Made by a program: the position numbers and the translations under genes
Notes under the pieces: generated by a model
Databases searched by the model: none
What the model was told of the DNA's origin: nothing
Seen by the model: only the letters and a program-made list of their open reading frames with translations
NCBI GenBank assembly: GCA_016212505.1
Contig: JACRGB010000043.1
Location: 1-53,334 of the forward strand
Length of the DNA: 53,334 nucleotides
Source: Microcaldota archaeon
GTDB taxonomy: Archaea; Micrarchaeota; Micrarchaeia; Anstonellales; Bilamarchaeaceae
Reading direction: 5' to 3'
Part shown: positions 1 through 53,334 of the stretch, one piece after another
Numbering within the stretch: position 1 is the first letter of the stretch
How the letters are laid out: each line of letters opens with the position of its first letter

Positions 1-1140
1 AGCTTCAAGTCGTCTTTCTACAATTCCAGAGATTCTTACTGCTTCAGGTATTGCATTTCCTGCAGTACTTCTAATCTCATCAGAAAGATAAACTCTGTGC
101 CCCTCTTTATCTTTAACTGCATTATCATTTATCTTTCCAAGGGTTTTCCACATTCCTGCCTTAGTAAGTTTGGTAATCAGATGGTCCCGTATTGCATTTC
201 TTCTTGGCTCTGGAATTGAATAATCATCTGCAGCAGAAACAGCAAGCACAAGGGCATTTTGTTTATGTTTTGGATTGACTCCTTTTCTAACAACAAATTC
301 GATTAAACTTTCATAGCGACCCTGAGCAGCAAGATCATTCAACCTTAAATCCAATGCCCCTTCAGCCGCGTCACTGCAAACTTTAGCAGGGCAGGCGCCC
401 CGCTCTGCAAGAGCCTCAAGGGATGATTCATTTTTATTTTCTATCATTATTTCAATAGCAGCATTACCAGTAGCTATTCGTAATTCTTCACAATTTCCCG
501 GGTTTTCAGAAATAGCGATTAATTCTCCGCATTTTTCTTGCTCACTATAAAATTCGACTATCAGCCGAATTACATAGGTTCGGCCTTTAGAAGTCAGATA
601 ATCATTTGCAAATGCTATTGCCTTATCAATTTTACCGGCTTGGATGAAGGCTTCTCCGGCAACTTCTGCTGCCCTGGTTCTGTCGAATTCACTTCTTTTA
701 CTAGTGGGATTTGTTGCCAGACTAATTATCGTTGAATAATCTCCTGTTCTTTCTGCCTCTTCAAAAATATCTGGTTGATGAGCAGTTCCCCCTCTCGTCC
801 CTTGTCCGGTTCGAAATATATCTGCATAAGGCCCTCTTGCAAAAAGATCACCAAAAATCTCATCTAAACTACCTAAGCCAAAACCGCTTCTTGAAGTTTG
901 TGCTCGTGCAATTTCCTGTCGGTCAACTGTTCCAAATTGGTCATAAAGCGCTCGCTTTTCAGGTGTAGAAAGCACTTCGTAAGCCTCAGCAGCTTCCTTG
1001 AATTTTTCTTCAGCAACAGCGTTCCCTGGATTGCGATCAGGATGGAATTGCATGGCACATCGCCTATACGCGCTTTTTATTGTAGCAGAATCAGTACCAC
1101 GGGGTATACCCAGTACCTCGTAGTAGTCTCGTTTTGACAT
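1..1140 (-). CDS. J-domain (DnaJ-like) protein, C-terminus cut by the window edge
   Basis: An open frame of 380 codons runs from the ATG at 1140 to base 1 without a stop, so the gene continues beyond the window. Residues 1-65 are a J domain: the start [15 protein letters not shown] and the catalytic loop HPD at residues 33-35 are clear. J domains stimulate Hsp70 (DnaK) ATPase. A short glycine-containing stretch ([17 protein letters not shown]) follows, but there is no CxxCxGxG zinc region. The remaining roughly 270 residues are alpha-helical with repeat-like spacing ([37 protein letters not shown]) and resemble no DnaJ substrate-binding domain; I infer a helical-repeat client-binding module. 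It is therefore a type III J protein rather than true DnaJ. Sure of the J domain, unsure of the client. Confidence 0.85.
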
Positions 1141-1160
1141 AGTTATATATGCCCGAAACT

Positions 1161-1170
1161 CTTTTTAAAT
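1161..1170 (-). promoter_or_regulatory. TATA box of the J-domain gene
   Basis: On the minus strand ATTTAAAAAG is centred about 26 nt upstream of the ATG at 1140. No GGTG ribosome binding site lies between them, so the transcript is probably leaderless. Confidence 0.5.
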
Positions 1171-1261
1171 GTTTCGAAAAGTACAAAAATGTGGATTTAT
1201 GTGCTAAACCATTCCCAATCAAAAACAAGGCCTTAAAAAAGCCTAATTCATAATCTATTCT

Positions 1262-1663
1262 ATGGATGTAGAGAACAAATTAATCAAGTTAAAAAGCAGC
1301 AAGGATATTCTTGCTATTTATATCTTTGGCTCATATGTTCGAGGTTCAATGCATTCAAGATCCGACATAGATATCTGTATAATTCCGAACAAAAAAAGCG
1401 AGGAAGAACGAGAAGACCTTGAACTTGTTGCTGATATTGCCAAAGATTTTCCAGGAAATTTTGACTTCGTAAACTTCTACCGATTGCCTATTCAGATCCA
1501 ATATCGGGTTTTTAAGGAAGGAAAAGAAGTTTTTTCTGCTGATGAGAAACTAGTTTCAAGAATAAAGTTCCAGATTTTAAAAGAATATTTGGAAATGCAG
1601 CCTATGCTTGAGCGAATGTATGCTCAAGTGCTGGCAAAAGGACGAAAGAACAAAAGGGCATAA
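1262..1663 (+). CDS. MNT-type nucleotidyltransferase (MntA-like antitoxin)
   Basis: 133 residues. The minimal nucleotidyltransferase signature is present: GSYVRG at residues 23-28 followed by SDIDI with Asp35 and Asp37. A third acidic position lies in FDFVNF. Family knowledge: MntA proteins are paired with HEPN ribonucleases (HepT) and neutralise them by AMPylation. The following hepT starts 2 nt after the stop, the usual operon. A possible TATA box (CTTAAAAAAG, about 1232-1241) lies 25 nt upstream, suggesting a leaderless transcript. Its partner toxin is disrupted, so this antitoxin may be an orphan. Confidence 0.8.
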   Translation: MDVENKLIKLKSSKDILAIYIFGSYVRGSMHSRSDIDICIIPNKKSEEEREDLELVADIAKDFPGNFDFVNFYRLPIQIQYRVFKEGKEVFSADEKLVSRIKFQILKEYLEMQPMLERMYAQVLAKGRKNKRA

Positions 1664-1665
1664 AC

Positions 1666-2122
1666 ATGGATAAGGAAAGGCTTACGATAATAATCAAAAA
1701 TATCGAGACAAATCTCGAGCAGGTAGACGAGCGATTTAAAGACGAAAAGTCTTTTTCAGATAAGCTACTTTTTGATTGTATTGGAATTTATATAAATTCC
1801 AATGCGGACAAAGTTTGTGAAACTTTGTCCTGCAGGGTGCATGGCCCTATTTCAGGTATTAAACCGCTCAATAGATCTTGCCGAAGAAGTTATACTTCAA
1901 AAACGCCTTCCATTTCCTTCCCACTACGGAGATGCTTTTGTTGTTCTTAAAGAGGATAAAATAATTGACCAGAATACCTGCGAGAAAATGAAGAAGCTAG
2001 TAACTTATCGGAACCTGATTTCTCATGAATATTATAATATAACCCCAAAAGATGTTAAGAAAATACTCGCTCTTGTTGAAAATATCGATATATTTCTCGA
2101 TCAAATAAGAAAAATATTCTAA
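1666..2122 (+). pseudogene. HEPN toxin (HepT-like), frameshifted by a hairpin-repeat insertion
   Basis: The first frame (from 1666) encodes the N-terminal helix MDKERLTIIIKNIE to LLFDCIG and then runs into unrelated residues. The rest of a HepT domain continues in another frame from about 1840: MALFQVLNRSIDLAEE, then RNLISHEYY near the end, which is the Rx4HxY ribonuclease motif. The break coincides with a 50-nt double-hairpin repeat at 1781-1830, and about 55 nt appear inserted, which is not a multiple of three. An ATG inside the repeat (1802) could start a shortened protein of 106 residues that keeps Rx4HxY, so residual expression is possible. I read it as an inactivated toxin gene. Confidence 0.75.
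1781..1830 (+). repeat. 50-nt double-hairpin repeat, copy 1 (inside hepT)
   Basis: Hairpin A is a perfect 22-bp palindrome (1781-1802, arm TTGGAATTTAT). A TGC linker (1803-1805) leads to hairpin B, arm GGACAAAGTTT (1806-1816), loop GTG, arm AAACTTTGTCC (1820-1830). The same A-TGC-B layout with different but self-complementary arms and exactly the same 50-nt length occurs at 21427-21476 and, reversed, at 53141-53190. Confidence 0.85.
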
Positions 2123-2125
2123 AAT

Positions 2126-2300
2126 GGGCTCTGTAGAAACCCTCATAGCAGCGGCACATCGGGCTGCGCCGCCAATAGCGGCGTCTGGCCCGGGCCAGTC
2201 GGTCGCCTTCGAAGGCGACCAATTGCGCATCGAAGCGCAATTGCCGCAGCGCGCAGCCCTTGTTGATGGTGCCGCTGCTTGAAGCAATTCTACAGAGCCC
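2126..2300. mobile_element. MITE-like element: 13-bp terminal inverted repeats, possible 6-bp target duplication, five inner hairpins
   Basis: The ends are GGGCTCTGTAGAA (2126-2138) and its exact complement (2288-2300), each directly bordered by TAAAAT (2120-2125 and 2301-2306), a possible target duplication. A second pair, GCAGCGGCAC (2148-2157) and GTGCCGCTGC (2269-2278), and a third, GGGCTGCGC (2161-2169) and GCGCAGCCC (2251-2259), nest inside. In the middle are a CGCCGC/GCGGCG hairpin (2167-2183), the palindrome CTGGCCCGGGCCAG (2185-2198), the 20-bp palindrome at 2201-2220, and CAATTGCGC/GCGCAATTG (2220-2243). It is much richer in G+C than its flanks and has no credible gene. It sits between two convergent genes. 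A non-autonomous transposon or a structured RNA are the alternatives; the target duplication favours the former. Confidence 0.65.
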
Positions 2301-2334
2301 TAAAATTAAATTTCTGCTGAGCCTTAGGAGCTTA

Positions 2335-3708
2335 TTAGTCCAGAAGCTTAAGCACATCGGGCGCTATAATCGGCTTGTTAAGGGCTGAGCCGGGCAATCT
2401 TTTGAATTTGGCTATTGCTTCCTTAATCGCCTTTACTTCCTCAGGGCCTGCGGCCGATGTATGGGTCTGGACCCCGAGCGCTTTTAATTCATCGAGCGTA
2501 ATCAGGCGCATTTTGACCTTAAAATGTTTCATCACCAGGTTCAATATCGGGTCGTTTTCCACTTTCCTTCTTATGTTTAGTGTTTCCCTGCTGTTATTTC
2601 CGATTATATAGTAATCCCGGATATGTAGCTTAACTATAGAATAGGCGATCCCTCCTAATTTATATGGTCCAAAACTGCTAAATGGGCTTGTTACGTTCAT
2701 ACCTGTTGTAAGAAATACTGTCCCTGCAACGTCAAGACCCTCTCTTTTTTCTTTAGTCCTTAGGTATCTTACGAGGGCTTCCCTTGGGTTTGGAATATCC
2801 GGAGAGCATATGAGTCCGGCAATCGGCTTTTGTACGCTCCCCCTTCTGATTTTCTCAAGGTTATTTGCAGGAAGTGCGTCCATCACATATCTCATCATGC
2901 TGGCCAAATCATCAAGAACGGTATGTATTTGGGCGTTTTCATCCATCCGTATCTTTAATCCTGTACGGTAGTTGATTATTCCATAGTTTATGTGGATCGG
3001 GACCCGTGCAAGCTCATTATCCGCATCGAACATTGACCTAAGGTAAAGGTTGGATTTTTGCGGTTCCTTTAGCAGGTCAATGCTTGTAATAAAGCTCTCA
3101 ACAGTATCTCCTTCATGGGCATATGTGCTCTTCAGCAAACGTAGCAGCGTCTTATCATTATCCAATTTTGTTATTATCTCTTTTTTCTCTTGCTTATCGT
3201 AAAATTTTACTTCGGGTTTTAGCTCATAAAATAATGCGATCAGTTCTTTCCACACTTCGCTTGCATCCGACATGCCGCAGTTTACTGTGGAGTGATTATC
3301 AACTATTTCAACTTCATCAGGTTTATAGAGCAATTTCAGTTCTTTGGTCTTAAGCGCAATATCTGCATGGGCTGAGATCTGGACAATCGAACTATGGAGT
3401 ATTTTGCCTTTCTCATGGGGATCAACAGTCATTTTTTCCCCTATTTCGTTCAGGCACTGCCTCAGATTTCCTTTTATCAAGTCCTTTATTTCTATGTATG
3501 ATTGTTTGTTTACTACTGCGCCGGCAATATTTAGCCGGGATAAATCTACTTTTATTCCCCGGGCTGCGTATTCAATTATCAGGCTTCGCATTATTTCGTT
3601 TTCCATGGCCCCGCTGTCCCGCGAGTCACCGCATCTTATTGGAATAACGTGCTGTACTTCCTTTATTTCGTATGGCAGTTCTACTTTGAAATTAGACATT
3701 ACTGGCAT
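2335..3708 (-). CDS. Divergent beta-carbonic-anhydrase-like protein
   Basis: 457 residues, not recognised as a named family. The N-terminal 150 residues carry the order of landmarks of a beta-carbonic anhydrase: RCGDSR (Cys26, Asp28, Arg30, the CxDxR zinc/dyad motif), LNIAGAVVN (residues 59-67, in the place of the R-N-A-G-N segment), and VEIVDNHSTVNCGM (His139, Cys144, in the place of GHxxCG). The His-Cys spacing is four residues rather than two. The remaining 300 residues (basic, mixed alpha/beta) match nothing I know. It is transcribed away from the membrane-complex operon, whose own last gene and next neighbour are also carbonic-anhydrase-like, which supports the reading. The start at 3708 has AGGT eight bases upstream; the Met at 3699 is an alternative. 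Confidence 0.5.
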   Translation of the reverse strand: MPVMSNFKVELPYEIKEVQHVIPIRCGDSRDSGAMENEIMRSLIIEYAARGIKVDLSRLNIAGAVVNKQSYIEIKDLIKGNLRQCLNEIGEKMTVDPHEKGKILHSSIVQISAHADIALKTKELKLLYKPDEVEIVDNHSTVNCGMSDASEVWKELIALFYELKPEVKFYDKQEKKEIITKLDNDKTLLRLLKSTYAHEGDTVESFITSIDLLKEPQKSNLYLRSMFDADNELARVPIHINYGIINYRTGLKIRMDENAQIHTVLDDLASMMRYVMDALPANNLEKIRRGSVQKPIAGLICSPDIPNPREALVRYLRTKEKREGLDVAGTVFLTTGMNVTSPFSSFGPYKLGGIAYSIVKLHIRDYYIIGNNSRETLNIRRKVENDPILNLVMKHFKVKMRLITLDELKALGVQTHTSAAGPEEVKAIKEAIAKFKRLPGSALNKPIIAPDVLKLLD

Positions 3709-3938
3709 TATATGACCTATTTTGTTATTATCGAGGGCCCTTATTAAGTGATTTATTTCCTCATTCTCTCCAGAGCTCGGGATTTTGTTGATCGGTTGGA
3801 ACTGATCGAGTTGAACGGGAATTGGAAAAAATCTGTACGAGATAACTTTTTGGACTGCCGGGCCCTCCCGTGCAACTGAAGCTTTTTATACCTTTCCGCT
3901 GAATAAATCTACGAATCCTATCTACTAAAGGTATTAGA
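3709..3938. promoter_or_regulatory. Divergent promoter region of the carbonic-anhydrase-like gene and the Hyf-like operon
   Basis: Contains a plus-strand TATA box (CTTTTTATACC, about 3881-3891), roughly 50 nt before the operon start, so a leader of about 25 nt is expected. Two near-identical 13-mers, GATCGGTTGGAAC (3790-3802) and GATCGAGTTGAAC (3804-3816), are 14 nt apart and could be regulator half-sites. No gene is seen in the 230 bases. Confidence 0.45.
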
Positions 3939-5924
3939 ATGGTTCCACTTGATTTATTTGTATTTGGTCAGCCTGTGCTGATTGTGTCTGCAATCGTTTT
4001 CGTTGCAGGCGCATTACTCTCTCTCCTTTTTGCAAGAAACTCCAAGTTAAGCTCTATTTTTGGTTTTGGCCTGGCCCTTGTTGCTTGCATACTCGCACTC
4101 GTTGCAGGTATAGCACCTTTTCTTGGGGCAGGTTCCGGCCCTATTGTGCTAGCTGACCTTGGATCGCAGCTTGGTACGCTTTCGGTCAGCGTAGATGCGC
4201 TATCCGGCCTCTTTGTCTCGATAATCGCATTTGTAGGGATTGCAGTTTCAATATACTCATTTGGTTATGTGGAGGAATATCATGAAAAAGGCTATAATGT
4301 CGGCCGCTTTGCTTTCCTCTATAATATGTTCCTGCTTTCCATGCTAATTGTTGTTACTTCACAGAACGTTCTTTTGTTCCTTGTTGTATGGGAGGGGATG
4401 GCAATCAGCTCGTTCTTCCTTGTAACATACGAGCATAAGGCAGAAGATGTCAAGTCTGCTGGTTTTAACTATCTTCTTATAACTCATGTAGGTGCGGTTG
4501 CACTAACATTGATGTTCCTTATTTTTGCAGGGGGCTCTGGCTCTTTGAATTTTAGTTCTTTCCAGACTGCCCATTATTCTCCGATGTTTGCAAGCGCCAT
4601 TTTCATCCTCGCACTGGTCGGATTTGGTTCCAAATGCGGTATTATTCCGCTCCATACCTGGTTGCCCCTTGCCCATCCGCAGGCTCCTAGCAATGTGTCT
4701 GCGCTCATGTCCGGCGTGATGCTCAAAGTCGCGATTTACGGTCTTGTTCGCGTGCTTTTCGGATTCCTTGGAATTATGAATAACGGTACAGAATTATGGT
4801 GGGGACTCCTGATCCTGGTTCTTGGTATGTTTTCAGCTGTGCTGGGCGTGCTCTATTCCTTGCTTGAGCATGACCTCAAGCGTTTGCTTGCGATGCATAG
4901 TATAGAAAACATCGGGATAATATTCATCGGCCTTGGCGCGGCTGTGTTATTTGCTTCTTTTAAGATGCCGGAACTTGCGGCACTCTCCCTTTTCGCGGCG
5001 CTTTATCATACCTTCAATCATGCAATGTTCAAAAGCCTGCTTTTCCTGGGCGCAGGAAGCATAGCGTATTCAACGCATGAGCGGAATATCGAAGAACTTG
5101 GAGGGCTTGCAAAGTTCATGCCCATAACTGCAATATTATTTCTTCTTGGCGCTGCATCTATTGCTGCAATTCCGCCATTAAATGGTTTTGTCAGTGAAGT
5201 TCTTACCTTTGAGGCACTGCTTGGCGGTATCGGCTCATCAACAACCCTATCGCTTGTGCTTTCCTTAGCAGTACTTTTCCTTGCGCTTACCAGTGCGCTT
5301 GCGGTCGGGGCATTTGTAAAAGCTTTTGGAATTCCGTTTCTCGGGCTGCCGCGCAGTTCCCATGCAACTAAAGCAAAAGAAGTTCCGAAATCAATGCTCT
5401 TCGGCATGAGTCTTTTGGGCCTTGCATGTATCGCTGCCGGAGTATTACCAACTATTGCCGCAGAGGCTTCTTTACCTGTATTTAATTCTCTTAATTTCCC
5501 CGGCCAAATCTCATCAGTAATGATCGCTGCACAAGGGCTCCAGACATCAACAATATTATTGATGCTGGTTCTTGGTTCAATTATTCTTGGTGGTGTAGTT
5601 TGGCTTATTGGCAGGAACAAAGTTCATCACGTGGGAGATACCTGGGCGTGCGGTTTTCCTAACCCAACCCCAAGCATGCAGTACTCAGCTGCAGGTTTTG
5701 CCATGCCAGTAACAAGGGCCCTTAAGGCGTGGCTCGATCCGCTGTCAAAGCCAGAAGCTTACGGGGCCAAATTATTTGATTATCTTATTTATTCGCCGCT
5801 ATCAGGCTTTTTCCATACTCTTGCGCCATTTTCAGCCATTTTCCATACTGGAAAACTTAGTGATTATCTGATGTACCTGATGATTACCCTTACCCTGGTA
5901 CTTGTATATGCAATGTCATCGTGA
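3939..5924 (+). CDS. HyfB/NuoL-like ion-translocating membrane subunit
   Basis: 661 residues, almost entirely transmembrane helices. It belongs to the proton-conducting transporter family shared by Complex I NuoL/M/N, Mrp antiporters and hydrogenase-4 HyfB. Channel residues are intact: Glu152 in VVWEGM (TM5 Glu), Lys232 in GSKCGIIPLHTWLP (TM7 Lys) and Lys263 in MLKVAIYGL (TM8). HDLKRLLAMHSIENIG marks the next conserved helix pair. It is the first gene of a six-gene operon; the next start overlaps the stop. Family role: cation/proton translocation driven by conformational change in the peripheral arm. Here that arm lacks redox centres, so the driving reaction is unknown. Confidence 0.9.
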   Translation: MVPLDLFVFGQPVLIVSAIVFVAGALLSLLFARNSKLSSIFGFGLALVACILALVAGIAPFLGAGSGPIVLADLGSQLGTLSVSVDALSGLFVSIIAFVGIAVSIYSFGYVEEYHEKGYNVGRFAFLYNMFLLSMLIVVTSQNVLLFLVVWEGMAISSFFLVTYEHKAEDVKSAGFNYLLITHVGAVALTLMFLIFAGGSGSLNFSSFQTAHYSPMFASAIFILALVGFGSKCGIIPLHTWLPLAHPQAPSNVSALMSGVMLKVAIYGLVRVLFGFLGIMNNGTELWWGLLILVLGMFSAVLGVLYSLLEHDLKRLLAMHSIENIGIIFIGLGAAVLFASFKMPELAALSLFAALYHTFNHAMFKSLLFLGAGSIAYSTHERNIEELGGLAKFMPITAILFLLGAASIAAIPPLNGFVSEVLTFEALLGGIGSSTTLSLVLSLAVLFLALTSALAVGAFVKAFGIPFLGLPRSSHATKAKEVPKSMLFGMSLLGLACIAAGVLPTIAAEASLPVFNSLNFPGQISSVMIAAQGLQTSTILLMLVLGSIILGGVVWLIGRNKVHHVGDTWACGFPNPTPSMQYSAAGFAMPVTRALKAWLDPLSKPEAYGAKLFDYLIYSPLSGFFHTLAPFSAIFHTGKLSDYLMYLMITLTLVLVYAMSS

Positions 5925-5929
5925 TTTTT

Positions 5930-7588
5930 ATGTTTGAAACACTTCCTCTTCCGGCTCAGGCTTTTCTGCAAATACTATTTGTCTTTGCATTTGCACCTTT
6001 ACTGATTGGTATAATGCGCAAAGTAAAGGCCCGTCTTCAGGGAAGATCAGGCGGTCCGATATTCCAGCCATATATCGATATTCTAAAGCTTCTTTCAAAA
6101 GGAACAGCAAAAAGCTCTATTAGTTCATTTATTTATGTTATTGCTCCCGTAGTTGGTTTTGTTTCAGTTGCAATTGCCGCACTTAGCCTTCCGATCCTTT
6201 CGCCAGTGCCGTTTCTTGTAATTAATATTATTATTTTTGCATATCTTTTCTCAATAGGCCGTTTCCTGACTGCCCTTTCAGGGCTTGATGCGGGAAGTTC
6301 TTTTGGAGGGCTAGGTTCAAGCAGGGAGATGTTATATTCTGTGTTGATCGAACCTGCACTTTTTGCAGTAATCCTCTTTATTGTTTCTTCCGGAAGTTTC
6401 AATACCATTATGCCAGTGGCAAGTGGTGCCAGCATCTCTTTCCTCTCAATATTATTATCTCCTGCAATATGGCTTGCAGCGTTGGGCCTTTTTGTAATAG
6501 TCCTTGCAGAAACCGGCAGGCTACCATTTGATAATCCCGCAACTCACCTTGAACTTACTATGGTTCATGAAGCTATGATATTGGAAAATTCCGGTCCTGA
6601 TCTTGCACTTATCGAGTGGGCACATGCGGCAAAAATATTTCTCCTTTTCTCGCTTATTGCGGTTCTCTTTGTACCTATCCTTCCCCAAGGAGACGTTCTT
6701 CGTCTTGGTTTTGTCCTTGGTATTTCCATAGTTCTCTCGGTACTTACTGCAGTAGTCGAAAGCATAAGCGTAAAAGTGCGGCTTTTCAAAATCGGAGAGC
6801 TCCTGATACTTGCCCTTCTTCTTGCAGTCCTTTCTTTCCTAACTACTATTTTTGGAGCTAACTTAGGGGCAGACCTTTTTACTGCTACACTTGTTTTCAT
6901 TATGCTTCTTGGTTCCCTGTATTTCATTTTCAGTGCAACTTTCAACCGCCGTATAGAGCTTTATGCCCTTCAGAGCCTTTGCCTTGCGCTTATTTTCCTC
7001 CAACAGGCCATCATTAGTGGTACATTTGACGGATATTTCCGTTTGGGTGCTACTGTGCTTTTCAAAGTAATAATAATGCCCTTACTATTCTACCAATTGT
7101 TCCGTTTAATGCCCGGTGAGATCAAGCTACTGCCCATACAGTTCTACAATGTGTTCCGCTCAACAAAGGAAGACCTTAGGTTAAAGCTGGATTTTGATCC
7201 ACTGTTTATGGGATCCCAAATATTGCCTGCGCGCGCCCTTATGTACTGCGGCATGCTGATTGTCCTTGCATTTGCGCTTTCGTCAATTTTTGGAAGCACC
7301 AATATCCTGTTGCCGCTTGCACTTTCTCTCATACTTATTGGGATGCTCATTATCGCAGTCAAGGCCCATCTCCTCTTGCAGCTGATGGGTTTCCTTTTGA
7401 TGGAAAATGGGGTCGTGCTGCTTCCAACCGCACTTCCGATACACCTTCCCTTTGTTGGTGATGCGCTTGCACTTTTTGATGTCGTAGTCCTGATAATTGT
7501 TGCAGTGCTGCTTGCACTTAAGATACGTGCTACTGTAGGCACCATGGATACCAAAAACCTTGATGACTTAATAGAAAAAATTCAATGA
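5930..7588 (+). CDS. HyfC-HyfE fusion (NuoH-like plus NuoK-like) membrane subunit
   Basis: About 552 residues. The first 310 are NuoH/HyfC-like: RLQGRSGGPIFQPYIDILKLL near residue 38, SSREMLYSVLIEP, and AETGRLPFDNPATHLELTMVHEAMILENSGP, the loop that faces the quinone cavity in Complex I. Residues 315-555 are HyfE-like (RRIELYALQSLCLALIFLQQ; KAHLLLQLMGFLLMENG with the membrane Glu). In hydrogenase-4 operons these are two genes, so this is a natural fusion, fixing their 1:1 stoichiometry. I start at the ATG at 5930, five bases after a GTGAT ribosome site, rather than the GTG at 5921 that overlaps the upstream stop. Confidence 0.88.
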   Translation: MFETLPLPAQAFLQILFVFAFAPLLIGIMRKVKARLQGRSGGPIFQPYIDILKLLSKGTAKSSISSFIYVIAPVVGFVSVAIAALSLPILSPVPFLVINIIIFAYLFSIGRFLTALSGLDAGSSFGGLGSSREMLYSVLIEPALFAVILFIVSSGSFNTIMPVASGASISFLSILLSPAIWLAALGLFVIVLAETGRLPFDNPATHLELTMVHEAMILENSGPDLALIEWAHAAKIFLLFSLIAVLFVPILPQGDVLRLGFVLGISIVLSVLTAVVESISVKVRLFKIGELLILALLLAVLSFLTTIFGANLGADLFTATLVFIMLLGSLYFIFSATFNRRIELYALQSLCLALIFLQQAIISGTFDGYFRLGATVLFKVIIMPLLFYQLFRLMPGEIKLLPIQFYNVFRSTKEDLRLKLDFDPLFMGSQILPARALMYCGMLIVLAFALSSIFGSTNILLPLALSLILIGMLIIAVKAHLLLQLMGFLLMENGVVLLPTALPIHLPFVGDALALFDVVVLIIVAVLLALKIRATVGTMDTKNLDDLIEKIQ

Positions 7589-7637
7589 AAGTAAAAAGAG
7601 GAAATGAGAAAAATTAAAGATGAAAAATGGTGAAAAT

Positions 7638-9104
7638 ATGCTTGAACTCATAATATTGTCCCTTATACTTGCGGGTGTTCTCTCATTCCTATTTTCAAAG
7701 AACCCGCGGTTTTGCGAGTTCCTTGCAATTGCAGGTGTTTCTGCTGCAGCGGGCCTTTCACTATTTTCCCTTTGGGGTTTTCTTCAGTCACCAACTGCCG
7801 TTACGGACTTTTATGGCCTCCTCTATATGGATTCTGTCTCCGTACTTTTCACTTCACTCACCGTGGTAGTCGCCTTTTTCGTTTTCATCTATTCTATCGG
7901 CTACATCCGCCATGAAGTGGAAGAAAATGTTGTGAATGAGAACCAGATTGGAGGCTACTATGGGTTGCTTTGTTTTTTCTTAGCTGCAATGCTTACCGCT
8001 ACCCTTGCATCAAATATTATAGTAATGTGGGCAGCTATTGAAGCCACTACCCTGGCATCGGTTTTCCTAATCAGTTTTTACAATACCACCAATTCGATTG
8101 AAGCTGCATGGAAGTTTTTCATAATCAACTCAGTGGGTATCCTTCTTGCCCTTGTCGGACTAATGTTCCTTCTTTATGCGGTTCTTCCTCCAGGTTCAGA
8201 ATCAGGAGCGGATTGGAGCAGCCTCCTACTTTTGCACGGAGGGGCGAACCTCTTCTTCCTGAAAATTGCATTTGCATTCATACTTGTTGGTTTTGGTACA
8301 AAAGTTGGCCTGGTCCCGCTTCATGTCTGGCTTCCGGATGCCCACAGCCAGGCACCTACCCCGGTCAGCGCGCTTCTTTCAGGAGTTCTTCTCAATATTG
8401 CTTTCTACGGGATCCTGAGGGCATATTCTATGCTGAGCCCATATCCAGATCTTGTTTCATTTGCATCCAGCTTGCTTATTGTTTTCGGGCTTCTTTCACT
8501 TGCCATTGGTGCCCTTCGTTTGTATTTCCAGAACAACCTCAAGCGGATGCTTGCATATTCCAGCGTTGAAAATATGGGCATTGTGGTGCTAGCGCTTGGG
8601 ATTGGAGGTCCTATCGGAATTTTTGCCGCGCTCTTCCACATGGTATCCCATTCACTGGCAAAACCCCTTGCCTTTCTTGCAAGCGGCATGATTGCTTTGG
8701 CATTTAAGACCAAGGAAATCAAGTCCATAACCGGAGCTGCCCAGGTGGTTCCTGTGGTTGCAATATTGTTTGTTTTCATCGCAGTAGGGATTTCCGGCAG
8801 CCCACCATTTGGCACATTCTTTTCCGAAATGGGCATTCTTGCAGCAACACTTTCTTCAGGGCAGTTTATCGTAGCAATTCTTTTCATACTATTTACTACG
8901 GTTACTTTTGCCAGTTTGCTTTACCGTACTTGCGGCATGAGCTTTGGCGAGAACTACGAAGATGTCCCGGTTTTTAAGCCCGACCTTAGTATGATGGCAC
9001 CTTTTGTAGTTCTTTTGGTACTTACAATTTATTTCGGCCTGATGCCCCCTGGCGAATTCACCAGACTTCTTGGGATGGTTGTTCAGGCAATAAGAGGTGG
9101 ATGA
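7638..9104 (+). CDS. HyfF/NuoM-N-like ion-translocating membrane subunit
   Basis: 488 residues, about 14 predicted membrane helices, second antiporter-like subunit of the complex. The TM5 glutamate (AAIEATTLASVF, about residue 135) and TM7 lysine (FGTKVGLVPLHVWLPDAHSQAP, about residue 222) are kept, as is LKRMLAYSSVENMG. The start at 7638 follows GGTG by five bases; an in-frame ATG at 7620 has no such site. It overlaps the next gene by a few bases, so translation is probably coupled. By family it forms a second ion channel beside the HyfB-like subunit. Confidence 0.9.
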   Translation: MLELIILSLILAGVLSFLFSKNPRFCEFLAIAGVSAAAGLSLFSLWGFLQSPTAVTDFYGLLYMDSVSVLFTSLTVVVAFFVFIYSIGYIRHEVEENVVNENQIGGYYGLLCFFLAAMLTATLASNIIVMWAAIEATTLASVFLISFYNTTNSIEAAWKFFIINSVGILLALVGLMFLLYAVLPPGSESGADWSSLLLLHGGANLFFLKIAFAFILVGFGTKVGLVPLHVWLPDAHSQAPTPVSALLSGVLLNIAFYGILRAYSMLSPYPDLVSFASSLLIVFGLLSLAIGALRLYFQNNLKRMLAYSSVENMGIVVLALGIGGPIGIFAALFHMVSHSLAKPLAFLASGMIALAFKTKEIKSITGAAQVVPVVAILFVFIAVGISGSPPFGTFFSEMGILAATLSSGQFIVAILFILFTTVTFASLLYRTCGMSFGENYEDVPVFKPDLSMMAPFVVLLVLTIYFGLMPPGEFTRLLGMVVQAIRGG

Positions 9105-9106
9105 AA

Positions 9107-10717
9107 ATGGCTGATGAAATTAAAAAATTCGCGTTAACACTTCAAAAATACCTTAAAGCCGGCGCTTTAGAACGTGTGGAAGAGCGGGGTAGCTGCATCT
9201 GGATGAAGGTCCGCCAGGGCGAACTAATCAATGCGTGCGAAGGGAGCCTGGAAAATGGCGCCATCTTTGATTCTGCTTTCATCTCTTCCTCTGCTGAAGG
9301 CAAGAATGCCAGCCGCTCTGCAAGTGCCAGCAGATCTGCAAATCCATTTGTTGCTTATTATCTCTTCCGCGTCCCGAGCCTCGGAATGATGCTCGTAATT
9401 ATGGCGCAGGGCAAAGAATTTAGTGCACTTTCAGCAAATTTAAATGCAGCAATATGGGATGAGCGGAAAATACAGGACCTTACCGGCCTCTTGCTCCAGG
9501 GTATTCCTGACTCAAGGCCGCTTATCTTTCATCCAGAAAGTGGGATGCCCGATAAGCATCCTGTAGGGGGCAAGCCGTTTATTAAACCAAAAAGTTCCGA
9601 TTACATAATAAAAGGTACTGGTATGGAAGGGGAATTTGAACTAGGTGTTGGTCCTGTGCACGCTGGCATAATTGAGCCAGGCCATTTTAGGGTCCATATC
9701 TTTGGTGAGCAGATTAACAAGCTCGAATTACGGATGTTCTACCTTCATCGCGGGGTTGAAAAAGCTGCGGAAGGCAAATCTTTGCAGGAAGCTCTGCCTA
9801 TGATCGAATCTATTTCAGGTGATGAAGCTGTTGCTAATGCGGTTGCCTATTGCCATGCAGTCGAGCACGCACTTGGCTTTAAAGCTCCCGAGCGGTCCGA
9901 ATTCATCCGTGCCATACTCATGGAACTTGAACGCATCTACAGCCACCTTTCTGATTTGGGTGGTATGCCGACCGATGTTGGTTTTTCTGTTGCTGCTTCA
10001 AGGTTTGCAGTCCTCCGGGAGGATATGATGAGGCTCAATCGTCAGGTTTCTGGAAGCCGCTTCCTCCATGGCATGTGCGTGGTGGGCGGGGTCAATAATG
10101 ACCTTGACAAAAACAAGCTTTTGCTAATTAACCATTCGCTTGAGAATTTCACAAAAGAGCTTGAGCGTGTGGAACAACTGACCCTCAAATCATCTACCTA
10201 TCTTGACCGTGTCTTTTCTACTGGCATAGTTACTTCCAGCGTTGCCAAGGAACTTGCTCTTGTTGGTCCTGTTGCCAGGGCCGCTGGCATAAGCTGCGAC
10301 CTGCGTAAGACACTTCCTTATTCAGCATACCCCAAAGTACCATTTACCGAGTCTATTGAAAAAAATGGTGATGTGCTTGCAAGGTTCCTGGTAAAGCTTG
10401 CAGAAGTCAAAGAATCCGCAAAGCTAATAAAATGGCTCATCTCCCACCTGCCTAGTGGCGCACTTCAGGCTGATTTGAAAGTACCAACTGATGAAGAGTC
10501 CGGGCGCATCGGTGTTGGATGGTCCGAGGCTCCGCGTGGAGCATGTTCGTTCCTTGTTGAACTAACTGAAGATGGAAAAATAAGGCGCCTTGCCTGCAGG
10601 ACCGCATCATTTAGGAACTGGCGCGGCATCGAGAACTTAACGCGGGGCAATATCGTGCCTGATTTCCCACTCATAAACAAAAGCTTTAATATGTCCTATG
10701 CAGGGACAGATCTGTGA
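9107..10717 (+). CDS. HyfG-like (NuoC-NuoD) large subunit lacking NiFe ligands (Ehr type)
   Basis: About 536 residues. An N-terminal NuoC-like part (to about 150) is joined to a NuoD/hydrogenase-large-subunit part: GVGPVHAG and GHFRVHIFGE (about 183-201), YLHRGVEKAAEGK, RIYSHLSDLGGMPTDVG, SGSRFLHGMCVVGGV. Where hydrogenases have CGICxxxH it reads SGDEAVANAVAY, and at the C-terminus, where they have DPCxxC, it reads VPDFPLINKSFNMSYAG. Neither CxxC pair exists, so no NiFe centre can be bound. This is the hallmark of energy-converting-hydrogenase-related (Ehr) complexes, whose substrate is not known. I use the ATG at 9107, seven bases after GGTG; the ATG at 9101 overlaps the upstream stop. Confidence 0.88.
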   Translation: MADEIKKFALTLQKYLKAGALERVEERGSCIWMKVRQGELINACEGSLENGAIFDSAFISSSAEGKNASRSASASRSANPFVAYYLFRVPSLGMMLVIMAQGKEFSALSANLNAAIWDERKIQDLTGLLLQGIPDSRPLIFHPESGMPDKHPVGGKPFIKPKSSDYIIKGTGMEGEFELGVGPVHAGIIEPGHFRVHIFGEQINKLELRMFYLHRGVEKAAEGKSLQEALPMIESISGDEAVANAVAYCHAVEHALGFKAPERSEFIRAILMELERIYSHLSDLGGMPTDVGFSVAASRFAVLREDMMRLNRQVSGSRFLHGMCVVGGVNNDLDKNKLLLINHSLENFTKELERVEQLTLKSSTYLDRVFSTGIVTSSVAKELALVGPVARAAGISCDLRKTLPYSAYPKVPFTESIEKNGDVLARFLVKLAEVKESAKLIKWLISHLPSGALQADLKVPTDEESGRIGVGWSEAPRGACSFLVELTEDGKIRRLACRTASFRNWRGIENLTRGNIVPDFPLINKSFNMSYAGTDL

Positions 10718-10726
10718 GGTATTGCT

Positions 10727-11269
10727 ATGTTGCTTGAAACTTTAAAACGCGCATTTGATTATTATCCTGATCGGGTGTCTGAGAAATCTCCAGACCCATC
10801 AGTACGTGAAGTTGCGCTTCTGCTCAAGCAGAGGCCACTATCGTTGTTTTCCCGTTCGATACATGTGCGTATGGTGGATGCTGGCTCGCCAAATGATGTT
10901 GAACTGGAGCAGCAGCTTATGATGTCGCCGCGCGTGGATGCCGAGCGGTTTGGCGTGCATTTTGTAGCTTCACCAAGACATGCAGATGTGCTTATTGTTA
11001 CTGGTCCAGTTACACAGAATATGCGCATTGCACTGATAAAAACTTATGAGGCAATGGCCGAGCCACGTGCTGTTGTTGCGGCCGGAGATGGTGCTTGCAC
11101 GGGATGGCCTTTTAAGGGCAGTTATGCTTTGGCCGGAGACGGGAGCGTTGAGAGCATCATTCCTGTCGATGTAAAAATCCCAGGAAACCCTCCAAATCCA
11201 TACGAACTTCTTGCGGGCATACTCAAGGCAGGTATGCTTATTGATAAGAAAAGGAAACAGCGCAAATAA
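10727..11269 (+). CDS. HyfI/NuoB-like small subunit lacking all four N2-cluster cysteines
   Basis: 180 residues. The framework is unmistakable: ERFGVHFVASPRHADVLIVTGPVTQNM (residues 73-99), then PVDVKIPGNPPNPYELLAGIL. In HyfI/NuoB relatives the [4Fe-4S] N2 ligands lie in GSCNGCELE, GDC and PGCPP. Here the same places read GSPNDVELE (Pro55, Val58), GDGACTG (Gly122) and PGNPP (Asn154). All four ligands are gone; the only nearby cysteine (Cys124) is two positions off. With the large subunit also lacking NiFe ligands, no electron path remains in this pair. No HyfH or HyfA ferredoxin-like gene follows. The start at 10727 follows GAGGT by six bases. Confidence 0.87.
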   Translation: MLLETLKRAFDYYPDRVSEKSPDPSVREVALLLKQRPLSLFSRSIHVRMVDAGSPNDVELEQQLMMSPRVDAERFGVHFVASPRHADVLIVTGPVTQNMRIALIKTYEAMAEPRAVVAAGDGACTGWPFKGSYALAGDGSVESIIPVDVKIPGNPPNPYELLAGILKAGMLIDKKRKQRK

Positions 11270-11301
11270 AAATTGGCTTGAATATTAGATGTCTGATTAA
11301 T

Positions 11302-12561
11302 ATGGCTCCTCCCTCCCAATCGCGCGGACTAAGGCGCCAGCCCTATTTGCCTCCTGAAGCTGAAACCTTTTCTTACCAAAGGGATAAGCCCCAACTTGCG
11401 CTAGTTTCTGGCGATGGTTCTGGTTCTAATGATTTGCGGGCTAAGCATCGCATCATTGGTTTGACTCCGCAGGAATCGGTAGAGCTGATGCTCCAGGGAA
11501 ATTATGATCATGCAGCGCGTCTTTCCGAACTTTCCCTTCATGGGGTTCCTTTGCAAGTTAGGAGAAATATACTAGCTGATCCAGAGAGCCGCCTTGTTGA
11601 TTATGTTGTGGTTGCCTGCTCTGACGCACGAATTCCGAGACTGGATTCTGAAAAAGATAATCTTGTAGGAATCCATATCCGCACTGCGGGAAATTATCTT
11701 TCAGTAACTTCACGGGAAGAATTCATCAAGATCAAGCAAGCAGTTTCAAATCTTCGTCCGAATGGTGTGCTGATTTTTCTGGGCCATCATGATTGTGGCG
11801 CGGTTAAGGAACTGGTTAAGTGGCTCAGGGCCGACGAATCGGGCGGTAAACTGGCAAAACCGCCAACCGGCAGCTTGGCAATGGATCATCTTATGAAAGA
11901 AATGTCCGGTTTAAGCCCATCCAATAATGAATTAAACCAGCGCAAGCGCGCAGTAAAGCGTTTGGGCCTGGGTGGGGATCAGGTTGTTGCTGCGCTAAAC
12001 TATGACTGGGAAAAAGGAGGTTTTGAAATAATTAAGGCCAAATCTTCAGAACGGCTAACCTTGATTGTTGACCATTGGAACGAACTTGCCACTATTGCCA
12101 AAGGAGAACTTGAAAAACAAAAATTAACCCTCTCCGCTTTACTTGCAAAACAGCGCCCGCATGCCATTGTGGTCGGGACTCCTGATTTGCCTTATAGCCT
12201 AGGGACAATTATGCAGTCTGAGCAGAATGAAATTTTTTCGGTAACTGCGACCTCACGCGGCCTGGATAAGACTGACCTTGCATCGATAATTTATTCTTTG
12301 AGCCACGGGGTTAGCCATATTGCCCTTACTACGCCTGGATTACGGCGCGATGAGAAAACTATACAAAAATTATTCAAAAAATGGAAGGCCGAGCTGCGCC
12401 AGTCGCTCAAGGAAATTCCGGAGCTTCTTGATAAATTCGACAGCGGTGCAATTTCGCTCAGCTTATTTAGGTATGATCTGGATAGTGGAAAACTCATGCC
12501 TATGAAATCTGCTCCCTCTTCTGCAACTGCCTCTGACCCAATACAATTAGGTTCGGCCTAA
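11302..12561 (+). CDS. Beta-carbonic anhydrase with a degenerate second carbonic-anhydrase-like domain
   Basis: 419 residues from the ATG at 11302; a TTG eight codons earlier is less likely. The first domain has a complete beta-carbonic-anhydrase site: CSDAR (Cys106, Asp108, Arg110), IRTAGN (126-131), and GHHDCGAV (His162, Cys165). These bind zinc and hydrate CO2 in the family. Around residues 287-345 the same layout returns without ligands: VVGTPDLP for the CSDAR strand and ALTTPGLRRDE for the GHxxCG strand, a pseudo-domain likely for dimer-like packing. The gene starts 32 bases after the HyfI-like stop with no visible promoter between, so it is the last gene of the membrane-complex operon. 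Bases 12564-12571 (T run) may end the transcript. Confidence 0.75.
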   Translation: MAPPSQSRGLRRQPYLPPEAETFSYQRDKPQLALVSGDGSGSNDLRAKHRIIGLTPQESVELMLQGNYDHAARLSELSLHGVPLQVRRNILADPESRLVDYVVVACSDARIPRLDSEKDNLVGIHIRTAGNYLSVTSREEFIKIKQAVSNLRPNGVLIFLGHHDCGAVKELVKWLRADESGGKLAKPPTGSLAMDHLMKEMSGLSPSNNELNQRKRAVKRLGLGGDQVVAALNYDWEKGGFEIIKAKSSERLTLIVDHWNELATIAKGELEKQKLTLSALLAKQRPHAIVVGTPDLPYSLGTIMQSEQNEIFSVTATSRGLDKTDLASIIYSLSHGVSHIALTTPGLRRDEKTIQKLFKKWKAELRQSLKEIPELLDKFDSGAISLSLFRYDLDSGKLMPMKSAPSSATASDPIQLGSA

Positions 12562-12690
12562 AACATTTTTTTGGAATCTGATGACTATTGACTTCTATTG
12601 ACTTTTCACTGAGTTTGGCGTTAAGCTTATAAGCATTTGCTGGTAATTAAATCCAAATTGTGTTTGCTTAGTCTCAACTGTATTAGGTAG

Positions 12691-12766
12691 GCTTTATAAA
12701 CACATTTCTACATATATTATAAACATCTTAAATATAATTAAATGGTTCTAAATCATTGGTGAAAAT
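12691..12766 (+). promoter_or_regulatory. Promoter and leader of the second carbonic-anhydrase-like gene
   Basis: GGCTTTATAAAC (about 12689-12700) is a good archaeal TATA box; a second AT-rich candidate (ATATTATAAAC) lies at about 12714-12724. GGTGAAAATATG places a GGTG ribosome site five bases before the start at 12767. The 205-base gap upstream also holds two TTGACTT words (12588 and 12599 region) but no gene. Confidence 0.5.
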
Positions 12767-14110
12767 ATGGGAAGATTAGCGTATGCTGAACAAGCTGCTG
12801 CTGCTCGCCCACTCATCCGGGCCCAAAAACCGCTTACTATCCCACAATCTATCGGTACTCTGGTGGAAGGTTTTAGGACCGGATTCCAGGCACGTGATCA
12901 TCGCTCTTCTTTAAGCGGTATGAGCTTTTTCCGGATTGCCGGCCAGGCAACCAACCTATCTGATGAAAATTCCCGAAGTGAAATTTTAAGAGTTTTAAAT
13001 CTTATAAAACCCGGAGGGGCATTTATTGTCCTTGGCCATGGCGGCCTTATTCCCTGTGGGGCTGTTGCTGCCAAGAAAAAATCAATGTCTTTTGCTAGAA
13101 GAGGCAAAGAATTCTCTGCTCCAGACTCCGTACGTTTGCTTGTCGATCATGTTTCGCCTAAAGTTCGGGGATTGGCATCTCCTTTTGCCGAATTAGAAAA
13201 TTCCCAGGCACAGGCATTTGCAATATTGCGCGATCCGGAACTAGCTAAAATTATAAAAAAGAAAAACCTTACTGTGGTTGCAGCTGTTTGCTCATTGAGT
13301 AAACAGAATGGGGTCGGCAATGGGGTGACTCTGGTCTCTCCCGACCTTCCAGCGCCTATTCATTCAGCCAAAGTTTACTTTTTGCCAATAAACCGTGGCA
13401 GGGAATGGAAGGTGAATCTTGCAACTTTAAAAGCAGCTGTTCGTGATTGTGAAGCTGGTCGGACAGATACTGATAATGTCCGAGAAAAAAGTCGAGTTGA
13501 ACGCGAACTATTTATAAGGCATCAAAAACTATTTGCTTTGAGAGAACAGCTTGTTAACGGGCTTCATAAAATCGTTCATGATAAGATTGACCTAAGCAAG
13601 CAGTATGCCCATGCGTTATTTGTCTTTGACCAGCTATTGATGCGCAGCGTTTTGGATCCGTTGGAGCAGTATCTGGATGTTGGCGGAATATCCTGCATGG
13701 ATGCCCGTTTGGCTCCAAATACCCCTGATGGTCCAAAACAACTCTTTAGGATCCCTCCCAATCACTCTGCTTCTGTTAATGTTGAAATGAATGGTGAAGT
13801 CAAATTTTCCTATGATGATATTGGTTCTATGGAATATGCATATGGCCATATTGCAGGTGTTAATAGCCTAAGTCCAAATGATCCAGGCAATGGGCACACC
13901 ATCATTTTAGATACTTCGGCAACATTTGCCCATGCCCAAGTTATCAGGGAAGCCCTTATTGGGGAGCAGCTTGTTGCCCAGGCAACTGATGGCGGAAAAA
14001 CAATTACCCTTGTAAGTTTCACTGGAACTGAACTGCTCATTAGAAATCCCGGATTTAAAATAGACCTTAGAATTCCTTATCGTCCTGAATATGATCTTTT
14101 CCGCGTCTGA
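12767..14110 (+). CDS. Tandem carbonic-anhydrase-like protein with complementary half active sites
   Basis: 447 residues, two beta-carbonic-anhydrase-like halves. In the first, QARDHR (residues 41-46) replaces CxDxR: the Cys is Ala42 but Asp44 and Arg46 remain. FRIAGQATN (55-63) and VLGHGGLIPCGAV (His91, Cys97, five residues apart rather than two) follow. In the second half CMDAR (Cys310, Asp312, Arg314) is intact and FRIPPNHS (327-334) stands for the RNAGN segment, but the GHxxCG place reads ILDTSATFAHA (about 380-390). Thus one half has the His-Cys pair and the other the Cys-Asp-Arg motif. Whether they meet in one zinc site is inference. It follows the operon in the same direction from its own promoter and may form a complex with the upstream anhydrase. 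Confidence 0.6.
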   Translation: MGRLAYAEQAAAARPLIRAQKPLTIPQSIGTLVEGFRTGFQARDHRSSLSGMSFFRIAGQATNLSDENSRSEILRVLNLIKPGGAFIVLGHGGLIPCGAVAAKKKSMSFARRGKEFSAPDSVRLLVDHVSPKVRGLASPFAELENSQAQAFAILRDPELAKIIKKKNLTVVAAVCSLSKQNGVGNGVTLVSPDLPAPIHSAKVYFLPINRGREWKVNLATLKAAVRDCEAGRTDTDNVREKSRVERELFIRHQKLFALREQLVNGLHKIVHDKIDLSKQYAHALFVFDQLLMRSVLDPLEQYLDVGGISCMDARLAPNTPDGPKQLFRIPPNHSASVNVEMNGEVKFSYDDIGSMEYAYGHIAGVNSLSPNDPGNGHTIILDTSATFAHAQVIREALIGEQLVAQATDGGKTITLVSFTGTELLIRNPGFKIDLRIPYRPEYDLFRV

Positions 14111-14144
14111 TTCTGCTAATTCACTCTCTTCCTCAGGATATACT

Positions 14145-14345
14145 CGGCCAACTAAGTAATGCCGATTGTTGGCCGTGGCAAGAAACGCTACGCGTTTCTT
14201 GACTGTGTCTCAAAAACTCGCTGAGTTTTTGGACAGTCGTGAAACAATAGTTTCACAACATCTTGAAGCTTTGCTTCAAGGACAAGTATGTACGATCCAT
14301 CTTCAACTGCGGAGCAGTTGGAGAGACAGTGACTCAAGGTCACTG
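14145..14345. repeat. Array of seven consecutive short hairpins
   Basis: The 317-base gap 14111-14427 has no gene but is packed with inverted repeats: CGGCCAAC/GTTGGCCG (14145-14175), CAAGAAACGC/GCGTTTCTTG with loop TAC (14179-14201), GACTGT/ACAGTC (14201-14238) enclosing CAAAAACTC/GAGTTTTTG, GTGAAAC/GTTTCAC (14239-14256), CTTGAAGC/GCTTCAAG (14262-14280), CAACTGC/GCAGTTG (14304-14320) and CAGTGAC/GTCACTG (14327-14345). Loops are 3-5 bases except the first. No stem sequence is shared, so it is not a CRISPR or simple tandem repeat. It may be a structured RNA, a compound terminator or a palindrome hot-spot. Confidence 0.75.
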
Positions 14346-14396
14346 GAACTTTTTTTGTTGGATTGGTATACTTCAGTCCTGCAAGATCTCCAATAC

Positions 14397-14406
14397 TTTT
14401 ATAATA
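14397..14406 (+). promoter_or_regulatory. TATA box of the antiporter gene
   Basis: TTTTATAATA is centred about 26 nt before the ATG at 14428 and no GGTG site intervenes, so the antiporter transcript is probably leaderless and starts outside the hairpin array. Confidence 0.5.
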
Positions 14407-14427
14407 AGCCCCTTTCTAATTTCCCCA

Positions 14428-15705
14428 ATGAAAAAGCACACCCATTCATTAGCCCTCCTCGTACTGCTAGTTTTTGTTGTATTTGCTATGTTTATTGCTG
14501 GAAACAGCATTTTTGGTTCTGTAATTGGGGAAAAATACATATACTTTGAAATCGCGCTTCTTTTCTTACTGGGTATTTTGGGTGAATTTATTGCAAAACG
14601 AACCAATCAGCCATCCGTAGTATTGCTGATGCTCTTTGGCGTTATCTTGGGCCCTTCGTTTTTACTTTTTGCAAAAGGCTACTTCTCATTTTTACCCATC
14701 CAGCAGATACTGCGCTCTCATGAATTGTTGAGCGTTTTTTCCCAGTTCGGTGCAATAATACTCTTGTTCCGAATCGGGCTGGAAAGCAAAGTGCTCTCTA
14801 TTTTTAATAAGGAAAATTTTGTTATTGCAGTATCCGGGATGGTTGTCCCGTTTTTAGTCGGTTATGGGTATGCTTCTTTAAGCGGCGAAAGCTTTGTCTA
14901 TTCCCTGTTTCTTGGAGCTGCATTAAGCGCAACCGGAATCACTGTCATAGCAGCCTTACTCCGCGAACTGCACTTAGTTAAAAAAGAATTCGCGCAGATA
15001 ATTATCGGCGCTGCGGTTATTGATGATATTTTGGGTTTGCTGGTGCTTTCACTGCTGATAAACAACCCTGCCTCATTTTCACTTCCTGTGGCTCTGGTTA
15101 CCTTATTGATCTGCATCTTATTTATTTTAGGAAGCCTGATAGTAGGAAATTATATCGTTCATTTCCTTGATGAGGATGAGCAACTCTCAAAAAGAAGATT
15201 GGCGCTAGTGGTTGTGCTTGCTTTATTTCTTGGCTATGTGGCCGAATTTATTAACATCAACGCCATTTTTGGAGCCTTCATTGCAGGATTGATATTAAAC
15301 CATTCAAAACATTCAAAAACCATTGACGAAAAGACTGAAATATTGCAAATCCTATTCACCCCGATCTTCTTTATTGGCCTTGGAAGCTATGTAGATGTCA
15401 ATTCTGTAATTTTATTTTTTGGCTCAATAATCATAATCTCATTCCTTGCAATAATTTCAAAAATTGTTTCCTGTTATGCTGCGGGCATTGCCCTTAAGAT
15501 GGACCACCGCAAGGCACTTCTTGTTGGAGTCGGCATGGCCCCGAGAGGGGTATTTGCACTTTTAGTCGCATCAATAGGATTAACCAGTGGCATCCTAAGT
15601 GCTGCCCAGTACTCAATAATTTCTGCGATGGCCATTATCAGCACGGTGATTGTTATGCCCGTCCTTGGGAATTTGTTGACCAAAACTATCAAGAGCAAAG
15701 TATAA
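14428..15705 (+). CDS. Kef/NapA-type cation:proton antiporter (CPA2 family)
   Basis: 425 residues from the ATG at 14428; the frame is open further upstream, but that part is hairpin array and its TATA box lies at 14397. Twelve or so membrane helices are evident. Family landmarks are IALLFLLGILGEFIAKRT, GVILGPSFL, FRIGLESKVL, GAALSATGITV and the double aspartate AAVIDDILGLLVLSLL, which carries the transported ion in CPA2 proteins. MAPRGVFALLVASIGL marks the C-terminal helices. No TrkA-N regulatory domain is attached. Expected role: Na+ or K+ exchange for protons at the plasma membrane. Lying beside an ion-translocating complex, it could share the same ion circuit, but this is inference. Confidence 0.85.
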   Translation: MKKHTHSLALLVLLVFVVFAMFIAGNSIFGSVIGEKYIYFEIALLFLLGILGEFIAKRTNQPSVVLLMLFGVILGPSFLLFAKGYFSFLPIQQILRSHELLSVFSQFGAIILLFRIGLESKVLSIFNKENFVIAVSGMVVPFLVGYGYASLSGESFVYSLFLGAALSATGITVIAALLRELHLVKKEFAQIIIGAAVIDDILGLLVLSLLINNPASFSLPVALVTLLICILFILGSLIVGNYIVHFLDEDEQLSKRRLALVVVLALFLGYVAEFININAIFGAFIAGLILNHSKHSKTIDEKTEILQILFTPIFFIGLGSYVDVNSVILFFGSIIIISFLAIISKIVSCYAAGIALKMDHRKALLVGVGMAPRGVFALLVASIGLTSGILSAAQYSIISAMAIISTVIVMPVLGNLLTKTIKSKV

Positions 15706-15722
15706 GCCCCCTGTTACTACTC

Positions 15723-15753
15723 ATTCCCTTATTTCCACCGCATCAACTATCCC
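15723..15753. repeat. Left 31-nt imperfect direct repeat flanking the mntA-hepT cassette
   Basis: 28 of 31 bases match 16455-16485. On the minus strand this copy would encode VDAVEIRE followed by a stop, exactly the C-terminus of the winged-helix gene at 16453, but here it has no gene in front of it: it is a detached 3-prime end. The hepT stop codon (15747-15749) falls inside it in another frame. Confidence 0.75.
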
Positions 15754-16103
15754 TTTCTGTATTTGGTTTCATTCTCCATTATTTTTTCTATTGAAACTTT
15801 TAACTTTGGAATTTTATTCTTTACAATGTCCCAAATAATTTCCTTATTTATTCCTGAATATTCATGTATGAGAATGTCACGCAATCCTGCAATCTTTCTC
15901 CATTCGACTTGCGGGTATTTTGTCTTTATTTCCTGCGAAATCTTTTTTGCAGCTTCTCCAATGATCTCCAAATTCCTTATTACTGCATCAACTGCCATTG
16001 GATTCTTATAAAATGCCGATTCGGATAAGTTTTCAGTGTACCCCTGAATCTTACCTATGCATTCGATCATATCCTCAAGATAAACTCTTATCTCAACTGA
16101 CAT
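15747..16103 (-). CDS. HEPN-domain ribonuclease toxin (HepT, DUF86)
   Basis: 118 residues from the ATG at 16103. The HEPN motif Rx4HxY is intact in LRDILIHEYSGI, and AVIRNLEIIGEAAKKI is the typical core helix. HepT toxins are tRNA or mRNA ribonucleases held in check by the MNT partner. The start overlaps the 3-prime end of mntA by 11 bases; an upstream in-frame ATG at 16130 would overlap by 38 and is less likely. The pair is enclosed by direct repeats, which suggests recent arrival as a cassette. Unlike the pair at 1262-2122, this toxin is intact. Confidence 0.82.
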   Translation of the reverse strand: MSVEIRVYLEDMIECIGKIQGYTENLSESAFYKNPMAVDAVIRNLEIIGEAAKKISQEIKTKYPQVEWRKIAGLRDILIHEYSGINKEIIWDIVKNKIPKLKVSIEKIMENETKYRKG

Positions 16104-16401
16104 ATGCAGCTTCCCTTCTAACATGATCAAGAGCTGGCTTTAGGCACTCTTCCATAACTAGGTCTACTTTTCTATGAAATAACTCTTCCAACATGAACTT
16201 CAGTTCCATATAATTATCAAAAGTTGGCTTTTCAAATTCGACAAGGAAATCCAAATCACTATTCTTCTTCTGCTTATTTTTTAGGAATGATCCAAATAAC
16301 CCTATTCTCCTTACCGAATATTTTTGGATCTGTCCACTGTGCTCTTCAAGCATTAGCAGTATGCTTTTACTGTTCAATTTGGTTCTTTTCTTCATTTTCA
16401 A
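16093..16401 (-). CDS. MNT-type nucleotidyltransferase (MntA-like antitoxin)
   Basis: 102 residues. The nucleotidyltransferase core is seen as LFGSFLKNKQKKNSDLDFLVEF, with the GS and SDLD metal-binding parts, then VDLVMEE for the third acidic residue. The Gly expected after GSFxx is Asn. It overlaps hepT, as is usual for this type VII toxin-antitoxin module, and would inactivate HepT by AMPylating the Tyr of Rx4HxY. Translation may begin at the first ATG or at the second (two codons later). Confidence 0.82.
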   Translation of the reverse strand: MKMKKRTKLNSKSILLMLEEHSGQIQKYSVRRIGLFGSFLKNKQKKNSDLDFLVEFEKPTFDNYMELKFMLEELFHRKVDLVMEECLKPALDHVRREAAYVS

Positions 16402-16452
16402 TCCCTATAGCTATCTATCACAAGGTCTTTTTATTGCTTGTTTTTTCATTTT

Positions 16453-17385
16453 TTATTCCCTTATCTCCACCGCATCCACTACCCCATCGCCATCTTCGTC
16501 AAATCCTTCAATAACTTTTGCCATTATTTTTTTGTTAAACTTATTTCCCTCTTCTATCTCATCCATTTTCTTAACTAAGGCAATTACTGCTGCCCGCGTT
16601 CCGTGCTGGTTTAATCCTGCAACAACCAAAATTGAACTCGTTGATGAACTCGCTGATGAAGTTGGTCCGCTCGAAAAAGGATTTTTTATTAATTCAATTA
16701 CGCCAATATTTTCCGAATACCTTTTTTTCGATAATGTGCTCTCGACCTCAAAATTATTGGTGTCAAACCTGATTGGCAGAGATTTTGGCATCGAATTATT
16801 TATCTCGGCAATCAGGGTATTTACTTTCGGTCCGCCTGCAAGGACCAAGTTCCGTTTCCGGTCGTCAGTTTTGAGCTGCGTATCAAGCGAATAAAGCGGA
16901 AAATCAAAGCTCGCATAGTTCCCAAGATACATGGCCAGCTCAAGCATCCCCAACTCGCTTCCCCTTGCGCGGTATTTTCCATGTGGGTCAGGAGATCCGA
17001 CCACTATAAGCCCGTCAAAAAATCCGTTTTTGATAAATGGCCCAAGTAATTTTGGCTCTTTTTTCTTTGGTTCACTAGCCTTTCTCCAACCCTTTTCATT
17101 TAAGATTAACCCTATTGCGTCCGCTTTGGAAGTATATTTTTTTGCAACCCCACCATTTCTCTCGCTATATCCGCTAAACTCAATGAGCCCTGCTTTTTCA
17201 AGCAGCTGAATATGGTAATATACGCTCTGGATGGGGATTCCGATTTTCCTGGCTATTTCTGCAGGGTACGATGGGGCAGCGGAAAGGAACCTCAATATCC
17301 CGATTCGTTCATCCGATAGTGCGTTCGTTTTTTTTGGAGTAACCTCAATGCATTCAATTGATTTTTCATCTTTGATTAATCTCAT
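16453..17385 (-). CDS. Winged-helix regulator fused to an S-layer-C-like domain
   Basis: 310 residues. Residues 20-90 are an ArsR-like winged helix (IGILRFLSAAPSYPAEIARKIG, then SVYYHIQLLEKAGLIE as recognition helix). After a linker, LVLAGGPKVNTLIAEIN, IGVIELIKNPF and ILVVAGLNQHGTRAAVIAL resemble the C-terminal domain of Methanococcales S-layer proteins (GGPxVN, VIxVIKNP, VVAGxDREGTRAA). The end, FDEDGDGVVDAVEIRE, looks like a calcium-binding DxDxDG loop. No membrane segment is seen, so this is probably a cytoplasmic DNA-binding protein that uses a surface-protein fold. Its upstream region, shared with glmS, holds two palindromes. The S-layer comparison is from memory of the family and is tentative. 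Confidence 0.6.
   Translation of the reverse strand: MRLIKDEKSIECIEVTPKKTNALSDERIGILRFLSAAPSYPAEIARKIGIPIQSVYYHIQLLEKAGLIEFSGYSERNGGVAKKYTSKADAIGLILNEKGWRKASEPKKKEPKLLGPFIKNGFFDGLIVVGSPDPHGKYRARGSELGMLELAMYLGNYASFDFPLYSLDTQLKTDDRKRNLVLAGGPKVNTLIAEINNSMPKSLPIRFDTNNFEVESTLSKKRYSENIGVIELIKNPFSSGPTSSASSSTSSILVVAGLNQHGTRAAVIALVKKMDEIEEGNKFNKKIMAKVIEGFDEDGDGVVDAVEIRE
16455..16485. repeat. Right 31-nt imperfect direct repeat, within the 3-prime end of the winged-helix gene
   Basis: Partner of 15723-15753. It encodes GVVDAVEIRE and reaches to three bases short of the minus-strand stop. The mntA-hepT pair lies between the two copies, as expected if a roughly 730-bp cassette had entered at the gene end and restored it. 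Confidence 0.75.
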
Positions 17386-17429
17386 TTCATCAACCTTCCA
17401 TCAGTATGTGTCTACTATGAATTTATTCC

Positions 17430-17467
17430 TAGTAGTACTATAACTTTTTTAATAGTAGTATTAAAAA
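17430..17467. promoter_or_regulatory. Twin palindromes between the winged-helix gene and glmS
   Basis: TAGTAGTACTA (17430-17440) is palindromic around its centre. TTTTTAATA (17446-17454) and TATTAAAAA (17459-17467) flank GTAG and form a 22-bp inverted repeat. The right arm, about 33 nt before glmS, is also a plausible TATA box. A dimeric regulator bound here would block both divergent promoters; the adjacent winged-helix protein is the obvious candidate. Confidence 0.55.
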
Positions 17468-17497
17468 GGCTTCCTGAGAACATCTGATGTTGATTTT

Positions 17498-19249
17498 ATG
17501 TGCGGAATTATTGGTTATATCGGATTTCGTTCGGCATCTTCGGTAATCACAGAAGGGCTCAAACATTTGGAGTATCGTGGCTATGATTCAGTAGGTGTTG
17601 CAGTAGTCCATCAAAAGAAACTCAATGTCCGAAAGGATAAGGGAATGGTGCAAGATGTCTCAACAAAACTGGACTTTACTTCCATGGATGGCCATATGGG
17701 TATTGGCCACACAAGGTGGGCAACCCATGGTGGAGTTTGCAAGGAAAATGCCCATCCGCATACTGACTGCAAAAAAAATGTCGTACTTGCACATAATGGG
17801 GTCATAGAAAATTTCTCAGCACTTAAGGCTGATTTGGCAAGTAAAGGCCATATTTTTGATTCCGAAACTGACACTGAAATAATTGCGCATTTGATAGAGG
17901 AAAATATGAAAAATAGCAAAACAAGCTCCTTTAAAGAGGCTTTTTTTACGTCTTTAAAATCGCTTGAAGGTTCATATGCTTTAGCAGCTTTTGCAGTTGA
18001 TGATTCTGAAGAAAGGTTATTCTTTGCAAGGAAAAACAGCCCCCTGGTTATTGGAGTAGGAAAAGATGAATTGCTTGCAGCTTCCGATATTCCAGCAATG
18101 CTCAAATACACAAAAACTTTCGTGCCCTTAGAGGATGGCGATGTTGCAATATTGACGAAAAGCGGCTATAAGGTATACTCACTTGATGGTAAGGAAGTTA
18201 GCAGAAAACAAATGACTGTGGACTGGACCGCTGAAATGGCACAAAAAGGCGGATATCCATATTTTATGGAAAAGGAAATTAATGATCAGAAACACTTCAT
18301 TAATGAAAGTTTAGCTTCAGATGTGACTGCTGCAAAATCATTAATCGACCAATACGAAAACATCCACATAATTGCCTGTGGAACATCTTATCATGCAGGA
18401 TTAATGTTTTCCTATCTTCTTGGCGAGCGGGGTATGAGTGCCCAGGCATATATTGCAAGCGAATACCCATATATCGTTAAGCCGAACAAAAATACCTTGG
18501 TTATTGCAATCAGCCAAAGCGGCGAAACTGCAGATGTCCTCCAAGCCCTTCGTTATGCCAAAGGCTGCAAAAAAATCGCAATAACCAATGTTGTCGGGTC
18601 AACAATTACAACTATCGCCGACTGCGTTGTTTTCATTAACGCAGGACCCGAAGCTGGGGTTGCCGCAACAAAAACATTCACCTGCCAGTTAGGAATAATT
18701 TACAAAATAATCTATGGCAAGGAAAAGCTCGAGTCCTTATCATCACTGATAGAACAAATGTTAAAAACTGAAAAAAAAGTGAAGGAAATTGCCTCTGCTC
18801 TTGCTAAAAGCGAAAACATTTTCTTTATTGCAAGGGGCAAGAATGTGCCGATTGCCTATGAAGCCTCACTAAAACTAAAGGAAATAACTTACATACATTC
18901 GGAGGCCTATCCTGGCGGCGAATTGAAGCACGGCCCGCTTAGCCTAATCTCAGAAGGGGTACCAATAATCGCGATCGCACCGGATGATGAAACTTTAGCA
19001 AAACTTTTCGGAAATATAAAAGAAGCAAAATCCCGCGGCGCAAAAATAATCAGCCTAACTAATAATTTGGATGTGCAAAAAGAAAGTGATTTTTCGATAA
19101 AACTCCCTGAACTATCTTCTATTGATCCTATGCTTTATCCGTTTGCAATGATAATTCCCTTGCAGCTGCTTGCCTATCATGTTTCTGTGCTAAAGGGGAT
19201 TAATCCAGATAGACCGAGAAATCTCGCAAAATCGCTTACTGTAGAATAA
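17498..19249 (+). CDS. glmS: Glutamine:fructose-6-phosphate aminotransferase (isomerizing)
   Basis: 583 residues, the normal length. It makes glucosamine-6-phosphate from fructose-6-phosphate and glutamine, the first step to UDP-GlcNAc and surface glycans. The N-terminal glutaminase starts with the catalytic Cys2 (MCGIIGYIG), followed by HTRWATHG. Two SIS sugar-isomerase domains follow: IIACGTSYHAG with ISQSGETADVL, and FFIARGKNVPIAYEASLKLKE. The C-terminus ends PRNLAKSLTVE, as in the family. It is transcribed away from the winged-helix gene, from a promoter region full of palindromes, and no co-transcribed gene follows. Confidence 0.95.
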   Translation: MCGIIGYIGFRSASSVITEGLKHLEYRGYDSVGVAVVHQKKLNVRKDKGMVQDVSTKLDFTSMDGHMGIGHTRWATHGGVCKENAHPHTDCKKNVVLAHNGVIENFSALKADLASKGHIFDSETDTEIIAHLIEENMKNSKTSSFKEAFFTSLKSLEGSYALAAFAVDDSEERLFFARKNSPLVIGVGKDELLAASDIPAMLKYTKTFVPLEDGDVAILTKSGYKVYSLDGKEVSRKQMTVDWTAEMAQKGGYPYFMEKEINDQKHFINESLASDVTAAKSLIDQYENIHIIACGTSYHAGLMFSYLLGERGMSAQAYIASEYPYIVKPNKNTLVIAISQSGETADVLQALRYAKGCKKIAITNVVGSTITTIADCVVFINAGPEAGVAATKTFTCQLGIIYKIIYGKEKLESLSSLIEQMLKTEKKVKEIASALAKSENIFFIARGKNVPIAYEASLKLKEITYIHSEAYPGGELKHGPLSLISEGVPIIAIAPDDETLAKLFGNIKEAKSRGAKIISLTNNLDVQKESDFSIKLPELSSIDPMLYPFAMIIPLQLLAYHVSVLKGINPDRPRNLAKSLTVE

Positions 19250-19285
19250 GGTTTTTGGTTTCGAATAACTCCAAATAACAAATAA

Positions 19286-20932
19286 TTATTTTTTCTTAAT
19301 AAATCTTGAATATACCTGCTGCGCGATTACAATTACAACAATTGCAACTACGATTAGGAAAATCGGGTTTCCGCCGCTGCCCGAGACGCTTATTTTCTGG
19401 CTTACTTCGTTATATCCGATTTTTTTAACGTTTAATGGGTAATCACCTGAAGAAAGCTTCAGCGTAACATTGCCGTCCGCTTGGTATGTTTTTCCAGCAA
19501 TCGTAAGATTAAAGTTTTCCATCGGTTCGCCGCTATCGGCGTCATTCACATATATGATAAATGCTGATCCTTCGACTGGTTGTGGCGCCACCGTAACAAC
19601 CATTCCGCCAGCCTTTGCTTCCGGATCGAAATTAATCGTTATTGTAGTGTATGTCTGGCCTGATTCTTCACCCGAGTTATCAACAACTTTGCACGAAATA
19701 GTGTTGAGCCCAGAATTAAATGAGGTTTTCGGGTTGATATAATATTTCCATGCTTCTTCAGTAGTATTTGTTTCTACCCATTCCCCATTATTGATGCTAA
19801 TTGAAACTTTTGCCCCGCCTGCCTCGGATACATGGTTTCCGGTTACCTTGAGTTCTTTTACTCCGACATCTGCTGCTTCGGTGGGCAAGAGTATGGAACA
19901 TGCTCGTTCAGTTGTGTATGAATATACGCTCTTATCACCAGAACCGAATATTATGCTGTTTTGATAATATAGCGGACTTCCTATGCTACCCGAAGAGGAT
20001 CCTTTCCAAACTATACTGCCACTTTGGCGATCAACCGCATAGATGCTTTTGTCCGTTCCGCCTACGAATATCACTTCTTTTCCGCCCATACTTCCTAATT
20101 CCGGTTCCCCTTCTATTGCAAGCTGTGTCTGGGCTTTCCACACTATTGAACCTGAACCCTGCTCAACTGCATAAATTGCCCCGTCGTTTCCCCCAAAATA
20201 GACTACTCCCTCTTTTGTTATGGGAGTACTCATCACCCAGTTAGGCGTCTTCACCTGCCACAATTCTGCGCCATTGCTTAGGGTAACTGCATGAAGCGCA
20301 CCATCAAGAGCACCAATATATACAGTGCCAGAATCAATTTTGGGTCTTGAAGTCCAAAATTTCCCCCCCTTTATTTTTGTCCTCCATTGTATCTGGCCGT
20401 CTTCCCGCATTTTTATTAATTCGTTTCCAGCACCATATACTACGAAGTCTGAACCTGCTGCAGGCGGGCTCGCACTTTCATTTGCCAAAGCCAATATCTT
20501 CGCTGCACTTCCTCCATTTTCTATGGCATAGACCCCGTTGTCTGCGGTTACAAAAATTCTTTTCTGGTTGGTAGCTGCCCCGTAAATTACTGAAACGTTA
20601 AACTGGCTATTTAGGTCTGTACTCCAAATGACCTTGCCATCATTCCCTACCCTGACTATTTTGCCTTCAGAAGTTGAAATAATGAAGCTATTTCCAAAAG
20701 CAAGTATCTCATTTGGTGTTTTTCCTATGAAGATCTGCCATTTTTTTGAGCCGCTGTCCGGGCTTAAGGCATATAATTTTCCTTCACCAGAAGCAATGGT
20801 TACCATGCCATTTTGTACTACTGGTTTGACCACAACTGGGCCGTCAGCTGAAGCTTGCCAAATAAGTGAGGAAAAAGATAGCGAAATTAAAGAAATTAAA
20901 AAAATGCTGAGTAGTAGTTTTTTCATATTCAT
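19286..20932 (-). CDS. Membrane-anchored surface protein with PQQ-type beta-propeller
   Basis: 548 residues. A Sec signal peptide (MNMKKLLLSIFLISLISLSF, then a hydrophobic stretch ending QASA) is followed by about eight repeats of the form GxLYAxxxxSGxxxW (for example YALSPDSGSKKWQ, YAVEQGSGSIVWKAQ, YAVDRQSGSIVWKG), the PQQ-like or BamB-like propeller. Residues about 350-450 form an Ig-like region, about 455-515 a PEGA/carboxypeptidase-regulatory-like domain (GEPMENFNLTIAGKTY, DYPLNVKKIGY). A C-terminal helix (FLIVVAIVVIVIAQQVY) and FIKKK anchor it, outside the cell. Its start overlaps the rpl11 stop by four bases (ATGA), so it is translationally coupled to a ribosomal gene, an unusual arrangement. 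Function unknown; an extracellular adhesion or binding role is likely. Confidence 0.82.
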   Translation of the reverse strand: MNMKKLLLSIFLISLISLSFSSLIWQASADGPVVVKPVVQNGMVTIASGEGKLYALSPDSGSKKWQIFIGKTPNEILAFGNSFIISTSEGKIVRVGNDGKVIWSTDLNSQFNVSVIYGAATNQKRIFVTADNGVYAIENGGSAAKILALANESASPPAAGSDFVVYGAGNELIKMREDGQIQWRTKIKGGKFWTSRPKIDSGTVYIGALDGALHAVTLSNGAELWQVKTPNWVMSTPITKEGVVYFGGNDGAIYAVEQGSGSIVWKAQTQLAIEGEPELGSMGGKEVIFVGGTDKSIYAVDRQSGSIVWKGSSSGSIGSPLYYQNSIIFGSGDKSVYSYTTERACSILLPTEAADVGVKELKVTGNHVSEAGGAKVSISINNGEWVETNTTEEAWKYYINPKTSFNSGLNTISCKVVDNSGEESGQTYTTITINFDPEAKAGGMVVTVAPQPVEGSAFIIYVNDADSGEPMENFNLTIAGKTYQADGNVTLKLSSGDYPLNVKKIGYNEVSQKISVSGSGGNPIFLIVVAIVVIVIAQQVYSRFIKKK

Positions 20933-21399
20933 CCTTTTAGCATGGAGTCAAAATTTCCTTTTTCAAGTTCGGCAGTTATATCTTTTGCTTTCTTGCCGTC
21001 AACATTAACTCCCATGCTTACACAAGTACCGAGTAGTTCTTTAACCCTTTCCTTTGTGCTTTTGCCCAAGGACTTATTCATCATCTGCGCTACTTTTACT
21101 ACGCCTTGCATTGATATATTTCCTGCGGGAGCTTCGCGGTTTCCTGCGCCTTTTTCGATCCCAATTTCCTTCTTCAGGATTTCCGCAAGTGGCGGGCTTC
21201 CGACTTCGACTGTGAATGCTTTAGTTTTTGGGTCGACATTGACCTTTACCGGAACTTTCATCCCCGTAAAACCTTTTGTAGCCTCGTTTATTTTTGCAAC
21301 CACCTGGCCGATATTTACTCCCATTGGGGCCAGTGCCGGTGCCAAGGGCGGACCTGCTGTTGCCTTTCCTCCTTCTACAATTGCATCAATAGTTTTCAT
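20929..21399 (-). CDS. rpl11: Ribosomal protein uL11
   Basis: 156 residues. The N-terminal domain reads EGGKATAGPPLAPALAPMGVNIGQVV, the conserved proline-rich face that binds elongation factors. The C-terminal domain (QGVVKVAQMMNKS, LGTCVSMGVNVDGK) binds the GTPase-centre rRNA. The usual neighbours L1 and L10 are absent; instead a beta-propeller gene is coupled downstream. Its leader contains a copy of the 50-nt double-hairpin repeat, so the mRNA would fold just upstream of the start. Confidence 0.95.
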   Translation of the reverse strand: MKTIDAIVEGGKATAGPPLAPALAPMGVNIGQVVAKINEATKGFTGMKVPVKVNVDPKTKAFTVEVGSPPLAEILKKEIGIEKGAGNREAPAGNISMQGVVKVAQMMNKSLGKSTKERVKELLGTCVSMGVNVDGKKAKDITAELEKGNFDSMLKG

Positions 21400-21426
21400 A
21401 GTAAAACCTCGTTAATTTTAATTGTA

Positions 21427-21476
21427 TTGTAAATTCTAAATTTACAATGCAGACAAATTTTTGCGAAAATTTGTCC
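21427..21476 (+). repeat. 50-nt double-hairpin repeat, copy 2 (in the rpl11 leader)
   Basis: Hairpin A: TTGTAAATT, loop CTA, AATTTACAA (21427-21447). TGC linker at 21448-21450. Hairpin B: GACAAATTTT, loop TGCG, AAAATTTGTC (21452-21475). It is read as the complementary strand in the rpl11 mRNA. A minus-strand TATA-like stretch (GGTTAAAAACA, about 21507-21517) places it inside the 5-prime untranslated region, 28 to 77 bases before the start. Confidence 0.85.
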
Positions 21477-21529
21477 TCAAAAGATATCAATATTCACTAG
21501 CAATATGTTTTTAACCATAAGCGTCAGGA

Positions 21530-21594
21530 CCCAAAACCGAAAACAGGAAACTAAAAACCGAAAACCCAAAACTCTAAACACGAAACCGAAAACT
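21530..21594. repeat. A-rich spacer with repeated ACCGAAAAC
   Basis: ACCGAAAAC occurs at 21536, 21557 and 21585 within C/A-only sequence between the reductase gene and the rpl11 promoter. A similar stretch (AAAACCGAAAAAC, AAAACTGAAAAC) lies at 29881-29932 between L23 and L2. Meaning unknown; both are gene-free spacers. Confidence 0.45.
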
Positions 21595-21596
21595 CA

Positions 21597-22304
21597 CTAA
21601 CCCCAGCCTTCCATCTTCATCCTTTTGATATCTGCCCCATTTTCAACAAGCGCCGTCCGCAAACCTTTTATCATTTCTAGCGGCCCGCACATCCAGGAAT
21701 CGTAATCTTTTACCTCTGTTAAGTGTTTGGCGATGAGTGCCCCATTTATCCTTCCTTTTTCCCCTTTCCAGTCGGCTGTTGATTCCTGGGTTATCGTAAT
21801 AATGATCCGTATCCCGGGATTTTGTGCAGCCAGTGCTGCGAGCTCTTTCCTATAAATTATTGAGCCATCGTTTTTTGTACTGTAGAAGAATACGAATTCC
21901 CCCCGGAGCTGCTTTTCGTTAATGCTTCTAAGCATGCTCATCATCGGTGCAATTCCGGTTCCACCAGCCAAAAAGATCGCCTTTGCCTGGTCCTTATATG
22001 CAAAGTGGCCCTGCGGGCCCTCTATTCCGACAACATCCCCACTTTTCATTGCTGCAAGTTTTCCAGTGACTTTTCCATTAACCAGCTTTATGCAAAATTC
22101 AAGGTATGGCGATTTTGGGGATGATGCAATAGAGTACGGCTTTTTTTCTATCGAATTTCCAGACTCATCAAGAATATGCATATAGATGAACTGCCCCGGA
22201 GTGAATGGCTCTATGGCCCCATTTAGCGGTTCCATCTGTAATATGGCGATGTCTTTTATGGAACTGTCTATCTTTGAAATTTTATATTTTTTTATTTCGG
22301 CCAA
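21597..22304 (-). CDS. Ferredoxin-NAD(P)+ reductase-type flavoprotein
   Basis: 235 residues, FNR superfamily. The FAD-binding barrel shows KKPYSIASSPKSP (RxYS-like flavin motif) and KLVNGKVTGKLAAMKSGDVVGIEGPQGHF. The NAD(P) half has FLAGGTGIAPMMSML and, near the end, WMCGPLEMIKGL. No CxxxxCxxC [2Fe-2S] site is present, unlike PyrK or flavohaemoprotein reductases with a ferredoxin part, so the electron partner must be a separate protein. It stands alone on the minus strand. Likely a soluble NAD(P)H:acceptor oxidoreductase; the acceptor cannot be told. Confidence 0.8.
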   Translation of the reverse strand: MAEIKKYKISKIDSSIKDIAILQMEPLNGAIEPFTPGQFIYMHILDESGNSIEKKPYSIASSPKSPYLEFCIKLVNGKVTGKLAAMKSGDVVGIEGPQGHFAYKDQAKAIFLAGGTGIAPMMSMLRSINEKQLRGEFVFFYSTKNDGSIIYRKELAALAAQNPGIRIIITITQESTADWKGEKGRINGALIAKHLTEVKDYDSWMCGPLEMIKGLRTALVENGADIKRMKMEGWG

Positions 22305-22392
22305 AAGAACACCTGATGTTAATTAATATGATAACTTCCACTAGAAGAATTTAAAATTCTATTTTCTTTACTTTTAGGCTTATCGTATTACT

Positions 22393-22421
22393 TTTAATAC
22401 TTTACATACATTTAATACTTT
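22393..22421. promoter_or_regulatory. Direct repeats upstream of vapBC
   Basis: TTTAATACTTT occurs at 22393-22403 and 22411-22421, 18 nt apart, ending 9 bases before the vapB start. The spacing puts them on nearly the same helix side, suiting autoregulation by the ribbon-helix-helix antitoxin; one copy may also serve as TATA element. GGTG follows at 22422. Confidence 0.4.
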
Positions 22422-22430
22422 GGTGGTTTT

Positions 22431-22673
22431 ATGGTAAGTGTTACCTTACGAAATTTTGATAATGAATTATATAAGGAACTAAAAAGTGAGGCAGTCAAGG
22501 ACGACATAACCATTTCCGAAGCATTAACTCAGGCAGTATCCGTTTGGTTATCCGTTCACAAGCATAAAAAAAAGAAAAAGAGCGTTTTTGATTTCAAACC
22601 AGTAGATTTCGGTCCAGGCAGTGAAAAGAGCAGCCAGGAAATAGACCAGGTACTTTACGGAAAGGATGGTTAG
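22431..22673 (+). CDS. VapB-like ribbon-helix-helix antitoxin
   Basis: 80 residues. MVSVTLRNFDNELYKELKSEA is a ribbon-helix-helix strand plus first helix, followed by TISEALTQAVSVWL, the second helix. The lysine-rich linker and acidic tail (FGPGSEKSSQEIDQVLYG) is the part that usually blocks the toxin site. A GGTG site lies five bases before the ATG. The toxin gene starts directly at the next base after the stop. DNA binding to the repeats just upstream is expected. Confidence 0.8.
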   Translation: MVSVTLRNFDNELYKELKSEAVKDDITISEALTQAVSVWLSVHKHKKKKKSVFDFKPVDFGPGSEKSSQEIDQVLYGKDG

Positions 22674-23087
22674 ATGTCAGTTTTAATAGATTCTGGCTTG
22701 TGGATTGCTTTCTACAATAACAGAGATCAGTATCATGAGAAAGCAGTTGCTTTAATGAAAGAAATTAACTCCGGTTCCTACGGTGCACTACTCTCTTCTG
22801 ATTATATCCTGGATGAAGCGGTAAATTATTGTCTGACAAAGTATTCTCCAGAAAAGAGTATTTTTGTTGGTGAGGCCATACTAAATACGACTGATATGAT
22901 AAAGATAACCCCGGACATCCTTACCCGGTCTTGGGAACTTTTTAAAGCGGATAAACAAAATAAACCCGATGAAAGATTTCTCAGCTACACCGATTGCACT
23001 TCGATAATGGCCGCCAAAATGCTGGGCATTTCACAGATTGTGACGTTTGATTCAAGATTTAGAAAATATGTCAAAGTATTAGATTAG
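22674..23087 (+). CDS. VapC-type PIN-domain ribonuclease toxin
   Basis: 137 residues. The four acidic residues of the PIN active site can be placed: Asp6 (LIDSGLWIA), Glu48 (LDEAVNY), Asp107 (YTDCTSIMAA) and Asp126 (TFDSRFR). PIN toxins cleave tRNA or rRNA with Mg2+. It follows vapB without a gap. Its 3-prime end overlaps by four bases the end of the convergent regulator gene on the other strand. Confidence 0.87.
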   Translation: MSVLIDSGLWIAFYNNRDQYHEKAVALMKEINSGSYGALLSSDYILDEAVNYCLTKYSPEKSIFVGEAILNTTDMIKITPDILTRSWELFKADKQNKPDERFLSYTDCTSIMAAKMLGISQIVTFDSRFRKYVKVLD

Positions 23088-23845
23088 TTAATTTCTTTTT
23101 TATGTTTTTTCCATAAGTAATCGAATTGATTGGCAAATGTCTTTACTATTTGCTCAGATTTTATTCGCAAAGCAATAATATCTGGTTCGTAAATTATTAT
23201 TAGCAAATTATCTCCAAATAAGACCCAGACTATGGGCATGTAAAGCTCTTGCGGAAGCCAGATCGTTTTTATTTCAGTCATTTTTTTTGCATTTTCCAAT
23301 CGTTCCAGCATCTGCTTGGATTTAGTTGAAAATAGCATGAAAGGGATGCTTTTGAACCATTTCTGAAAATTTTGTGGGAAAAATTCATAAACCTGCAAGT
23401 TACCAAAACCTTTCCAGTATTTTGGTTTTTCTCTTAAAATATCCAGGATCATGGTACGGTAGCCTTTCTTTCCTTGATAAATTTCAAAAATATTCTTTTC
23501 TTTTATGCTCTCATAACTAGCAGAAAGCTTCGGCATTATTTTTTCAATGTCTTTTTTCATTTCGTCATATTCTTCAATCGCCCTTTGTTTCGTATCCTCA
23601 AGAGTACTGAATAATTTTTCCGGCCGTGTTGCAAAATAAAACTTCTTTTTTCCTTCAATCACATAACTTGCAAGTCCTCTTTCAATTAGCCTCTCCAGTG
23701 CATCGTAAACATTTGCCTTGTAAGTTCCAACTCTTTTTGCAAGTTTATCTGCACTGGTTTTACCAAGCTCAAGTAATGCAACATATGTCTTAGCCGCTGT
23801 TGGACTAATGTCAAACTTTGTTAAAATTTTCGTATACTCTTCTGT
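23084..23845 (-). CDS. TrmB-family transcriptional regulator
   Basis: About 253 residues. The N-terminal winged helix typical of archaeal TrmB is clear: YTKILTKFDISPTAAKTYVALLELG, then ADKLAKRVGTYKANVYDALERLIERGL. A coiled-coil segment (about 85-115) leads to a phospholipase-D-like sensor domain lacking HKD motifs. TrmB proteins bind sugars or other small effectors and control nearby promoters. I start at the fourth residue of the open frame (ATG at 23845), which has GGT upstream. A perfect 19-bp palindrome lies in the promoter shared with the cupin gene. Confidence 0.8.
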   Translation of the reverse strand, partial: TEEYTKILTKFDISPTAAKTYVALLELGKTSADKLAKRVGTYKANVYDALERLIERGLASYVIEGKKKFYFATRPEKLFSTLEDTKQRAIEEYDEMKKDIEKIMPKLSASYESIKEKNIFEIYQGKKGYRTMILDILREKPKYWKGFGNLQVYEFFPQNFQKWFKSIPFMLFSTKSKQMLERLENAKKMTEIKTIWLPQELYMPIVWVLFGDNLLIIIYEPDIIALRIKSEQIVKTFANQFDYLWKKHKKEIN

Positions 23846-23860
23846 CATAAATACCACTAT

Positions 23861-23879
23861 TAGTAGTTATATACTACTA
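23861..23879. promoter_or_regulatory. 19-bp palindromic operator between the TrmB-type gene and the cupin gene
   Basis: TAGTAGT, TATAT, ACTACTA form a perfect inverted repeat 16 bases upstream of the regulator start and 57 upstream of the cupin start. It is a natural operator for the adjacent TrmB-type protein. TAGTAG words also appear in the palindromes at 17430-17467. Confidence 0.6.
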
Positions 23880-23935
23880 CTTTAATTTAAATATTCCTAT
23901 TGTGCGTGTTAATTTGCTAATGTGGAGGTTTATTT

Positions 23936-24778
23936 ATGCTGCCTGTTGATAATTCGCCTGTTGTTTATGGCCGAATGTCAGGAATTGAGAAAGAAAATTT
24001 TTCAGCAGGAAAAAAAGGTTTGCTATTTGCCAATTGGGGAGAATTCAAAATAACTGGATGTGTTATTGATTTTGACAAAGAGGCAAAATACACTGACTGG
24101 GCATCTACCGATTGCGAAAATCTCTGTTGGGTTGAAGCTGGCTCTGGACTGTTAATTTTTAATGGAAAAGAATACAAAATAAAAAAAGGATTTGTATTCA
24201 AGGTTCTTCCAGGGCAGGAACCAATACTTGGGCCTGATTCAAACCTCACCATTACCTCCATTCAAATGCCTATGTCTATTGATTTAATAAAAAAACAAAA
24301 CCCAAATGAAAATTTTGATTCATTGATCGTTATTGATCCGGAAACTGTGGGGCTCCAAGTTTACGAATACGAAGCTTTAGGCCAAGAATTCATAACTCCA
24401 AAATACAATCCTGGAATTGGTTTGATCAAATTTACTTTTGCAATAGATGCTATTCCAATTCATCGCCATCCTTATTCTGGCCGTTTGATCCGCACCATTT
24501 CTGGTAAAGGCTATACTTATCTTGAGCCCAAGAAATATGAAATGAGTGAGGACACTTTTTGCTTATTCCCTAAAGCAACAATACATACCAATGGTCCAGT
24601 TCCTGGCCATACTTACACATTGTGGGCAGTACAATTACCCTGGGTCGAATCAAAAATAGATACTGAAAATATTGGAGGAGATAAAAATTTTGTCCAGTAT
24701 CTGTCAATGGAACCTCCAAAACCATTATGGAAAAAGGTTGATGATTTTCATAAGATGATCGACAAACTAGAAAGTTAA
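23936..24778 (+). CDS. Double-cupin (bicupin) protein
   Basis: 280 residues. Two beta-barrels are suggested. The first half has WVEAGSGLLIFNGKEYKIKKGFVFKVLPGQEP without metal histidines. The second has the cupin metal signature IPIHRHPYSGRLIRTISGKGYTYLEP and FCLFPKATIHTNGP, with two His in the first motif and one in the second. Bicupins include sugar isomerases, dioxygenases and storage or binding proteins; the substrate cannot be deduced. A GGAGG site precedes the ATG by seven bases. It is divergent from the TrmB-type regulator and probably its target. Confidence 0.7.
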   Translation: MLPVDNSPVVYGRMSGIEKENFSAGKKGLLFANWGEFKITGCVIDFDKEAKYTDWASTDCENLCWVEAGSGLLIFNGKEYKIKKGFVFKVLPGQEPILGPDSNLTITSIQMPMSIDLIKKQNPNENFDSLIVIDPETVGLQVYEYEALGQEFITPKYNPGIGLIKFTFAIDAIPIHRHPYSGRLIRTISGKGYTYLEPKKYEMSEDTFCLFPKATIHTNGPVPGHTYTLWAVQLPWVESKIDTENIGGDKNFVQYLSMEPPKPLWKKVDDFHKMIDKLES

Positions 24779-25659
24779 TCTGGTTTATGCACCCTCTCCA
24801 ATTTTATTGCAAGCCCGTGCCCGCCTTCCTTTTCCTTGTAGTCTTTTGTTCGTATTTTGCTAATTCCTACTCCGTAAAACTTATCCCCGCAATAAATAGC
24901 AACCTTTTCATCAATACCAACAAAACCTTCAAGCTTTTCGATTGCCGGCATCATAATCTGCGCGCCAGTTAATACTGATTTTAGCGCGGTTTCTTTTATG
25001 TAAACTTTCGGTAAGTCAATCAAATCTTCCGGTTTAACTAGCATCGACTCAAGCATTGCCGAATCATTTTTATTTTTGTAAAAATACATTGCATCAATTA
25101 ATTGCTGCATGGTGTGAGTTTGCTTTTCACCAATTTTCCCTACGGCAATCCGCCGCAATTCTTCCATGTACGCTCCGCCGCATTTTTCTCCAATATCTTC
25201 GCAAAGAGTCCTAATGTATGTGCCTGCATCCACACGAGCTTCGAACAAAAATAATTTTTTTTGTTCATCCGCTTCGATTAATTTTAATGAATAAATGGTT
25301 CTTTTCCTTGCAACTTTTTTAACCGCGCTAATTTTTGGCGGAGTTTGCGTTATTGTTCCGGTAAATTCCTTAAATAGTTTTTCAACTTCGATTTTGCTAA
25401 TCTTTTTCTTGAATTTAATTATCCCAACATAGGTTTTTTCCTTTCCAGCAATGTATTGAATCAGTTTTGTTGCCCGTCCAAGTGCAACGGGCAATACGCC
25501 AGAAACTTCAGGGTCCAATGTTCCAGCGTGCCCGCTCCTGCTTACGCCAGTTATCTTTTTTACAAAAGTAGTTATCTCATGGCTGCTTTGGCCAGGAGGC
25601 TTGTTGATAATGATTATGCTGTTGCTAAGTTTATCGTCCAGTTTTTTTTGTAAATCCAT
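24775..25659 (-). CDS. cbf5: tRNA/rRNA pseudouridine synthase Cbf5 (TruB family)
   Basis: 294 residues. NKPPGQSSHEIT and HAGTLDPEVSGVLPVALGRATKL hold the catalytic aspartate (Asp49). YIRTLCEDIG and YMEELRRIAVG are further TruB motifs, and a PUA domain closes the protein (PKVYIKETALKSVLTGAQIMMPAIEKLEGF onward). In archaea Cbf5 works with Nop10, Gar1 and L7Ae in H/ACA guides and on tRNA position 55. It ends the operon with cmk and the EMC3-like gene and overlaps the convergent cupin gene by four bases. Confidence 0.93.
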   Translation of the reverse strand: MDLQKKLDDKLSNSIIIINKPPGQSSHEITTFVKKITGVSRSGHAGTLDPEVSGVLPVALGRATKLIQYIAGKEKTYVGIIKFKKKISKIEVEKLFKEFTGTITQTPPKISAVKKVARKRTIYSLKLIEADEQKKLFLFEARVDAGTYIRTLCEDIGEKCGGAYMEELRRIAVGKIGEKQTHTMQQLIDAMYFYKNKNDSAMLESMLVKPEDLIDLPKVYIKETALKSVLTGAQIMMPAIEKLEGFVGIDEKVAIYCGDKFYGVGISKIRTKDYKEKEGGHGLAIKLERVHKPD

Positions 25660-25703
25660 TTTTTCACTTTTTAGAATTAGATTACATTACTTTTGTTAAT
25701 TAA

Positions 25704-26219
25704 TTACATCTGTCCTTTTTCCTTTATAACTACAAGTGCTATCCCTAGCAATTCTTTTGGCGAAAATTCCGCACTGTTCAGGCACGCATCAAAAATATCA
25801 TTCGAATCAATGTCAATCTTGTAAAGTTTTTTGTATCTCCGGCGATTGTTTTCGTCTCTGGACTTCAAATGGGCTAAGGCTTTTTTCAAATCCATCCGAT
25901 CTCTTTTTGCGATGCGCTCGGCCCTTGTGTGGTCTGGTGCAAATACTTTTATCCGGACATCTGCTTTTAGCATCCAGGGCCCAAGCCAGGTAGTGACCAC
26001 ACAATTTCCTGTTGCCTTTTCCTTAAGGAGGGCATCAAATTTCTTATCTATTTTTGGGTCTTTTGTGGCTTTTTTCTGGAATTCCATGAGGCTTACGCCT
26101 TCTTTTTCCGCAAGGTCCTTGAAGGTCGGGCACACCAGCTGATAGCCAAGTTCTTTAGCCAAAAGTTCGCCCAAAGTGTTTTTTCCACTTCCGGTTAGGC
26201 CTGATACTGTAATAATCAT
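25704..26219 (-). CDS. cmk: Archaeal-type cytidylate kinase
   Basis: 171 residues from the ATG at 26219, which overlaps the upstream stop codon (ATGA). The open frame extends further upstream, but only inside the previous gene. MIITVSGLTGSGKNTLG holds the P-loop (residues 7-15). VVTTWLGPWML, and RAERIAKRDRMDLKKAL with its arginines, fit the lid. It phosphorylates CMP or dCMP. Gene order EMC3-like, cmk, cbf5 is common in archaea, there usually following secY-adk; here it is detached from them. Confidence 0.9.
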   Translation of the reverse strand: MIITVSGLTGSGKNTLGELLAKELGYQLVCPTFKDLAEKEGVSLMEFQKKATKDPKIDKKFDALLKEKATGNCVVTTWLGPWMLKADVRIKVFAPDHTRAERIAKRDRMDLKKALAHLKSRDENNRRRYKKLYKIDIDSNDIFDACLNSAEFSPKELLGIALVVIKEKGQM

Positions 26220-27046
26220 TCCATCACCTTGGGCACAGTTGCAGCGGGTTTTTGCATTTTGCCCATAACTGCAGATAAGATCAGGTTCAGTATTAACGAA
26301 ATTAAGATGAACCACCAGTATGGCTGGTGGATTCTCTGGACGTTGATTATTGGGATCGAAAGCGGCAAGTCAACATAGAATGCAGTTCCATTATCCAGAG
26401 TTGCAGATACTTCGGTATCATCTGGATTGCGATCACTTTGTGCATATAATTTTACTTCTTCTCCAGGCATATATGTTTTTTTATCCGTTGAAACAATCAA
26501 AGGTTCGCCTTTTGCTGCTTCTATAAATGTGTCTGCTGGTTTATCTACATTGTAAATTATGTAGCTTGAGTTACTGTCCGGTTCCATTCCTGATTTTTTT
26601 CCATTAAACAAAATTGACCATTTCCCATAGTTTGTCCCGTTTATGTTAAAGCATCCGGAAAAAATCCCGTCTCCCGAAACTTTATCACACCCTTTGCCAT
26701 CATCATGCATTGTAACTACAAAATCATCTTTCACAAAAGGATCAACAAAACCTACAAAATATGTCAGAGCAAAAAATATTACAAGAATTATTATCATCGG
26801 CTTAAACTGCCCGAGCATGACCTTGTTCATTTTCGGCAATACCTCAAGCTGCTCCTTCATTACCTGGTCCATTTTTTTCTTATCATTTTCTTTTTTTGCC
26901 TTCTCGTAATCTGCACTAAGCCTTTTCGACTCGTTTTGTACATCCTGCATCTCTTGCCGGTTTATCAGTTTATTTTGTATGAATCGCGCTACTCCGGCGT
27001 AAAGAGCTGCTAAAACTGCAACAAGTAAGGTAAACCATTCAAACAT
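26216..27046 (-). CDS. EMC3/TMCO1-like (DUF106) membrane protein insertase with a large outer insert
   Basis: 276 residues from the ATG at 27046. TM1 (residues 4-25), a charged coiled coil (about 30-70) and TM2 (MIIILVIFFALTYFVGF) match the archaeal Oxa1/YidC-like DUF106 fold that inserts membrane proteins at the ribosome. In the family TM3 follows soon; here about 140 residues intervene (KDDFVVTMHDDGKGC to PIINVQ) before TM3 (WWFILISLILNLILSAVMG). The insert has Ig-like strands (STDKKTYMPGEEVKLYAQSD) and should lie outside the cell. It is translationally coupled to cmk. Confidence 0.82.
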   Translation of the reverse strand: MFEWFTLLVAVLAALYAGVARFIQNKLINRQEMQDVQNESKRLSADYEKAKKENDKKKMDQVMKEQLEVLPKMNKVMLGQFKPMIIILVIFFALTYFVGFVDPFVKDDFVVTMHDDGKGCDKVSGDGIFSGCFNINGTNYGKWSILFNGKKSGMEPDSNSSYIIYNVDKPADTFIEAAKGEPLIVSTDKKTYMPGEEVKLYAQSDRNPDDTEVSATLDNGTAFYVDLPLSIPIINVQRIHQPYWWFILISLILNLILSAVMGKMQKPAATVPKVME

Positions 27047-27101
27047 TAGCAGCATATAGAATTGTCAATGCTTAAATAACTTTTGCGAGAAGATAAAACA
27101 A

Positions 27102-27656
27102 ATGACAGACGAACTTGATGATAAGACTAAGCTTTCGCTTTATCGGCTTGTAATTAACCGATATAAGAATATGGTAAATGAAAAGGAATCCCGCTCGATT
27201 TCAGAAATCCGCCAATTAGTTTCCCCATACAACCCATTTATAGAGAAATTTCGGGATACTTTGATTTCAGACATTGTGCCATACGTTTACCAAAACCATT
27301 TTTTTATGGCAGCTACAAAGGCAATCTCCTATGTCAGGGAAATTAAAACATGCCAGTTTGCATTTAATTTCTGGATGAGTTTTGAGGAAATGACCTCGCT
27401 CCGGGTTGGAACTGCAATGGATAAGGCAATTTTTCTCGCAGCCCTCCTCCGCGCATATGGTTCAGAAAATGCAAAAGTTATTGTAAGTAAAAAGGGCAAA
27501 ATTTACGTTCGTTTTGCTTATGAGGAAAAAAACTACCTTGTACCAGCAGAATCAGGTTCGTTGCTTTCAGGCGATGATACCACCCTTCCTTTTGGAGATG
27601 ACCCAATACTGTATTCTTTCAACGATCTGGTTTATGAAAATTACGAGGATCTTTGA
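27102..27656 (+). CDS. Transglutaminase-like fold protein, probably non-catalytic
   Basis: 184 residues. The segment SLRVGTAMDKAIFLAALLRAYGSENAKVIV looks like the core of transglutaminase-like proteases (GxCxDxAxxxxxLLRAxG), but the catalytic Cys position is not Cys. KIYVRFAYEEKNYLVPAES would be the following strand, again without His. I therefore infer an inactive, perhaps structural, relative. A TATA-like CTTAAATAAC (about 27071-27080) lies 26 nt before the start, so it is probably leaderless and divergent from the insertase gene. Confidence 0.5.
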   Translation: MTDELDDKTKLSLYRLVINRYKNMVNEKESRSISEIRQLVSPYNPFIEKFRDTLISDIVPYVYQNHFFMAATKAISYVREIKTCQFAFNFWMSFEEMTSLRVGTAMDKAIFLAALLRAYGSENAKVIVSKKGKIYVRFAYEEKNYLVPAESGSLLSGDDTTLPFGDDPILYSFNDLVYENYEDL

Positions 27657-27689
27657 ACATCTTCCAAAATTTCCGAAACTTCCGGGCAG

Positions 27690-27879
27690 GTTTATAAATA
27701 TATTGATAGTAATTACTTCCTACCCTTAACTAAAGAATAGTTAAAGGTGCGGAAGATTAATTCTTCATTGATTTATCCTCCTAGAGGAAAATTGATCCCG
27801 TTTTTAGTAGGGGCCTCTGCCCTGAACTTGACTTCGATTAAATCGAATATCGGGCAACGCAAGCGAAAAGGTGTTTTAT
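27690..27879 (+). promoter_or_regulatory. Promoter and structured leader of the ribosomal operon (rpl3)
   Basis: GTTTATAAATAT (about 27689-27700) is a strong TATA box. The roughly 150-nt leader holds hairpins: TTAACTA/TAGTTAA (27728-27744), GAAGA/TCTTC (about 27752-27766) and TTCGATT/AATCGAA (27835-27849). Autogenous control by a ribosomal protein is plausible. Open frames in this stretch are not gene-like. Confidence 0.5.
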
Positions 27880-28821
27880 TTGACAGACATTCAAAGACCA
27901 CGAAGAGGTTCAATGGCGCATCGCCCGCGAAAGCGTGCAGCAAACCAAAATGCCCACATGTACTGGCAGGCACACTCAGAAAAACGAGTGCTTGGTTTTG
28001 CCGGATACAAGGTCGGCATGGCGCATATGAGTTATGTTGATGATTCAGAATCTCCGACAAAAGGCCAGGAAGTTGTAAGTTCAACAACTGTAATTGAAGT
28101 TCCCCCCTTAACTGTTTATGGTATTCGCTGCTATGATGATAAAAATTCAATAGGCGATATTTTATCTCCTGATGAAAAGATCCTAAAAAGCGCAGGCTTT
28201 GAGAAAAAGCCAGCTGATAAAAAAATTGATGAAACAAAAGTAACCGATGTCCGCTTGCTTGCTTTTGCAGCTCCAGACAAAACAACCATTGGTAAAAAAC
28301 ACATCGAAAAAATGGAAATCGGCTGCGGCGGGAAAGATGCGAAAGAAAAACTAGAACACTGCAAGGCTATGGTCGGAAAAGAACTAAAGATAAGTGATGT
28401 TTTTAAGCACGGCGAATTTGTTGATGTTGTTTGCGTTACAAAAGGAAAAGGATGGCAAGGTGCTGTTAAAAGATTCGGCATTTCGATCCAAAGAAGAAAA
28501 GCAACCGGAAAAAGAAGGCACGTTGGTACTTTAGGCCAATGGCATCCTGCTTATGTATTATATACAGTTCCGCAGGCTGGCCAAACTGGCTATCATCAGC
28601 GGACTGAAATGAATAAGAGAATAATGAAAATAAGCAATAAACCAGAAGATATCAACCCGCAAAACGGGTTTCCTCAATATGGTTTTGTAAAAAATGATTA
28701 TGTTTTGCTTAAAGGTTCTGTTCCAGGGCCGGCAAAGCGACTCGTTAAATTAAGGCTCGCAGTAAGATCGCCAAAAGCACTCTCTGCAAAAGAGCCAAAT
28801 GTAGGATTTGTTTCAAGGTAA
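27880..28821 (+). CDS. rpl3: Ribosomal protein uL3
   Basis: 313 residues. RPRRGSMAHRPRKRA at the N-terminus and RRKATGKRRHVGTLGQWHPAYVLYTVPQAGQTGYHQRTE, the loop that reaches the peptidyl transferase centre, identify it. I choose the TTG at 27880 because GGTG (27870-27873) lies six bases before it, the spacing seen at other genes here; the GTG at 27871 overlaps that site. First gene of the S10-type ribosomal operon. Confidence 0.95.
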   Translation: MTDIQRPRRGSMAHRPRKRAANQNAHMYWQAHSEKRVLGFAGYKVGMAHMSYVDDSESPTKGQEVVSSTTVIEVPPLTVYGIRCYDDKNSIGDILSPDEKILKSAGFEKKPADKKIDETKVTDVRLLAFAAPDKTTIGKKHIEKMEIGCGGKDAKEKLEHCKAMVGKELKISDVFKHGEFVDVVCVTKGKGWQGAVKRFGISIQRRKATGKRRHVGTLGQWHPAYVLYTVPQAGQTGYHQRTEMNKRIMKISNKPEDINPQNGFPQYGFVKNDYVLLKGSVPGPAKRLVKLRLAVRSPKALSAKEPNVGFVSR

Positions 28822-28826
28822 TTTTT

Positions 28827-29573
28827 ATGAAAGCAAGTGTATATTCGACTGAAGGAAAAGTGCTGAGGCAAATAGATCTTCCAGCAGTATTTGACTCTGC
28901 TCCAAGAGATGATCTAGTAAAGCGGGCAGTGCTTAGCGAAGAAAGCGTTCTATACCAACCAAAAGGAAGTTATAGGTTCGCAGGACTCGACACGAGCGCT
29001 CGATATAGGGGACGAAAAGAAGATTATGGCGCAATCAAAAACAAAGGTATCCCTCATCTTCCTCACGAAGTCCAGCCAAAAGGGCAGTTTGGTAAAGTAA
29101 AACGAGTGCCACATGCAGTAAAAGGACGACGGGCACACCCACCAAAATCACAAAAAATTCTCGCAGAGCTCATAAATAAGAAGGAGCATTTACGCGCACT
29201 TGCAAGTGCTCTTGCAATGTCAGCTGACCGAAAATTAGTCTGCAGCCGTATGAACAGCGAAATCGGAGTAAATATCCCAATTGTTATGGACAAACATTTC
29301 GAAAGCTTGAAGAAAACCAAAGAAGTTTTAAAAGTCTTTGAAGCCCTTAACTTAATCTCATTAGTCGAAAAAGCAAAGAAGAACGGATCAAAATCCCCGT
29401 TAATTGTTGTTTCTAACGAGTATAAGGCAAAAGCTGCAAATAATTTATCCGGCGTTGATGTAGTACGGGCAAGCGATGTTCGGGTAAAAGATCTTGCTCC
29501 GGGAACACATGGCGGAAGATTAACAATATTTTGTGAATCCGCAATTTCCGAATTAGTAAAGAGGTTCGAATAA
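28827..29573 (+). CDS. rpl4: Ribosomal protein uL4
   Basis: 248 residues. VYSTEGKVLRQIDLPAVFDS opens the globular domain; SARYRGRKEDYG and GKVKRVPHAVKGRRAHPPKSQK form the extended loop that enters the exit tunnel. DVVRASDVRVKDLAPGTHGGRLTIF near the end is the archaeal/eukaryotic signature. Five bases after rpl3. Confidence 0.95.
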   Translation: MKASVYSTEGKVLRQIDLPAVFDSAPRDDLVKRAVLSEESVLYQPKGSYRFAGLDTSARYRGRKEDYGAIKNKGIPHLPHEVQPKGQFGKVKRVPHAVKGRRAHPPKSQKILAELINKKEHLRALASALAMSADRKLVCSRMNSEIGVNIPIVMDKHFESLKKTKEVLKVFEALNLISLVEKAKKNGSKSPLIVVSNEYKAKAANNLSGVDVVRASDVRVKDLAPGTHGGRLTIFCESAISELVKRFE

Positions 29574-29601
29574 TATACTATGAAAGAAGAGGTAAATTAA
29601 C

Positions 29602-29853
29602 ATGATATTCATTTCACCATTGAAAACAGAAAAAGCGATCATGAAGATCGAAAAAGAAAACACACTCACATTCGTAGTGGATATGTCTGCAACAAAAGCA
29701 ACGATAAAGAGCGAGGCTGAGAAATTATTTTCGGTTAAAGTTGCTGGCGTTCAGATAATGATCGGGCCTAACGGAAAGAAATATGCTTTTGTAAGGTTAG
29801 AGAAAGCGTTCAAGGCAGATGATGTTGCAACAAAATTAAAGATGGTGGCTTGA
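29602..29853 (+). CDS. rpl23: Ribosomal protein uL23
   Basis: 83 residues. ISPLKTEKAIMKIEKENTLTFVVD and NGKKYAFVRLEKA are standard. It lies at the tunnel exit and serves as docking site for SRP and insertases. GAGGT lies eight bases before the ATG. The 89-base gap to L2 is A-rich. Confidence 0.95.
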   Translation: MIFISPLKTEKAIMKIEKENTLTFVVDMSATKATIKSEAEKLFSVKVAGVQIMIGPNGKKYAFVRLEKAFKADDVATKLKMVA

Positions 29854-29942
29854 AGTTGAATTTAATTTGATGAAGTTATGTTAAACAAAACTCGAAACAC
29901 AAAACCGAAAAACAAAACTGAAAACGATAAGGTGTTAAGAAT

Positions 29943-30695
29943 ATGGGTAAGCGATTAAAACAACAAAAAAGAGGCCGGGGTTCCCCAAGATACCTTTCAC
30001 CAGGTCATAGGTTCGTTACTAACTTAATGTACCGCTCATACGATGATGAGGAAAAAACTGGCGTACTTAATGCTAAAGTTGTTGCTTTGGTTGATGATCC
30101 GGCTCGGTCCGCAATGCTCATGAAAGTAGTTTATGAAAATAATGAAAGTGGTTATCTTCTTGCTCCTGAAGGAGTTTCTGTTGGCGATCAGATAACCGTT
30201 GGTGCCCAGGGAAAACTCAGCCCTGGAAGCGTTCTTCCATTATACCGGGTTCCAGATGGTGCTTATATTTACAATTTAGAGCGAAACCCAGGAGATGGGG
30301 GAAAAATGGTCCATGCTTGCGGCTCTTACGCAAGCGTTGTAGCAAAGGAAGGAAAAATAGTTTATATTAAAATGCCTAGCAAAAAGACTATTACTCTATC
30401 AAATGAATGCCGCGTGCAAATCGGGGTTATAGCTGGTGGCGGGCATTTGGAAAAACCAATGCTTAAAGCTGGTAACCAATATCACAAGATGAAAGCAAGG
30501 AACAGGCTCTGGCCAGTGCCAAGAGGTGTTCACCAATCCGCTTACAACCACCCGCACGGTGGAAAGCAGCACCACGTTGGAAAACCAACCACTGTTGCAA
30601 GAAGTACTCCACCTGGTGGAAAAGTCGGCCACATAGCAGCAAGGTCAACTGGTAGACGAAAAGGAAAGAAGCAGCTTGAAAGCGAAACTAACTAA
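29943..30695 (+). CDS. rpl2: Ribosomal protein uL2
   Basis: 250 residues. MGKRLKQQKRGRGSPRYLSPGHR is the archaeal start; the essential C-terminal segment shows WPVPRGVHQSAYNHPHGGKQHH and GGKVGHIAARSTGRRKG, with the histidine important for peptidyl transfer. GGTG precedes the ATG by eight bases. Confidence 0.96.
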   Translation: MGKRLKQQKRGRGSPRYLSPGHRFVTNLMYRSYDDEEKTGVLNAKVVALVDDPARSAMLMKVVYENNESGYLLAPEGVSVGDQITVGAQGKLSPGSVLPLYRVPDGAYIYNLERNPGDGGKMVHACGSYASVVAKEGKIVYIKMPSKKTITLSNECRVQIGVIAGGGHLEKPMLKAGNQYHKMKARNRLWPVPRGVHQSAYNHPHGGKQHHVGKPTTVARSTPPGGKVGHIAARSTGRRKGKKQLESETN

Positions 30696-30714
30696 GGATT
30701 AAATAGGGATATTT

Positions 30715-31110
30715 ATGATGAAGGATACTTGGAAAGGTTTGAATGAAGAGCAGGCATCTGGTCTGTCAATGGATGAATTCCTCAAAAAGATAGGCTCCAG
30801 AAACAGGAGAACCTTGTTGAGGCTTAATATGAATCCAAAGCTAAAGCAGTTCATGGAAGAAGTCAGGAAAGTAAAAAAAGCAAGCCCAAAGAAAATGATC
30901 AAAACCCATCTTCGTGATGCCGTAATTGTTCCTGAATGGGTTGGCCTAACATTTGGCGTTTACAATGGAAAAGAATACAAAAGAGTAGAAATTGGTGCTG
31001 ACAAATTAGGCAGGCGCCTTGGCGAGTTCTCCCACAGTACTGGAAGAGTTCTTCACTCTGGTCCTGGTGTAGGAGCTACAAGAGGTTCAAAGTTCGTACC
31101 ACTTAAATGA
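30715..31110 (+). CDS. rps19: Ribosomal protein uS19
   Basis: 131 residues. DAVIVPEWVGLTFGVYNGKEYKRVEIG and LGEFSHSTGRVLHSGPGVGATRGSKFVPLK are the conserved core and C-terminal tail at the decoding head. Start at the first of two adjacent ATGs, after GGGATATTT. Confidence 0.95.
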   Translation: MMKDTWKGLNEEQASGLSMDEFLKKIGSRNRRTLLRLNMNPKLKQFMEEVRKVKKASPKKMIKTHLRDAVIVPEWVGLTFGVYNGKEYKRVEIGADKLGRRLGEFSHSTGRVLHSGPGVGATRGSKFVPLK

Positions 31111-31135
31111 TTTGACCTGAATTAACGTGATATTT

Positions 31136-31918
31136 ATGAAAGGATATACGATGGCAGTCCCAGAAAATTGCGCGTGCGCGCGTCTTGAGGGAGTTAATGC
31201 TTCATACAAGGACTTATCCGAAGTCTGTGGCCGGATCCAGGGCAAGAAATCCGCATGGGCAATGCAATTTTTGGAATTAGCTAGCAATCAAGAGATACCA
31301 ATAATGTTCAAAAGGCACAATAAAAAACTCGGCCACCGCCGCGAATTGGGCGGCCAGAAGGGCAGGTATCCTCATAAGGCAGCAACATTTGTCCTTAATG
31401 CATTAAAAAGCGCAATTGCAAATGGCGGGGTTAAAGGTTTGGGTGTTGAATATACTATACTTTCTGCCTGCGCAAATAAGACACAAGCCCTACCGAGAAT
31501 GGCATCAAAAGGCAGAAGCGCAAGGTCCTATTTGGAATTATCAAAAATCGAGGTTGTATTAAAACCTGATGAAATTCCTAATAAAGTTGAAGTAACAAAA
31601 CCAGCAAAGAAAACAGAGGATAAAAAAACAGAACCCTCAAAACAAACAGAACCATCAAAACCAAAACCAGATACTTCAAAACACGAAACACCAAAACCTC
31701 AAAACACTTCATCTGCCGCGGTTGCTACCAGCATAACTCATAATGCGGGCCAGAATGCGGCTCATAATGCAGGTGCTGCTCCAGTAAAAAAAGAAGAGAA
31801 AAAACCTGAAGCAAAAAAAGAAACTGCAAAACCACCTGAGCATCAATCGCACGAGCACAAATCTCATGAGCACAAAACCGGAGAAAAACATTCCGATCAT
31901 AAGAAAGGTGATTCTTAG
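31136..31918 (+). CDS. rpl22: Ribosomal protein uL22 with a long charged tail
   Basis: 260 residues against about 150 in most archaea. The core runs to about residue 145 (LEGVNASYKDLSEVCGRIQGKK; KKLGHRRELGGQKGRYPHKAA; LPRMASKGRSARSYLELSKIEVVL). The last 110 residues are low-complexity Lys/Thr/Pro/Glu and finally His-rich (SHEHKSHEHKTGEKHSDHKK). The tail would stick out near the tunnel exit; His clusters suggest metal or RNA binding. Start at 31136 after GTGAT; 31151 is an alternative. Stop shares one base with the S3 start. Confidence 0.9.
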   Translation: MKGYTMAVPENCACARLEGVNASYKDLSEVCGRIQGKKSAWAMQFLELASNQEIPIMFKRHNKKLGHRRELGGQKGRYPHKAATFVLNALKSAIANGGVKGLGVEYTILSACANKTQALPRMASKGRSARSYLELSKIEVVLKPDEIPNKVEVTKPAKKTEDKKTEPSKQTEPSKPKPDTSKHETPKPQNTSSAAVATSITHNAGQNAAHNAGAAPVKKEEKKPEAKKETAKPPEHQSHEHKSHEHKTGEKHSDHKKGDS

Positions 31919-32652
31919 TGTTATATAGGGAAAAACTTATCGAGGAACCATTCAGCAAATACCAAGTTATGAAGTTTTTGGAAGTTGAGCTAGACCGCGC
32001 AGGTCTTGCAAATGTCGATATCCAAAGAACCCCGTTAGTCACCCGAATCACCCTCGAAGTTACAAACCCAGCCAGAATTATTGGTAAACGAGGAAGACTC
32101 ATTAACGATTTAACGGAGACAATCAAACGCAACTTCAAGATTGAAAATCCACAGATTTCTGTTGTTGAAGTAAGACAACCCTTTTTAGAACCAAGAATGG
32201 TTGCCAAAAAAGCAGCAAAATATATCGAAATGGGCAAGAAAGTCCGGGCAGTTATGCACTTTTTGATCCGCGAAATCATCCGTGCCGGCGCACTTGGTGT
32301 TGAAATTAAAGCATCAGGAAAAATCGGTGCAAAAGGCGGAAAGGCAAAAAGCCTCCGTGTTATGGCTGGATATATTCCAACTGCGGGCGAACCAGCCCGA
32401 TTGGTTAGGGTTGCTCATCTTAATGCCAATACCAAATCCGGAGTTATCGGTGTTTTGGTGAGAATAGTTCCTCCAGGAACCGTATTCCCTGATAAGAAAA
32501 TAATCGAAGTGGTACTTCCAAAAATAATTGCATCGGCTGCTGAAGTTAGTGAGAATAGGGAAAAACCACGGCCTGAAGCAGACGCTACAGGGCAAACAAA
32601 ACAACAGGAAAAGCGGCCTGAAAGAAGGCCCCCTATGAGGAGAAGAAAATAA
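31918..32652 (+). CDS. rps3: Ribosomal protein uS3
   Basis: 244 residues, GTG start overlapping the L22 stop by one base, with GGTGATTCTTA just upstream. The KH domain (NPARIIGKRGRLINDLTETIKRNF) and the mRNA-entry domain (GALGVEIKASGKIGAKGGKAKSLRV) are typical. The C-terminus is a Glu/Arg/Pro-rich tail of about 35 residues ending RRPPMRRRK. Confidence 0.95.
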   Translation: MLYREKLIEEPFSKYQVMKFLEVELDRAGLANVDIQRTPLVTRITLEVTNPARIIGKRGRLINDLTETIKRNFKIENPQISVVEVRQPFLEPRMVAKKAAKYIEMGKKVRAVMHFLIREIIRAGALGVEIKASGKIGAKGGKAKSLRVMAGYIPTAGEPARLVRVAHLNANTKSGVIGVLVRIVPPGTVFPDKKIIEVVLPKIIASAAEVSENREKPRPEADATGQTKQQEKRPERRPPMRRRK

Positions 32653-32659
32653 ATGCTAA

Positions 32660-32700
32660 CATTTAGCTGAACATTCAGCTGAATATTTAGGTGAATATTT
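32660..32700 (+). repeat. Triplicated 12-nt unit forming the L29 ribosome binding site
   Basis: CATTTAGCTGAA (32660), CATTCAGCTGAA (32672) and TATTTAGGTGAA (32684) stand in tandem, then a partial TATTT meets the ATG at 32701. Only the third unit contains GGTG, so the ribosome site seems to have arisen from, or been copied into, a tandem repeat. Confidence 0.65.
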
Positions 32701-32946
32701 ATGTCAATTAAAAAATCAGAAATCGAAAAACTGTCTTCTTCAGAAATAGACAAAAAAATAAGCGAGCTGGAGCGCTCCATGCTTGAGCTTCGGTCAGAGG
32801 GCAATGCAGCAAAGGTCAAATCGGTCAAAAAAAGCATAGCAAGGTTAAAGACTGCCCAAGGAAAATATCCAAAAACCGCCCCTACCCAGAGCCTCAAAGC
32901 TCCTAATCAATCTAAAAACGTTAGCAAAACAGTTAAAAAGAACTGA
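32701..32946 (+). CDS. rpl29: Ribosomal protein uL29
   Basis: 81 residues. MSIKKSEIEKLSSSEIDKKISELERSMLELRSEGNAAKVKSVKKSIARLKT is the two-helix L29 fold near the tunnel exit. The usual archaeal position after S3 and before aIF1. A 25-residue basic tail follows the fold. Confidence 0.9.
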   Translation: MSIKKSEIEKLSSSEIDKKISELERSMLELRSEGNAAKVKSVKKSIARLKTAQGKYPKTAPTQSLKAPNQSKNVSKTVKKN

Positions 32947-32972
32947 TCCGTAACTAAAGACAGGTGAATGTA

Positions 32973-33275
32973 TTGGATAAATGTCCAAAATGTGGAATGC
33001 TCATGGATCTTTGCGTATGCGAGATCCTTGACAAACAGGGAGTAAGTAAGATAAAAGTTTATACGACAAATAAAAAGTTCAAAAAACTTGTTACTATAGT
33101 CGAAGGCATAGATAAGGCTCAGCTTGAACACACTACTAAAGAACTAAAGCACAAGCTTGCCTGCGGTGGAACTTCCAAAGAAGGCGTAATAATCCTCCAG
33201 GGAGACCATAAGAAAAGAGTTGCTGATGTTTTGAAATCTTTGGGCTACTTAGGCGAAAGCATTGAAATAAGATAG
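32973..33275 (+). CDS. Translation initiation factor aIF1 (SUI1)
   Basis: About 100 residues. An N-terminal zinc ribbon (CPKCG, then CVC) precedes the SUI1 domain: KIKVYTTNKKFKKLVTIVEGI, KLACGGTSKEGVIILQGDHKKRVADVLKSLGY. aIF1 checks start-codon choice on the 30S subunit. The TTG at 32973 lies six bases after GGTG, as at rpl3; the GTG at 32964 is part of that site. Last gene of the first ribosomal block. Confidence 0.92.
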   Translation: MDKCPKCGMLMDLCVCEILDKQGVSKIKVYTTNKKFKKLVTIVEGIDKAQLEHTTKELKHKLACGGTSKEGVIILQGDHKKRVADVLKSLGYLGESIEIR

Positions 33276-33308
33276 AATAATCTTAAAAGAGCAGTTTTTA
33301 CAACATTT

Positions 33309-33318
33309 ATTAAATTCT
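33309..33318 (+). promoter_or_regulatory. TATA box of the exported-protein gene
   Basis: TTTATTAAAT is centred about 25 nt upstream of the ATG at 33338 with no ribosome site between, giving a leaderless transcript separate from the ribosomal operon. Confidence 0.45.
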
Positions 33319-33337
33319 TTCCTTAATTGTTTTAGTT

Positions 33338-34309
33338 ATGTCTCTCTTTGCTGGTAGTACACCTAAAATTCGTCCTTCTAGATTCTCCCGCGCAGCCTTT
33401 GGCATGGCAGCCTTGTTTGGTAGTTTTTTTATTTCACCAAGACCAATCCATGCAGAAGAAATTCCAAAGCCGCAAGTTTCCTCAAAATCACTTCTTTCCC
33501 AAAAACCCAAAATGCAAGCCCTTCAAATGAGCTGTATCTATGAAAACGGGTACTCTGGAAGTAAATCCAGTGTTTCTTTCGGAACTCCCAATCTGTCATT
33601 TACCCTAAATGATCTTGAAAAAGGTGATACAACTAAACCTATTATTTCAAGAGTATCCCTCTCTCTTGTTTTAGTTTATACTCCTCCAAGGTACAATGAA
33701 ACATTACGCATTGAATTTTCCCAAGTGCCCTTAAATCTGGGCAAAGTAGCTCCAGTGCTCGAACGGAATGCCTGCCCGGCAATTAAGTTTTCCCCTCCGC
33801 CAAAAACCAAAGCAGAAATTGTGGCAGCTACCAAACGATGGGATGCTGATAGTAGACTGGCCCAAAAAGCTTTAGCCAACTTAATGGAAAAACATCCTGG
33901 TAAAAGTTATCCGATTCCCGACCGTACGGGTGAACTTGCAGCTGCCCTGCCCAAAGTAATTTCCGAGGCAATTGCCGTTTTTGCAAATCTCAATCGAGGC
34001 AGGTATCTTGGCATCGTTCCTGCCCAAAATTTTGACGTAGTAAGCAGCGATAATGATTTCTTTTTTATCCGAATTAACGACAGTGACCAGCTATTTACCC
34101 TGAGCCGAAAAATTGAATGGTCTTCAGTACAAAACCCCGAATATGTGGTTCAGGATTTTACTTATGCAATCAAAGAACTCTTCGTTAGTGGTTCGATGAT
34201 AGAAGCCCAGGTTGAGCCAGACTGCACTAAAAAAGGACTCGTTCAGTATGGGCCCAGTCCTCCATTTGATGGTAAGGAGATGTACCCCCCGACCTGTATT
34301 GATGAATGA
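33338..34309 (+). CDS. Exported protein of unknown function
   Basis: 323 residues, no family recognised. The N-terminus has basic residues, a hydrophobic core (AAFGMAALFGSFFI) and a likely cleavage site after PIHA, so it should be secreted by the Sec route. The mature part is mixed alpha/beta with four scattered cysteines (SCIYENG, NACPAIKF, PDCTKKG, PTCIDE) that could form two disulfides, and no membrane anchor. It has its own promoter and interrupts the ribosomal gene cluster between aIF1 and RNase P component 1. Confidence 0.65.
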   Translation: MSLFAGSTPKIRPSRFSRAAFGMAALFGSFFISPRPIHAEEIPKPQVSSKSLLSQKPKMQALQMSCIYENGYSGSKSSVSFGTPNLSFTLNDLEKGDTTKPIISRVSLSLVLVYTPPRYNETLRIEFSQVPLNLGKVAPVLERNACPAIKFSPPPKTKAEIVAATKRWDADSRLAQKALANLMEKHPGKSYPIPDRTGELAAALPKVISEAIAVFANLNRGRYLGIVPAQNFDVVSSDNDFFFIRINDSDQLFTLSRKIEWSSVQNPEYVVQDFTYAIKELFVSGSMIEAQVEPDCTKKGLVQYGPSPPFDGKEMYPPTCIDE

Positions 34310-34358
34310 TGGGAATGATAACCAACCGCTTTTATTTCCTTTTATACAATTTTAACTA

Positions 34359-34643
34359 ATGATCACTTCCAAAAACCTCCTTTTTTCCACTTTCATTGGT
34401 CTCCCCGTAGAGATTGTCAATAGCTCCCAACGTAACCTGATTGGAATAAAAGGAATAATTGTCGACGAGACAAAAAATCTAATTGTTATCGAGAGGGAGG
34501 ACAAGCCTGATCGTGAAATAAAAATCCCAAAAGTTTCTTCTGTTTTCCGTTTTACGCTCGAGAATAACGGAAATAAAGAAAAAATCGATGTTGATGGGGC
34601 CAGCATAACTTTCAGGCCGCACGAGAGACCAAAGAAGGTTTAG
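34359..34643 (+). CDS. rnp1: RNase P protein component 1 (Rpp29/Pop4)
   Basis: 94 residues. FIGLPVEIVNSSQRNLIGIKGIIVDETKNLIVIE is the Sm-like barrel of Rpp29, ending with ASITFRPHERPKKV, the family C-terminus. It is part of the tRNA 5-prime processing ribonucleoprotein. Its place between aIF1 and S17 is the standard archaeal one, but here promoters and foreign genes isolate it. TATA-like CTTTTATT about 25 nt upstream suggests separate leaderless transcription. Confidence 0.9.
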   Translation: MITSKNLLFSTFIGLPVEIVNSSQRNLIGIKGIIVDETKNLIVIEREDKPDREIKIPKVSSVFRFTLENNGNKEKIDVDGASITFRPHERPKKV

Positions 34644-34669
34644 TTACTGACCCTGTAAAAATACGAACA

Positions 34670-34679
34670 TATAAAAAAA
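34670..34679 (+). promoter_or_regulatory. TATA box of the gene at 34702
   Basis: ATATAAAAAAAG begins about 32 nt before the ATG, and no GGTG site follows, so transcription is probably leaderless. Confidence 0.4.
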
Positions 34680-34701
34680 GTTCTAAATTATTTATTCTTT
34701 T

Positions 34702-35178
34702 ATGGCAGTACTTAAACGTCACATTTTATTTCACGGAGAAGGACTGCGCATAAGTAATGGCGAACCATTAAGGTTTCAAATCTATTCAGCAACTTCACCT
34801 GCTGCATTAGCTAGGCTGGAGAATCATCTTTTCATAACCAGATTAAGAAGGCCCGGCTATGGGATCGATTCCTATCGTGCAAAAGCCCCTCCGGATTTAG
34901 GACTATCCACACCTATGGCTTTGCGGGTTTGCGTATCTCCTGCCAAAAGTCGTTTTGCAGAAGAATTAAGCGGGGCTGAAATAGGATCTTTAGCAGTTGC
35001 TGAGCGAGGAAATCGTAGACGACCTATTGGTTCTTCTTTTATCTCTCGTTTGGAGGCTGATTTTGGCCCACTTTTGGATCATCCTTTGGTTAATTTGATC
35101 CGAGCTATTTCCGACTACCAGTCGGTTAGTGACTCTTATGCAAGACTAGAGCAATGGCTCGAGAGAATGAGAAAGTAA
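34702..35178 (+). CDS. Hypothetical protein
   Basis: 158 residues, no family recognised. No signal peptide or membrane helix. The sequence is basic and arginine-rich (TRLRRPGYGIDSYRAK; AERGNRRRPIGSS) with a helical C-terminus (LVNLIRAISDYQSVSDSYARLEQWLERMRK). It is one of three unrelated genes lodged between the two blocks of the ribosomal cluster, with its own TATA box. Confidence 0.55.
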   Translation: MAVLKRHILFHGEGLRISNGEPLRFQIYSATSPAALARLENHLFITRLRRPGYGIDSYRAKAPPDLGLSTPMALRVCVSPAKSRFAEELSGAEIGSLAVAERGNRRRPIGSSFISRLEADFGPLLDHPLVNLIRAISDYQSVSDSYARLEQWLERMRK

Positions 35179-35218
35179 TGAAAAATCAAATTAAGTTGCT
35201 AAAAATGTTTAAAAGCGA

Positions 35219-35228
35219 GTATTTATAA
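35219..35228 (+). promoter_or_regulatory. TATA box of the gene at 35297
   Basis: GTATTTATAAGC lies about 70 nt upstream of the ATG, giving a leader of about 45 nt. The same TTTATAAGC core recurs at 35602, upstream of the S17 leader. Confidence 0.45.
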
Positions 35229-35296
35229 GCTTTAAACGTGTATTATTATTTGGTGAGTTACTGGTATTATTAACGGGTTCAAATGTACCTAGGATC

Positions 35297-35575
35297 ATGA
35301 ATAAGGATCCAAATCCAAAACGTCGATCATTTAGGTCTGCAGCATTGTTATTTGGACTAGGTTTAGCTAGCGTTAGTTTGGCTGCTGCTTCAACTTCTAG
35401 GCAAGGGACTGATATCGATTCTTTAGTTCAAAGTGGCAAAGTTGATGTTTGTCTTACTACAAGAAACTCATTTAGGTTTAATTTGCTAATTGCAAATCAA
35501 GCTCCTTTTGAACTCAAGACCAGCGAGGTTCCTTCTGACAGCCCAATACGTAGAGTGGCAAGAGCATGCAAATAG
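35297..35575 (+). CDS. Small putative Tat- or Sec-exported protein
   Basis: 92 residues, no family recognised. KRRSFRSAALLFGLGLASVS is a twin-arginine-like signal followed by LAAAST, a possible cleavage site. Only about 60 residues remain after cleavage, with two cysteines (DVCLTT, ARACK) that may form a disulfide. Codon use and surroundings resemble the other two genes lodged here. Confidence 0.5.
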   Translation: MNKDPNPKRRSFRSAALLFGLGLASVSLAAASTSRQGTDIDSLVQSGKVDVCLTTRNSFRFNLLIANQAPFELKTSEVPSDSPIRRVARACK

Positions 35576-35931
35576 TTGCTAAAACTGGTAAAAGAAGTCT
35601 TTATAAGCTGTTTCTAGCACAATCTGATTATGTCTTCTGTAAAACATGTATAAGGCAGTTATTCAACCTGAATCCTGAACCTAAGTTGCAGTCTCTTTCG
35701 TCTCCTTTATAAATATTTGTATCCTAATTAAAGTTCTGCTCGTACTTATTTAGTTTGTACGAATAGTTTGTTAGCTAAATAAACACCTTTTTCGAGAGGA
35801 AAAGATTTATTTTAGTGATTTACAATTTTGCTCCAAAGCCAAATTATTCGGAGCGAGAATGTTTGATCAATGAACTAGTGTTTAGTTAATTTCATGGAAT
35901 TTTAGAGAATTCATTGAAAGGTGAAAGATAA
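35576..35931 (+). promoter_or_regulatory. Tandem promoters and structured leader of the S17-SecY block
   Basis: No gene is seen in these 356 bases. Two TATA boxes are present: GTCTTTATAAGC (about 35599-35610) and CCTTTATAAATAT (about 35705-35717), giving possible leaders of about 300 and 195 nt. Inverted repeats include TCGTAC/GTACGA (about 35738-35762) and GCTCC/GGAGC (about 35830-35855). A small RNA from the first promoter or autogenous control of the operon are possible. GGTG lies at 35921-35924. Confidence 0.45.
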
Positions 35932-36252
35932 ATGTCAGAAGAAAAATGTGATGATAATAAATGTTTCAAGCATGGCGGAGTCAAAGTACGAGGAGGTTCC
36001 CTTGGCGGTAAAGTAGTTAGCACCAAAGGAAAGCGCACTGTCGTAGTTGAGCGTTCAATAACTGATTTCTTTACAAAATACCAGAAGTGGGCAAGAGGAA
36101 CTTCAAGAATTGCAGCGCATAACCCGGCCTGCTTAAATGCAAAAGTCAATGATTTTGTTGTGCTAAGCGAAACAAGGAAGCTAAGCAAGACAAAGGCCTG
36201 GACTGTAGTTGAAATAGTGCAAGGTGAATCAGTTAAAGGTGGATCTTCATGA
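35932..36252 (+). CDS. rps17: Ribosomal protein uS17
   Basis: 106 residues. The archaeal form has a CxxxxCxxHG loop at the start (CDDNKCFKHGG); GKVVSTKGKRTVVVERS and ISRIAAHNP-type core KWARGTSRIAAHNPACLNAKVNDFV follow. GGTG precedes the ATG. First gene of the second ribosomal block and overlapping L14 by four bases. Confidence 0.94.
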   Translation: MSEEKCDDNKCFKHGGVKVRGGSLGGKVVSTKGKRTVVVERSITDFFTKYQKWARGTSRIAAHNPACLNAKVNDFVVLSETRKLSKTKAWTVVEIVQGESVKGGSS

Positions 36253-36647
36253 AAGGGCTAACAAGCAATATCGTAAAAACACTCACAACCGGGAGCATGA
36301 TTCCATGTTCCGACAATAGCGGGGCCAAAATGATATATGTCATTGGTGCTGTACGGTACAAAGGAACCCGTGCAAGATATCCAAAAGTCGGAATTGGCGA
36401 TATTGTAATCTGCTCGGTAAAAAAAGGCAAGCCAGATATGATCAAAAAAGTAGTCAAGGCGCTTATAGTCAGGCAAAAGAAAGAATACCGAAGAGCAAAC
36501 GGCTCAAGATTATTTTTCGAAGATAATGCATGCGTACTCATCAACGATGATCTCCTTCCAGTAGGAACTGAGATTAAAGGCGTTGTTGCAAGGGAAATCG
36601 CAGAAAGATTCCCGAAAGTTGCAGCTATTTCAGCAGGTGTTATTTAA
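36249..36647 (+). CDS. rpl14: Ribosomal protein uL14
   Basis: 132 residues. GSMIPCSDNSGAKMIYVIGA and YPKVGIGDIVICSVKKGKPDM and the C-terminal EIAERFPKVAAISAGVI are the conserved parts. It forms intersubunit bridges and binds aIF6. Overlaps both neighbours by one to four bases, so the block is tightly coupled. Confidence 0.95.
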   Translation: MKGLTSNIVKTLTTGSMIPCSDNSGAKMIYVIGAVRYKGTRARYPKVGIGDIVICSVKKGKPDMIKKVVKALIVRQKKEYRRANGSRLFFEDNACVLINDDLLPVGTEIKGVVAREIAERFPKVAAISAGVI

Positions 36648-37324
36648 TGAAATCCGATAGTGAAAGAAAAAAGTTCTACAAGGAGCCGCTCCATCAGCGA
36701 AAGAGCAGGCTGCATGTTCATCTTTCCAAAACCTTGCGGTCAAAACTCAAAACAAAGAAAAGGGCAGTGCTTATCCATAAGAGCGATAAGGTCAAGATCC
36801 TGCGCGGCCCAGGTATGGGAAAAGAAGGCCGGGTAACAAGAGTAAATACCAATAGGAGAAAAATTTACACTGACGCGGTCTTGGTAAAAAACGCAAGAGG
36901 AAAAGAAGTTCCGGTTGCATTAGAGCCATCAAATCTTTTGCTCATTGAATTAGAGCCGACTGACCTACGAAAAGAAATATTCAAGGAAGATGCTTTCATT
37001 AAGGAAAAACCAAAAGAAGAGAAGAAAACCGAACCAAATGGAAAAAACGAAGCAAAAGAAACCAAGCATGAAGTAAAGCACGAAGCAAAACACGAATCAA
37101 AGGAACATGCAGAACACGTGCATCATTCTCACGAAAAGCAGGAAGAGCATAAATCGGAACAGAAGGATGAGCACAAATCAGAACATAAACCTGAACACAA
37201 AACCGAACACCCTGATCATCCACATCCAACGCACGAGCAGCACGATGAGAAAAAACATTCTGAGCATGGATCTGAAAAACATCATGAAAAACATGATGGA
37301 GAGCACAAACATTCTTCAAAGTAA
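36647..37324 (+). CDS. rpl24: Ribosomal protein uL24 with a long His-rich tail
   Basis: 225 residues, about 100 more than usual. The core reads PLHQRKSRLHVHLSKTLRSK and KSDKVKILRGPGMGKEGRV (KOW motif), ending near residue 120. The rest is almost only His, Glu, Lys and Asp in repeats such as HKSEHKPEHKTEHPDHPHP, with about thirty histidines. uL24 sits at the tunnel exit beside L22, whose tail is also His-rich. Metal storage or RNA binding could be guessed; nothing proves it. Confidence 0.92.
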   Translation: MKSDSERKKFYKEPLHQRKSRLHVHLSKTLRSKLKTKKRAVLIHKSDKVKILRGPGMGKEGRVTRVNTNRRKIYTDAVLVKNARGKEVPVALEPSNLLLIELEPTDLRKEIFKEDAFIKEKPKEEKKTEPNGKNEAKETKHEVKHEAKHESKEHAEHVHHSHEKQEEHKSEQKDEHKSEHKPEHKTEHPDHPHPTHEQHDEKKHSEHGSEKHHEKHDGEHKHSSK

Positions 37325-37355
37325 TTTAATGAAACAAAAAATGAGGTAAATCTTT

Positions 37356-38063
37356 ATGGCCAAGAGAGGGTTATCAAAACACATAAAAAGAATCGCAGTT
37401 TCCAAGGCAGTTCCTATTACTGATAAGAAGGCAAAAAAATGGATGATCAGGCCATCTCCCGGCCCGCATTCAAGAAAATATTCAATGCCACTGGCTGTCC
37501 TTTTAAGGGATGTTCTTAGGGTTGCCAAAACCGCCCAAGAAGCACAAAAAATACTTTCTGCCGGTCTGGTGACCATAGATGGCAAGATAAAAAAATCCGT
37601 CCGGTTGCCTGTTGGCCTGATGGATGTTGTTTCATTTGCAAAATTGGATAAAAATTACCGGCTTTCTGTTGATTGGAAAGGTCGTTTGGTGCCAAAAGAA
37701 ATCAGCAAGGAAGAAGCATCATCAAAAATACTTCGCGTTACTGGAAAAACGACCGTTCGGGGAGGAAAAATTGCATTATCATTCCACGATGGTAAGACTA
37801 TGATTGCCGACAATAATGTTAATGTCGGTGACTCGGTAATCATTTCTCTTCCAAAAACCCAGATAAAGAAGCATCTTAAGCGGGGCAAAGGTTCCCTATG
37901 CCTGGTCTGGGAAGGAAAACACGTAGGTTCAATCGTTACATTAAAAGAATTAACTGAACGAAAAGGAGGAAAGCCCTCAGAGGCTTTAGTAAACCATAAA
38001 GACGGTGATTTCATTACAATTGCCAATTACCTTTTCGTGGTTGATGATTCGATAAAGCAATAA
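37356..38063 (+). CDS. rps4e: Ribosomal protein eS4
   Basis: 235 residues, an archaeal/eukaryotic protein. SKHIKRIAVSKAVPITDKKAKKWMIRPSPGPHS at the N-terminus, an S4-like RNA-binding part (AQEAQKILSAGLVTIDGKIKKSVRLPVGLMDVV) and a KOW part (LVWEGKHVGSIVTLKEL) are clear. GAGGT upstream of the ATG. Confidence 0.95.
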   Translation: MAKRGLSKHIKRIAVSKAVPITDKKAKKWMIRPSPGPHSRKYSMPLAVLLRDVLRVAKTAQEAQKILSAGLVTIDGKIKKSVRLPVGLMDVVSFAKLDKNYRLSVDWKGRLVPKEISKEEASSKILRVTGKTTVRGGKIALSFHDGKTMIADNNVNVGDSVIISLPKTQIKKHLKRGKGSLCLVWEGKHVGSIVTLKELTERKGGKPSEALVNHKDGDFITIANYLFVVDDSIKQ

Positions 38064-38077
38064 TTTAAGGTGAAAAA

Positions 38078-38617
38078 ATGGACAATTCAAATTCCGCTAA
38101 CACGAAAGAAAACAGCATGAAGGAAATCTTCATAGAAAAAATCACCGTCAACATTGGTGTAGGTTCACCAGGGGAAAGATTGGAGCACGCTAAAAATCTT
38201 ATCAGCAAGCTCACCGGAAACCGTAAGCCTCTAGAGACACTGGCACGAAAAAGAGACCCTGTTTTCAAACTAAGAAAAGGCCTTCCGATAGGCGTCAAAG
38301 TAACTATAAGAGGAAAAGACACCAAAGGGTTTGTTGAAAAAGCGCTTACCGCAAGACGAAGGCCCCTTGGCCAGAGCAACTTTGATAAAGAAGGAAATAT
38401 TTCATTCGGAGTCCCAGAATACATAGATTTTCCAGGGGCAAAATATGATCCTACAATCGGCATGTTCGGTTTTGATGTGTGTGTTACTCTAGCCCGGTCC
38501 GGTAAAAGGGTGGCTCTTAGGAGATTCAAAAATTCAAAAATCGGCAAATCGCACAAGATAACAAAAGAAGAAGGAATGGATTTTATGGTCAAGAACTTCA
38601 ATGCAAAAATTGAGTAA
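38078..38617 (+). CDS. rpl5: Ribosomal protein uL5
   Basis: 179 residues. [30 protein letters not shown], the GKVTxRG-like [15 protein letters not shown], and [24 protein letters not shown] are typical; it binds 5S rRNA. An in-frame ATG at 38117 would remove a 13-residue Ser/Asn-rich extension, but GGTG is at the first start. Confidence 0.95.
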
Positions 38618-38637
38618 TTTACAATCAAGTGATGTTT

Positions 38638-38799
38638 ATGAAGCTCTCAACTGAAGAAAAATATAAAGGAAAAGGAAAAAGACTCTGCAGAAATTGCGGT
38701 AATGCAAGAGGCCTTATCAGGAAATACGGTCTTTTTGTATGCAGGCGCTGCTTCAGGGAAATGGCTGAGAGCATAGGTTTCAGAAAATATGGAGGTTGA
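38638..38799 (+). CDS. rps14: Ribosomal protein uS14 (zinc form)
   Basis: 53 residues. Reads [15 protein letters not shown], then [16 protein letters not shown] and [20 protein letters not shown]. The CxxC...CxxC zinc ribbon and the GFRKY end are diagnostic. It lies in its expected place between L5 and S8. The ATG at 38638 follows GTGATGTTT; the ATG at 38632 would add two residues. Its last 11 codons lie beside the S8 ribosome site. Confidence 0.93.
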
Positions 38800-38803
38800 A
38801 TTA

Positions 38804-39187
38804 ATGACAGATCACTTAGCTGACGCGCTTAACACGATAAAAACTCACGAAATAGTTGGACAGAATAGCTGTACTATTAAGGCAACCAGCCTTATTGGTG
38901 AAATTCTCAAGGTTCTGAAAGACCACAAATACCTTAAGGAATACAAAAAAGTCGATAATGGCCGGGGCGGATTTTTCGAAATCCAGCTTGATGGCAGAAT
39001 TAATGATTGTGGCGTAATCAAGCCAAGAATGCCGGTAAAGAGGCACGATTGGGCAAAAAAGGAACAACAATTCATTCCAGGATTCGGTGTAGGGCTTTTG
39101 ATAGTTTCCACTCCGAGCGGAATTATGACAAATCAGGATGCCGAAAAGAAGCGAATCGGCGGAAGGCTTCTTTGTTACGTTTATTAG
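38804..39187 (+). CDS. rps8: Ribosomal protein uS8
   Basis: 127 residues from the ATG at 38804, seven bases after GGAGGT; the ATG at 38789 lies inside rps14 and upstream of that site. DHLADALNTIKTHEIVG and FIPGFGVGLLIVSTPSGIMTNQDAEKKRIGGRLLCYVY identify it. It binds the central 16S domain. Confidence 0.94.
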   Translation: MTDHLADALNTIKTHEIVGQNSCTIKATSLIGEILKVLKDHKYLKEYKKVDNGRGGFFEIQLDGRINDCGVIKPRMPVKRHDWAKKEQQFIPGFGVGLLIVSTPSGIMTNQDAEKKRIGGRLLCYVY

Positions 39188-39197
39188 GTGAATAATG

Positions 39198-39689
39198 ATG
39201 GTAGAAATAACTGACGGGGTCAATGTTCAGGTAAATGGCACAACCGTTACTGCCAAGGGTCCTGGCGGCGAAGTCAAGAAAATACTTTCCCCGCTCGTGT
39301 CAGTAAAAGTCGAAGGCAAAAAAATCGAGATAAGTAGTGCAGACAAAGCGCTTGCAAATACCGTTGAAGCCATTTTGACAAATATGGTCCATGGCGCAAA
39401 ATCCGGCTATAAGAAAAACCTCAAATTGCTCTATGCGCACTTCCCAATTACCATTGAAGTAAAAGGAAAAGATTTAACTGTGAAAAATTTCCTTGGCGAA
39501 AAAATGGCAAGAAAAACAGTGATTATCGGGAATACCAAAGTAGAGGCAAAAGGCCAGAACGTCACGATCTCGGGCCCGGACAAGGAAGCAGTAGGCCAAA
39601 CATTGGCAAACATACGAACTGCAATGCGGATAAAGGAAAAAGACGGAAGAGTATTCCAGGATGGCATTTTTGAAGTTGAGGGTGAATGA
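39198..39689 (+). CDS. rpl6: Ribosomal protein uL6
   Basis: 163 residues. Duplicated beta-alpha fold: VNGTTVTAKGPGGEVKKIL and ITIEVKGKDLTVKNFLGEKMARK, then GPDKEAVGQTLANIRTAMRIKEKDGRVFQDGIF. Two adjacent ATGs (39195, 39198); the second is seven bases after GGTG. Confidence 0.94.
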   Translation: MVEITDGVNVQVNGTTVTAKGPGGEVKKILSPLVSVKVEGKKIEISSADKALANTVEAILTNMVHGAKSGYKKNLKLLYAHFPITIEVKGKDLTVKNFLGEKMARKTVIIGNTKVEAKGQNVTISGPDKEAVGQTLANIRTAMRIKEKDGRVFQDGIFEVEGE

Positions 39690-39693
39690 TAAA

Positions 39694-40221
39694 ATGGTCA
39701 CTAAAAAGAAAAAACCAAAGTTTAATGTTCCCAATCTGGGGTTCTTCAAAAGCGTAAAGGCAAGATGGAGAAGGCCAAGAGGGACTCACAATAAGAAGAG
39801 GATGAAATTCAAATGGACCGGTGCCATGCCTACCGTAGGTTACCGAAACCCCGAAGCAATTCGCGGATTGCACCCCTCTGGAAAGAAAGAAGTTTTAGTT
39901 CATAATATGGCTGAGCTCGAAGGCGTTTCCGGAAAAGATTCAGTCGCGAGGCTATCTTCAACTATTGGCGCCAAGAAAAGAAAAATAATGGAAGAAAAGG
40001 CAAAATCGATGAATCTGAGAATCGTTAATGCTACAAAAGCCAAAGAAAGCGGAACTGCCCAATCAGCAGGCAAATTTGTAGCCAAAAAAGAATTTATGGC
40101 TGCGAAAAATTCTGCAAAGAATTTTTCGGCATTGGAATCTAAGGATTCCAATACAACGAAAAAAATGGATGGCAAAATAGATAGCAAACCGGATAACAAA
40201 AAGGCTGGTGCAAAAGTATGA
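39694..40221 (+). CDS. rpl32e: Ribosomal protein eL32 with a basic extension
   Basis: 175 residues from the ATG at 39694, which follows the GGTG in the end of rpl6; the frame is open upstream only inside rpl6. FFKSVKARWRRPRGTHNKKRMKFKWTGAMPTVGYRNPEAIRGLHPSG is the conserved core. After about residue 125 comes a Lys/Ala/Ser-rich tail not seen in most homologs. Stop overlaps the eL19 start. Confidence 0.92.
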   Translation: MVTKKKKPKFNVPNLGFFKSVKARWRRPRGTHNKKRMKFKWTGAMPTVGYRNPEAIRGLHPSGKKEVLVHNMAELEGVSGKDSVARLSSTIGAKKRKIMEEKAKSMNLRIVNATKAKESGTAQSAGKFVAKKEFMAAKNSAKNFSALESKDSNTTKKMDGKIDSKPDNKKAGAKV

Positions 40222-40907
40222 TATTTTCCACTGTAAAAAGGTTGGCCGGCGACATCTTAAATGTCGGCAGGAACAAGATCTGGGTTGATCCCCAGAGCGT
40301 AAATGAAATACGCGGTGCCCAGACAAGGGCAGATATAAAACAATTCATAGAGAAGGGCATGATCAAGAAAATAAACGCACCCGGTCGGGCGAGTGCGCCA
40401 AAAAAAGAAAGGCGTGGGGAAGGCCACCGAAGAGGAACGACTATCCCACAAAAAGATTCCTGGATGCAAAAAGTACGTGCTCAAAGAAAGCTTCTCCAAA
40501 TGCTCCTATCTTCAGGCGCACTTAAGAAAGACCAGAAATGGGCATTGTACAGAAAAATTAAAAGCGGCCTTTTCAGGAATAAGCGTGCAATTGTTGCTTA
40601 CCTGCAGGATGCAGGGCTTCTTGGCAAGGACTTTGTTATGCCGAAAGCGGAATTCAAGAAAATTAGCAAGCCCAAACCTGCTCCAAAGAAAGCCCAGGAT
40701 AAATCGGCAAATAAACAATCAAAATCTGAAAAACCAAAAACAGAAAAGCCAAAATCGCAGGATAAAGGAGCTCAACCAGAATCGAAAATTGAGCAACCAA
40801 AGCGTAATCCTGAGCAGACCAAGCATAGTGCAGAAGCGCCAAAAAATCAGGCACCGCACCATAATCCTCAGGAAGGAAGACACAGTGAAAAAGCAGGTGA
40901 AATGTAA
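40218..40907 (+). CDS. rpl19e: Ribosomal protein eL19 with a Lys/Pro/Gln-rich tail
   Basis: 229 residues against about 150 usually. VKRLAGDILNVGRNKIWVDPQSVNEIRGAQTRADIKQFI and GRASAPKKERRGEGHRRGTTIP are diagnostic. From about residue 155 the sequence is low-complexity (KPKPAPKKAQDKSANKQSKS and so on, ending HHNPQEGRHSEKAGEM). It is the third protein of this operon with such a tail. Confidence 0.93.
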   Translation: MIFSTVKRLAGDILNVGRNKIWVDPQSVNEIRGAQTRADIKQFIEKGMIKKINAPGRASAPKKERRGEGHRRGTTIPQKDSWMQKVRAQRKLLQMLLSSGALKKDQKWALYRKIKSGLFRNKRAIVAYLQDAGLLGKDFVMPKAEFKKISKPKPAPKKAQDKSANKQSKSEKPKTEKPKSQDKGAQPESKIEQPKRNPEQTKHSAEAPKNQAPHHNPQEGRHSEKAGEM

Positions 40908-40909
40908 GT

Positions 40910-41407
40910 ATGACTATCGCAAAAGGACCAAAGTATCTCGTTCATTTCCGAAGGCGCAGGGAAGGCAAGACAAATTTTGCCAAACGATTAGCGCTTGTTA
41001 AAAGCGGAAAAACGAGAATGGTTGTAAGAAGGTCAAACAAGACCGTGCTTATCCAGTTTATTGAGTTCGAGCCAAAAGGGGATAAAACCCTTCTGACTGT
41101 GAACGGGCAGCACCTGGTTAAATCTTACAAATGGCCTTCAAAAAGAAATGTGTGGACTGCATACCTAACAGGCTTACTCGCAGGAAAAATGGCCCACAAA
41201 AAGGGCGTTAAGGAATTCGTATTTGATATGGGCATGTACCCATCATCCAAAGGTTCCGTGCTCTATGCAGCCCTAAAAGGTGTTGCAGATTCTGGCCTAA
41301 AAACAACCTTTGGCAACGAGATGGTTCCAGAGAAAAAATTAACGAACCCCCCGGAGAAAGTAAAATCTCTCTTTGAGCAGGTGAAGAGCAAAATAATTGC
41401 AGGATGA
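40910..41407 (+). CDS. rpl18: Ribosomal protein uL18
   Basis: 165 residues. PKYLVHFRRRREGKTNFAKRLALVKSGKTRMVVRRSNK, then FVFDMGMYPSSKGSVLYAALKGVADSGL, are the archaeal L18/L5e features; it binds 5S rRNA with L5. Confidence 0.94.
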   Translation: MTIAKGPKYLVHFRRRREGKTNFAKRLALVKSGKTRMVVRRSNKTVLIQFIEFEPKGDKTLLTVNGQHLVKSYKWPSKRNVWTAYLTGLLAGKMAHKKGVKEFVFDMGMYPSSKGSVLYAALKGVADSGLKTTFGNEMVPEKKLTNPPEKVKSLFEQVKSKIIAG

Positions 41408-41457
41408 ATTTGTAGATGAGATGAATAAGAATAAACCCAACTCAAGGTGATATACTT

Positions 41458-42084
41458 ATGGCTGAAAAAGTAAGAACAACCAACAAGGATTTGTGGACTC
41501 CAAAAACCTCGATCGGCATGAAAGTTAAGGCCGGCGAAATCACTACCCTGGAGCAGATTTTCGACAGTGGCAGGCCGATACTCGAATCCGAATTAGTCGA
41601 TGTTTTACTTCCTGATATGGAATCAGAAACATTACTGGTAAAAACTACTCAAAGAGTAACTGAGAACGGAAAAAGAATGAAATTCCGGGTTGTTGTAGTT
41701 ATAGGAGACCGAAAAGGCCATGTAGGAATCGGCGTTGGAAAAAGCGACGAACTAAAACCTGCTATGGATTACGCTATTCGCGATGCAAAAAAGCACATGA
41801 TCTCCGTTCCAATGGGATGTGGGAGCTGGGAATGCAAGTGCCATGTTAAGCACTCTGTTACCCAGAAAACCCTAGGTAAGCAGGGAAGCACATCAGTTGT
41901 TTTACAGCCCGCCCCGCGCGGACTGGGCTTAGCTGCAAATGATGTAGTTAAGAAAGTATTGAAGATGGCCGGAGTAAAAGATGTCTGGAGCTCCACACAA
42001 GGCGGAAGAAATGTTTATGATATGGCTGTCGCAACTGTCCGGTCATTAGATCATATTAATTTATTGAAGCCGAGGGCAGAATAA
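41458..42084 (+). CDS. rps5: Ribosomal protein uS5
   Basis: 208 residues. The double-stranded RNA-binding part reads RMKFRVVVVIGDRKGHVGIGVGKSDELKPAMDYAIRDAKK, followed by GSTSVVLQPAPRGLGLAANDVVKKVLKMAGVKDVWSST. It lines the mRNA entry channel. AGGTGATATACTT precedes the ATG. Confidence 0.95.
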   Translation: MAEKVRTTNKDLWTPKTSIGMKVKAGEITTLEQIFDSGRPILESELVDVLLPDMESETLLVKTTQRVTENGKRMKFRVVVVIGDRKGHVGIGVGKSDELKPAMDYAIRDAKKHMISVPMGCGSWECKCHVKHSVTQKTLGKQGSTSVVLQPAPRGLGLAANDVVKKVLKMAGVKDVWSSTQGGRNVYDMAVATVRSLDHINLLKPRAE

Positions 42085-42155
42085 TAAAACAAATAATGTT
42101 TGATTGATATTTGATATCAGATGAGAAAACAAATGAGAATAATGAGGAGATGTTC

Positions 42156-42590
42156 ATGAAACTTGCAGTAGTACGCGTAAGAGGAATAGCCAAGATCAAT
42201 CCAAGGATCAATAAGACACTGGAATTGATTAAATTAGCAAAGCCAAACAATTGTGTGTTCATAGAGGATACCCCACAAAATCGTGGAATGCTCCTGGTCA
42301 TTAAGGACTACGTAACCTTTGGCCCTGTTAATGAGGAAACAGTTTACAAAATGCTTTACAAAAGAGGATCAAAGGGAAGCGTTTCTCTTCGGGATTCAAT
42401 GAAAGAAGCAGAACTCAAAAAAGCTGCGAAAGAAATATTTGGCGGTAAAAAAACTGCTGAATTTGCAGATCCGGTGTTCAGATTAAGTCCTCCTTCAAAA
42501 GGATTCAAGAACATTAAACTGCCATACCCACGGGGAGATTTGGGTATGCGCGCAGAAGATATTAATGTATTGCTCAAAAGGATGATGTAA
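42156..42590 (+). CDS. rpl30: Ribosomal protein uL30
   Basis: 144 residues from the ATG at 42156 (GGAGATGTTC upstream); the frame is open 15 codons further, but those are not L30-like. MKLAVVRVRGIAKINPRINKTLELIKL is the ferredoxin-like core; PYPRGDLGMRAEDINVLLKRMM the archaeal end. Confidence 0.93.
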   Translation: MKLAVVRVRGIAKINPRINKTLELIKLAKPNNCVFIEDTPQNRGMLLVIKDYVTFGPVNEETVYKMLYKRGSKGSVSLRDSMKEAELKKAAKEIFGGKKTAEFADPVFRLSPPSKGFKNIKLPYPRGDLGMRAEDINVLLKRMM

Positions 42591-42639
42591 GATTTGTGTG
42601 AAGTGTATCCAACATGAAAATAATCACAGGTGAATATTT

Positions 42640-43125
42640 ATGACTAAAAGAAAAGAAGGTCAGAAAAAAGGTTATCTTGGCCACCGATCTCACGGCCGTG
42701 GCAATGTAAAAAACAGAAGAGGCAGCGGTAACCGCGGTGGACGCGGTATGGCTGGAATTGACAAGCACAAATGGAGCTGGGCCATGGTGAATGATAAGCA
42801 CCACTTTGGCAAGTTCGGTTTTGCCAGGCCAAATAAGGCGCCAGAAATGAAAGTTGCCCATCTTTTCGAAATCGACCAGCAGGCAAGACTGGAAAAACTC
42901 GAGAAAAAGGGCGGAAAGTTCCATTTCCACTTTGACGGCAAGATCCTTGCAACTGGAACAATCAAATCACCGGTTGAAATAACCGCTGCAGCCTGGAGCA
43001 AGAACGTTGAAAAGAAGCTTAAGGAATGCGGCGGATCGATAACGAAGATCGAAGGAAAGGCACCTCGAGAAAAAGCTCCAAAAGCACCTCAACCAAAAAC
43101 TGCAAACGTGCCGAAAGCGGGTTAA
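42640..43125 (+). CDS. rpl15: Ribosomal protein uL15
   Basis: 161 residues. The glycine-rich start GYLGHRSHGRGNVKNRRGSGNRGGRGMAG is the archaeal L15 arm that penetrates the 23S rRNA; HHFGKFGFARPNKAPEMKVAHLFEI follows. GGTGAATATTT precedes the ATG. Confidence 0.94.
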   Translation: MTKRKEGQKKGYLGHRSHGRGNVKNRRGSGNRGGRGMAGIDKHKWSWAMVNDKHHFGKFGFARPNKAPEMKVAHLFEIDQQARLEKLEKKGGKFHFHFDGKILATGTIKSPVEITAAAWSKNVEKKLKECGGSITKIEGKAPREKAPKAPQPKTANVPKAG

Positions 43126-43338
43126 ATTGAACCGATAGCGTTCATCTTAGTAGAAACGTTTAAATACATTCTATCCCTAAGCTTTGTTCTACCTATAGCA
43201 AACCACGAAAGTAATGCAACAGGTTTTGCCGATGCTAACCTCAGCGTGGTTTGCTAGCGACGCCGCATTTTTTATTGCGGCGGCTATAACTGTTAAATAA
43301 TAAAATAGAATTTACAGAATTATTCATAGAGGTTGAAA
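43126..43338 (+). promoter_or_regulatory. Structured intergenic region and promoter before secY
   Basis: No gene in 213 bases. GTTTAAATAC (about 43158-43167) is a TATA box; transcripts would start near 43190. At once comes TAGCAAACCACG (43196-43207), pairing with CGTGGTTTGCTA (43245-43256) around an inner AGGTT/AACCT, then CGCCGCA/TGCGGCG (43261-43282) with a T-rich loop. It may be a regulatory leader of secY or a small RNA ending at the second hairpin. Confidence 0.5.
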
Positions 43339-44820
43339 ATGGGCGTACTTGAAATTTTATCCGCAGTTGCAAAATACCTTCCTGAAATAAAGGACCCTGA
43401 ACAAAAAACCGGAACCAAAGAAAAACTCATCTGGACCGGAATCGCACTTATCTTGTTCTTTATGATGTACGAAACCACCGCATTTGGGGTTTCAAGCAAG
43501 TTTGCAGGTGTTGATTTTCTTCAGACAATAACCGCAAGTAAAATAGGAAGCTTGCTCACCGCAGGAATCGGCCCAATAGTCCTTGCCTCTATTTTTCTCC
43601 AGTTATTTGCTGGAGCAGGCATTTTCAAAGTCGATATGAAAGATCCTAAAGACAAGAAGAAATTCCTCGAATCCCAAAAGGTTCTTGCATTAATTCTAGC
43701 ACTTATCGAAGGTTTTATTTTTGTATTAACGAGCAGAGTGCTGCTTGCAGTCATTCCTGGCCTTGATCCAACCATAGTTATGGCTTTGGTCGTCATACAA
43801 ATTGCCTTAGGTTCAGTTGCGATCCTTTATCTTGACGAATTAGTAACCAAATACGGCCTTGGAAGCGGCATCAGCTTATTTATCGCAGCTGGTGTTGCAT
43901 TTGCAGTATTTACTGGCGTAGTCCAGCTTTTATTTGCCCCGGATTCCGGTGTCACTGCGATAATGTCCTCGGGCGGTGCTGAAGCACTACCTAACGCCAT
44001 TTTGGCACTTCTGCCGTTTGGTTTTACTATCCTGGTATTTTTGGTAGTGGTATATGCGGAGTCGCTAAAAGTTGAGATCCCAATCGCATTTGAACGTGTA
44101 CGGGGCATTGTACCAAAACTTCCTCTCAAATACTTTTACGTATCCAACATACCAGTTATTTTTGCAAGCGCTCTAATAATCAATGTGCAATTGTTCGCAG
44201 GTGCTGCCCTTACTTCCCAATTCTGGACTGATAAGGGGGCGGCAAAACTGCCTGATATAACAAGCGGTTATTCAATGGACAAGGACGGTGTCTTCCCATT
44301 AATCGGATATGTTGATAATCAGGGCCGCCTCAGGGATGGCCTGCTTTATTTCTTTACCCCGGTTTACGGTGCCGGCCGAACCACCCAAGAGCACTGGAAT
44401 TTCCTTTCTTCTGGAGTAACCCCGATCTTCCATCTTCCGGAATGGCTTCATGCTATTGTTTATGTCATCCTTCTTTCGCTAGTTTCAGTCCTTTTCGGCC
44501 TCTTCTGGGTAGATATCTCTAATATGGATGCAAAATCTGTTGCCGGCCAACTTACTGATGCAGGCATGCAAATACCAGGATTTAGAAGAGATCCGAGAAT
44601 GCTCGAAACCATCCTAAACAAACACATCCTGCCTCTTACTATTGTTGGTTCATTTTCTGTAGGCATTTTGGCTGGTTTAGCTGATCTTACCGGTGCTTTA
44701 GGTACTGGAACCGGTATTTTACTTACTGTCGGTATCTTAGCAAGAATGTACGAGCAGTTAGAGCAGATGAACGCATTTGACCTTTATCCGGCATTTGGAA
44801 AAATGGTTGGCGGAGAATAA
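43339..44820 (+). CDS. secY: Preprotein translocase subunit SecY
   Basis: 493 residues, ten membrane helices. MGVLEILSAVAKYLPEIKDPEQ is the archaeal start; GSGISLFIAAGVAFAVFTGVVQ, VVYAESLKVEIPIAFERVRG (the arginine-containing cytosolic loop) and IPGFRRDPRMLETILNKHI near the end are family marks. It forms the Sec channel with SecE and Sec-beta. The ATG at 43339 lies five bases after GAGGT; the TTG at 43333 is less likely. Confidence 0.96.
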   Translation: MGVLEILSAVAKYLPEIKDPEQKTGTKEKLIWTGIALILFFMMYETTAFGVSSKFAGVDFLQTITASKIGSLLTAGIGPIVLASIFLQLFAGAGIFKVDMKDPKDKKKFLESQKVLALILALIEGFIFVLTSRVLLAVIPGLDPTIVMALVVIQIALGSVAILYLDELVTKYGLGSGISLFIAAGVAFAVFTGVVQLLFAPDSGVTAIMSSGGAEALPNAILALLPFGFTILVFLVVVYAESLKVEIPIAFERVRGIVPKLPLKYFYVSNIPVIFASALIINVQLFAGAALTSQFWTDKGAAKLPDITSGYSMDKDGVFPLIGYVDNQGRLRDGLLYFFTPVYGAGRTTQEHWNFLSSGVTPIFHLPEWLHAIVYVILLSLVSVLFGLFWVDISNMDAKSVAGQLTDAGMQIPGFRRDPRMLETILNKHILPLTIVGSFSVGILAGLADLTGALGTGTGILLTVGILARMYEQLEQMNAFDLYPAFGKMVGGE

Positions 44821-44869
44821 ATAAAACCTTAAATAATCGCGAGCCGTAAGCGATAGGTGAAACTAAACC

Positions 44870-45412
44870 ATGATTATTGTGATGGGACTTCCTGGGGCTG
44901 GCAAATCTTCTGTACTTAATAGCCTTAAGAACGCCTCTGGGTTCGATTATAAAATCCAAAACTATGGAGACTTAATGCTCGAAATAGAAAAAGAGAAATT
45001 TGGCATTAAAGACCGCGATGAAATGCGCAAATTACCGATTGAAAAGCAAAAATTAGCCCAAAAACTCGTGGCTAAGGCCCTTGCAAAGGAAAAAGGCAAG
45101 TTCATTCTGGATACCCATTGCTCGGTTGCAACTCCAAATGGATATTTTCCCGGACTTCCGTTCGAGCTCCTGAAACAGATAAAGGTTGATGCGCTCGTAC
45201 TTATTACTGCAAATGTTGAGGAAGTTGCATTGCGAAGGCAGGCTGATCCAAGCAGAAAGCGCGATGTGGATGATGTTGCTTTGCATGATCAGATGAACAA
45301 ATCCTATTTGGCTGCTTATTCAGCTTTTACTGGCGCTCCGGCAGTCATAATAACAAACCAGCAGGGCAAGCTTACTGATGCTGTTGCGAAATTGCAATCT
45401 TTGCTCAAGTGA
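44870..45412 (+). CDS. adkA: Archaeal adenylate kinase
   Basis: 180 residues. MIIVMGLPGAGKSSVLNSL has the P-loop (residues 6-14); NYGDLMLEIEKEKFGIKDRDEMRKLP and FILDTHCSVATPNGYFPGLP are the AdkA-type AMP-binding segments, distinct from bacterial Adk. It converts AMP and ATP to two ADP. It follows secY with GGTG ten bases upstream, the usual archaeal order. Confidence 0.92.
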   Translation: MIIVMGLPGAGKSSVLNSLKNASGFDYKIQNYGDLMLEIEKEKFGIKDRDEMRKLPIEKQKLAQKLVAKALAKEKGKFILDTHCSVATPNGYFPGLPFELLKQIKVDALVLITANVEEVALRRQADPSRKRDVDDVALHDQMNKSYLAAYSAFTGAPAVIITNQQGKLTDAVAKLQSLLK

Positions 45413-45477
45413 TTATTGGCCCCTATACTCTCTTTTTTATTCCTTATCCTTATCAATAATAACAGAGATTGAGACTT

Positions 45478-46749
45478 ATGATCGACATAAAGATAGTTAG
45501 AGAAAACCCCCAGATCTTAGAAGATGCACTAACCAAGCGAAATGCAGGCCTTGACTTATTTGAATTAATGAAAAAAATAAAGACAATCGATAAGGAATGG
45601 CGGGAGATAAAAAAGGAAGAGGAGCTTCTCCGGGCTGAGCGAAACAAGCTTAGCATGACCATTAACGAAAATAAGAAGAAAGGCAAACCAGCTGAAAGTG
45701 AAATAAAAAGATCTGGCGAAGTTGCACTTAGGATAAAGGAAACTTCTGTTGAAACTGCAGCATTAGAGGATCAGATGAAAGGCGAACTTTTACTCATTCC
45801 AAATATTCCAGATGGGTCAGTTCCGGTTGGAAAGGAAGAGAAAGATAATCCCGAAATTCGAAAATGGGGCAAGATCGTAAAAGGATCAAAGGATGTTCTC
45901 GACCACCACGATCTGGGAGAAAAAAGTGGTTTGATTGATTTTGAGCGGGGAGTAAAATTAGCCGAACACCGATTTAGTGTTCTTTATGGTCCGCTCGCAA
46001 AGCTCCAGCGGGCTTTAGTCAATTTTATGCTGTCTGTCCATACCACCCACGGCTACAAAGAGGTCGCACCCCCTTACCTAGTTAATACTAAAACAATGAC
46101 CGGAACAGGTCAATTGCCAAAATTCCATGATGAACTTTATAAGACCCAGGATGATCTTTGGCTTATTCCCACTGCAGAAGTTCCAGTAACTAACCTTTAT
46201 GCAGGAGAAGTTTTAGAAGAAAAAAGCTTACCAACAAAACTCACTGCATACACCCCTTCATTTAGGCGGGAAGCTGGCGCTTATGGCAAGGACATAAGGG
46301 GCCTTATCCGCCAGCACCAGTTCGATAAGGTGGAGCTGGTCAAATTCACTACGCCTGAAAACAGCTTTAAGGAACTGGAGTCGCTCACCAAAGATGCCGA
46401 GCGAATTTTGCAGCTTCTTGAGTTACCATACCGTGTTATTGAGTTATGCACCGGAGATATGGGTTTTGCAAGTGCAAAAACCTATGACCTCGAAGTCTGG
46501 ATACCAAGCCAGGATAAATATCGGGAAATTTCATCCTGCTCAAACTGTACTGATTTCCAAGCAAGGCGGGCTAATATCCGCTACCGAAGCAAAGAAGGGA
46601 TGCAATTTGTCCATACCTTAAACGGCAGCGGGTTGGCTGTTGGAAGGACAATGATTGCGATTTTGGAAAACTATCAGGAAGATAAGAAAACAGTTGTTAT
46701 TCCAAAGGTTCTGCAAGATTTTATGGGGCAGGATTCTGTCGAGTTTTGA
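45478..46749 (+). CDS. serS: Seryl-tRNA synthetase
   Basis: About 423 residues, the common (not the methanogen-specific) type. MIDIKIVRENPQILEDAL and the long antiparallel coiled coil (to about residue 100) bind the tRNA. Class II motifs: VPVTNLYAGEVL, TPSFRREAGAYGKDIRGLIRQHQFDKVELV (motif 2), and LNGSGLAVGRTMIAILENYQ (motif 3). I use the ATG at 45478 rather than the TTG at 45469. Confidence 0.95.
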   Translation: MIDIKIVRENPQILEDALTKRNAGLDLFELMKKIKTIDKEWREIKKEEELLRAERNKLSMTINENKKKGKPAESEIKRSGEVALRIKETSVETAALEDQMKGELLLIPNIPDGSVPVGKEEKDNPEIRKWGKIVKGSKDVLDHHDLGEKSGLIDFERGVKLAEHRFSVLYGPLAKLQRALVNFMLSVHTTHGYKEVAPPYLVNTKTMTGTGQLPKFHDELYKTQDDLWLIPTAEVPVTNLYAGEVLEEKSLPTKLTAYTPSFRREAGAYGKDIRGLIRQHQFDKVELVKFTTPENSFKELESLTKDAERILQLLELPYRVIELCTGDMGFASAKTYDLEVWIPSQDKYREISSCSNCTDFQARRANIRYRSKEGMQFVHTLNGSGLAVGRTMIAILENYQEDKKTVVIPKVLQDFMGQDSVEF

Positions 46750-46753
46750 GAAG

Positions 46754-47830
46754 TTAACTTCGCCGAACTTTTCTTACGTTGGGCGTTTCTGCTATTCTTG
46801 TGCCAGATCTGGTCGCAATCATTTCATCCAATCTTCTGATTAGTAGTCTTTCCCCGGATCTATCTCTATCTCCTATTTCGCCATTTCTTGTAATTAGTCC
46901 GCTTTTTACATTTACCGTTCCTTCTTTGTTTTCAAGATTTATTCTTGTTTTTGCTTTTCTTAAAACTTTCATAAGTCTTGGAATGTTGCTTATATACTCT
47001 AAACAAAGTTCTTCAACTCCTGCTGTTGCTGCTGCGATTGATAGACTTCGGATTGAGCGAACCTGAACCTCAACTAAATCCTCATTAATCGCAAATGCTA
47101 GCCCAGTTTCAATAATTCCAAAATCTAGCAGTTCTTCAAAAGTAGCTCCTTCCCGGAGAGCAATTTGAAGCGATATAGCGTCTGCAACATTTAAGAAAAA
47201 ATCTGCTGATTTTAATCCATCTGAAAAAAAATCCTTTGAATGAGTTAAATATAAGATGAAGCGATATTCTGGTAAGGTTATATCTCTTTTTTGTGTAATA
47301 AGCCTTTCAAGCACCCTAACTCTTGGCAAATCCCCAAGCAAATATGAGGATATTATTCCTTCTTCAACTGTTTTTACTGAAAACGGCATTCCCCCAGTTT
47401 TACAGATTGGAAAACTATGCGGGTTTGAATCAGAGGTGGTATCTACTCCAACCTCTTCCATGCCCAAAGAACGGCTCCAGGGGCTTGCATCTATCCGGAT
47501 TCTCCCCCCACTTTCAGGATCTTTTATAATTACATTATTGTGAACTGACCCATTCTTCTCAATTGTCATTATTCTTGGCTCTAAAGATGGGTCGTTTGTT
47601 GCAATATCAGCATGTATTTTTTCGGCAACTGCCCTGCACTCCCATAAAATACCTGAAACTATTCGTATGATAATCGAGCCATTTATATGGCTGTCACTTG
47701 CTGCGAACAATTCATATTTTCCACGCTCTAGAAATGGCCCGAAACCAAATTTTTCATCCGGAACCGAATGCTTGGCTAAGTAATATTCTGCAAGACGGAG
47801 AGTTTCCTGGCTTACTTTTTGGTTATTCAT
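46754..47830 (-). CDS. Protein of unknown function, coupled to the DHOD-like gene
   Basis: 358 residues, not recognised. No signal peptide or membrane helix. The N-terminal half is mixed (HINGSIIIRIVSGILWECRAVAEKIHADI; NNVIIKDPESGGRIRIDASPWSRSLG), the C-terminal half helical, with regular helices such as LLDFGIIETGLAFAINEDLVEVQVRSIRSLSIAAATAGVEEL, which is reminiscent of helical-repeat proteins. The end is Arg-rich. Its start overlaps by four bases the stop of the dihydroorotate-dehydrogenase-like gene, so the two are co-translated and may act together. Confidence 0.6.
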   Translation of the reverse strand: MNNQKVSQETLRLAEYYLAKHSVPDEKFGFGPFLERGKYELFAASDSHINGSIIIRIVSGILWECRAVAEKIHADIATNDPSLEPRIMTIEKNGSVHNNVIIKDPESGGRIRIDASPWSRSLGMEEVGVDTTSDSNPHSFPICKTGGMPFSVKTVEEGIISSYLLGDLPRVRVLERLITQKRDITLPEYRFILYLTHSKDFFSDGLKSADFFLNVADAISLQIALREGATFEELLDFGIIETGLAFAINEDLVEVQVRSIRSLSIAAATAGVEELCLEYISNIPRLMKVLRKAKTRINLENKEGTVNVKSGLITRNGEIGDRDRSGERLLIRRLDEMIATRSGTRIAETPNVRKVRRS

Positions 47831-48999
47831 GCTTTATCTCCTTCAAACATTTTTCTATAAACATTATTTCCATCAATGCGAAGCCGCTCAAAATATCCGG
47901 TAAACCACTGGACGTATGATATTCCCGCGGCTAAGGAGGTCTGGGCATCTTCCCAGCAATCTATCCCGCCTGTCCTTGAAACATGAAATTCCTGTGGCGG
48001 CGGCCCGGCCTTGAGATATCGTGCCGCTTCGCTTGCCACCATAAGGGAAATCAATTTCAATGGCCTTCCACTTACCCCTCCACCAACGCCAAACTCCGGA
48101 CTTGTTGAATAATAATCAAACAATGCCCTTTCGCCAGGCGCTATTGTTTGCCTCATTTTTGCATAATTGGTTGAAGTATTTCCAAAATTTACCCCATCAT
48201 ACCCAAGTGAAAATAAAATGTCCATAAGGATGTGGACCTGCCCTACTGGTGTATCATTTGAGAACTTCACTATCACCGGAATTCTTCTTGACCTCCGATC
48301 GAGGAAATTTTCTTTGATATACTTTAATCTGCTATAAAACTCGCTTTCCCTAATTTTATGGTCGAGGGTATTCGGGCAGCTTTCGTTTATTTCCAGAAAC
48401 AAGACCCCTGCAGCATCATAAATCATAAGGCTTCGTACCAGATCATCCAATCCGCTTGGCCCGCCGACACTCCATCCTATCGGGCATCCATCAATCCTGC
48501 CGATTTTTGGAATCCGCTGAGCGGTTATTTCGTCACCCTCATTTGGAAGGCCGAACCAGTTGGAAGCAGAGCCTGATTCTGGATAAATTACAAAAGGGAG
48601 ATGGATTCCATGCTTATCATTGCCTGGCCTTGCGTGCAGTGTGCCTGTACCTCCAATATAAGCTCCAGCACCTTGCCTTGCTACTAAATCGTAGCACTGG
48701 GCATATCGGAACATGCCAGCAGCATTCATAATGGGCGCGCGGAACCGAATCCCCCAAAAAGTACGGGCTAAACTTTGCGGAGGAACATATGCTTCTGCTG
48801 GAACTTCGTTCTCACCCTTGAGCCTTTCCATTAAACGTAAGCGTGCTCTGGATTCAACTGCAACTGTATCCCTTAGAGAAAGCCCTGCTACTGATGAAGC
48901 TCCGCTTATTGCATCTGGCCTGGTTGCTCGTGGAAGGCATCCGCTAGCCAATGCAGCCGCACTTCCAAATACGAAATACCTTCTAGAGCAGTTTACCAT
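47827..48999 (-). CDS. Dihydroorotate-dehydrogenase-like protein with an apparent Tat lipoprotein signal
   Basis: 390 residues. The FMN barrel is clear: GIRFRAPIMNAAGMFRY, EINESCPNTLD (Cys as in class 1 enzymes), IPVIVKFSNDTPVGQ, GYDGVNFGNTSTNY, GGGVSGRPLKLISLMVASE and VSRTGGIDCWEDAQTSLAAG. Class 1 enzymes oxidise dihydroorotate to orotate in the cytosol. Here the first 21 residues read CSRRYFVFGSAAALASGC, a twin-arginine motif with a possible lipobox (ASGC), so the protein may be an exported lipid-anchored flavoprotein, and its substrate may differ. A TATA box on the minus strand lies at about 49031-49045. Confidence 0.75.
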   Translation of the reverse strand: MVNCSRRYFVFGSAAALASGCLPRATRPDAISGASSVAGLSLRDTVAVESRARLRLMERLKGENEVPAEAYVPPQSLARTFWGIRFRAPIMNAAGMFRYAQCYDLVARQGAGAYIGGTGTLHARPGNDKHGIHLPFVIYPESGSASNWFGLPNEGDEITAQRIPKIGRIDGCPIGWSVGGPSGLDDLVRSLMIYDAAGVLFLEINESCPNTLDHKIRESEFYSRLKYIKENFLDRRSRRIPVIVKFSNDTPVGQVHILMDILFSLGYDGVNFGNTSTNYAKMRQTIAPGERALFDYYSTSPEFGVGGGVSGRPLKLISLMVASEAARYLKAGPPPQEFHVSRTGGIDCWEDAQTSLAAGISYVQWFTGYFERLRIDGNNVYRKMFEGDKA

Positions 49000-49086
49000 T
49001 GTTTCCCGTATTTTCCTTTGTTATAAAGTGTTTATATATTTTATCATTTTTAACGACATTAAAGCACCCAAAAGTCGGGATGCGTT

Positions 49087-50394
49087 CTAAATAATTTTCC
49101 CAATCAGGCTCCCATGATTAGAATCGTAAATTTTGGCAGTACAAAATTCTCCTAATTTTCCCTCATAATCCTTGACTACCAGTTGTTTGTAGTTGATGTT
49201 CCTTCCTTTGTAATCTTCAGTACCTTCGTCCTTCTCAGTAATTAGCACGCGATAGGTTCTACCCAGAAGTTTTTTGTTTATTTCCCCGGAAATTCTCTTT
49301 ACCAAGGCGCTGGTTTCTGTACTTCTCCCTTTTACCACCAGATTATCCAGAGCTTTCATTTCTTTTGCTTTTGTCCCTGGTCTGGGCGAAAATTTGGAAA
49401 CATTTACGATATCTAGTTTCAACTCTTCAAGAAGCCGGTTCGTCTGGGCATAATCTTCTGTAGTTTCCGTAGGATATCCAACAATAATGTCCGTTGAAAG
49501 GGTTATTTCCGGTATTTCCGTCCGAAGCGATTCAACCAATTCAACAAAATCCGCTACCGAGTGGTCCCGATTCATATCTCCACAAACTTTTTCGCTTCCG
49601 CTTTGGACCGGAATATGGATGAATTTGTACATTTTTTTGTTTTTCAGGACCTCGATCAGGCCTTTCTTGAGCCGCACTGCGTGATTTGGGTTGATCATTC
49701 CTAATCTGATCAGAAATTCTTGATCTGATATATTTTTTCGGTCATCGCTATCATCATCGCACACTAACTTCATCAAGTTTACCAGGTTACTCTTGATGTC
49801 GATTCCGTAAGCTCCGGAATCCATGCTGGTTAGCTGAACCTCACGAGCACCATTGGCAATTCCATCGTTAATCCATTTGGAAATCGTTTTGGGAGAGTAA
49901 CTTTTTAGGTAAGGCCGGGCTATTTTTGTCTGGCAAAAATAACAATTGCTTGTACAGCCATCATTAATCGGAATCCTCAATATGGGTGCAGTAAGAACCC
50001 GAGCAAGCGTATCTTTAGATTCGTAGTTTTTGAACGTAATTTGTTCCCTGCTATTACTAGTGCCAAGAGATCTAGTTACTGCATCGCCAATTTTTCCGAG
50101 CGCGCCGGTTCCGACAATTGGCGCATTTGATATGTATTTCCTGATTTTTGGCTCATTTGCGCTCATACAGCCAGCAACAACAAACTTTTTGCCTTGTTTT
50201 TGGAGCTCTTTCATCCTTGCAAATATCTTGTTTTCTGTTGCACCTTTGACCGTGCAGGTATTGACTATGATGGCATCTGATTCTTCTTCTTTTTCCGTAA
50301 TCTCATAGCCTTGCTGCTTGAGGACTCCTTTCATTATGTCAGAATCAGCCTGATTTAATGTGCAGCCGTAGGTCTCGATGTAGACTTTTTTCAT
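49087..50394 (-). CDS. tRNA t6A methylthiotransferase (e-MtaB, radical SAM)
   Basis: 435 residues. The N-terminal domain has three cluster cysteines (Cys11 in ETYGCTLN, Cys47 in VNTCTVK, Cys76 in VAGCMSAN). The radical SAM motif is CTSNCYFC (Cys147, Cys151, Cys154). A TRAM domain ends the protein (LLGRTYRVLITEKDEG onward). The eukaryote/archaeal group converts t6A to ms2t6A at tRNA position 37. Stands alone and divergent from the methyltransferase gene. Confidence 0.92.
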   Translation of the reverse strand: MKKVYIETYGCTLNQADSDIMKGVLKQQGYEITEKEEESDAIIVNTCTVKGATENKIFARMKELQKQGKKFVVAGCMSANEPKIRKYISNAPIVGTGALGKIGDAVTRSLGTSNSREQITFKNYESKDTLARVLTAPILRIPINDGCTSNCYFCQTKIARPYLKSYSPKTISKWINDGIANGAREVQLTSMDSGAYGIDIKSNLVNLMKLVCDDDSDDRKNISDQEFLIRLGMINPNHAVRLKKGLIEVLKNKKMYKFIHIPVQSGSEKVCGDMNRDHSVADFVELVESLRTEIPEITLSTDIIVGYPTETTEDYAQTNRLLEELKLDIVNVSKFSPRPGTKAKEMKALDNLVVKGRSTETSALVKRISGEINKKLLGRTYRVLITEKDEGTEDYKGRNINYKQLVVKDYEGKLGEFCTAKIYDSNHGSLIGKII

Positions 50395-50456
50395 AGTAAC
50401 CCAACAAAATCTATTGCAAGATTGGCATTAAAATAGTAATCTTCGAACATTTACGA

Positions 50457-51218
50457 ATGGTCAATCCAAAAGAATCAAGAAACAAAGAGCCAAAACTAAA
50501 ATTCTATAAAAAAAGCAGCGATGGCTCCCTCACCTACCTTACAGACCTTGAGGAAAATTTTCTCTTTGTCCAGCGGCTAGATGGCACCATCAGTAGGCTC
50601 GATCTTTTTGATCAGCACTACTACAAACTTCGCCTCTACAACGGCATTCCAATTCTGGAAGTTGACGGGCTTAGGATGCAACTAGTCAGAGACTTCAAAA
50701 CCCCATTAGATTATGCGAAAGAAGTAGTTGATGGACTAAAGATTCAGAATAAAGGCAAGTTTCATGTATTCGACAGCTGCATGGGGCTTGGTTACACTGC
50801 AATTGAAGTTTCCACTAGGCCTTCTGTTGCATCTGTTACGAGCAGCGAAATCTCACAAGCTGTAATTACTTTGGCAAAGTACAATCCATACAGCGAACAA
50901 TTATTTACAAATAAAAAAATCGAAATAATTAATCAAGATAGTTTTAAATTCATAAAATCAATTGCGGATAACTCATTTGATTTTGTAATTCACGATCCGC
51001 CAAGATTTTCACATGCAGATGAATTATATTCAAATGAATTTTACCAAAATCTCCATAGGGTTTGCAAAAAAGGCGCAAAAATTTTCCATTATGTTGGCTC
51101 AGTAGGGACTAAAGGCGGCAGGTCAATAGAGGAAGAAGTTATAGGCAGATTGCTAAAGGCAGGATTCAAGAATACTATTTATGTTAAAAAACTACAGGGT
51201 TTATATTTTGAAAAATAA
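50457..51218 (+). CDS. SAM-dependent methyltransferase of an archaeal family
   Basis: 253 residues. FHVFDSCMGLGYTAIEVSTRP is motif I (SAM-binding, DxCxGxG), VTSSEISQAVITLAKYNPY motif II, FDFVIHDPPRF the catalytic-site DPPR motif seen in amino- or base-methylating enzymes. The N-terminal 85 residues are a small beta domain. It resembles a predicted archaeal methyltransferase group (COG2521-like, from memory). Substrate unknown. No ribosome site; likely leaderless. Confidence 0.75.
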   Translation: MVNPKESRNKEPKLKFYKKSSDGSLTYLTDLEENFLFVQRLDGTISRLDLFDQHYYKLRLYNGIPILEVDGLRMQLVRDFKTPLDYAKEVVDGLKIQNKGKFHVFDSCMGLGYTAIEVSTRPSVASVTSSEISQAVITLAKYNPYSEQLFTNKKIEIINQDSFKFIKSIADNSFDFVIHDPPRFSHADELYSNEFYQNLHRVCKKGAKIFHYVGSVGTKGGRSIEEEVIGRLLKAGFKNTIYVKKLQGLYFEK

Positions 51219-51239
51219 AGATGAATAAAGATGATTTTC

Positions 51240-52277
51240 ATGCCCGATGCAATAATTGTGGAAAACGTCTCAAAAACATACAAAAGTGCTGATGAAACCA
51301 TAAAAGCTCTTGATAATGTGAGCATCAGCGTAAAGACGGGCGAAATTTTTGGATTGCTTGGTCCAAATGGGGCTGGCAAGACCTCCCTGATAAGCGTACT
51401 ATGCGGCATACTTATTCCAGACGGCGGGAAAGTCCAAATTCTTGATATGGATTGCCTAAAAGAAATAAAAAAGATCCAGAAAGTGATAAATGTCGTATCT
51501 GGTTTTACCGGCACCTTGTTCGCGCTTTCACTTGAGGAGGCTCTGATGTACTATTGCCTTCTTTATAATGTACAAAATCCAAAAGAAAAAATAGACTGGG
51601 CAATAAAACTGGCAAACCTGGAGGACTCAAGAAAAACAGAAGCAGACGAGCTTTCTGCAGGGCTTCGTCAAAGGTTCCTAATTGCAAAGGCCCTCCTGAA
51701 TGATCCTAAAGTGCTCATATTGGATGAGCCAACTGTTGGTTTGGACGTTGAATCCGCAATAAACATCCGCAATATAATAAGAAACCTTAGAACTTCCGGC
51801 AGAACGATTTTACTAACCACCCATAATATGTTTGAGGCGGATGAACTCTGCGACCGTATCGCTTTCATAAACAAAGGAAAAATTGTAAATATAGGAACGC
51901 CCGGGCAGCTCAAGGATCAAATAATTAGAATTAGTGAAAAAATTATTGAAATAAATTGCTCAGATTCAGCAGAAGTCTTAAAACTTCTCTCTAAAATCAA
52001 AGGCGCATCTGCCAGCCTAAAGGATAAAGGCATAGTTTTGGTTTCAGTTGACAACTACAACCGGATGAATGACATTCTAAAAGCGCTTTCTTCGCTAAAA
52101 GCTGAGGTTTACAATATTACTGCGCTTGAGCCAACGCTTGAGGAAACGTACCTAAAACTAATCAACAATATCGACAACAATAAGGGCAATAAAACTAATA
52201 AGACCATCAAACTCATCAAAACCAGCAAAACCAATGCCTATGGCAAAAGTGAAAATAAAGGTGAAAATGATGGCTGA
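51240..52277 (+). CDS. ABC transporter ATP-binding protein
   Basis: 345 residues from the ATG at 51240. Walker A GPNGAGKTS (residues 41-49), signature LSAGLRQR (138-145), Walker B VLILDEPT (158-165) and the switch His in LLTTHN are complete, so it should hydrolyse ATP. It belongs to the drug/natronobactin-type exporters with C-terminal regulatory domain. The last 40 residues are Asn/Lys-rich low complexity. The stop overlaps the permease start, so the two form one exporter. Confidence 0.92.
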   Translation: MPDAIIVENVSKTYKSADETIKALDNVSISVKTGEIFGLLGPNGAGKTSLISVLCGILIPDGGKVQILDMDCLKEIKKIQKVINVVSGFTGTLFALSLEEALMYYCLLYNVQNPKEKIDWAIKLANLEDSRKTEADELSAGLRQRFLIAKALLNDPKVLILDEPTVGLDVESAINIRNIIRNLRTSGRTILLTTHNMFEADELCDRIAFINKGKIVNIGTPGQLKDQIIRISEKIIEINCSDSAEVLKLLSKIKGASASLKDKGIVLVSVDNYNRMNDILKALSSLKAEVYNITALEPTLEETYLKLINNIDNNKGNKTNKTIKLIKTSKTNAYGKSENKGENDG

Positions 52278-53043
52278 ATTCCTATCTCACATTTATTCAC
52301 AGGTCTACAAGAGCATGAATACTTTGAAAAGGAACCCCTTCAGGCTCTCTGACGTACTCATCTGGCCACTTATTTTTTTATTCACGCTGACTTTTTTTGT
52401 TAGCTATCTTAAAGCAGAAAAAGTTTATCTGGAAATCATAATCCTCGGGATGATGGGCTGGCGTGTGATTTATTTCCTGAACCTTGAAGTGGTCAATTCA
52501 TTTGTTGAAGAACACTGGTCTAAGGCGCTTCCCCATCTGATGGTTTCACCAATAACCCGTCTTGAATTTGCTTTGGGTAGTGCAGTTAGTGGAGTCATAA
52601 AATCTATTGCAGTTATTTTCATTTATGTTATTGCAACCTATCTGCTCTATGGTTTTGTCATTGGTGACTGGCTGACATTTGCAATTGCAATGTTCTTCTT
52701 CGCCACCATTGGCTTTTCGATGGGGCTCGTTACCCTGGGGTTAGGTTACTATATGAAAGATGAGGCATTCAACCTTGCATTTATCTGGCCAGATGTTATT
52801 GTCCTTTTGTCCGGGGTTTATTTTTCGGTTGAAGCGGTTTATCCGGCATTTATGCTCCCTTATATCAACCTTCTACCAAGTACCCAGGCATTTTATCTGC
52901 TTAAATCAATGGTAAGCCCGGTAACCGCAAACATTCCGCTTCTGGCTCTTCTAAGTGCGCTGTGGCTTGTTGCTGGCTATCTTTTCAACGGGTTTATGTT
53001 CGATCGGGCGAGAAAAGATGGGAAATTAACAAGGTTAGGCTAA
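52270..53043 (+). CDS. ABC-2-type transporter permease
   Basis: 257 residues, six predicted membrane helices. FRLSDVLIWPLIFLFTLTFFV is the first, SFVEEHWSKALPHLMVSPITRLEFALG the cytosolic coupling region, and VIVLLSGVYFSVEAVYPAFMLPYINLLPSTQAFYLL the C-terminal pair, all as in ABC-2 exporters. The ATG at 52270 lies six bases after GGTG, matching other genes; the ATG at 52267 and an upstream one at 52234 are alternatives. Substrate unknown. Confidence 0.85.
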   Translation: MAEFLSHIYSQVYKSMNTLKRNPFRLSDVLIWPLIFLFTLTFFVSYLKAEKVYLEIIILGMMGWRVIYFLNLEVVNSFVEEHWSKALPHLMVSPITRLEFALGSAVSGVIKSIAVIFIYVIATYLLYGFVIGDWLTFAIAMFFFATIGFSMGLVTLGLGYYMKDEAFNLAFIWPDVIVLLSGVYFSVEAVYPAFMLPYINLLPSTQAFYLLKSMVSPVTANIPLLALLSALWLVAGYLFNGFMFDRARKDGKLTRLG

Positions 53044-53087
53044 ACATCTAGCCACAAATGACCCTACTAAAAAGAAGAAAATTGAAC

Positions 53088-53135
53088 GACAAATTTTTGC
53101 GAAAATTCATCCTATTTGGAAAGTATGCCTTTCCA
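53088..53135 (-). repeat. Degenerate copy of the double-hairpin repeat
   Basis: 53088-53112 matches hairpin B of copy 2 (21452-21476) at 23 of 25 bases, the changes breaking two pairs. TGGAAAG/CTTTCCA (53117-53135, loop TATGC) stands for hairpin A. The order B then A means the same orientation as the next, intact copy. Confidence 0.65.
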
Positions 53136-53140
53136 TACAA

Positions 53141-53190
53141 GGACAAAATTTCATAAATTTTGTCTGCATTGGAAATTATACAATTTCCAA
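53141..53190 (-). repeat. 50-nt double-hairpin repeat, copy 3 (reversed)
   Basis: Hairpin B: GACAAAATTT (53142-53151), loop CAT, AAATTTTGTC (53155-53164). GCA linker. Hairpin A: TTGGAAATT (53169-53177), AATTTCCAA (53182-53190). The length is exactly 50 nt and the arms differ from those of copies 1 and 2 in compensating pairs. Confidence 0.85.
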
Positions 53191-53203
53191 TATAATAAAT
53201 CGG

Positions 53204-53296
53204 GTTGCGCGCTAATCCCCACCTTTTCTAAGGTGGGGTCGTAAAAGCGCAACAAATGGTAAGGGGTTAAGGGGAAAAGCCAGATTTTCCCCTTAA
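53204..53296. repeat. Two further strong hairpins at the window end
   Basis: GTTGCGC (53204-53210) and GCGCAAC (53247-53253) enclose CCCCACCTT/AAGGTGGGG (53217-53238, loop TTCT). Then TTAAGGGGAAAA (53267-53278) pairs with TTTTCCCCTTAA (53285-53296), a 12-bp stem with loop GCCAGA. Together with the repeats at 53088-53190 this makes a palindrome-rich stretch with no gene after the permease. Confidence 0.75.
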
Positions 53297-53334
53297 GTAT
53301 CTAATTTTTACCGGAATATTTTTGCTCAGTAGTG

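Follow-up and report, generated by a model that had tools for sequence, protein, structure and literature searches.

An Ehr-type membrane complex without redox centres appears to stand in for a soluble beta-carbonic anhydrase in Micrarchaeota

We describe a complex-I-like, Ehr-derived membrane complex of Micrarchaeota that would no longer transfer electrons and may now provide the cell's bicarbonate in place of a soluble beta-carbonic anhydrase (beta-CA). Comparative sequence analysis supports the loss of the redox centres, the retention of the ion path, the linkage to carbonic anhydrase (CA)-like genes and the replacement of beta-CA within the same gene neighbourhood; the predicted enzymatic activity, the coupling, its direction, the ion and the physical association of the proteins are what we infer from these patterns. 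On this basis we lean, by a little over an even chance, towards an ion-gradient-driven bicarbonate supply that resembles the DAB systems, is built on an Ehr complex and replaces the soluble enzyme.

The window analysed here is a 53,334-nucleotide stretch whose contig belongs to a 1.48 Mb assembly, 90% complete; its HyfI has its nearest relatives, by sequence comparison, in Candidatus Micrarchaeota genomes, which places the organism in that group. Five plus-strand genes make up the operon. HyfB (3939–5924; PF00361) is a NuoL-like, antiporter-like subunit, whose nearest solved protein is HycC of formate hydrogenlyase. It is followed by a HyfC-HyfE fusion (5921–7588) that combines a NuoH-like part (PF00146; HycD) with a NuoK-like/HyfE part (PF00420, below its cut-off), by the antiporter-like subunit HyfF (7620–9104), by the NuoC/NuoD-like, HycE-like HyfG (9101–10717), assigned by sequence and structure comparison, and by the NuoB-like, HycG-like HyfI (10727–11269). 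The nearest solved structures of HyfB, HyfC, HyfG and HyfI are E. coli formate hydrogenlyase subunits, and that of HyfF is P. furiosus Mbh. A first-pass annotation had proposed this hyfB-CE-F-G-I operon, and its content, order and coordinates all hold; the same order of five genes was found in 15 other Micrarchaeal loci and is thus more than chance. HyfA/HyfH ferredoxin-like subunits are absent from the operon, which has five genes in the window and in relatives. The CPA2 antiporter gene at about 14425, which had been suggested to share the ion circuit, is real; none lies near the operon in the relatives compared, and we rejected it as a component of the system.

The electron-carrying sites of the complex appear to be gone. 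HyfG lacks the four NiFe-binding cysteines by which group 4 [NiFe] hydrogenases are recognised: in the window and its relatives the positions of the two pairs read SGDE and NLSYAGxD, the latter being NMSYAGTD in the window copy. A group-4-hydrogenase-like subunit set whose HyfG has no NiFe CxxC pairs is what identifies an Ehr complex. In HyfI, the N2 [4Fe-4S] ligands are absent at all four positions; GSPNDVE, GDGAC and PGNPP stand for the cysteine ligand motifs in 13/13 Micrarchaeal sequences compared, so that the intact N2 ligands usual in bacterial Ehr complexes occur in none of the 13. HyfI is not cysteine-free, because the Cys of GDGAC, which lies two residues from where the third N2 ligand would be, is kept in 12/13. 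This nearly invariant off-register Cys, together with the view that N2-intact bacterial Ehr complexes are redox-linked (PMC6349859), would suit an account in which redox chemistry persists through a partner encoded elsewhere, such as a quinone or a flavin, the CA locus serving as no more than a landing site. No electron path is visible, however, since the operon has neither a ferredoxin gene nor N2 ligands, and such an account does not predict the exclusion of beta-CA described below; we consider it improbable.

The ion path, by comparison, seems intact. The TM5 Glu (HyfB E152, HyfF E141) and TM7 Lys (HyfB K232, HyfF K228) are conserved in every sequence aligned, so that HyfB and HyfF, like the channel subunit of DAB systems, are NuoL-like PF00361 proteins with conserved ion-path residues. 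What the first-pass annotation had said of both antiporter-like subunits, of HyfG and of HyfI is therefore borne out in the relatives as well. These alignments support an Ehr-type, redox-dead complex that would have lost its electron-carrying sites and retained its ion-path residues. The antiporter-like character of HyfB and HyfF would equally suit a plain Mrp-like ion antiporter or a bicarbonate/ion transporter, which would replace CA by bicarbonate import or pH management and leave the CA-like proteins to a separate job. A pure antiporter would not obviously need HyfG and HyfI, both strongly conserved although cofactor-less, and we regard this transporter reading, to which we return below, as rather unlikely.

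Three CA-like genes flank the operon. CA3 (2335–3708, minus strand) diverges from it, CA1 (11278–12561) follows HyfI on the plus strand, and CA2 (12767–14110, plus strand) comes next. On profile comparison with hhalign, CA1 is a two-domain relative of beta-CA, and CA2 and CA3 appear to be such relatives too, the similarity of CA3 being weak. CA1, which matches PF00484 at 33 bits, resolves into two CA domains (99.5% and 95.6%), of which the second is degenerate and the first holds the full C-x-D-x-R, His and Cys zinc site of a beta-CA: C114/D116/R118, H170 and C173 counted from the TTG start, or 106/108/110/162/165 from the ATG at 11302, which is also a possible start. The halves of CA2 match micrarchaeal beta-CA at 94.2% and 93.9% (P about 1e-7), and those of CA3 match beta-CA with P values of 2e-4 and 3e-3. 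The candidate zinc residues of CA3 (C26-x-D28-x-R30, H114, C144) are invariant in 18/18 homologues, and those of CA2 (H91 and C97 in domain 1; C310, D312 and R314 in domain 2) in 8/8 close homologues. Both the full site of CA1, with the same residues under TTG numbering, and the second and third CA-like genes had been noted at first pass, and all are confirmed. At E<=0.01 no Pfam family matches CA2 or CA3, a direct profile comparison between the two found no similarity, and PF10070, the DabA family, matches none of the three, CA1 matching only PF00484. The AF2 model of CA3 (pLDDT 76) has two alpha/beta halves. Fold searches with it in the PDB (Foldseek) and in viral libraries returned nothing at E<0.001; beta-CAs of moderate probability were listed, and among the PDB matches listed the beta-CA 9s4g had the highest probability, 0.66. 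A model of CA2 was not used, its mean pLDDT being 47. As a side observation, the window's own genome encodes a 389-aa protein (L166, 5529–6698, G000:C2) that weakly resembles CA2 and contains a CSDAR motif; its hydrophobic N terminus suggests export.

The linkage between operon and CA-like genes recurs in related archaea. A CA-like gene adjoins the operon in 13/16 Micrarchaeal loci, a tally that takes in one contig-end fragment (L047) and one weak match, a 257-aa CA-like protein (L231). The neighbours belong to several different families: CA2, CA3 and others, among them another CA-like protein of 325 aa at L046. At L040 the operon is truncated by the contig end and CA3 lies on another contig. 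The operons at L042 and L045 have no CA2, CA3 or beta-CA nearby; a single beta-CA with a signal-peptide-like start was found in the L042 genome.

A further tie to bicarbonate comes from the distribution of beta-CA across genomes. The sample comprised 99 genomes, the window's own and its relatives (MAGs, 54–100% complete), of which 12 carry the operon (Hyf+) and 87 do not (Hyf-); for two of the former, G079 and G080, the evidence is operon genes lying at the ends of contigs. The census was confined to CAs of the beta class, and a soluble beta-CA was defined as a PF00484 match of >=60 bits, a cut-off set after viewing the data. By this definition beta-CA is present in 0/12 Hyf+ versus 58/87 Hyf- genomes. 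Within the order (84 genomes) the figures are 0/12 versus 53/72 (Fisher p=1.2e-6), related genomes not being independent samples, and stratification by genus gives P=6.6e-6. If any PF00484 match is accepted, 3/12 Hyf+ genomes score, all with frames of 437–460 aa, the window's being CA1. Searches of the order found no Hyf+ genome beyond the 12, and searches of the class found four in other families. Carbamoyl-phosphate synthase is a bicarbonate user, and a clear one is encoded in 11/12 Hyf+ genomes.

Every Hyf+ genome (12/12) encodes CA2 or CA3, against 11/87 of the Hyf- ones (p=1.5e-9; CA2 matches below 1e-10, being weak, did not enter the count). This distribution speaks against the transporter reading, in which the CA-like proteins have another job. 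Among the carriers of CA2 or CA3, beta-CA is kept in 9/11 Hyf- genomes versus 0/12 Hyf+; it is therefore Hyf, and not CA2 or CA3, that tracks the loss. For the same reason CA3 alone was rejected as the replacement, as it coexists with beta-CA in Hyf-less genomes. The zinc residues of CA2 and CA3 are also kept in Hyf-less genomes, where they occur together with a normal beta-CA, so that these proteins need not be Hyf subunits, and it is chiefly for this reason that the transporter reading stays serious.

The operon is found where the beta-CA gene would be expected. As a rule this gene has the release-factor gene aRF1 as its neighbour, and argininosuccinate synthase, glmS or a Lon-like gene is found in the vicinity. 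(The aRF1 gene is itself split by an intein with homing-endonuclease domains, detected by Pfam, at L030, 9683–12198; an intein is likely at L025 and L229, where the ORFs are 913 and 923 aa long.) In genus g30, one genome (G075) reads aRF1-betaCA-X582-ArgG-Lon and another (G066) aRF1-CA3-Hyf-X582-ArgG-Lon. A similar exchange is seen in g17, g24 and g1; in four genera, then, the operon occupies the neighbourhood where congeners keep beta-CA. In the window glmS is nearby and aRF1 was not seen. From this comparison we infer that the Hyf operon replaced the soluble beta-CA in place, and the position hints that an ion gradient, and not electrons, is used to make bicarbonate. It could instead be that recombination at a hot locus put a Hyf/CA3 island in the place of a beta-CA that could be spared, the two sharing no function. 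The neighbourhood is indeed variable between genomes, and beta-CA is also missing from 19/72 Hyf- genomes of the order, so that its loss alone is not decisive. Against mere displacement, the exclusion is genome-wide and holds within five genera with different gene arrangements, and the aRF1 tree implies at least five gain or loss events of Hyf. Displacement of this kind is, in our estimate, very improbable.

In bacteria such as Nitrospira and Omnitrophota, the relatives from which the Micrarchaeal complex would descend are N2-intact Ehr complexes, so that the N2 ligands whose presence in close relatives would weigh against the proposal are found only outside the archaeal clade. N2 ligands are also gone from four CPR HyfI sequences. 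In the HyfG tree, Aquicultor adjoins the Micrarchaeota, and Nitrospirota adjoin the CPR sequences. Since N2 is intact in both of these adjoining groups, it was probably lost twice, in Micrarchaeota and in CPR separately. Members of genera g1 and g24 fall in different branches of the tree. The four CPR genomes have no CA2, CA3 or PF00484 match, and N2 loss is by itself no sign of CO2 chemistry; a general association of N2 loss with CA was rejected, since the CPR sequences that lost N2 form a branch of their own. The first-pass annotation had named operons regularly lacking CA genes in relatives as an outcome that would count against it. This was not seen in Micrarchaeota and was seen in these four bacteria, where N2 loss was independent. 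Three of the four CPR operons neighbour F-type ATP synthase genes: one lies directly downstream of an atpC-like gene (L084), one near atpB (L059), and one has ATP synthase-like genes upstream (L063). CA-free complexes in such company lend the transporter reading some weight, and they possibly represent a different redox-free use of Ehr. Two further observations concern bacterial loci. At L102 (Nitrospira sp.), HyfI reads GSYNACE, a change at a single N2 ligand of an Ehr that looks intact in other respects. Among the fetched flanks of bacterial Ehr operons, a beta-CA-like gene was found only at L067, a gammaproteobacterial N2-intact operon with a canonical beta-CA (209 aa; 9670–10299) convergent with HyfI; L055 gave a weak sub-threshold match.

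Returning to the bicarbonate supply that we favour, a plausible mechanism can be proposed. An ion, H+ or Na+, would flow down its gradient through HyfB and HyfF, and this flow would be relayed via the HyfC/G/I core to docked two-domain CA3, CA2 and CA1. CO2 hydration to bicarbonate could thereby be made effectively one-way inside the cell, by analogy with DabAB. Of the CO2/bicarbonate-coupled Ehr complex envisaged at first pass, the Ehr type and the redox loss stand, as does the tie to CO2/bicarbonate, through the recurrent CA linkage, the exclusion of beta-CA and the occupation of its place; the part assigned to the CPA2 antiporter does not. More tentatively, at somewhat less than an even chance, this would be a third, independently evolved machine joining an ion gradient to CO2 hydration, with HyfG and HyfI serving as relay and dock, which displaced CA several times within Micrarchaeota. 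If so, non-redox chemistry can both drive a complex-I core and be driven by it, and the Micrarchaeal complex would offer a natural electron-free system for studying the coupling between the core of complex I and ion movement. One branch of Ehr complexes would also gain a function, and a way in which reduced archaea get bicarbonate would be revealed. No paper on this redox-dead Ehr/CA system turned up in the literature library searched.

Cyanobacterial NDH-1MS with CupA/CupB, a complex-I relative tied to CO2 hydration, is powered by electrons that pass through intact Fe-S clusters. The complex described here differs in that its N2 ligands are missing, and a Cup homologue was not identified. E. 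coli formate hydrogenlyase/hydrogenase-4 (PDB 7z0s), structurally the closest for four of the five proteins, has NiFe ligands, N2 ligands and ferredoxin subunits that are absent here. Bacterial Ehr complexes, such as that of Nitrospira (PMC6349859, PMC10284858), have the same HyfB/C/E/F/G/I-type subunits, homologous by sequence and tree, and the same NiFe cysteine loss (SGDx and NLSYxGxD); unlike the Micrarchaeal complex they keep the N2 ligands, save for the four CPR cases and the single change in one Nitrospira copy. Their role is listed as unknown (PMC10284858), and the Micrarchaeal complex is a variant of the Ehr kind with a possibly new function. The DAB/MpsAB systems (PMC13144422, PMC6689103) likewise feature a NuoL-like channel and, beside it, a beta-CA-like protein of two domains that has C-x-D-x-R, His and Cys. 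In DAB2 the catalytic half, DabA2, has a pair of beta-CA-like domains, with a zinc site of the Cys2His type and a dyad of Asp and Arg (PMC13144422), and the likeness of the CA-like proteins to DabA2 is architectural, CA2 and CA3 matching no Pfam family. DabA has a membrane finger, whereas the CA1, CA2 and CA3 types are proteins of about 380–460 aa in which no membrane segment is obvious, apart from a single borderline stretch in CA2, and DAB has one DabB where the present complex has two antiporter-like subunits and HyfC/G/I. MpsAB complements CA and vice versa, and Firmicutes genomes tend to have just one of the two (PMC6689103); a comparable interchangeability with CA is suggested here by the genomic exclusion of beta-CA.

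Follow-up and report, generated by a model that had tools for sequence, protein, structure and literature searches.

What does a subunit of the complex I and group 4 hydrogenase superfamily do when the ligands of the proximal (N2) 4Fe-4S cluster, a feature of that superfamily, are all absent? The question is raised by the NuoB-like small subunit encoded in the window, by which we mean the whole stretch of 53,334 nucleotides analyzed here (contig JACRGB010000043.1 of the Microcaldota archaeon assembly GCA_016212505.1). A preliminary description, made from the sequence alone, had claimed that this HyfI-like subunit has replaced every N2 cysteine, and alignment with cluster-bearing relatives confirms the claim: the four ligand columns fall on P55, V58, G122, and N154 (Table 1), and the motifs read GSPNDVELE, AAGDGACTG, and IPGNPP. 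The protein matches the NuoB family in Pfam (PF01058, E = 1.6e-20) and NCBIfam (NuoB PRK06411, E = 8.5e-30), and an alignment of ten Micrarchaeota small-subunit orthologues, used as the query, matched the formate hydrogenlyase subunit HycG (7z0s_G) at E = 5.7e-29.

Table 1. Features of the window discussed in the text (positions are those of the whole stretch)
Feature	Position	Strand	Start, evidence, or remark
Divergent two-domain beta-CA-like protein, 457 residues, upstream of the operon	2335..3708	-	C25/D27/R29, H113, C143 (alignment numbering)
HyfB/NuoL-like antiporter-type membrane subunit, channel Lys/Glu kept	3939..5924	+	
Fusion of NuoH/HyfC-like and HyfE/NuoK-like membrane subunits	5921..7588	+	
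HyfF-like antiporter-type membrane subunit, channel Lys/Glu kept	7620..9104	+	
Large subunit, NuoC-NuoD/HycE-like; NiFe ligands absent, pocket motif VGPVHAGIIEPGHFR kept	9101..10717	+	
Small subunit, HyfI/HycG/NuoB-like, all four N2 ligands replaced	10727..11269	+	ATG start, 180 aa
Codon P55, lost N2 ligand Cys1 site	10889..10891	+	Alignment
Codon V58, lost N2 ligand Cys2 site; Val in 14/14 Micrarchaeota	10898..10900	+	Alignment
Codon G122, lost N2 ligand Cys3 site	11090..11092	+	Alignment
Codon Cys124, sole well conserved small-subunit Cys	11096..11098	+	Val in 2/14 Micrarchaeota orthologues
Codon N154, lost N2 ligand Cys4 site	11186..11188	+	Alignment
CA1, beta-CA-like, next gene after the small subunit	11278..12561	+	Pfam Pro_CA, E = 7.5e-8
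CA2, CA-like, half-sites reversed (H91, C97, then C310, D312, R314)	12767..14110	+	Alignment

In the window, a single operon encodes NuoL/M-, NuoH-, NuoCD-, and NuoB-like subunits, which is the architecture of the Ehr complexes, reportedly defined in a paper by Marreiros and others. In the accessible parts of the published accounts, Ehr are group 4-like complexes that lack CxxC motifs and whose function is unknown (PMC10284858, PMC10432482, and PMC6349859), and the Ehr of CPR bacteria form a separate monophyletic group without metal-binding cysteines (PMC7304191); the accessible part of this CPR account does not take up the small subunit or carbonic anhydrase (CA). The five genes of the window operon lie head to tail with overlaps or gaps of no more than 31 bases (HyfB-like, HyfC-HyfE fusion, HyfF-like, HycE-like, and small subunit), and the matches to PF00361, the NuoL-like membrane subunit family, have E-values of 7e-50 and 7.5e-53. 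The large subunit is without the CxxC pairs that bind NiFe, which bears out the earlier assignment to an Ehr-type complex. In its subunit types, its loss of the NiFe CxxC pairs, and its large-subunit pocket and C-terminal motifs the complex resembles the Ehr of Nitrospira, Omnitrophota, and CPR bacteria, but the Ehr outside Micrarchaeota and CPR differ from it in keeping four N2 cysteines (44/45) and in rarely having CA-like neighbors (2/45). Among solved structures, formate hydrogenlyase/hydrogenase-4 and MBH (PDB 7z0s and 6cfw) supply the best homologues for the four subunits that were searched; compared with these, the NiFe site and all FeS ligands are missing here.

Other parts of the complex have been kept. 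In the HyfB, HyfF, and NuoH-like (HyfC) subunits, the marked Glu, Lys, and His positions, which we take to belong to the channels and the acidic path with roles as in complex I, show hardly any variation in the two groups without the cluster, the Micrarchaeota and the CPR bacteria. The NiFe CxxC pairs are missing from Ehr-type large subunits, nearly all of which, cluster-less or cluster-bearing, have the pocket motif VGPVHAGIIEPGHFR and the C-terminal motif DFPLINKSFNLSY. The operon encodes no other FeS protein, and an ORF with a ferredoxin-type motif (C-x2-C-x2-C-x3-C) was found at none of 14 Micrarchaeota loci (in the window, within the first 16 kb), at 2 of 13 CPR loci, and at 10 of 45 other loci. 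Among 28 pairs of small subunits, the 11 with unsaturated dS have dN/dS values of 0.07 to 0.33, and this subunit is still under purifying selection. The missing N2 ligands, the lack of another FeS protein, and this selection together point to a role other than electron transfer through N2; the earlier statements that the N2 ligands are gone and that the kept fold is selected for something else both stand. Redox work might still persist if electrons bypassed N2 with the help of an organic cofactor (a flavin or a quinone-like compound) or of a partner with its own cofactor. The pocket and C-terminal motifs are identical to those of cluster-bearing Ehr, as this proposal would have it, and one cluster-less CPR small subunit (L210:13656-14402) keeps a fused, N-terminal ferredoxin-like domain, but the Micrarchaeota loci, with their lack of ferredoxin-type motifs, contain no redox partner gene, and the proximal cluster has been lost in two lineages. 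We regard this continued redox role as improbable.

The distribution of the ligand loss was followed through four sets of genomes. The small-subunit search of 84 genomes of the order gave 15 matches, namely the window, nine sequences at 58 to 79% identity, and five at 43 to 46%; the last five belong to a different operon and all fall within seven cluster-bearing hydrogenase-type loci. Two further genomes (G050 and G051) have, at contig ends, a hyfB gene adjoining a relative of the two-domain CA-like gene at 2335-3708. In 301 genomes of the phylum there were 14 strong matches (E < 1e-80), four of them outside the order. Named genomes contributed 56 loci, eight from Micrarchaeota, three from CPR, and 45 others that include Nitrospirota, Omnitrophota, Verrucomicrobiota, Pseudomonadota, Myxococcota, and three archaeal hydrogenase-like loci; the closest named relatives of the window small subunit are Candidatus Micrarchaeota MAGs. 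Finally, 379 CPR genomes gave 15 matches, 12 to a complex of the window type and three to cluster-bearing enzymes of other types, and the CPR set used here comprises 14 loci (these 12 and two from genomes found before), the fragment L212 included.

All four N2 cysteines are lost in 14/14 Micrarchaeota small subunits, with the same pattern throughout (S/P, V, G, N/S). In CPR, at least three are lost in 13/13 small subunits (the fragment L212 being left out of this count), five of which keep only Cys2. The four cysteines are intact at 44 of the 45 other related loci, the exception being a Nitrospira without one of them, and at 7/7 hydrogenase-type loci. Since the same pattern recurs in every Micrarchaeota sequence and dN/dS is low, it is evident from these comparisons that the loss in the window is neither chance nor sequencing error. 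Two observations concern cluster-bearing relatives. The Nitrospira sequence L080:9887 reads GSYNAC, in which only the first N2 cysteine is missing; this could reflect either an error or the onset of ligand loss. In a group 4 hydrogenase-type operon (L031:7229-9295, genome G004, and also L009), the small subunit carries what looks by eye like an intein-like insertion with a homing-endonuclease-like domain, placed immediately ahead of the CNGC ligand motif.

The large-subunit tree has 75 sequences, and in it the 14 from Micrarchaeota form one clade (support 100/100), which is joined by the cluster-bearing Aquicultor sequence L079 (99/94); eleven CPR sequences cluster elsewhere (84/76), and the long branch L210 is separate. 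A single origin of cluster loss, with the Micrarchaeota and the eleven CPR sequences as one group, was rejected (p-AU 0.00109, L210 being excluded from the test for its very long branch). Because the Micrarchaeota clade lies beside a cluster-bearing relative, the CPR sequences lie elsewhere, and their union is rejected, cluster loss has at least two origins, one in Micrarchaeota and one in CPR.

Loss of all metal ligands is also what a decaying, functionless remnant would display. That reading is scarcely credible, for dN/dS is 0.07 to 0.33 in the unsaturated pairs, five intact subunits are found across the order and class, and the channel residues are kept. An alternative metal site, in which for example Cys124 of the small subunit and Cys482 of the large subunit hold a cluster or Zn, is very unlikely. 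Cys124 lies two residues from the lost third ligand and is present in 12/14 Micrarchaeota, and Cys482 is present in 13/14, but each is thus missing in some members, the Cys124 position is Cys in only 2/13 CPR small subunits, no CPR small-subunit cysteine reaches 80% conservation, and two cysteines are insufficient for a 4Fe-4S cluster. Cys124, which the preliminary description had named as the residue that might overturn its interpretation, was accordingly rejected as a general solution, Val replacing it in two orthologues. As a whole, that interpretation is supported in part; beyond it lie the extension of the loss to an entire lineage of Micrarchaeota, the separate loss in CPR, and the CA-like genes beside the complex.

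These CA-like neighbors offer a hint of what the kept subunit serves. Three of them are found in the window. CA1 starts with TTG 8 bases past the small-subunit stop codon (an in-frame ATG lies at 11302) and matches a beta-CA profile built without CA1-like ORFs at 1.9e-14. In CA2 the first half matches beta-CAs with a probability of 92.5%, and its model is too poor to use (pLDDT 44). In the CA2 proteins of the window, L018, and L023, the H..CG half-site sits in the N-terminal half and the C-x-D-x-R half-site in the C-terminal half. Beta-CAs have these in the opposite order, and it looks as though each of two repeats had lost the half that the other kept; beside the CA2 copies of L018 is a 759-residue ORF (L018:9149-11428) that looks by eye like an intein-interrupted ORC1/Cdc6. 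The third protein, encoded upstream of the operon on the opposite strand, has no Pfam match, and a PDB sequence search with its family gave two matches, neither of them CA-related (best 3fyd, E = 0.0053). In all eight aligned members of this family, the Zn ligands Cys, His, and Cys and the Asp-Arg dyad are invariant. An AlphaFold2 model from six sequences (pLDDT 73.6, pTM 0.72) was compared with known structures by VIA-align, and the first 26 rows were all beta-CA-fold proteins, a COS hydrolase among them, with 1ddz at the top (Z 12.9, rmsd 3.5 over 263 residues) and CsoSCA at Z 11.3; Foldseek gave no match below E = 0.001 for the same model, and hhalign of the family against beta-CAs gave a probability of only 42.5%. 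The predicted fold and the C-D-R-H-C pattern resemble those of the two-domain beta-CAs of Porphyridium (1ddz) and CsoSCA (2fgy), from which the protein differs in having about 10% identity to them. The model suggests that the 2335-3708 protein likely has a beta-CA fold, which does not fix its substrate. Elsewhere, at L165 (G043), a gene of this family adjoins a canonical beta-CA gene, and no complex is seen on that stretch. Farther along the window, 16453-17385 encodes a winged-helix domain joined to an S-layer-like outer domain (PF05124).

CA-like neighbors were counted at all loci by scanning as many as two ORFs on each side, each 150 residues or longer, for a C-x-D-x-R/K plus H..C motif; since this motif was written after the Micrarchaeota neighbors and the CPR loci had been viewed, the result is a count and not a blind test. 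The motif was present beside 12/16 Micrarchaeota, 5/14 CPR, and 2/45 other loci, that is, at 17 of 30 cluster-poor loci versus 2 of 45 others (Fisher p 4e-7), or, by ORF, in 24 of 92 neighbors versus 2 of 129. As a background, 17 of 1,043 ORFs of the other loci match it, by chance or otherwise, and one of the two matching neighbors among them (L053) looks like a spurious frame. Inspection by eye, which removes L053 and adds L208 and G045 (a family fragment at a contig end), gives 13/16, 6/14, and 1/45. No CA-like neighbor was recognized at three of the 16 Micrarchaeota loci (G074, G276, and G229) or at eight of the 14 CPR loci. The neighbors are of several types. In Micrarchaeota they belong to the 2335-3708 family (eight aligned), CA2 (four aligned), and CA1; others are proteins of 682 to 740 residues (G035 and G042), a 325-residue Pro_CA-like protein (L118), and a 257-residue protein (L120); and in CPR there are CsoSCA-like (L049 and L209), CDCA-like (L205), and other types. 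Pfam matches were to CsoSCA_cat (5.4e-8 for L049 and 0.0017 for L209), Pro_CA (6e-5 for L118), and CDCA (0.0058 for L205). The genes also vary in place, being upstream or downstream and on either strand. Such repeated recruitment to one locus is the strongest sign of a functional link; only three tree-independent contrasts are available, too few for significance.

Co-occurrence was also counted in genomes of the order. The 2335-3708 family is present in 10/12 complex-bearing genomes versus 7/72 others (p 4e-7), or in 8/10 versus 9/74 (p 2e-5) without G050 and G051, which were recognized as complex-bearing only through the CA-like gene; the search profile was made from copies beside the complex and so favors finding such copies. 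It speaks against the reading preferred below that relatives of the CA-like genes also exist apart from the complex, the 2335-3708 family in the 7/72 genomes of the order where no complex was seen, and CA2 relatives in G001, G009, G014, and G017, with weaker ones in G022, G024, G068, and G071. A canonical beta-CA (E < 1e-15) was detected in 0/12 complex-bearing genomes of the order versus at least 30 of at most 72 others (p 0.003 with that denominator), and over all 16 complex-bearing genomes only in G276, which has no CA-like neighbor. A carbon-concentrating mechanism serving RuBisCO is not supported, RuBisCO being present in 7/12 bearing versus 55/72 other genomes.

We infer that the CA-like proteins may bind the complex as well as Zn and act on CO2 or bicarbonate in a manner coupled to ion flow. 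Our tentative preference, a reading that may well prove wrong, is that this Ehr-type complex has become a redox-free, ion-gradient-coupled CO2/bicarbonate machine with CA-like partners, DAB-like without being a DAB. All metal-based redox chemistry would have been lost, leaving an ion-gradient-coupled conformational machine in which the flow of protons or Na+ through the antiporter-like subunits would cause a structural change by way of the NuoH/NuoD/NuoB-like module, and this change would make CO2 hydration (or bicarbonate dehydration) by the CA-like partner one-way, as proposed for DAB2. According to PMC13144422, DAB2 works as a vectorial CA powered by the PMF. It pairs a NuoL-like subunit with a protein that has two beta-CA-like domains, the Zn ligands Cys351, His524, and Cys539, and the dyad Asp353-Arg355. 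DAB/DAC (DabA-DabB) share with the window a NuoL-like subunit, a two-beta-CA-domain protein with a Cys-Asp-Arg/His/Cys site, and the absence of electron transfer. The window differs in having five genes of complex I type, with NuoH-, NuoD-, and NuoB-like ones among them, in CA-like partners from outside the DabA Pfam family (no PF10070 match at E up to 1 among ten window proteins), and in a HyfB that retains the channel residues, whereas DabB2 is described in the same text as lacking ion-pair motifs. By architecture and NiFe loss the complex is an Ehr, and by family it is not a DAB; it may nevertheless work like one.

The cyanobacterial NDH-1MS (photosynthetic complex I) resembles the present proposal in using a complex I scaffold for vectorial CO2 hydration; in the accessible text, photosynthetic complex I provides redox-driven carbon concentration (PMC6981117), and NDH-1MS is driven by ferredoxin oxidation (PMC13144422), whereas the window complex is without N2 and an encoded donor module. 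Electron input of that type was not found here, the N2 ligands being absent and the ferredoxin-type motif occurring at 0/14 Micrarchaeota loci. The main competing explanation, which we think unlikely yet worth serious attention, makes the complex an ion channel or antiporter (Mrp-like) without redox chemistry that helps to keep pH or Na+ steady, with the CA-like genes sharing a role in pH and bicarbonate homeostasis and no direct mechanical coupling. In its favor, every channel residue is kept, farther along the window lies a gene for a CPA2 Na+/H+ exchanger (14263-15705), ATP synthase genes adjoin some CPR loci, and several loci have no CA-like neighbor, but the strictly kept large-subunit pocket and the NuoB/NuoD module would be superfluous for a pure antiporter, and the repeated recruitment of different CA families is left unexplained. 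The F-type ATP synthase genes are adjoining or near cluster-less CPR operons at L216 (L066), L215 (L049), L217 (L051), L208, and L205.

In the open-licence literature, we found no description of a link between Ehr and carbonic anhydrase or of cluster loss in the small subunit, and the accessible account of Micrarchaeota (PMC12892359) mentions neither carbonic anhydrase nor complex I. It has long been debated how complex I couples redox chemistry to ion pumping. A natural complex without redox metals that retains the channels, the pocket, and the acidic residues of NuoH type would allow this question to be tested directly, since ion flow in it would be neither driven nor used by electron transfer through N2. 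Somewhat more speculatively than the conversion itself, these complexes could represent a third architecture for vectorial CAs, in which a complete complex I-type membrane arm is joined to a NuoH/NuoD/NuoB-like coupling module, the redox metals have been lost at least twice, the former NiFe/quinone pocket has a non-redox role in coupling or in binding a ligand, and the CA-like partners are interchangeable. If this is true, the ion-translocating half of complex I has been naturally separated from the redox half. If the CA link is functional, two groups of microbes with very small genomes and poorly known energy metabolism would have an inorganic-carbon system, and relatives of complex I would have been turned into CO2 machines more than once.
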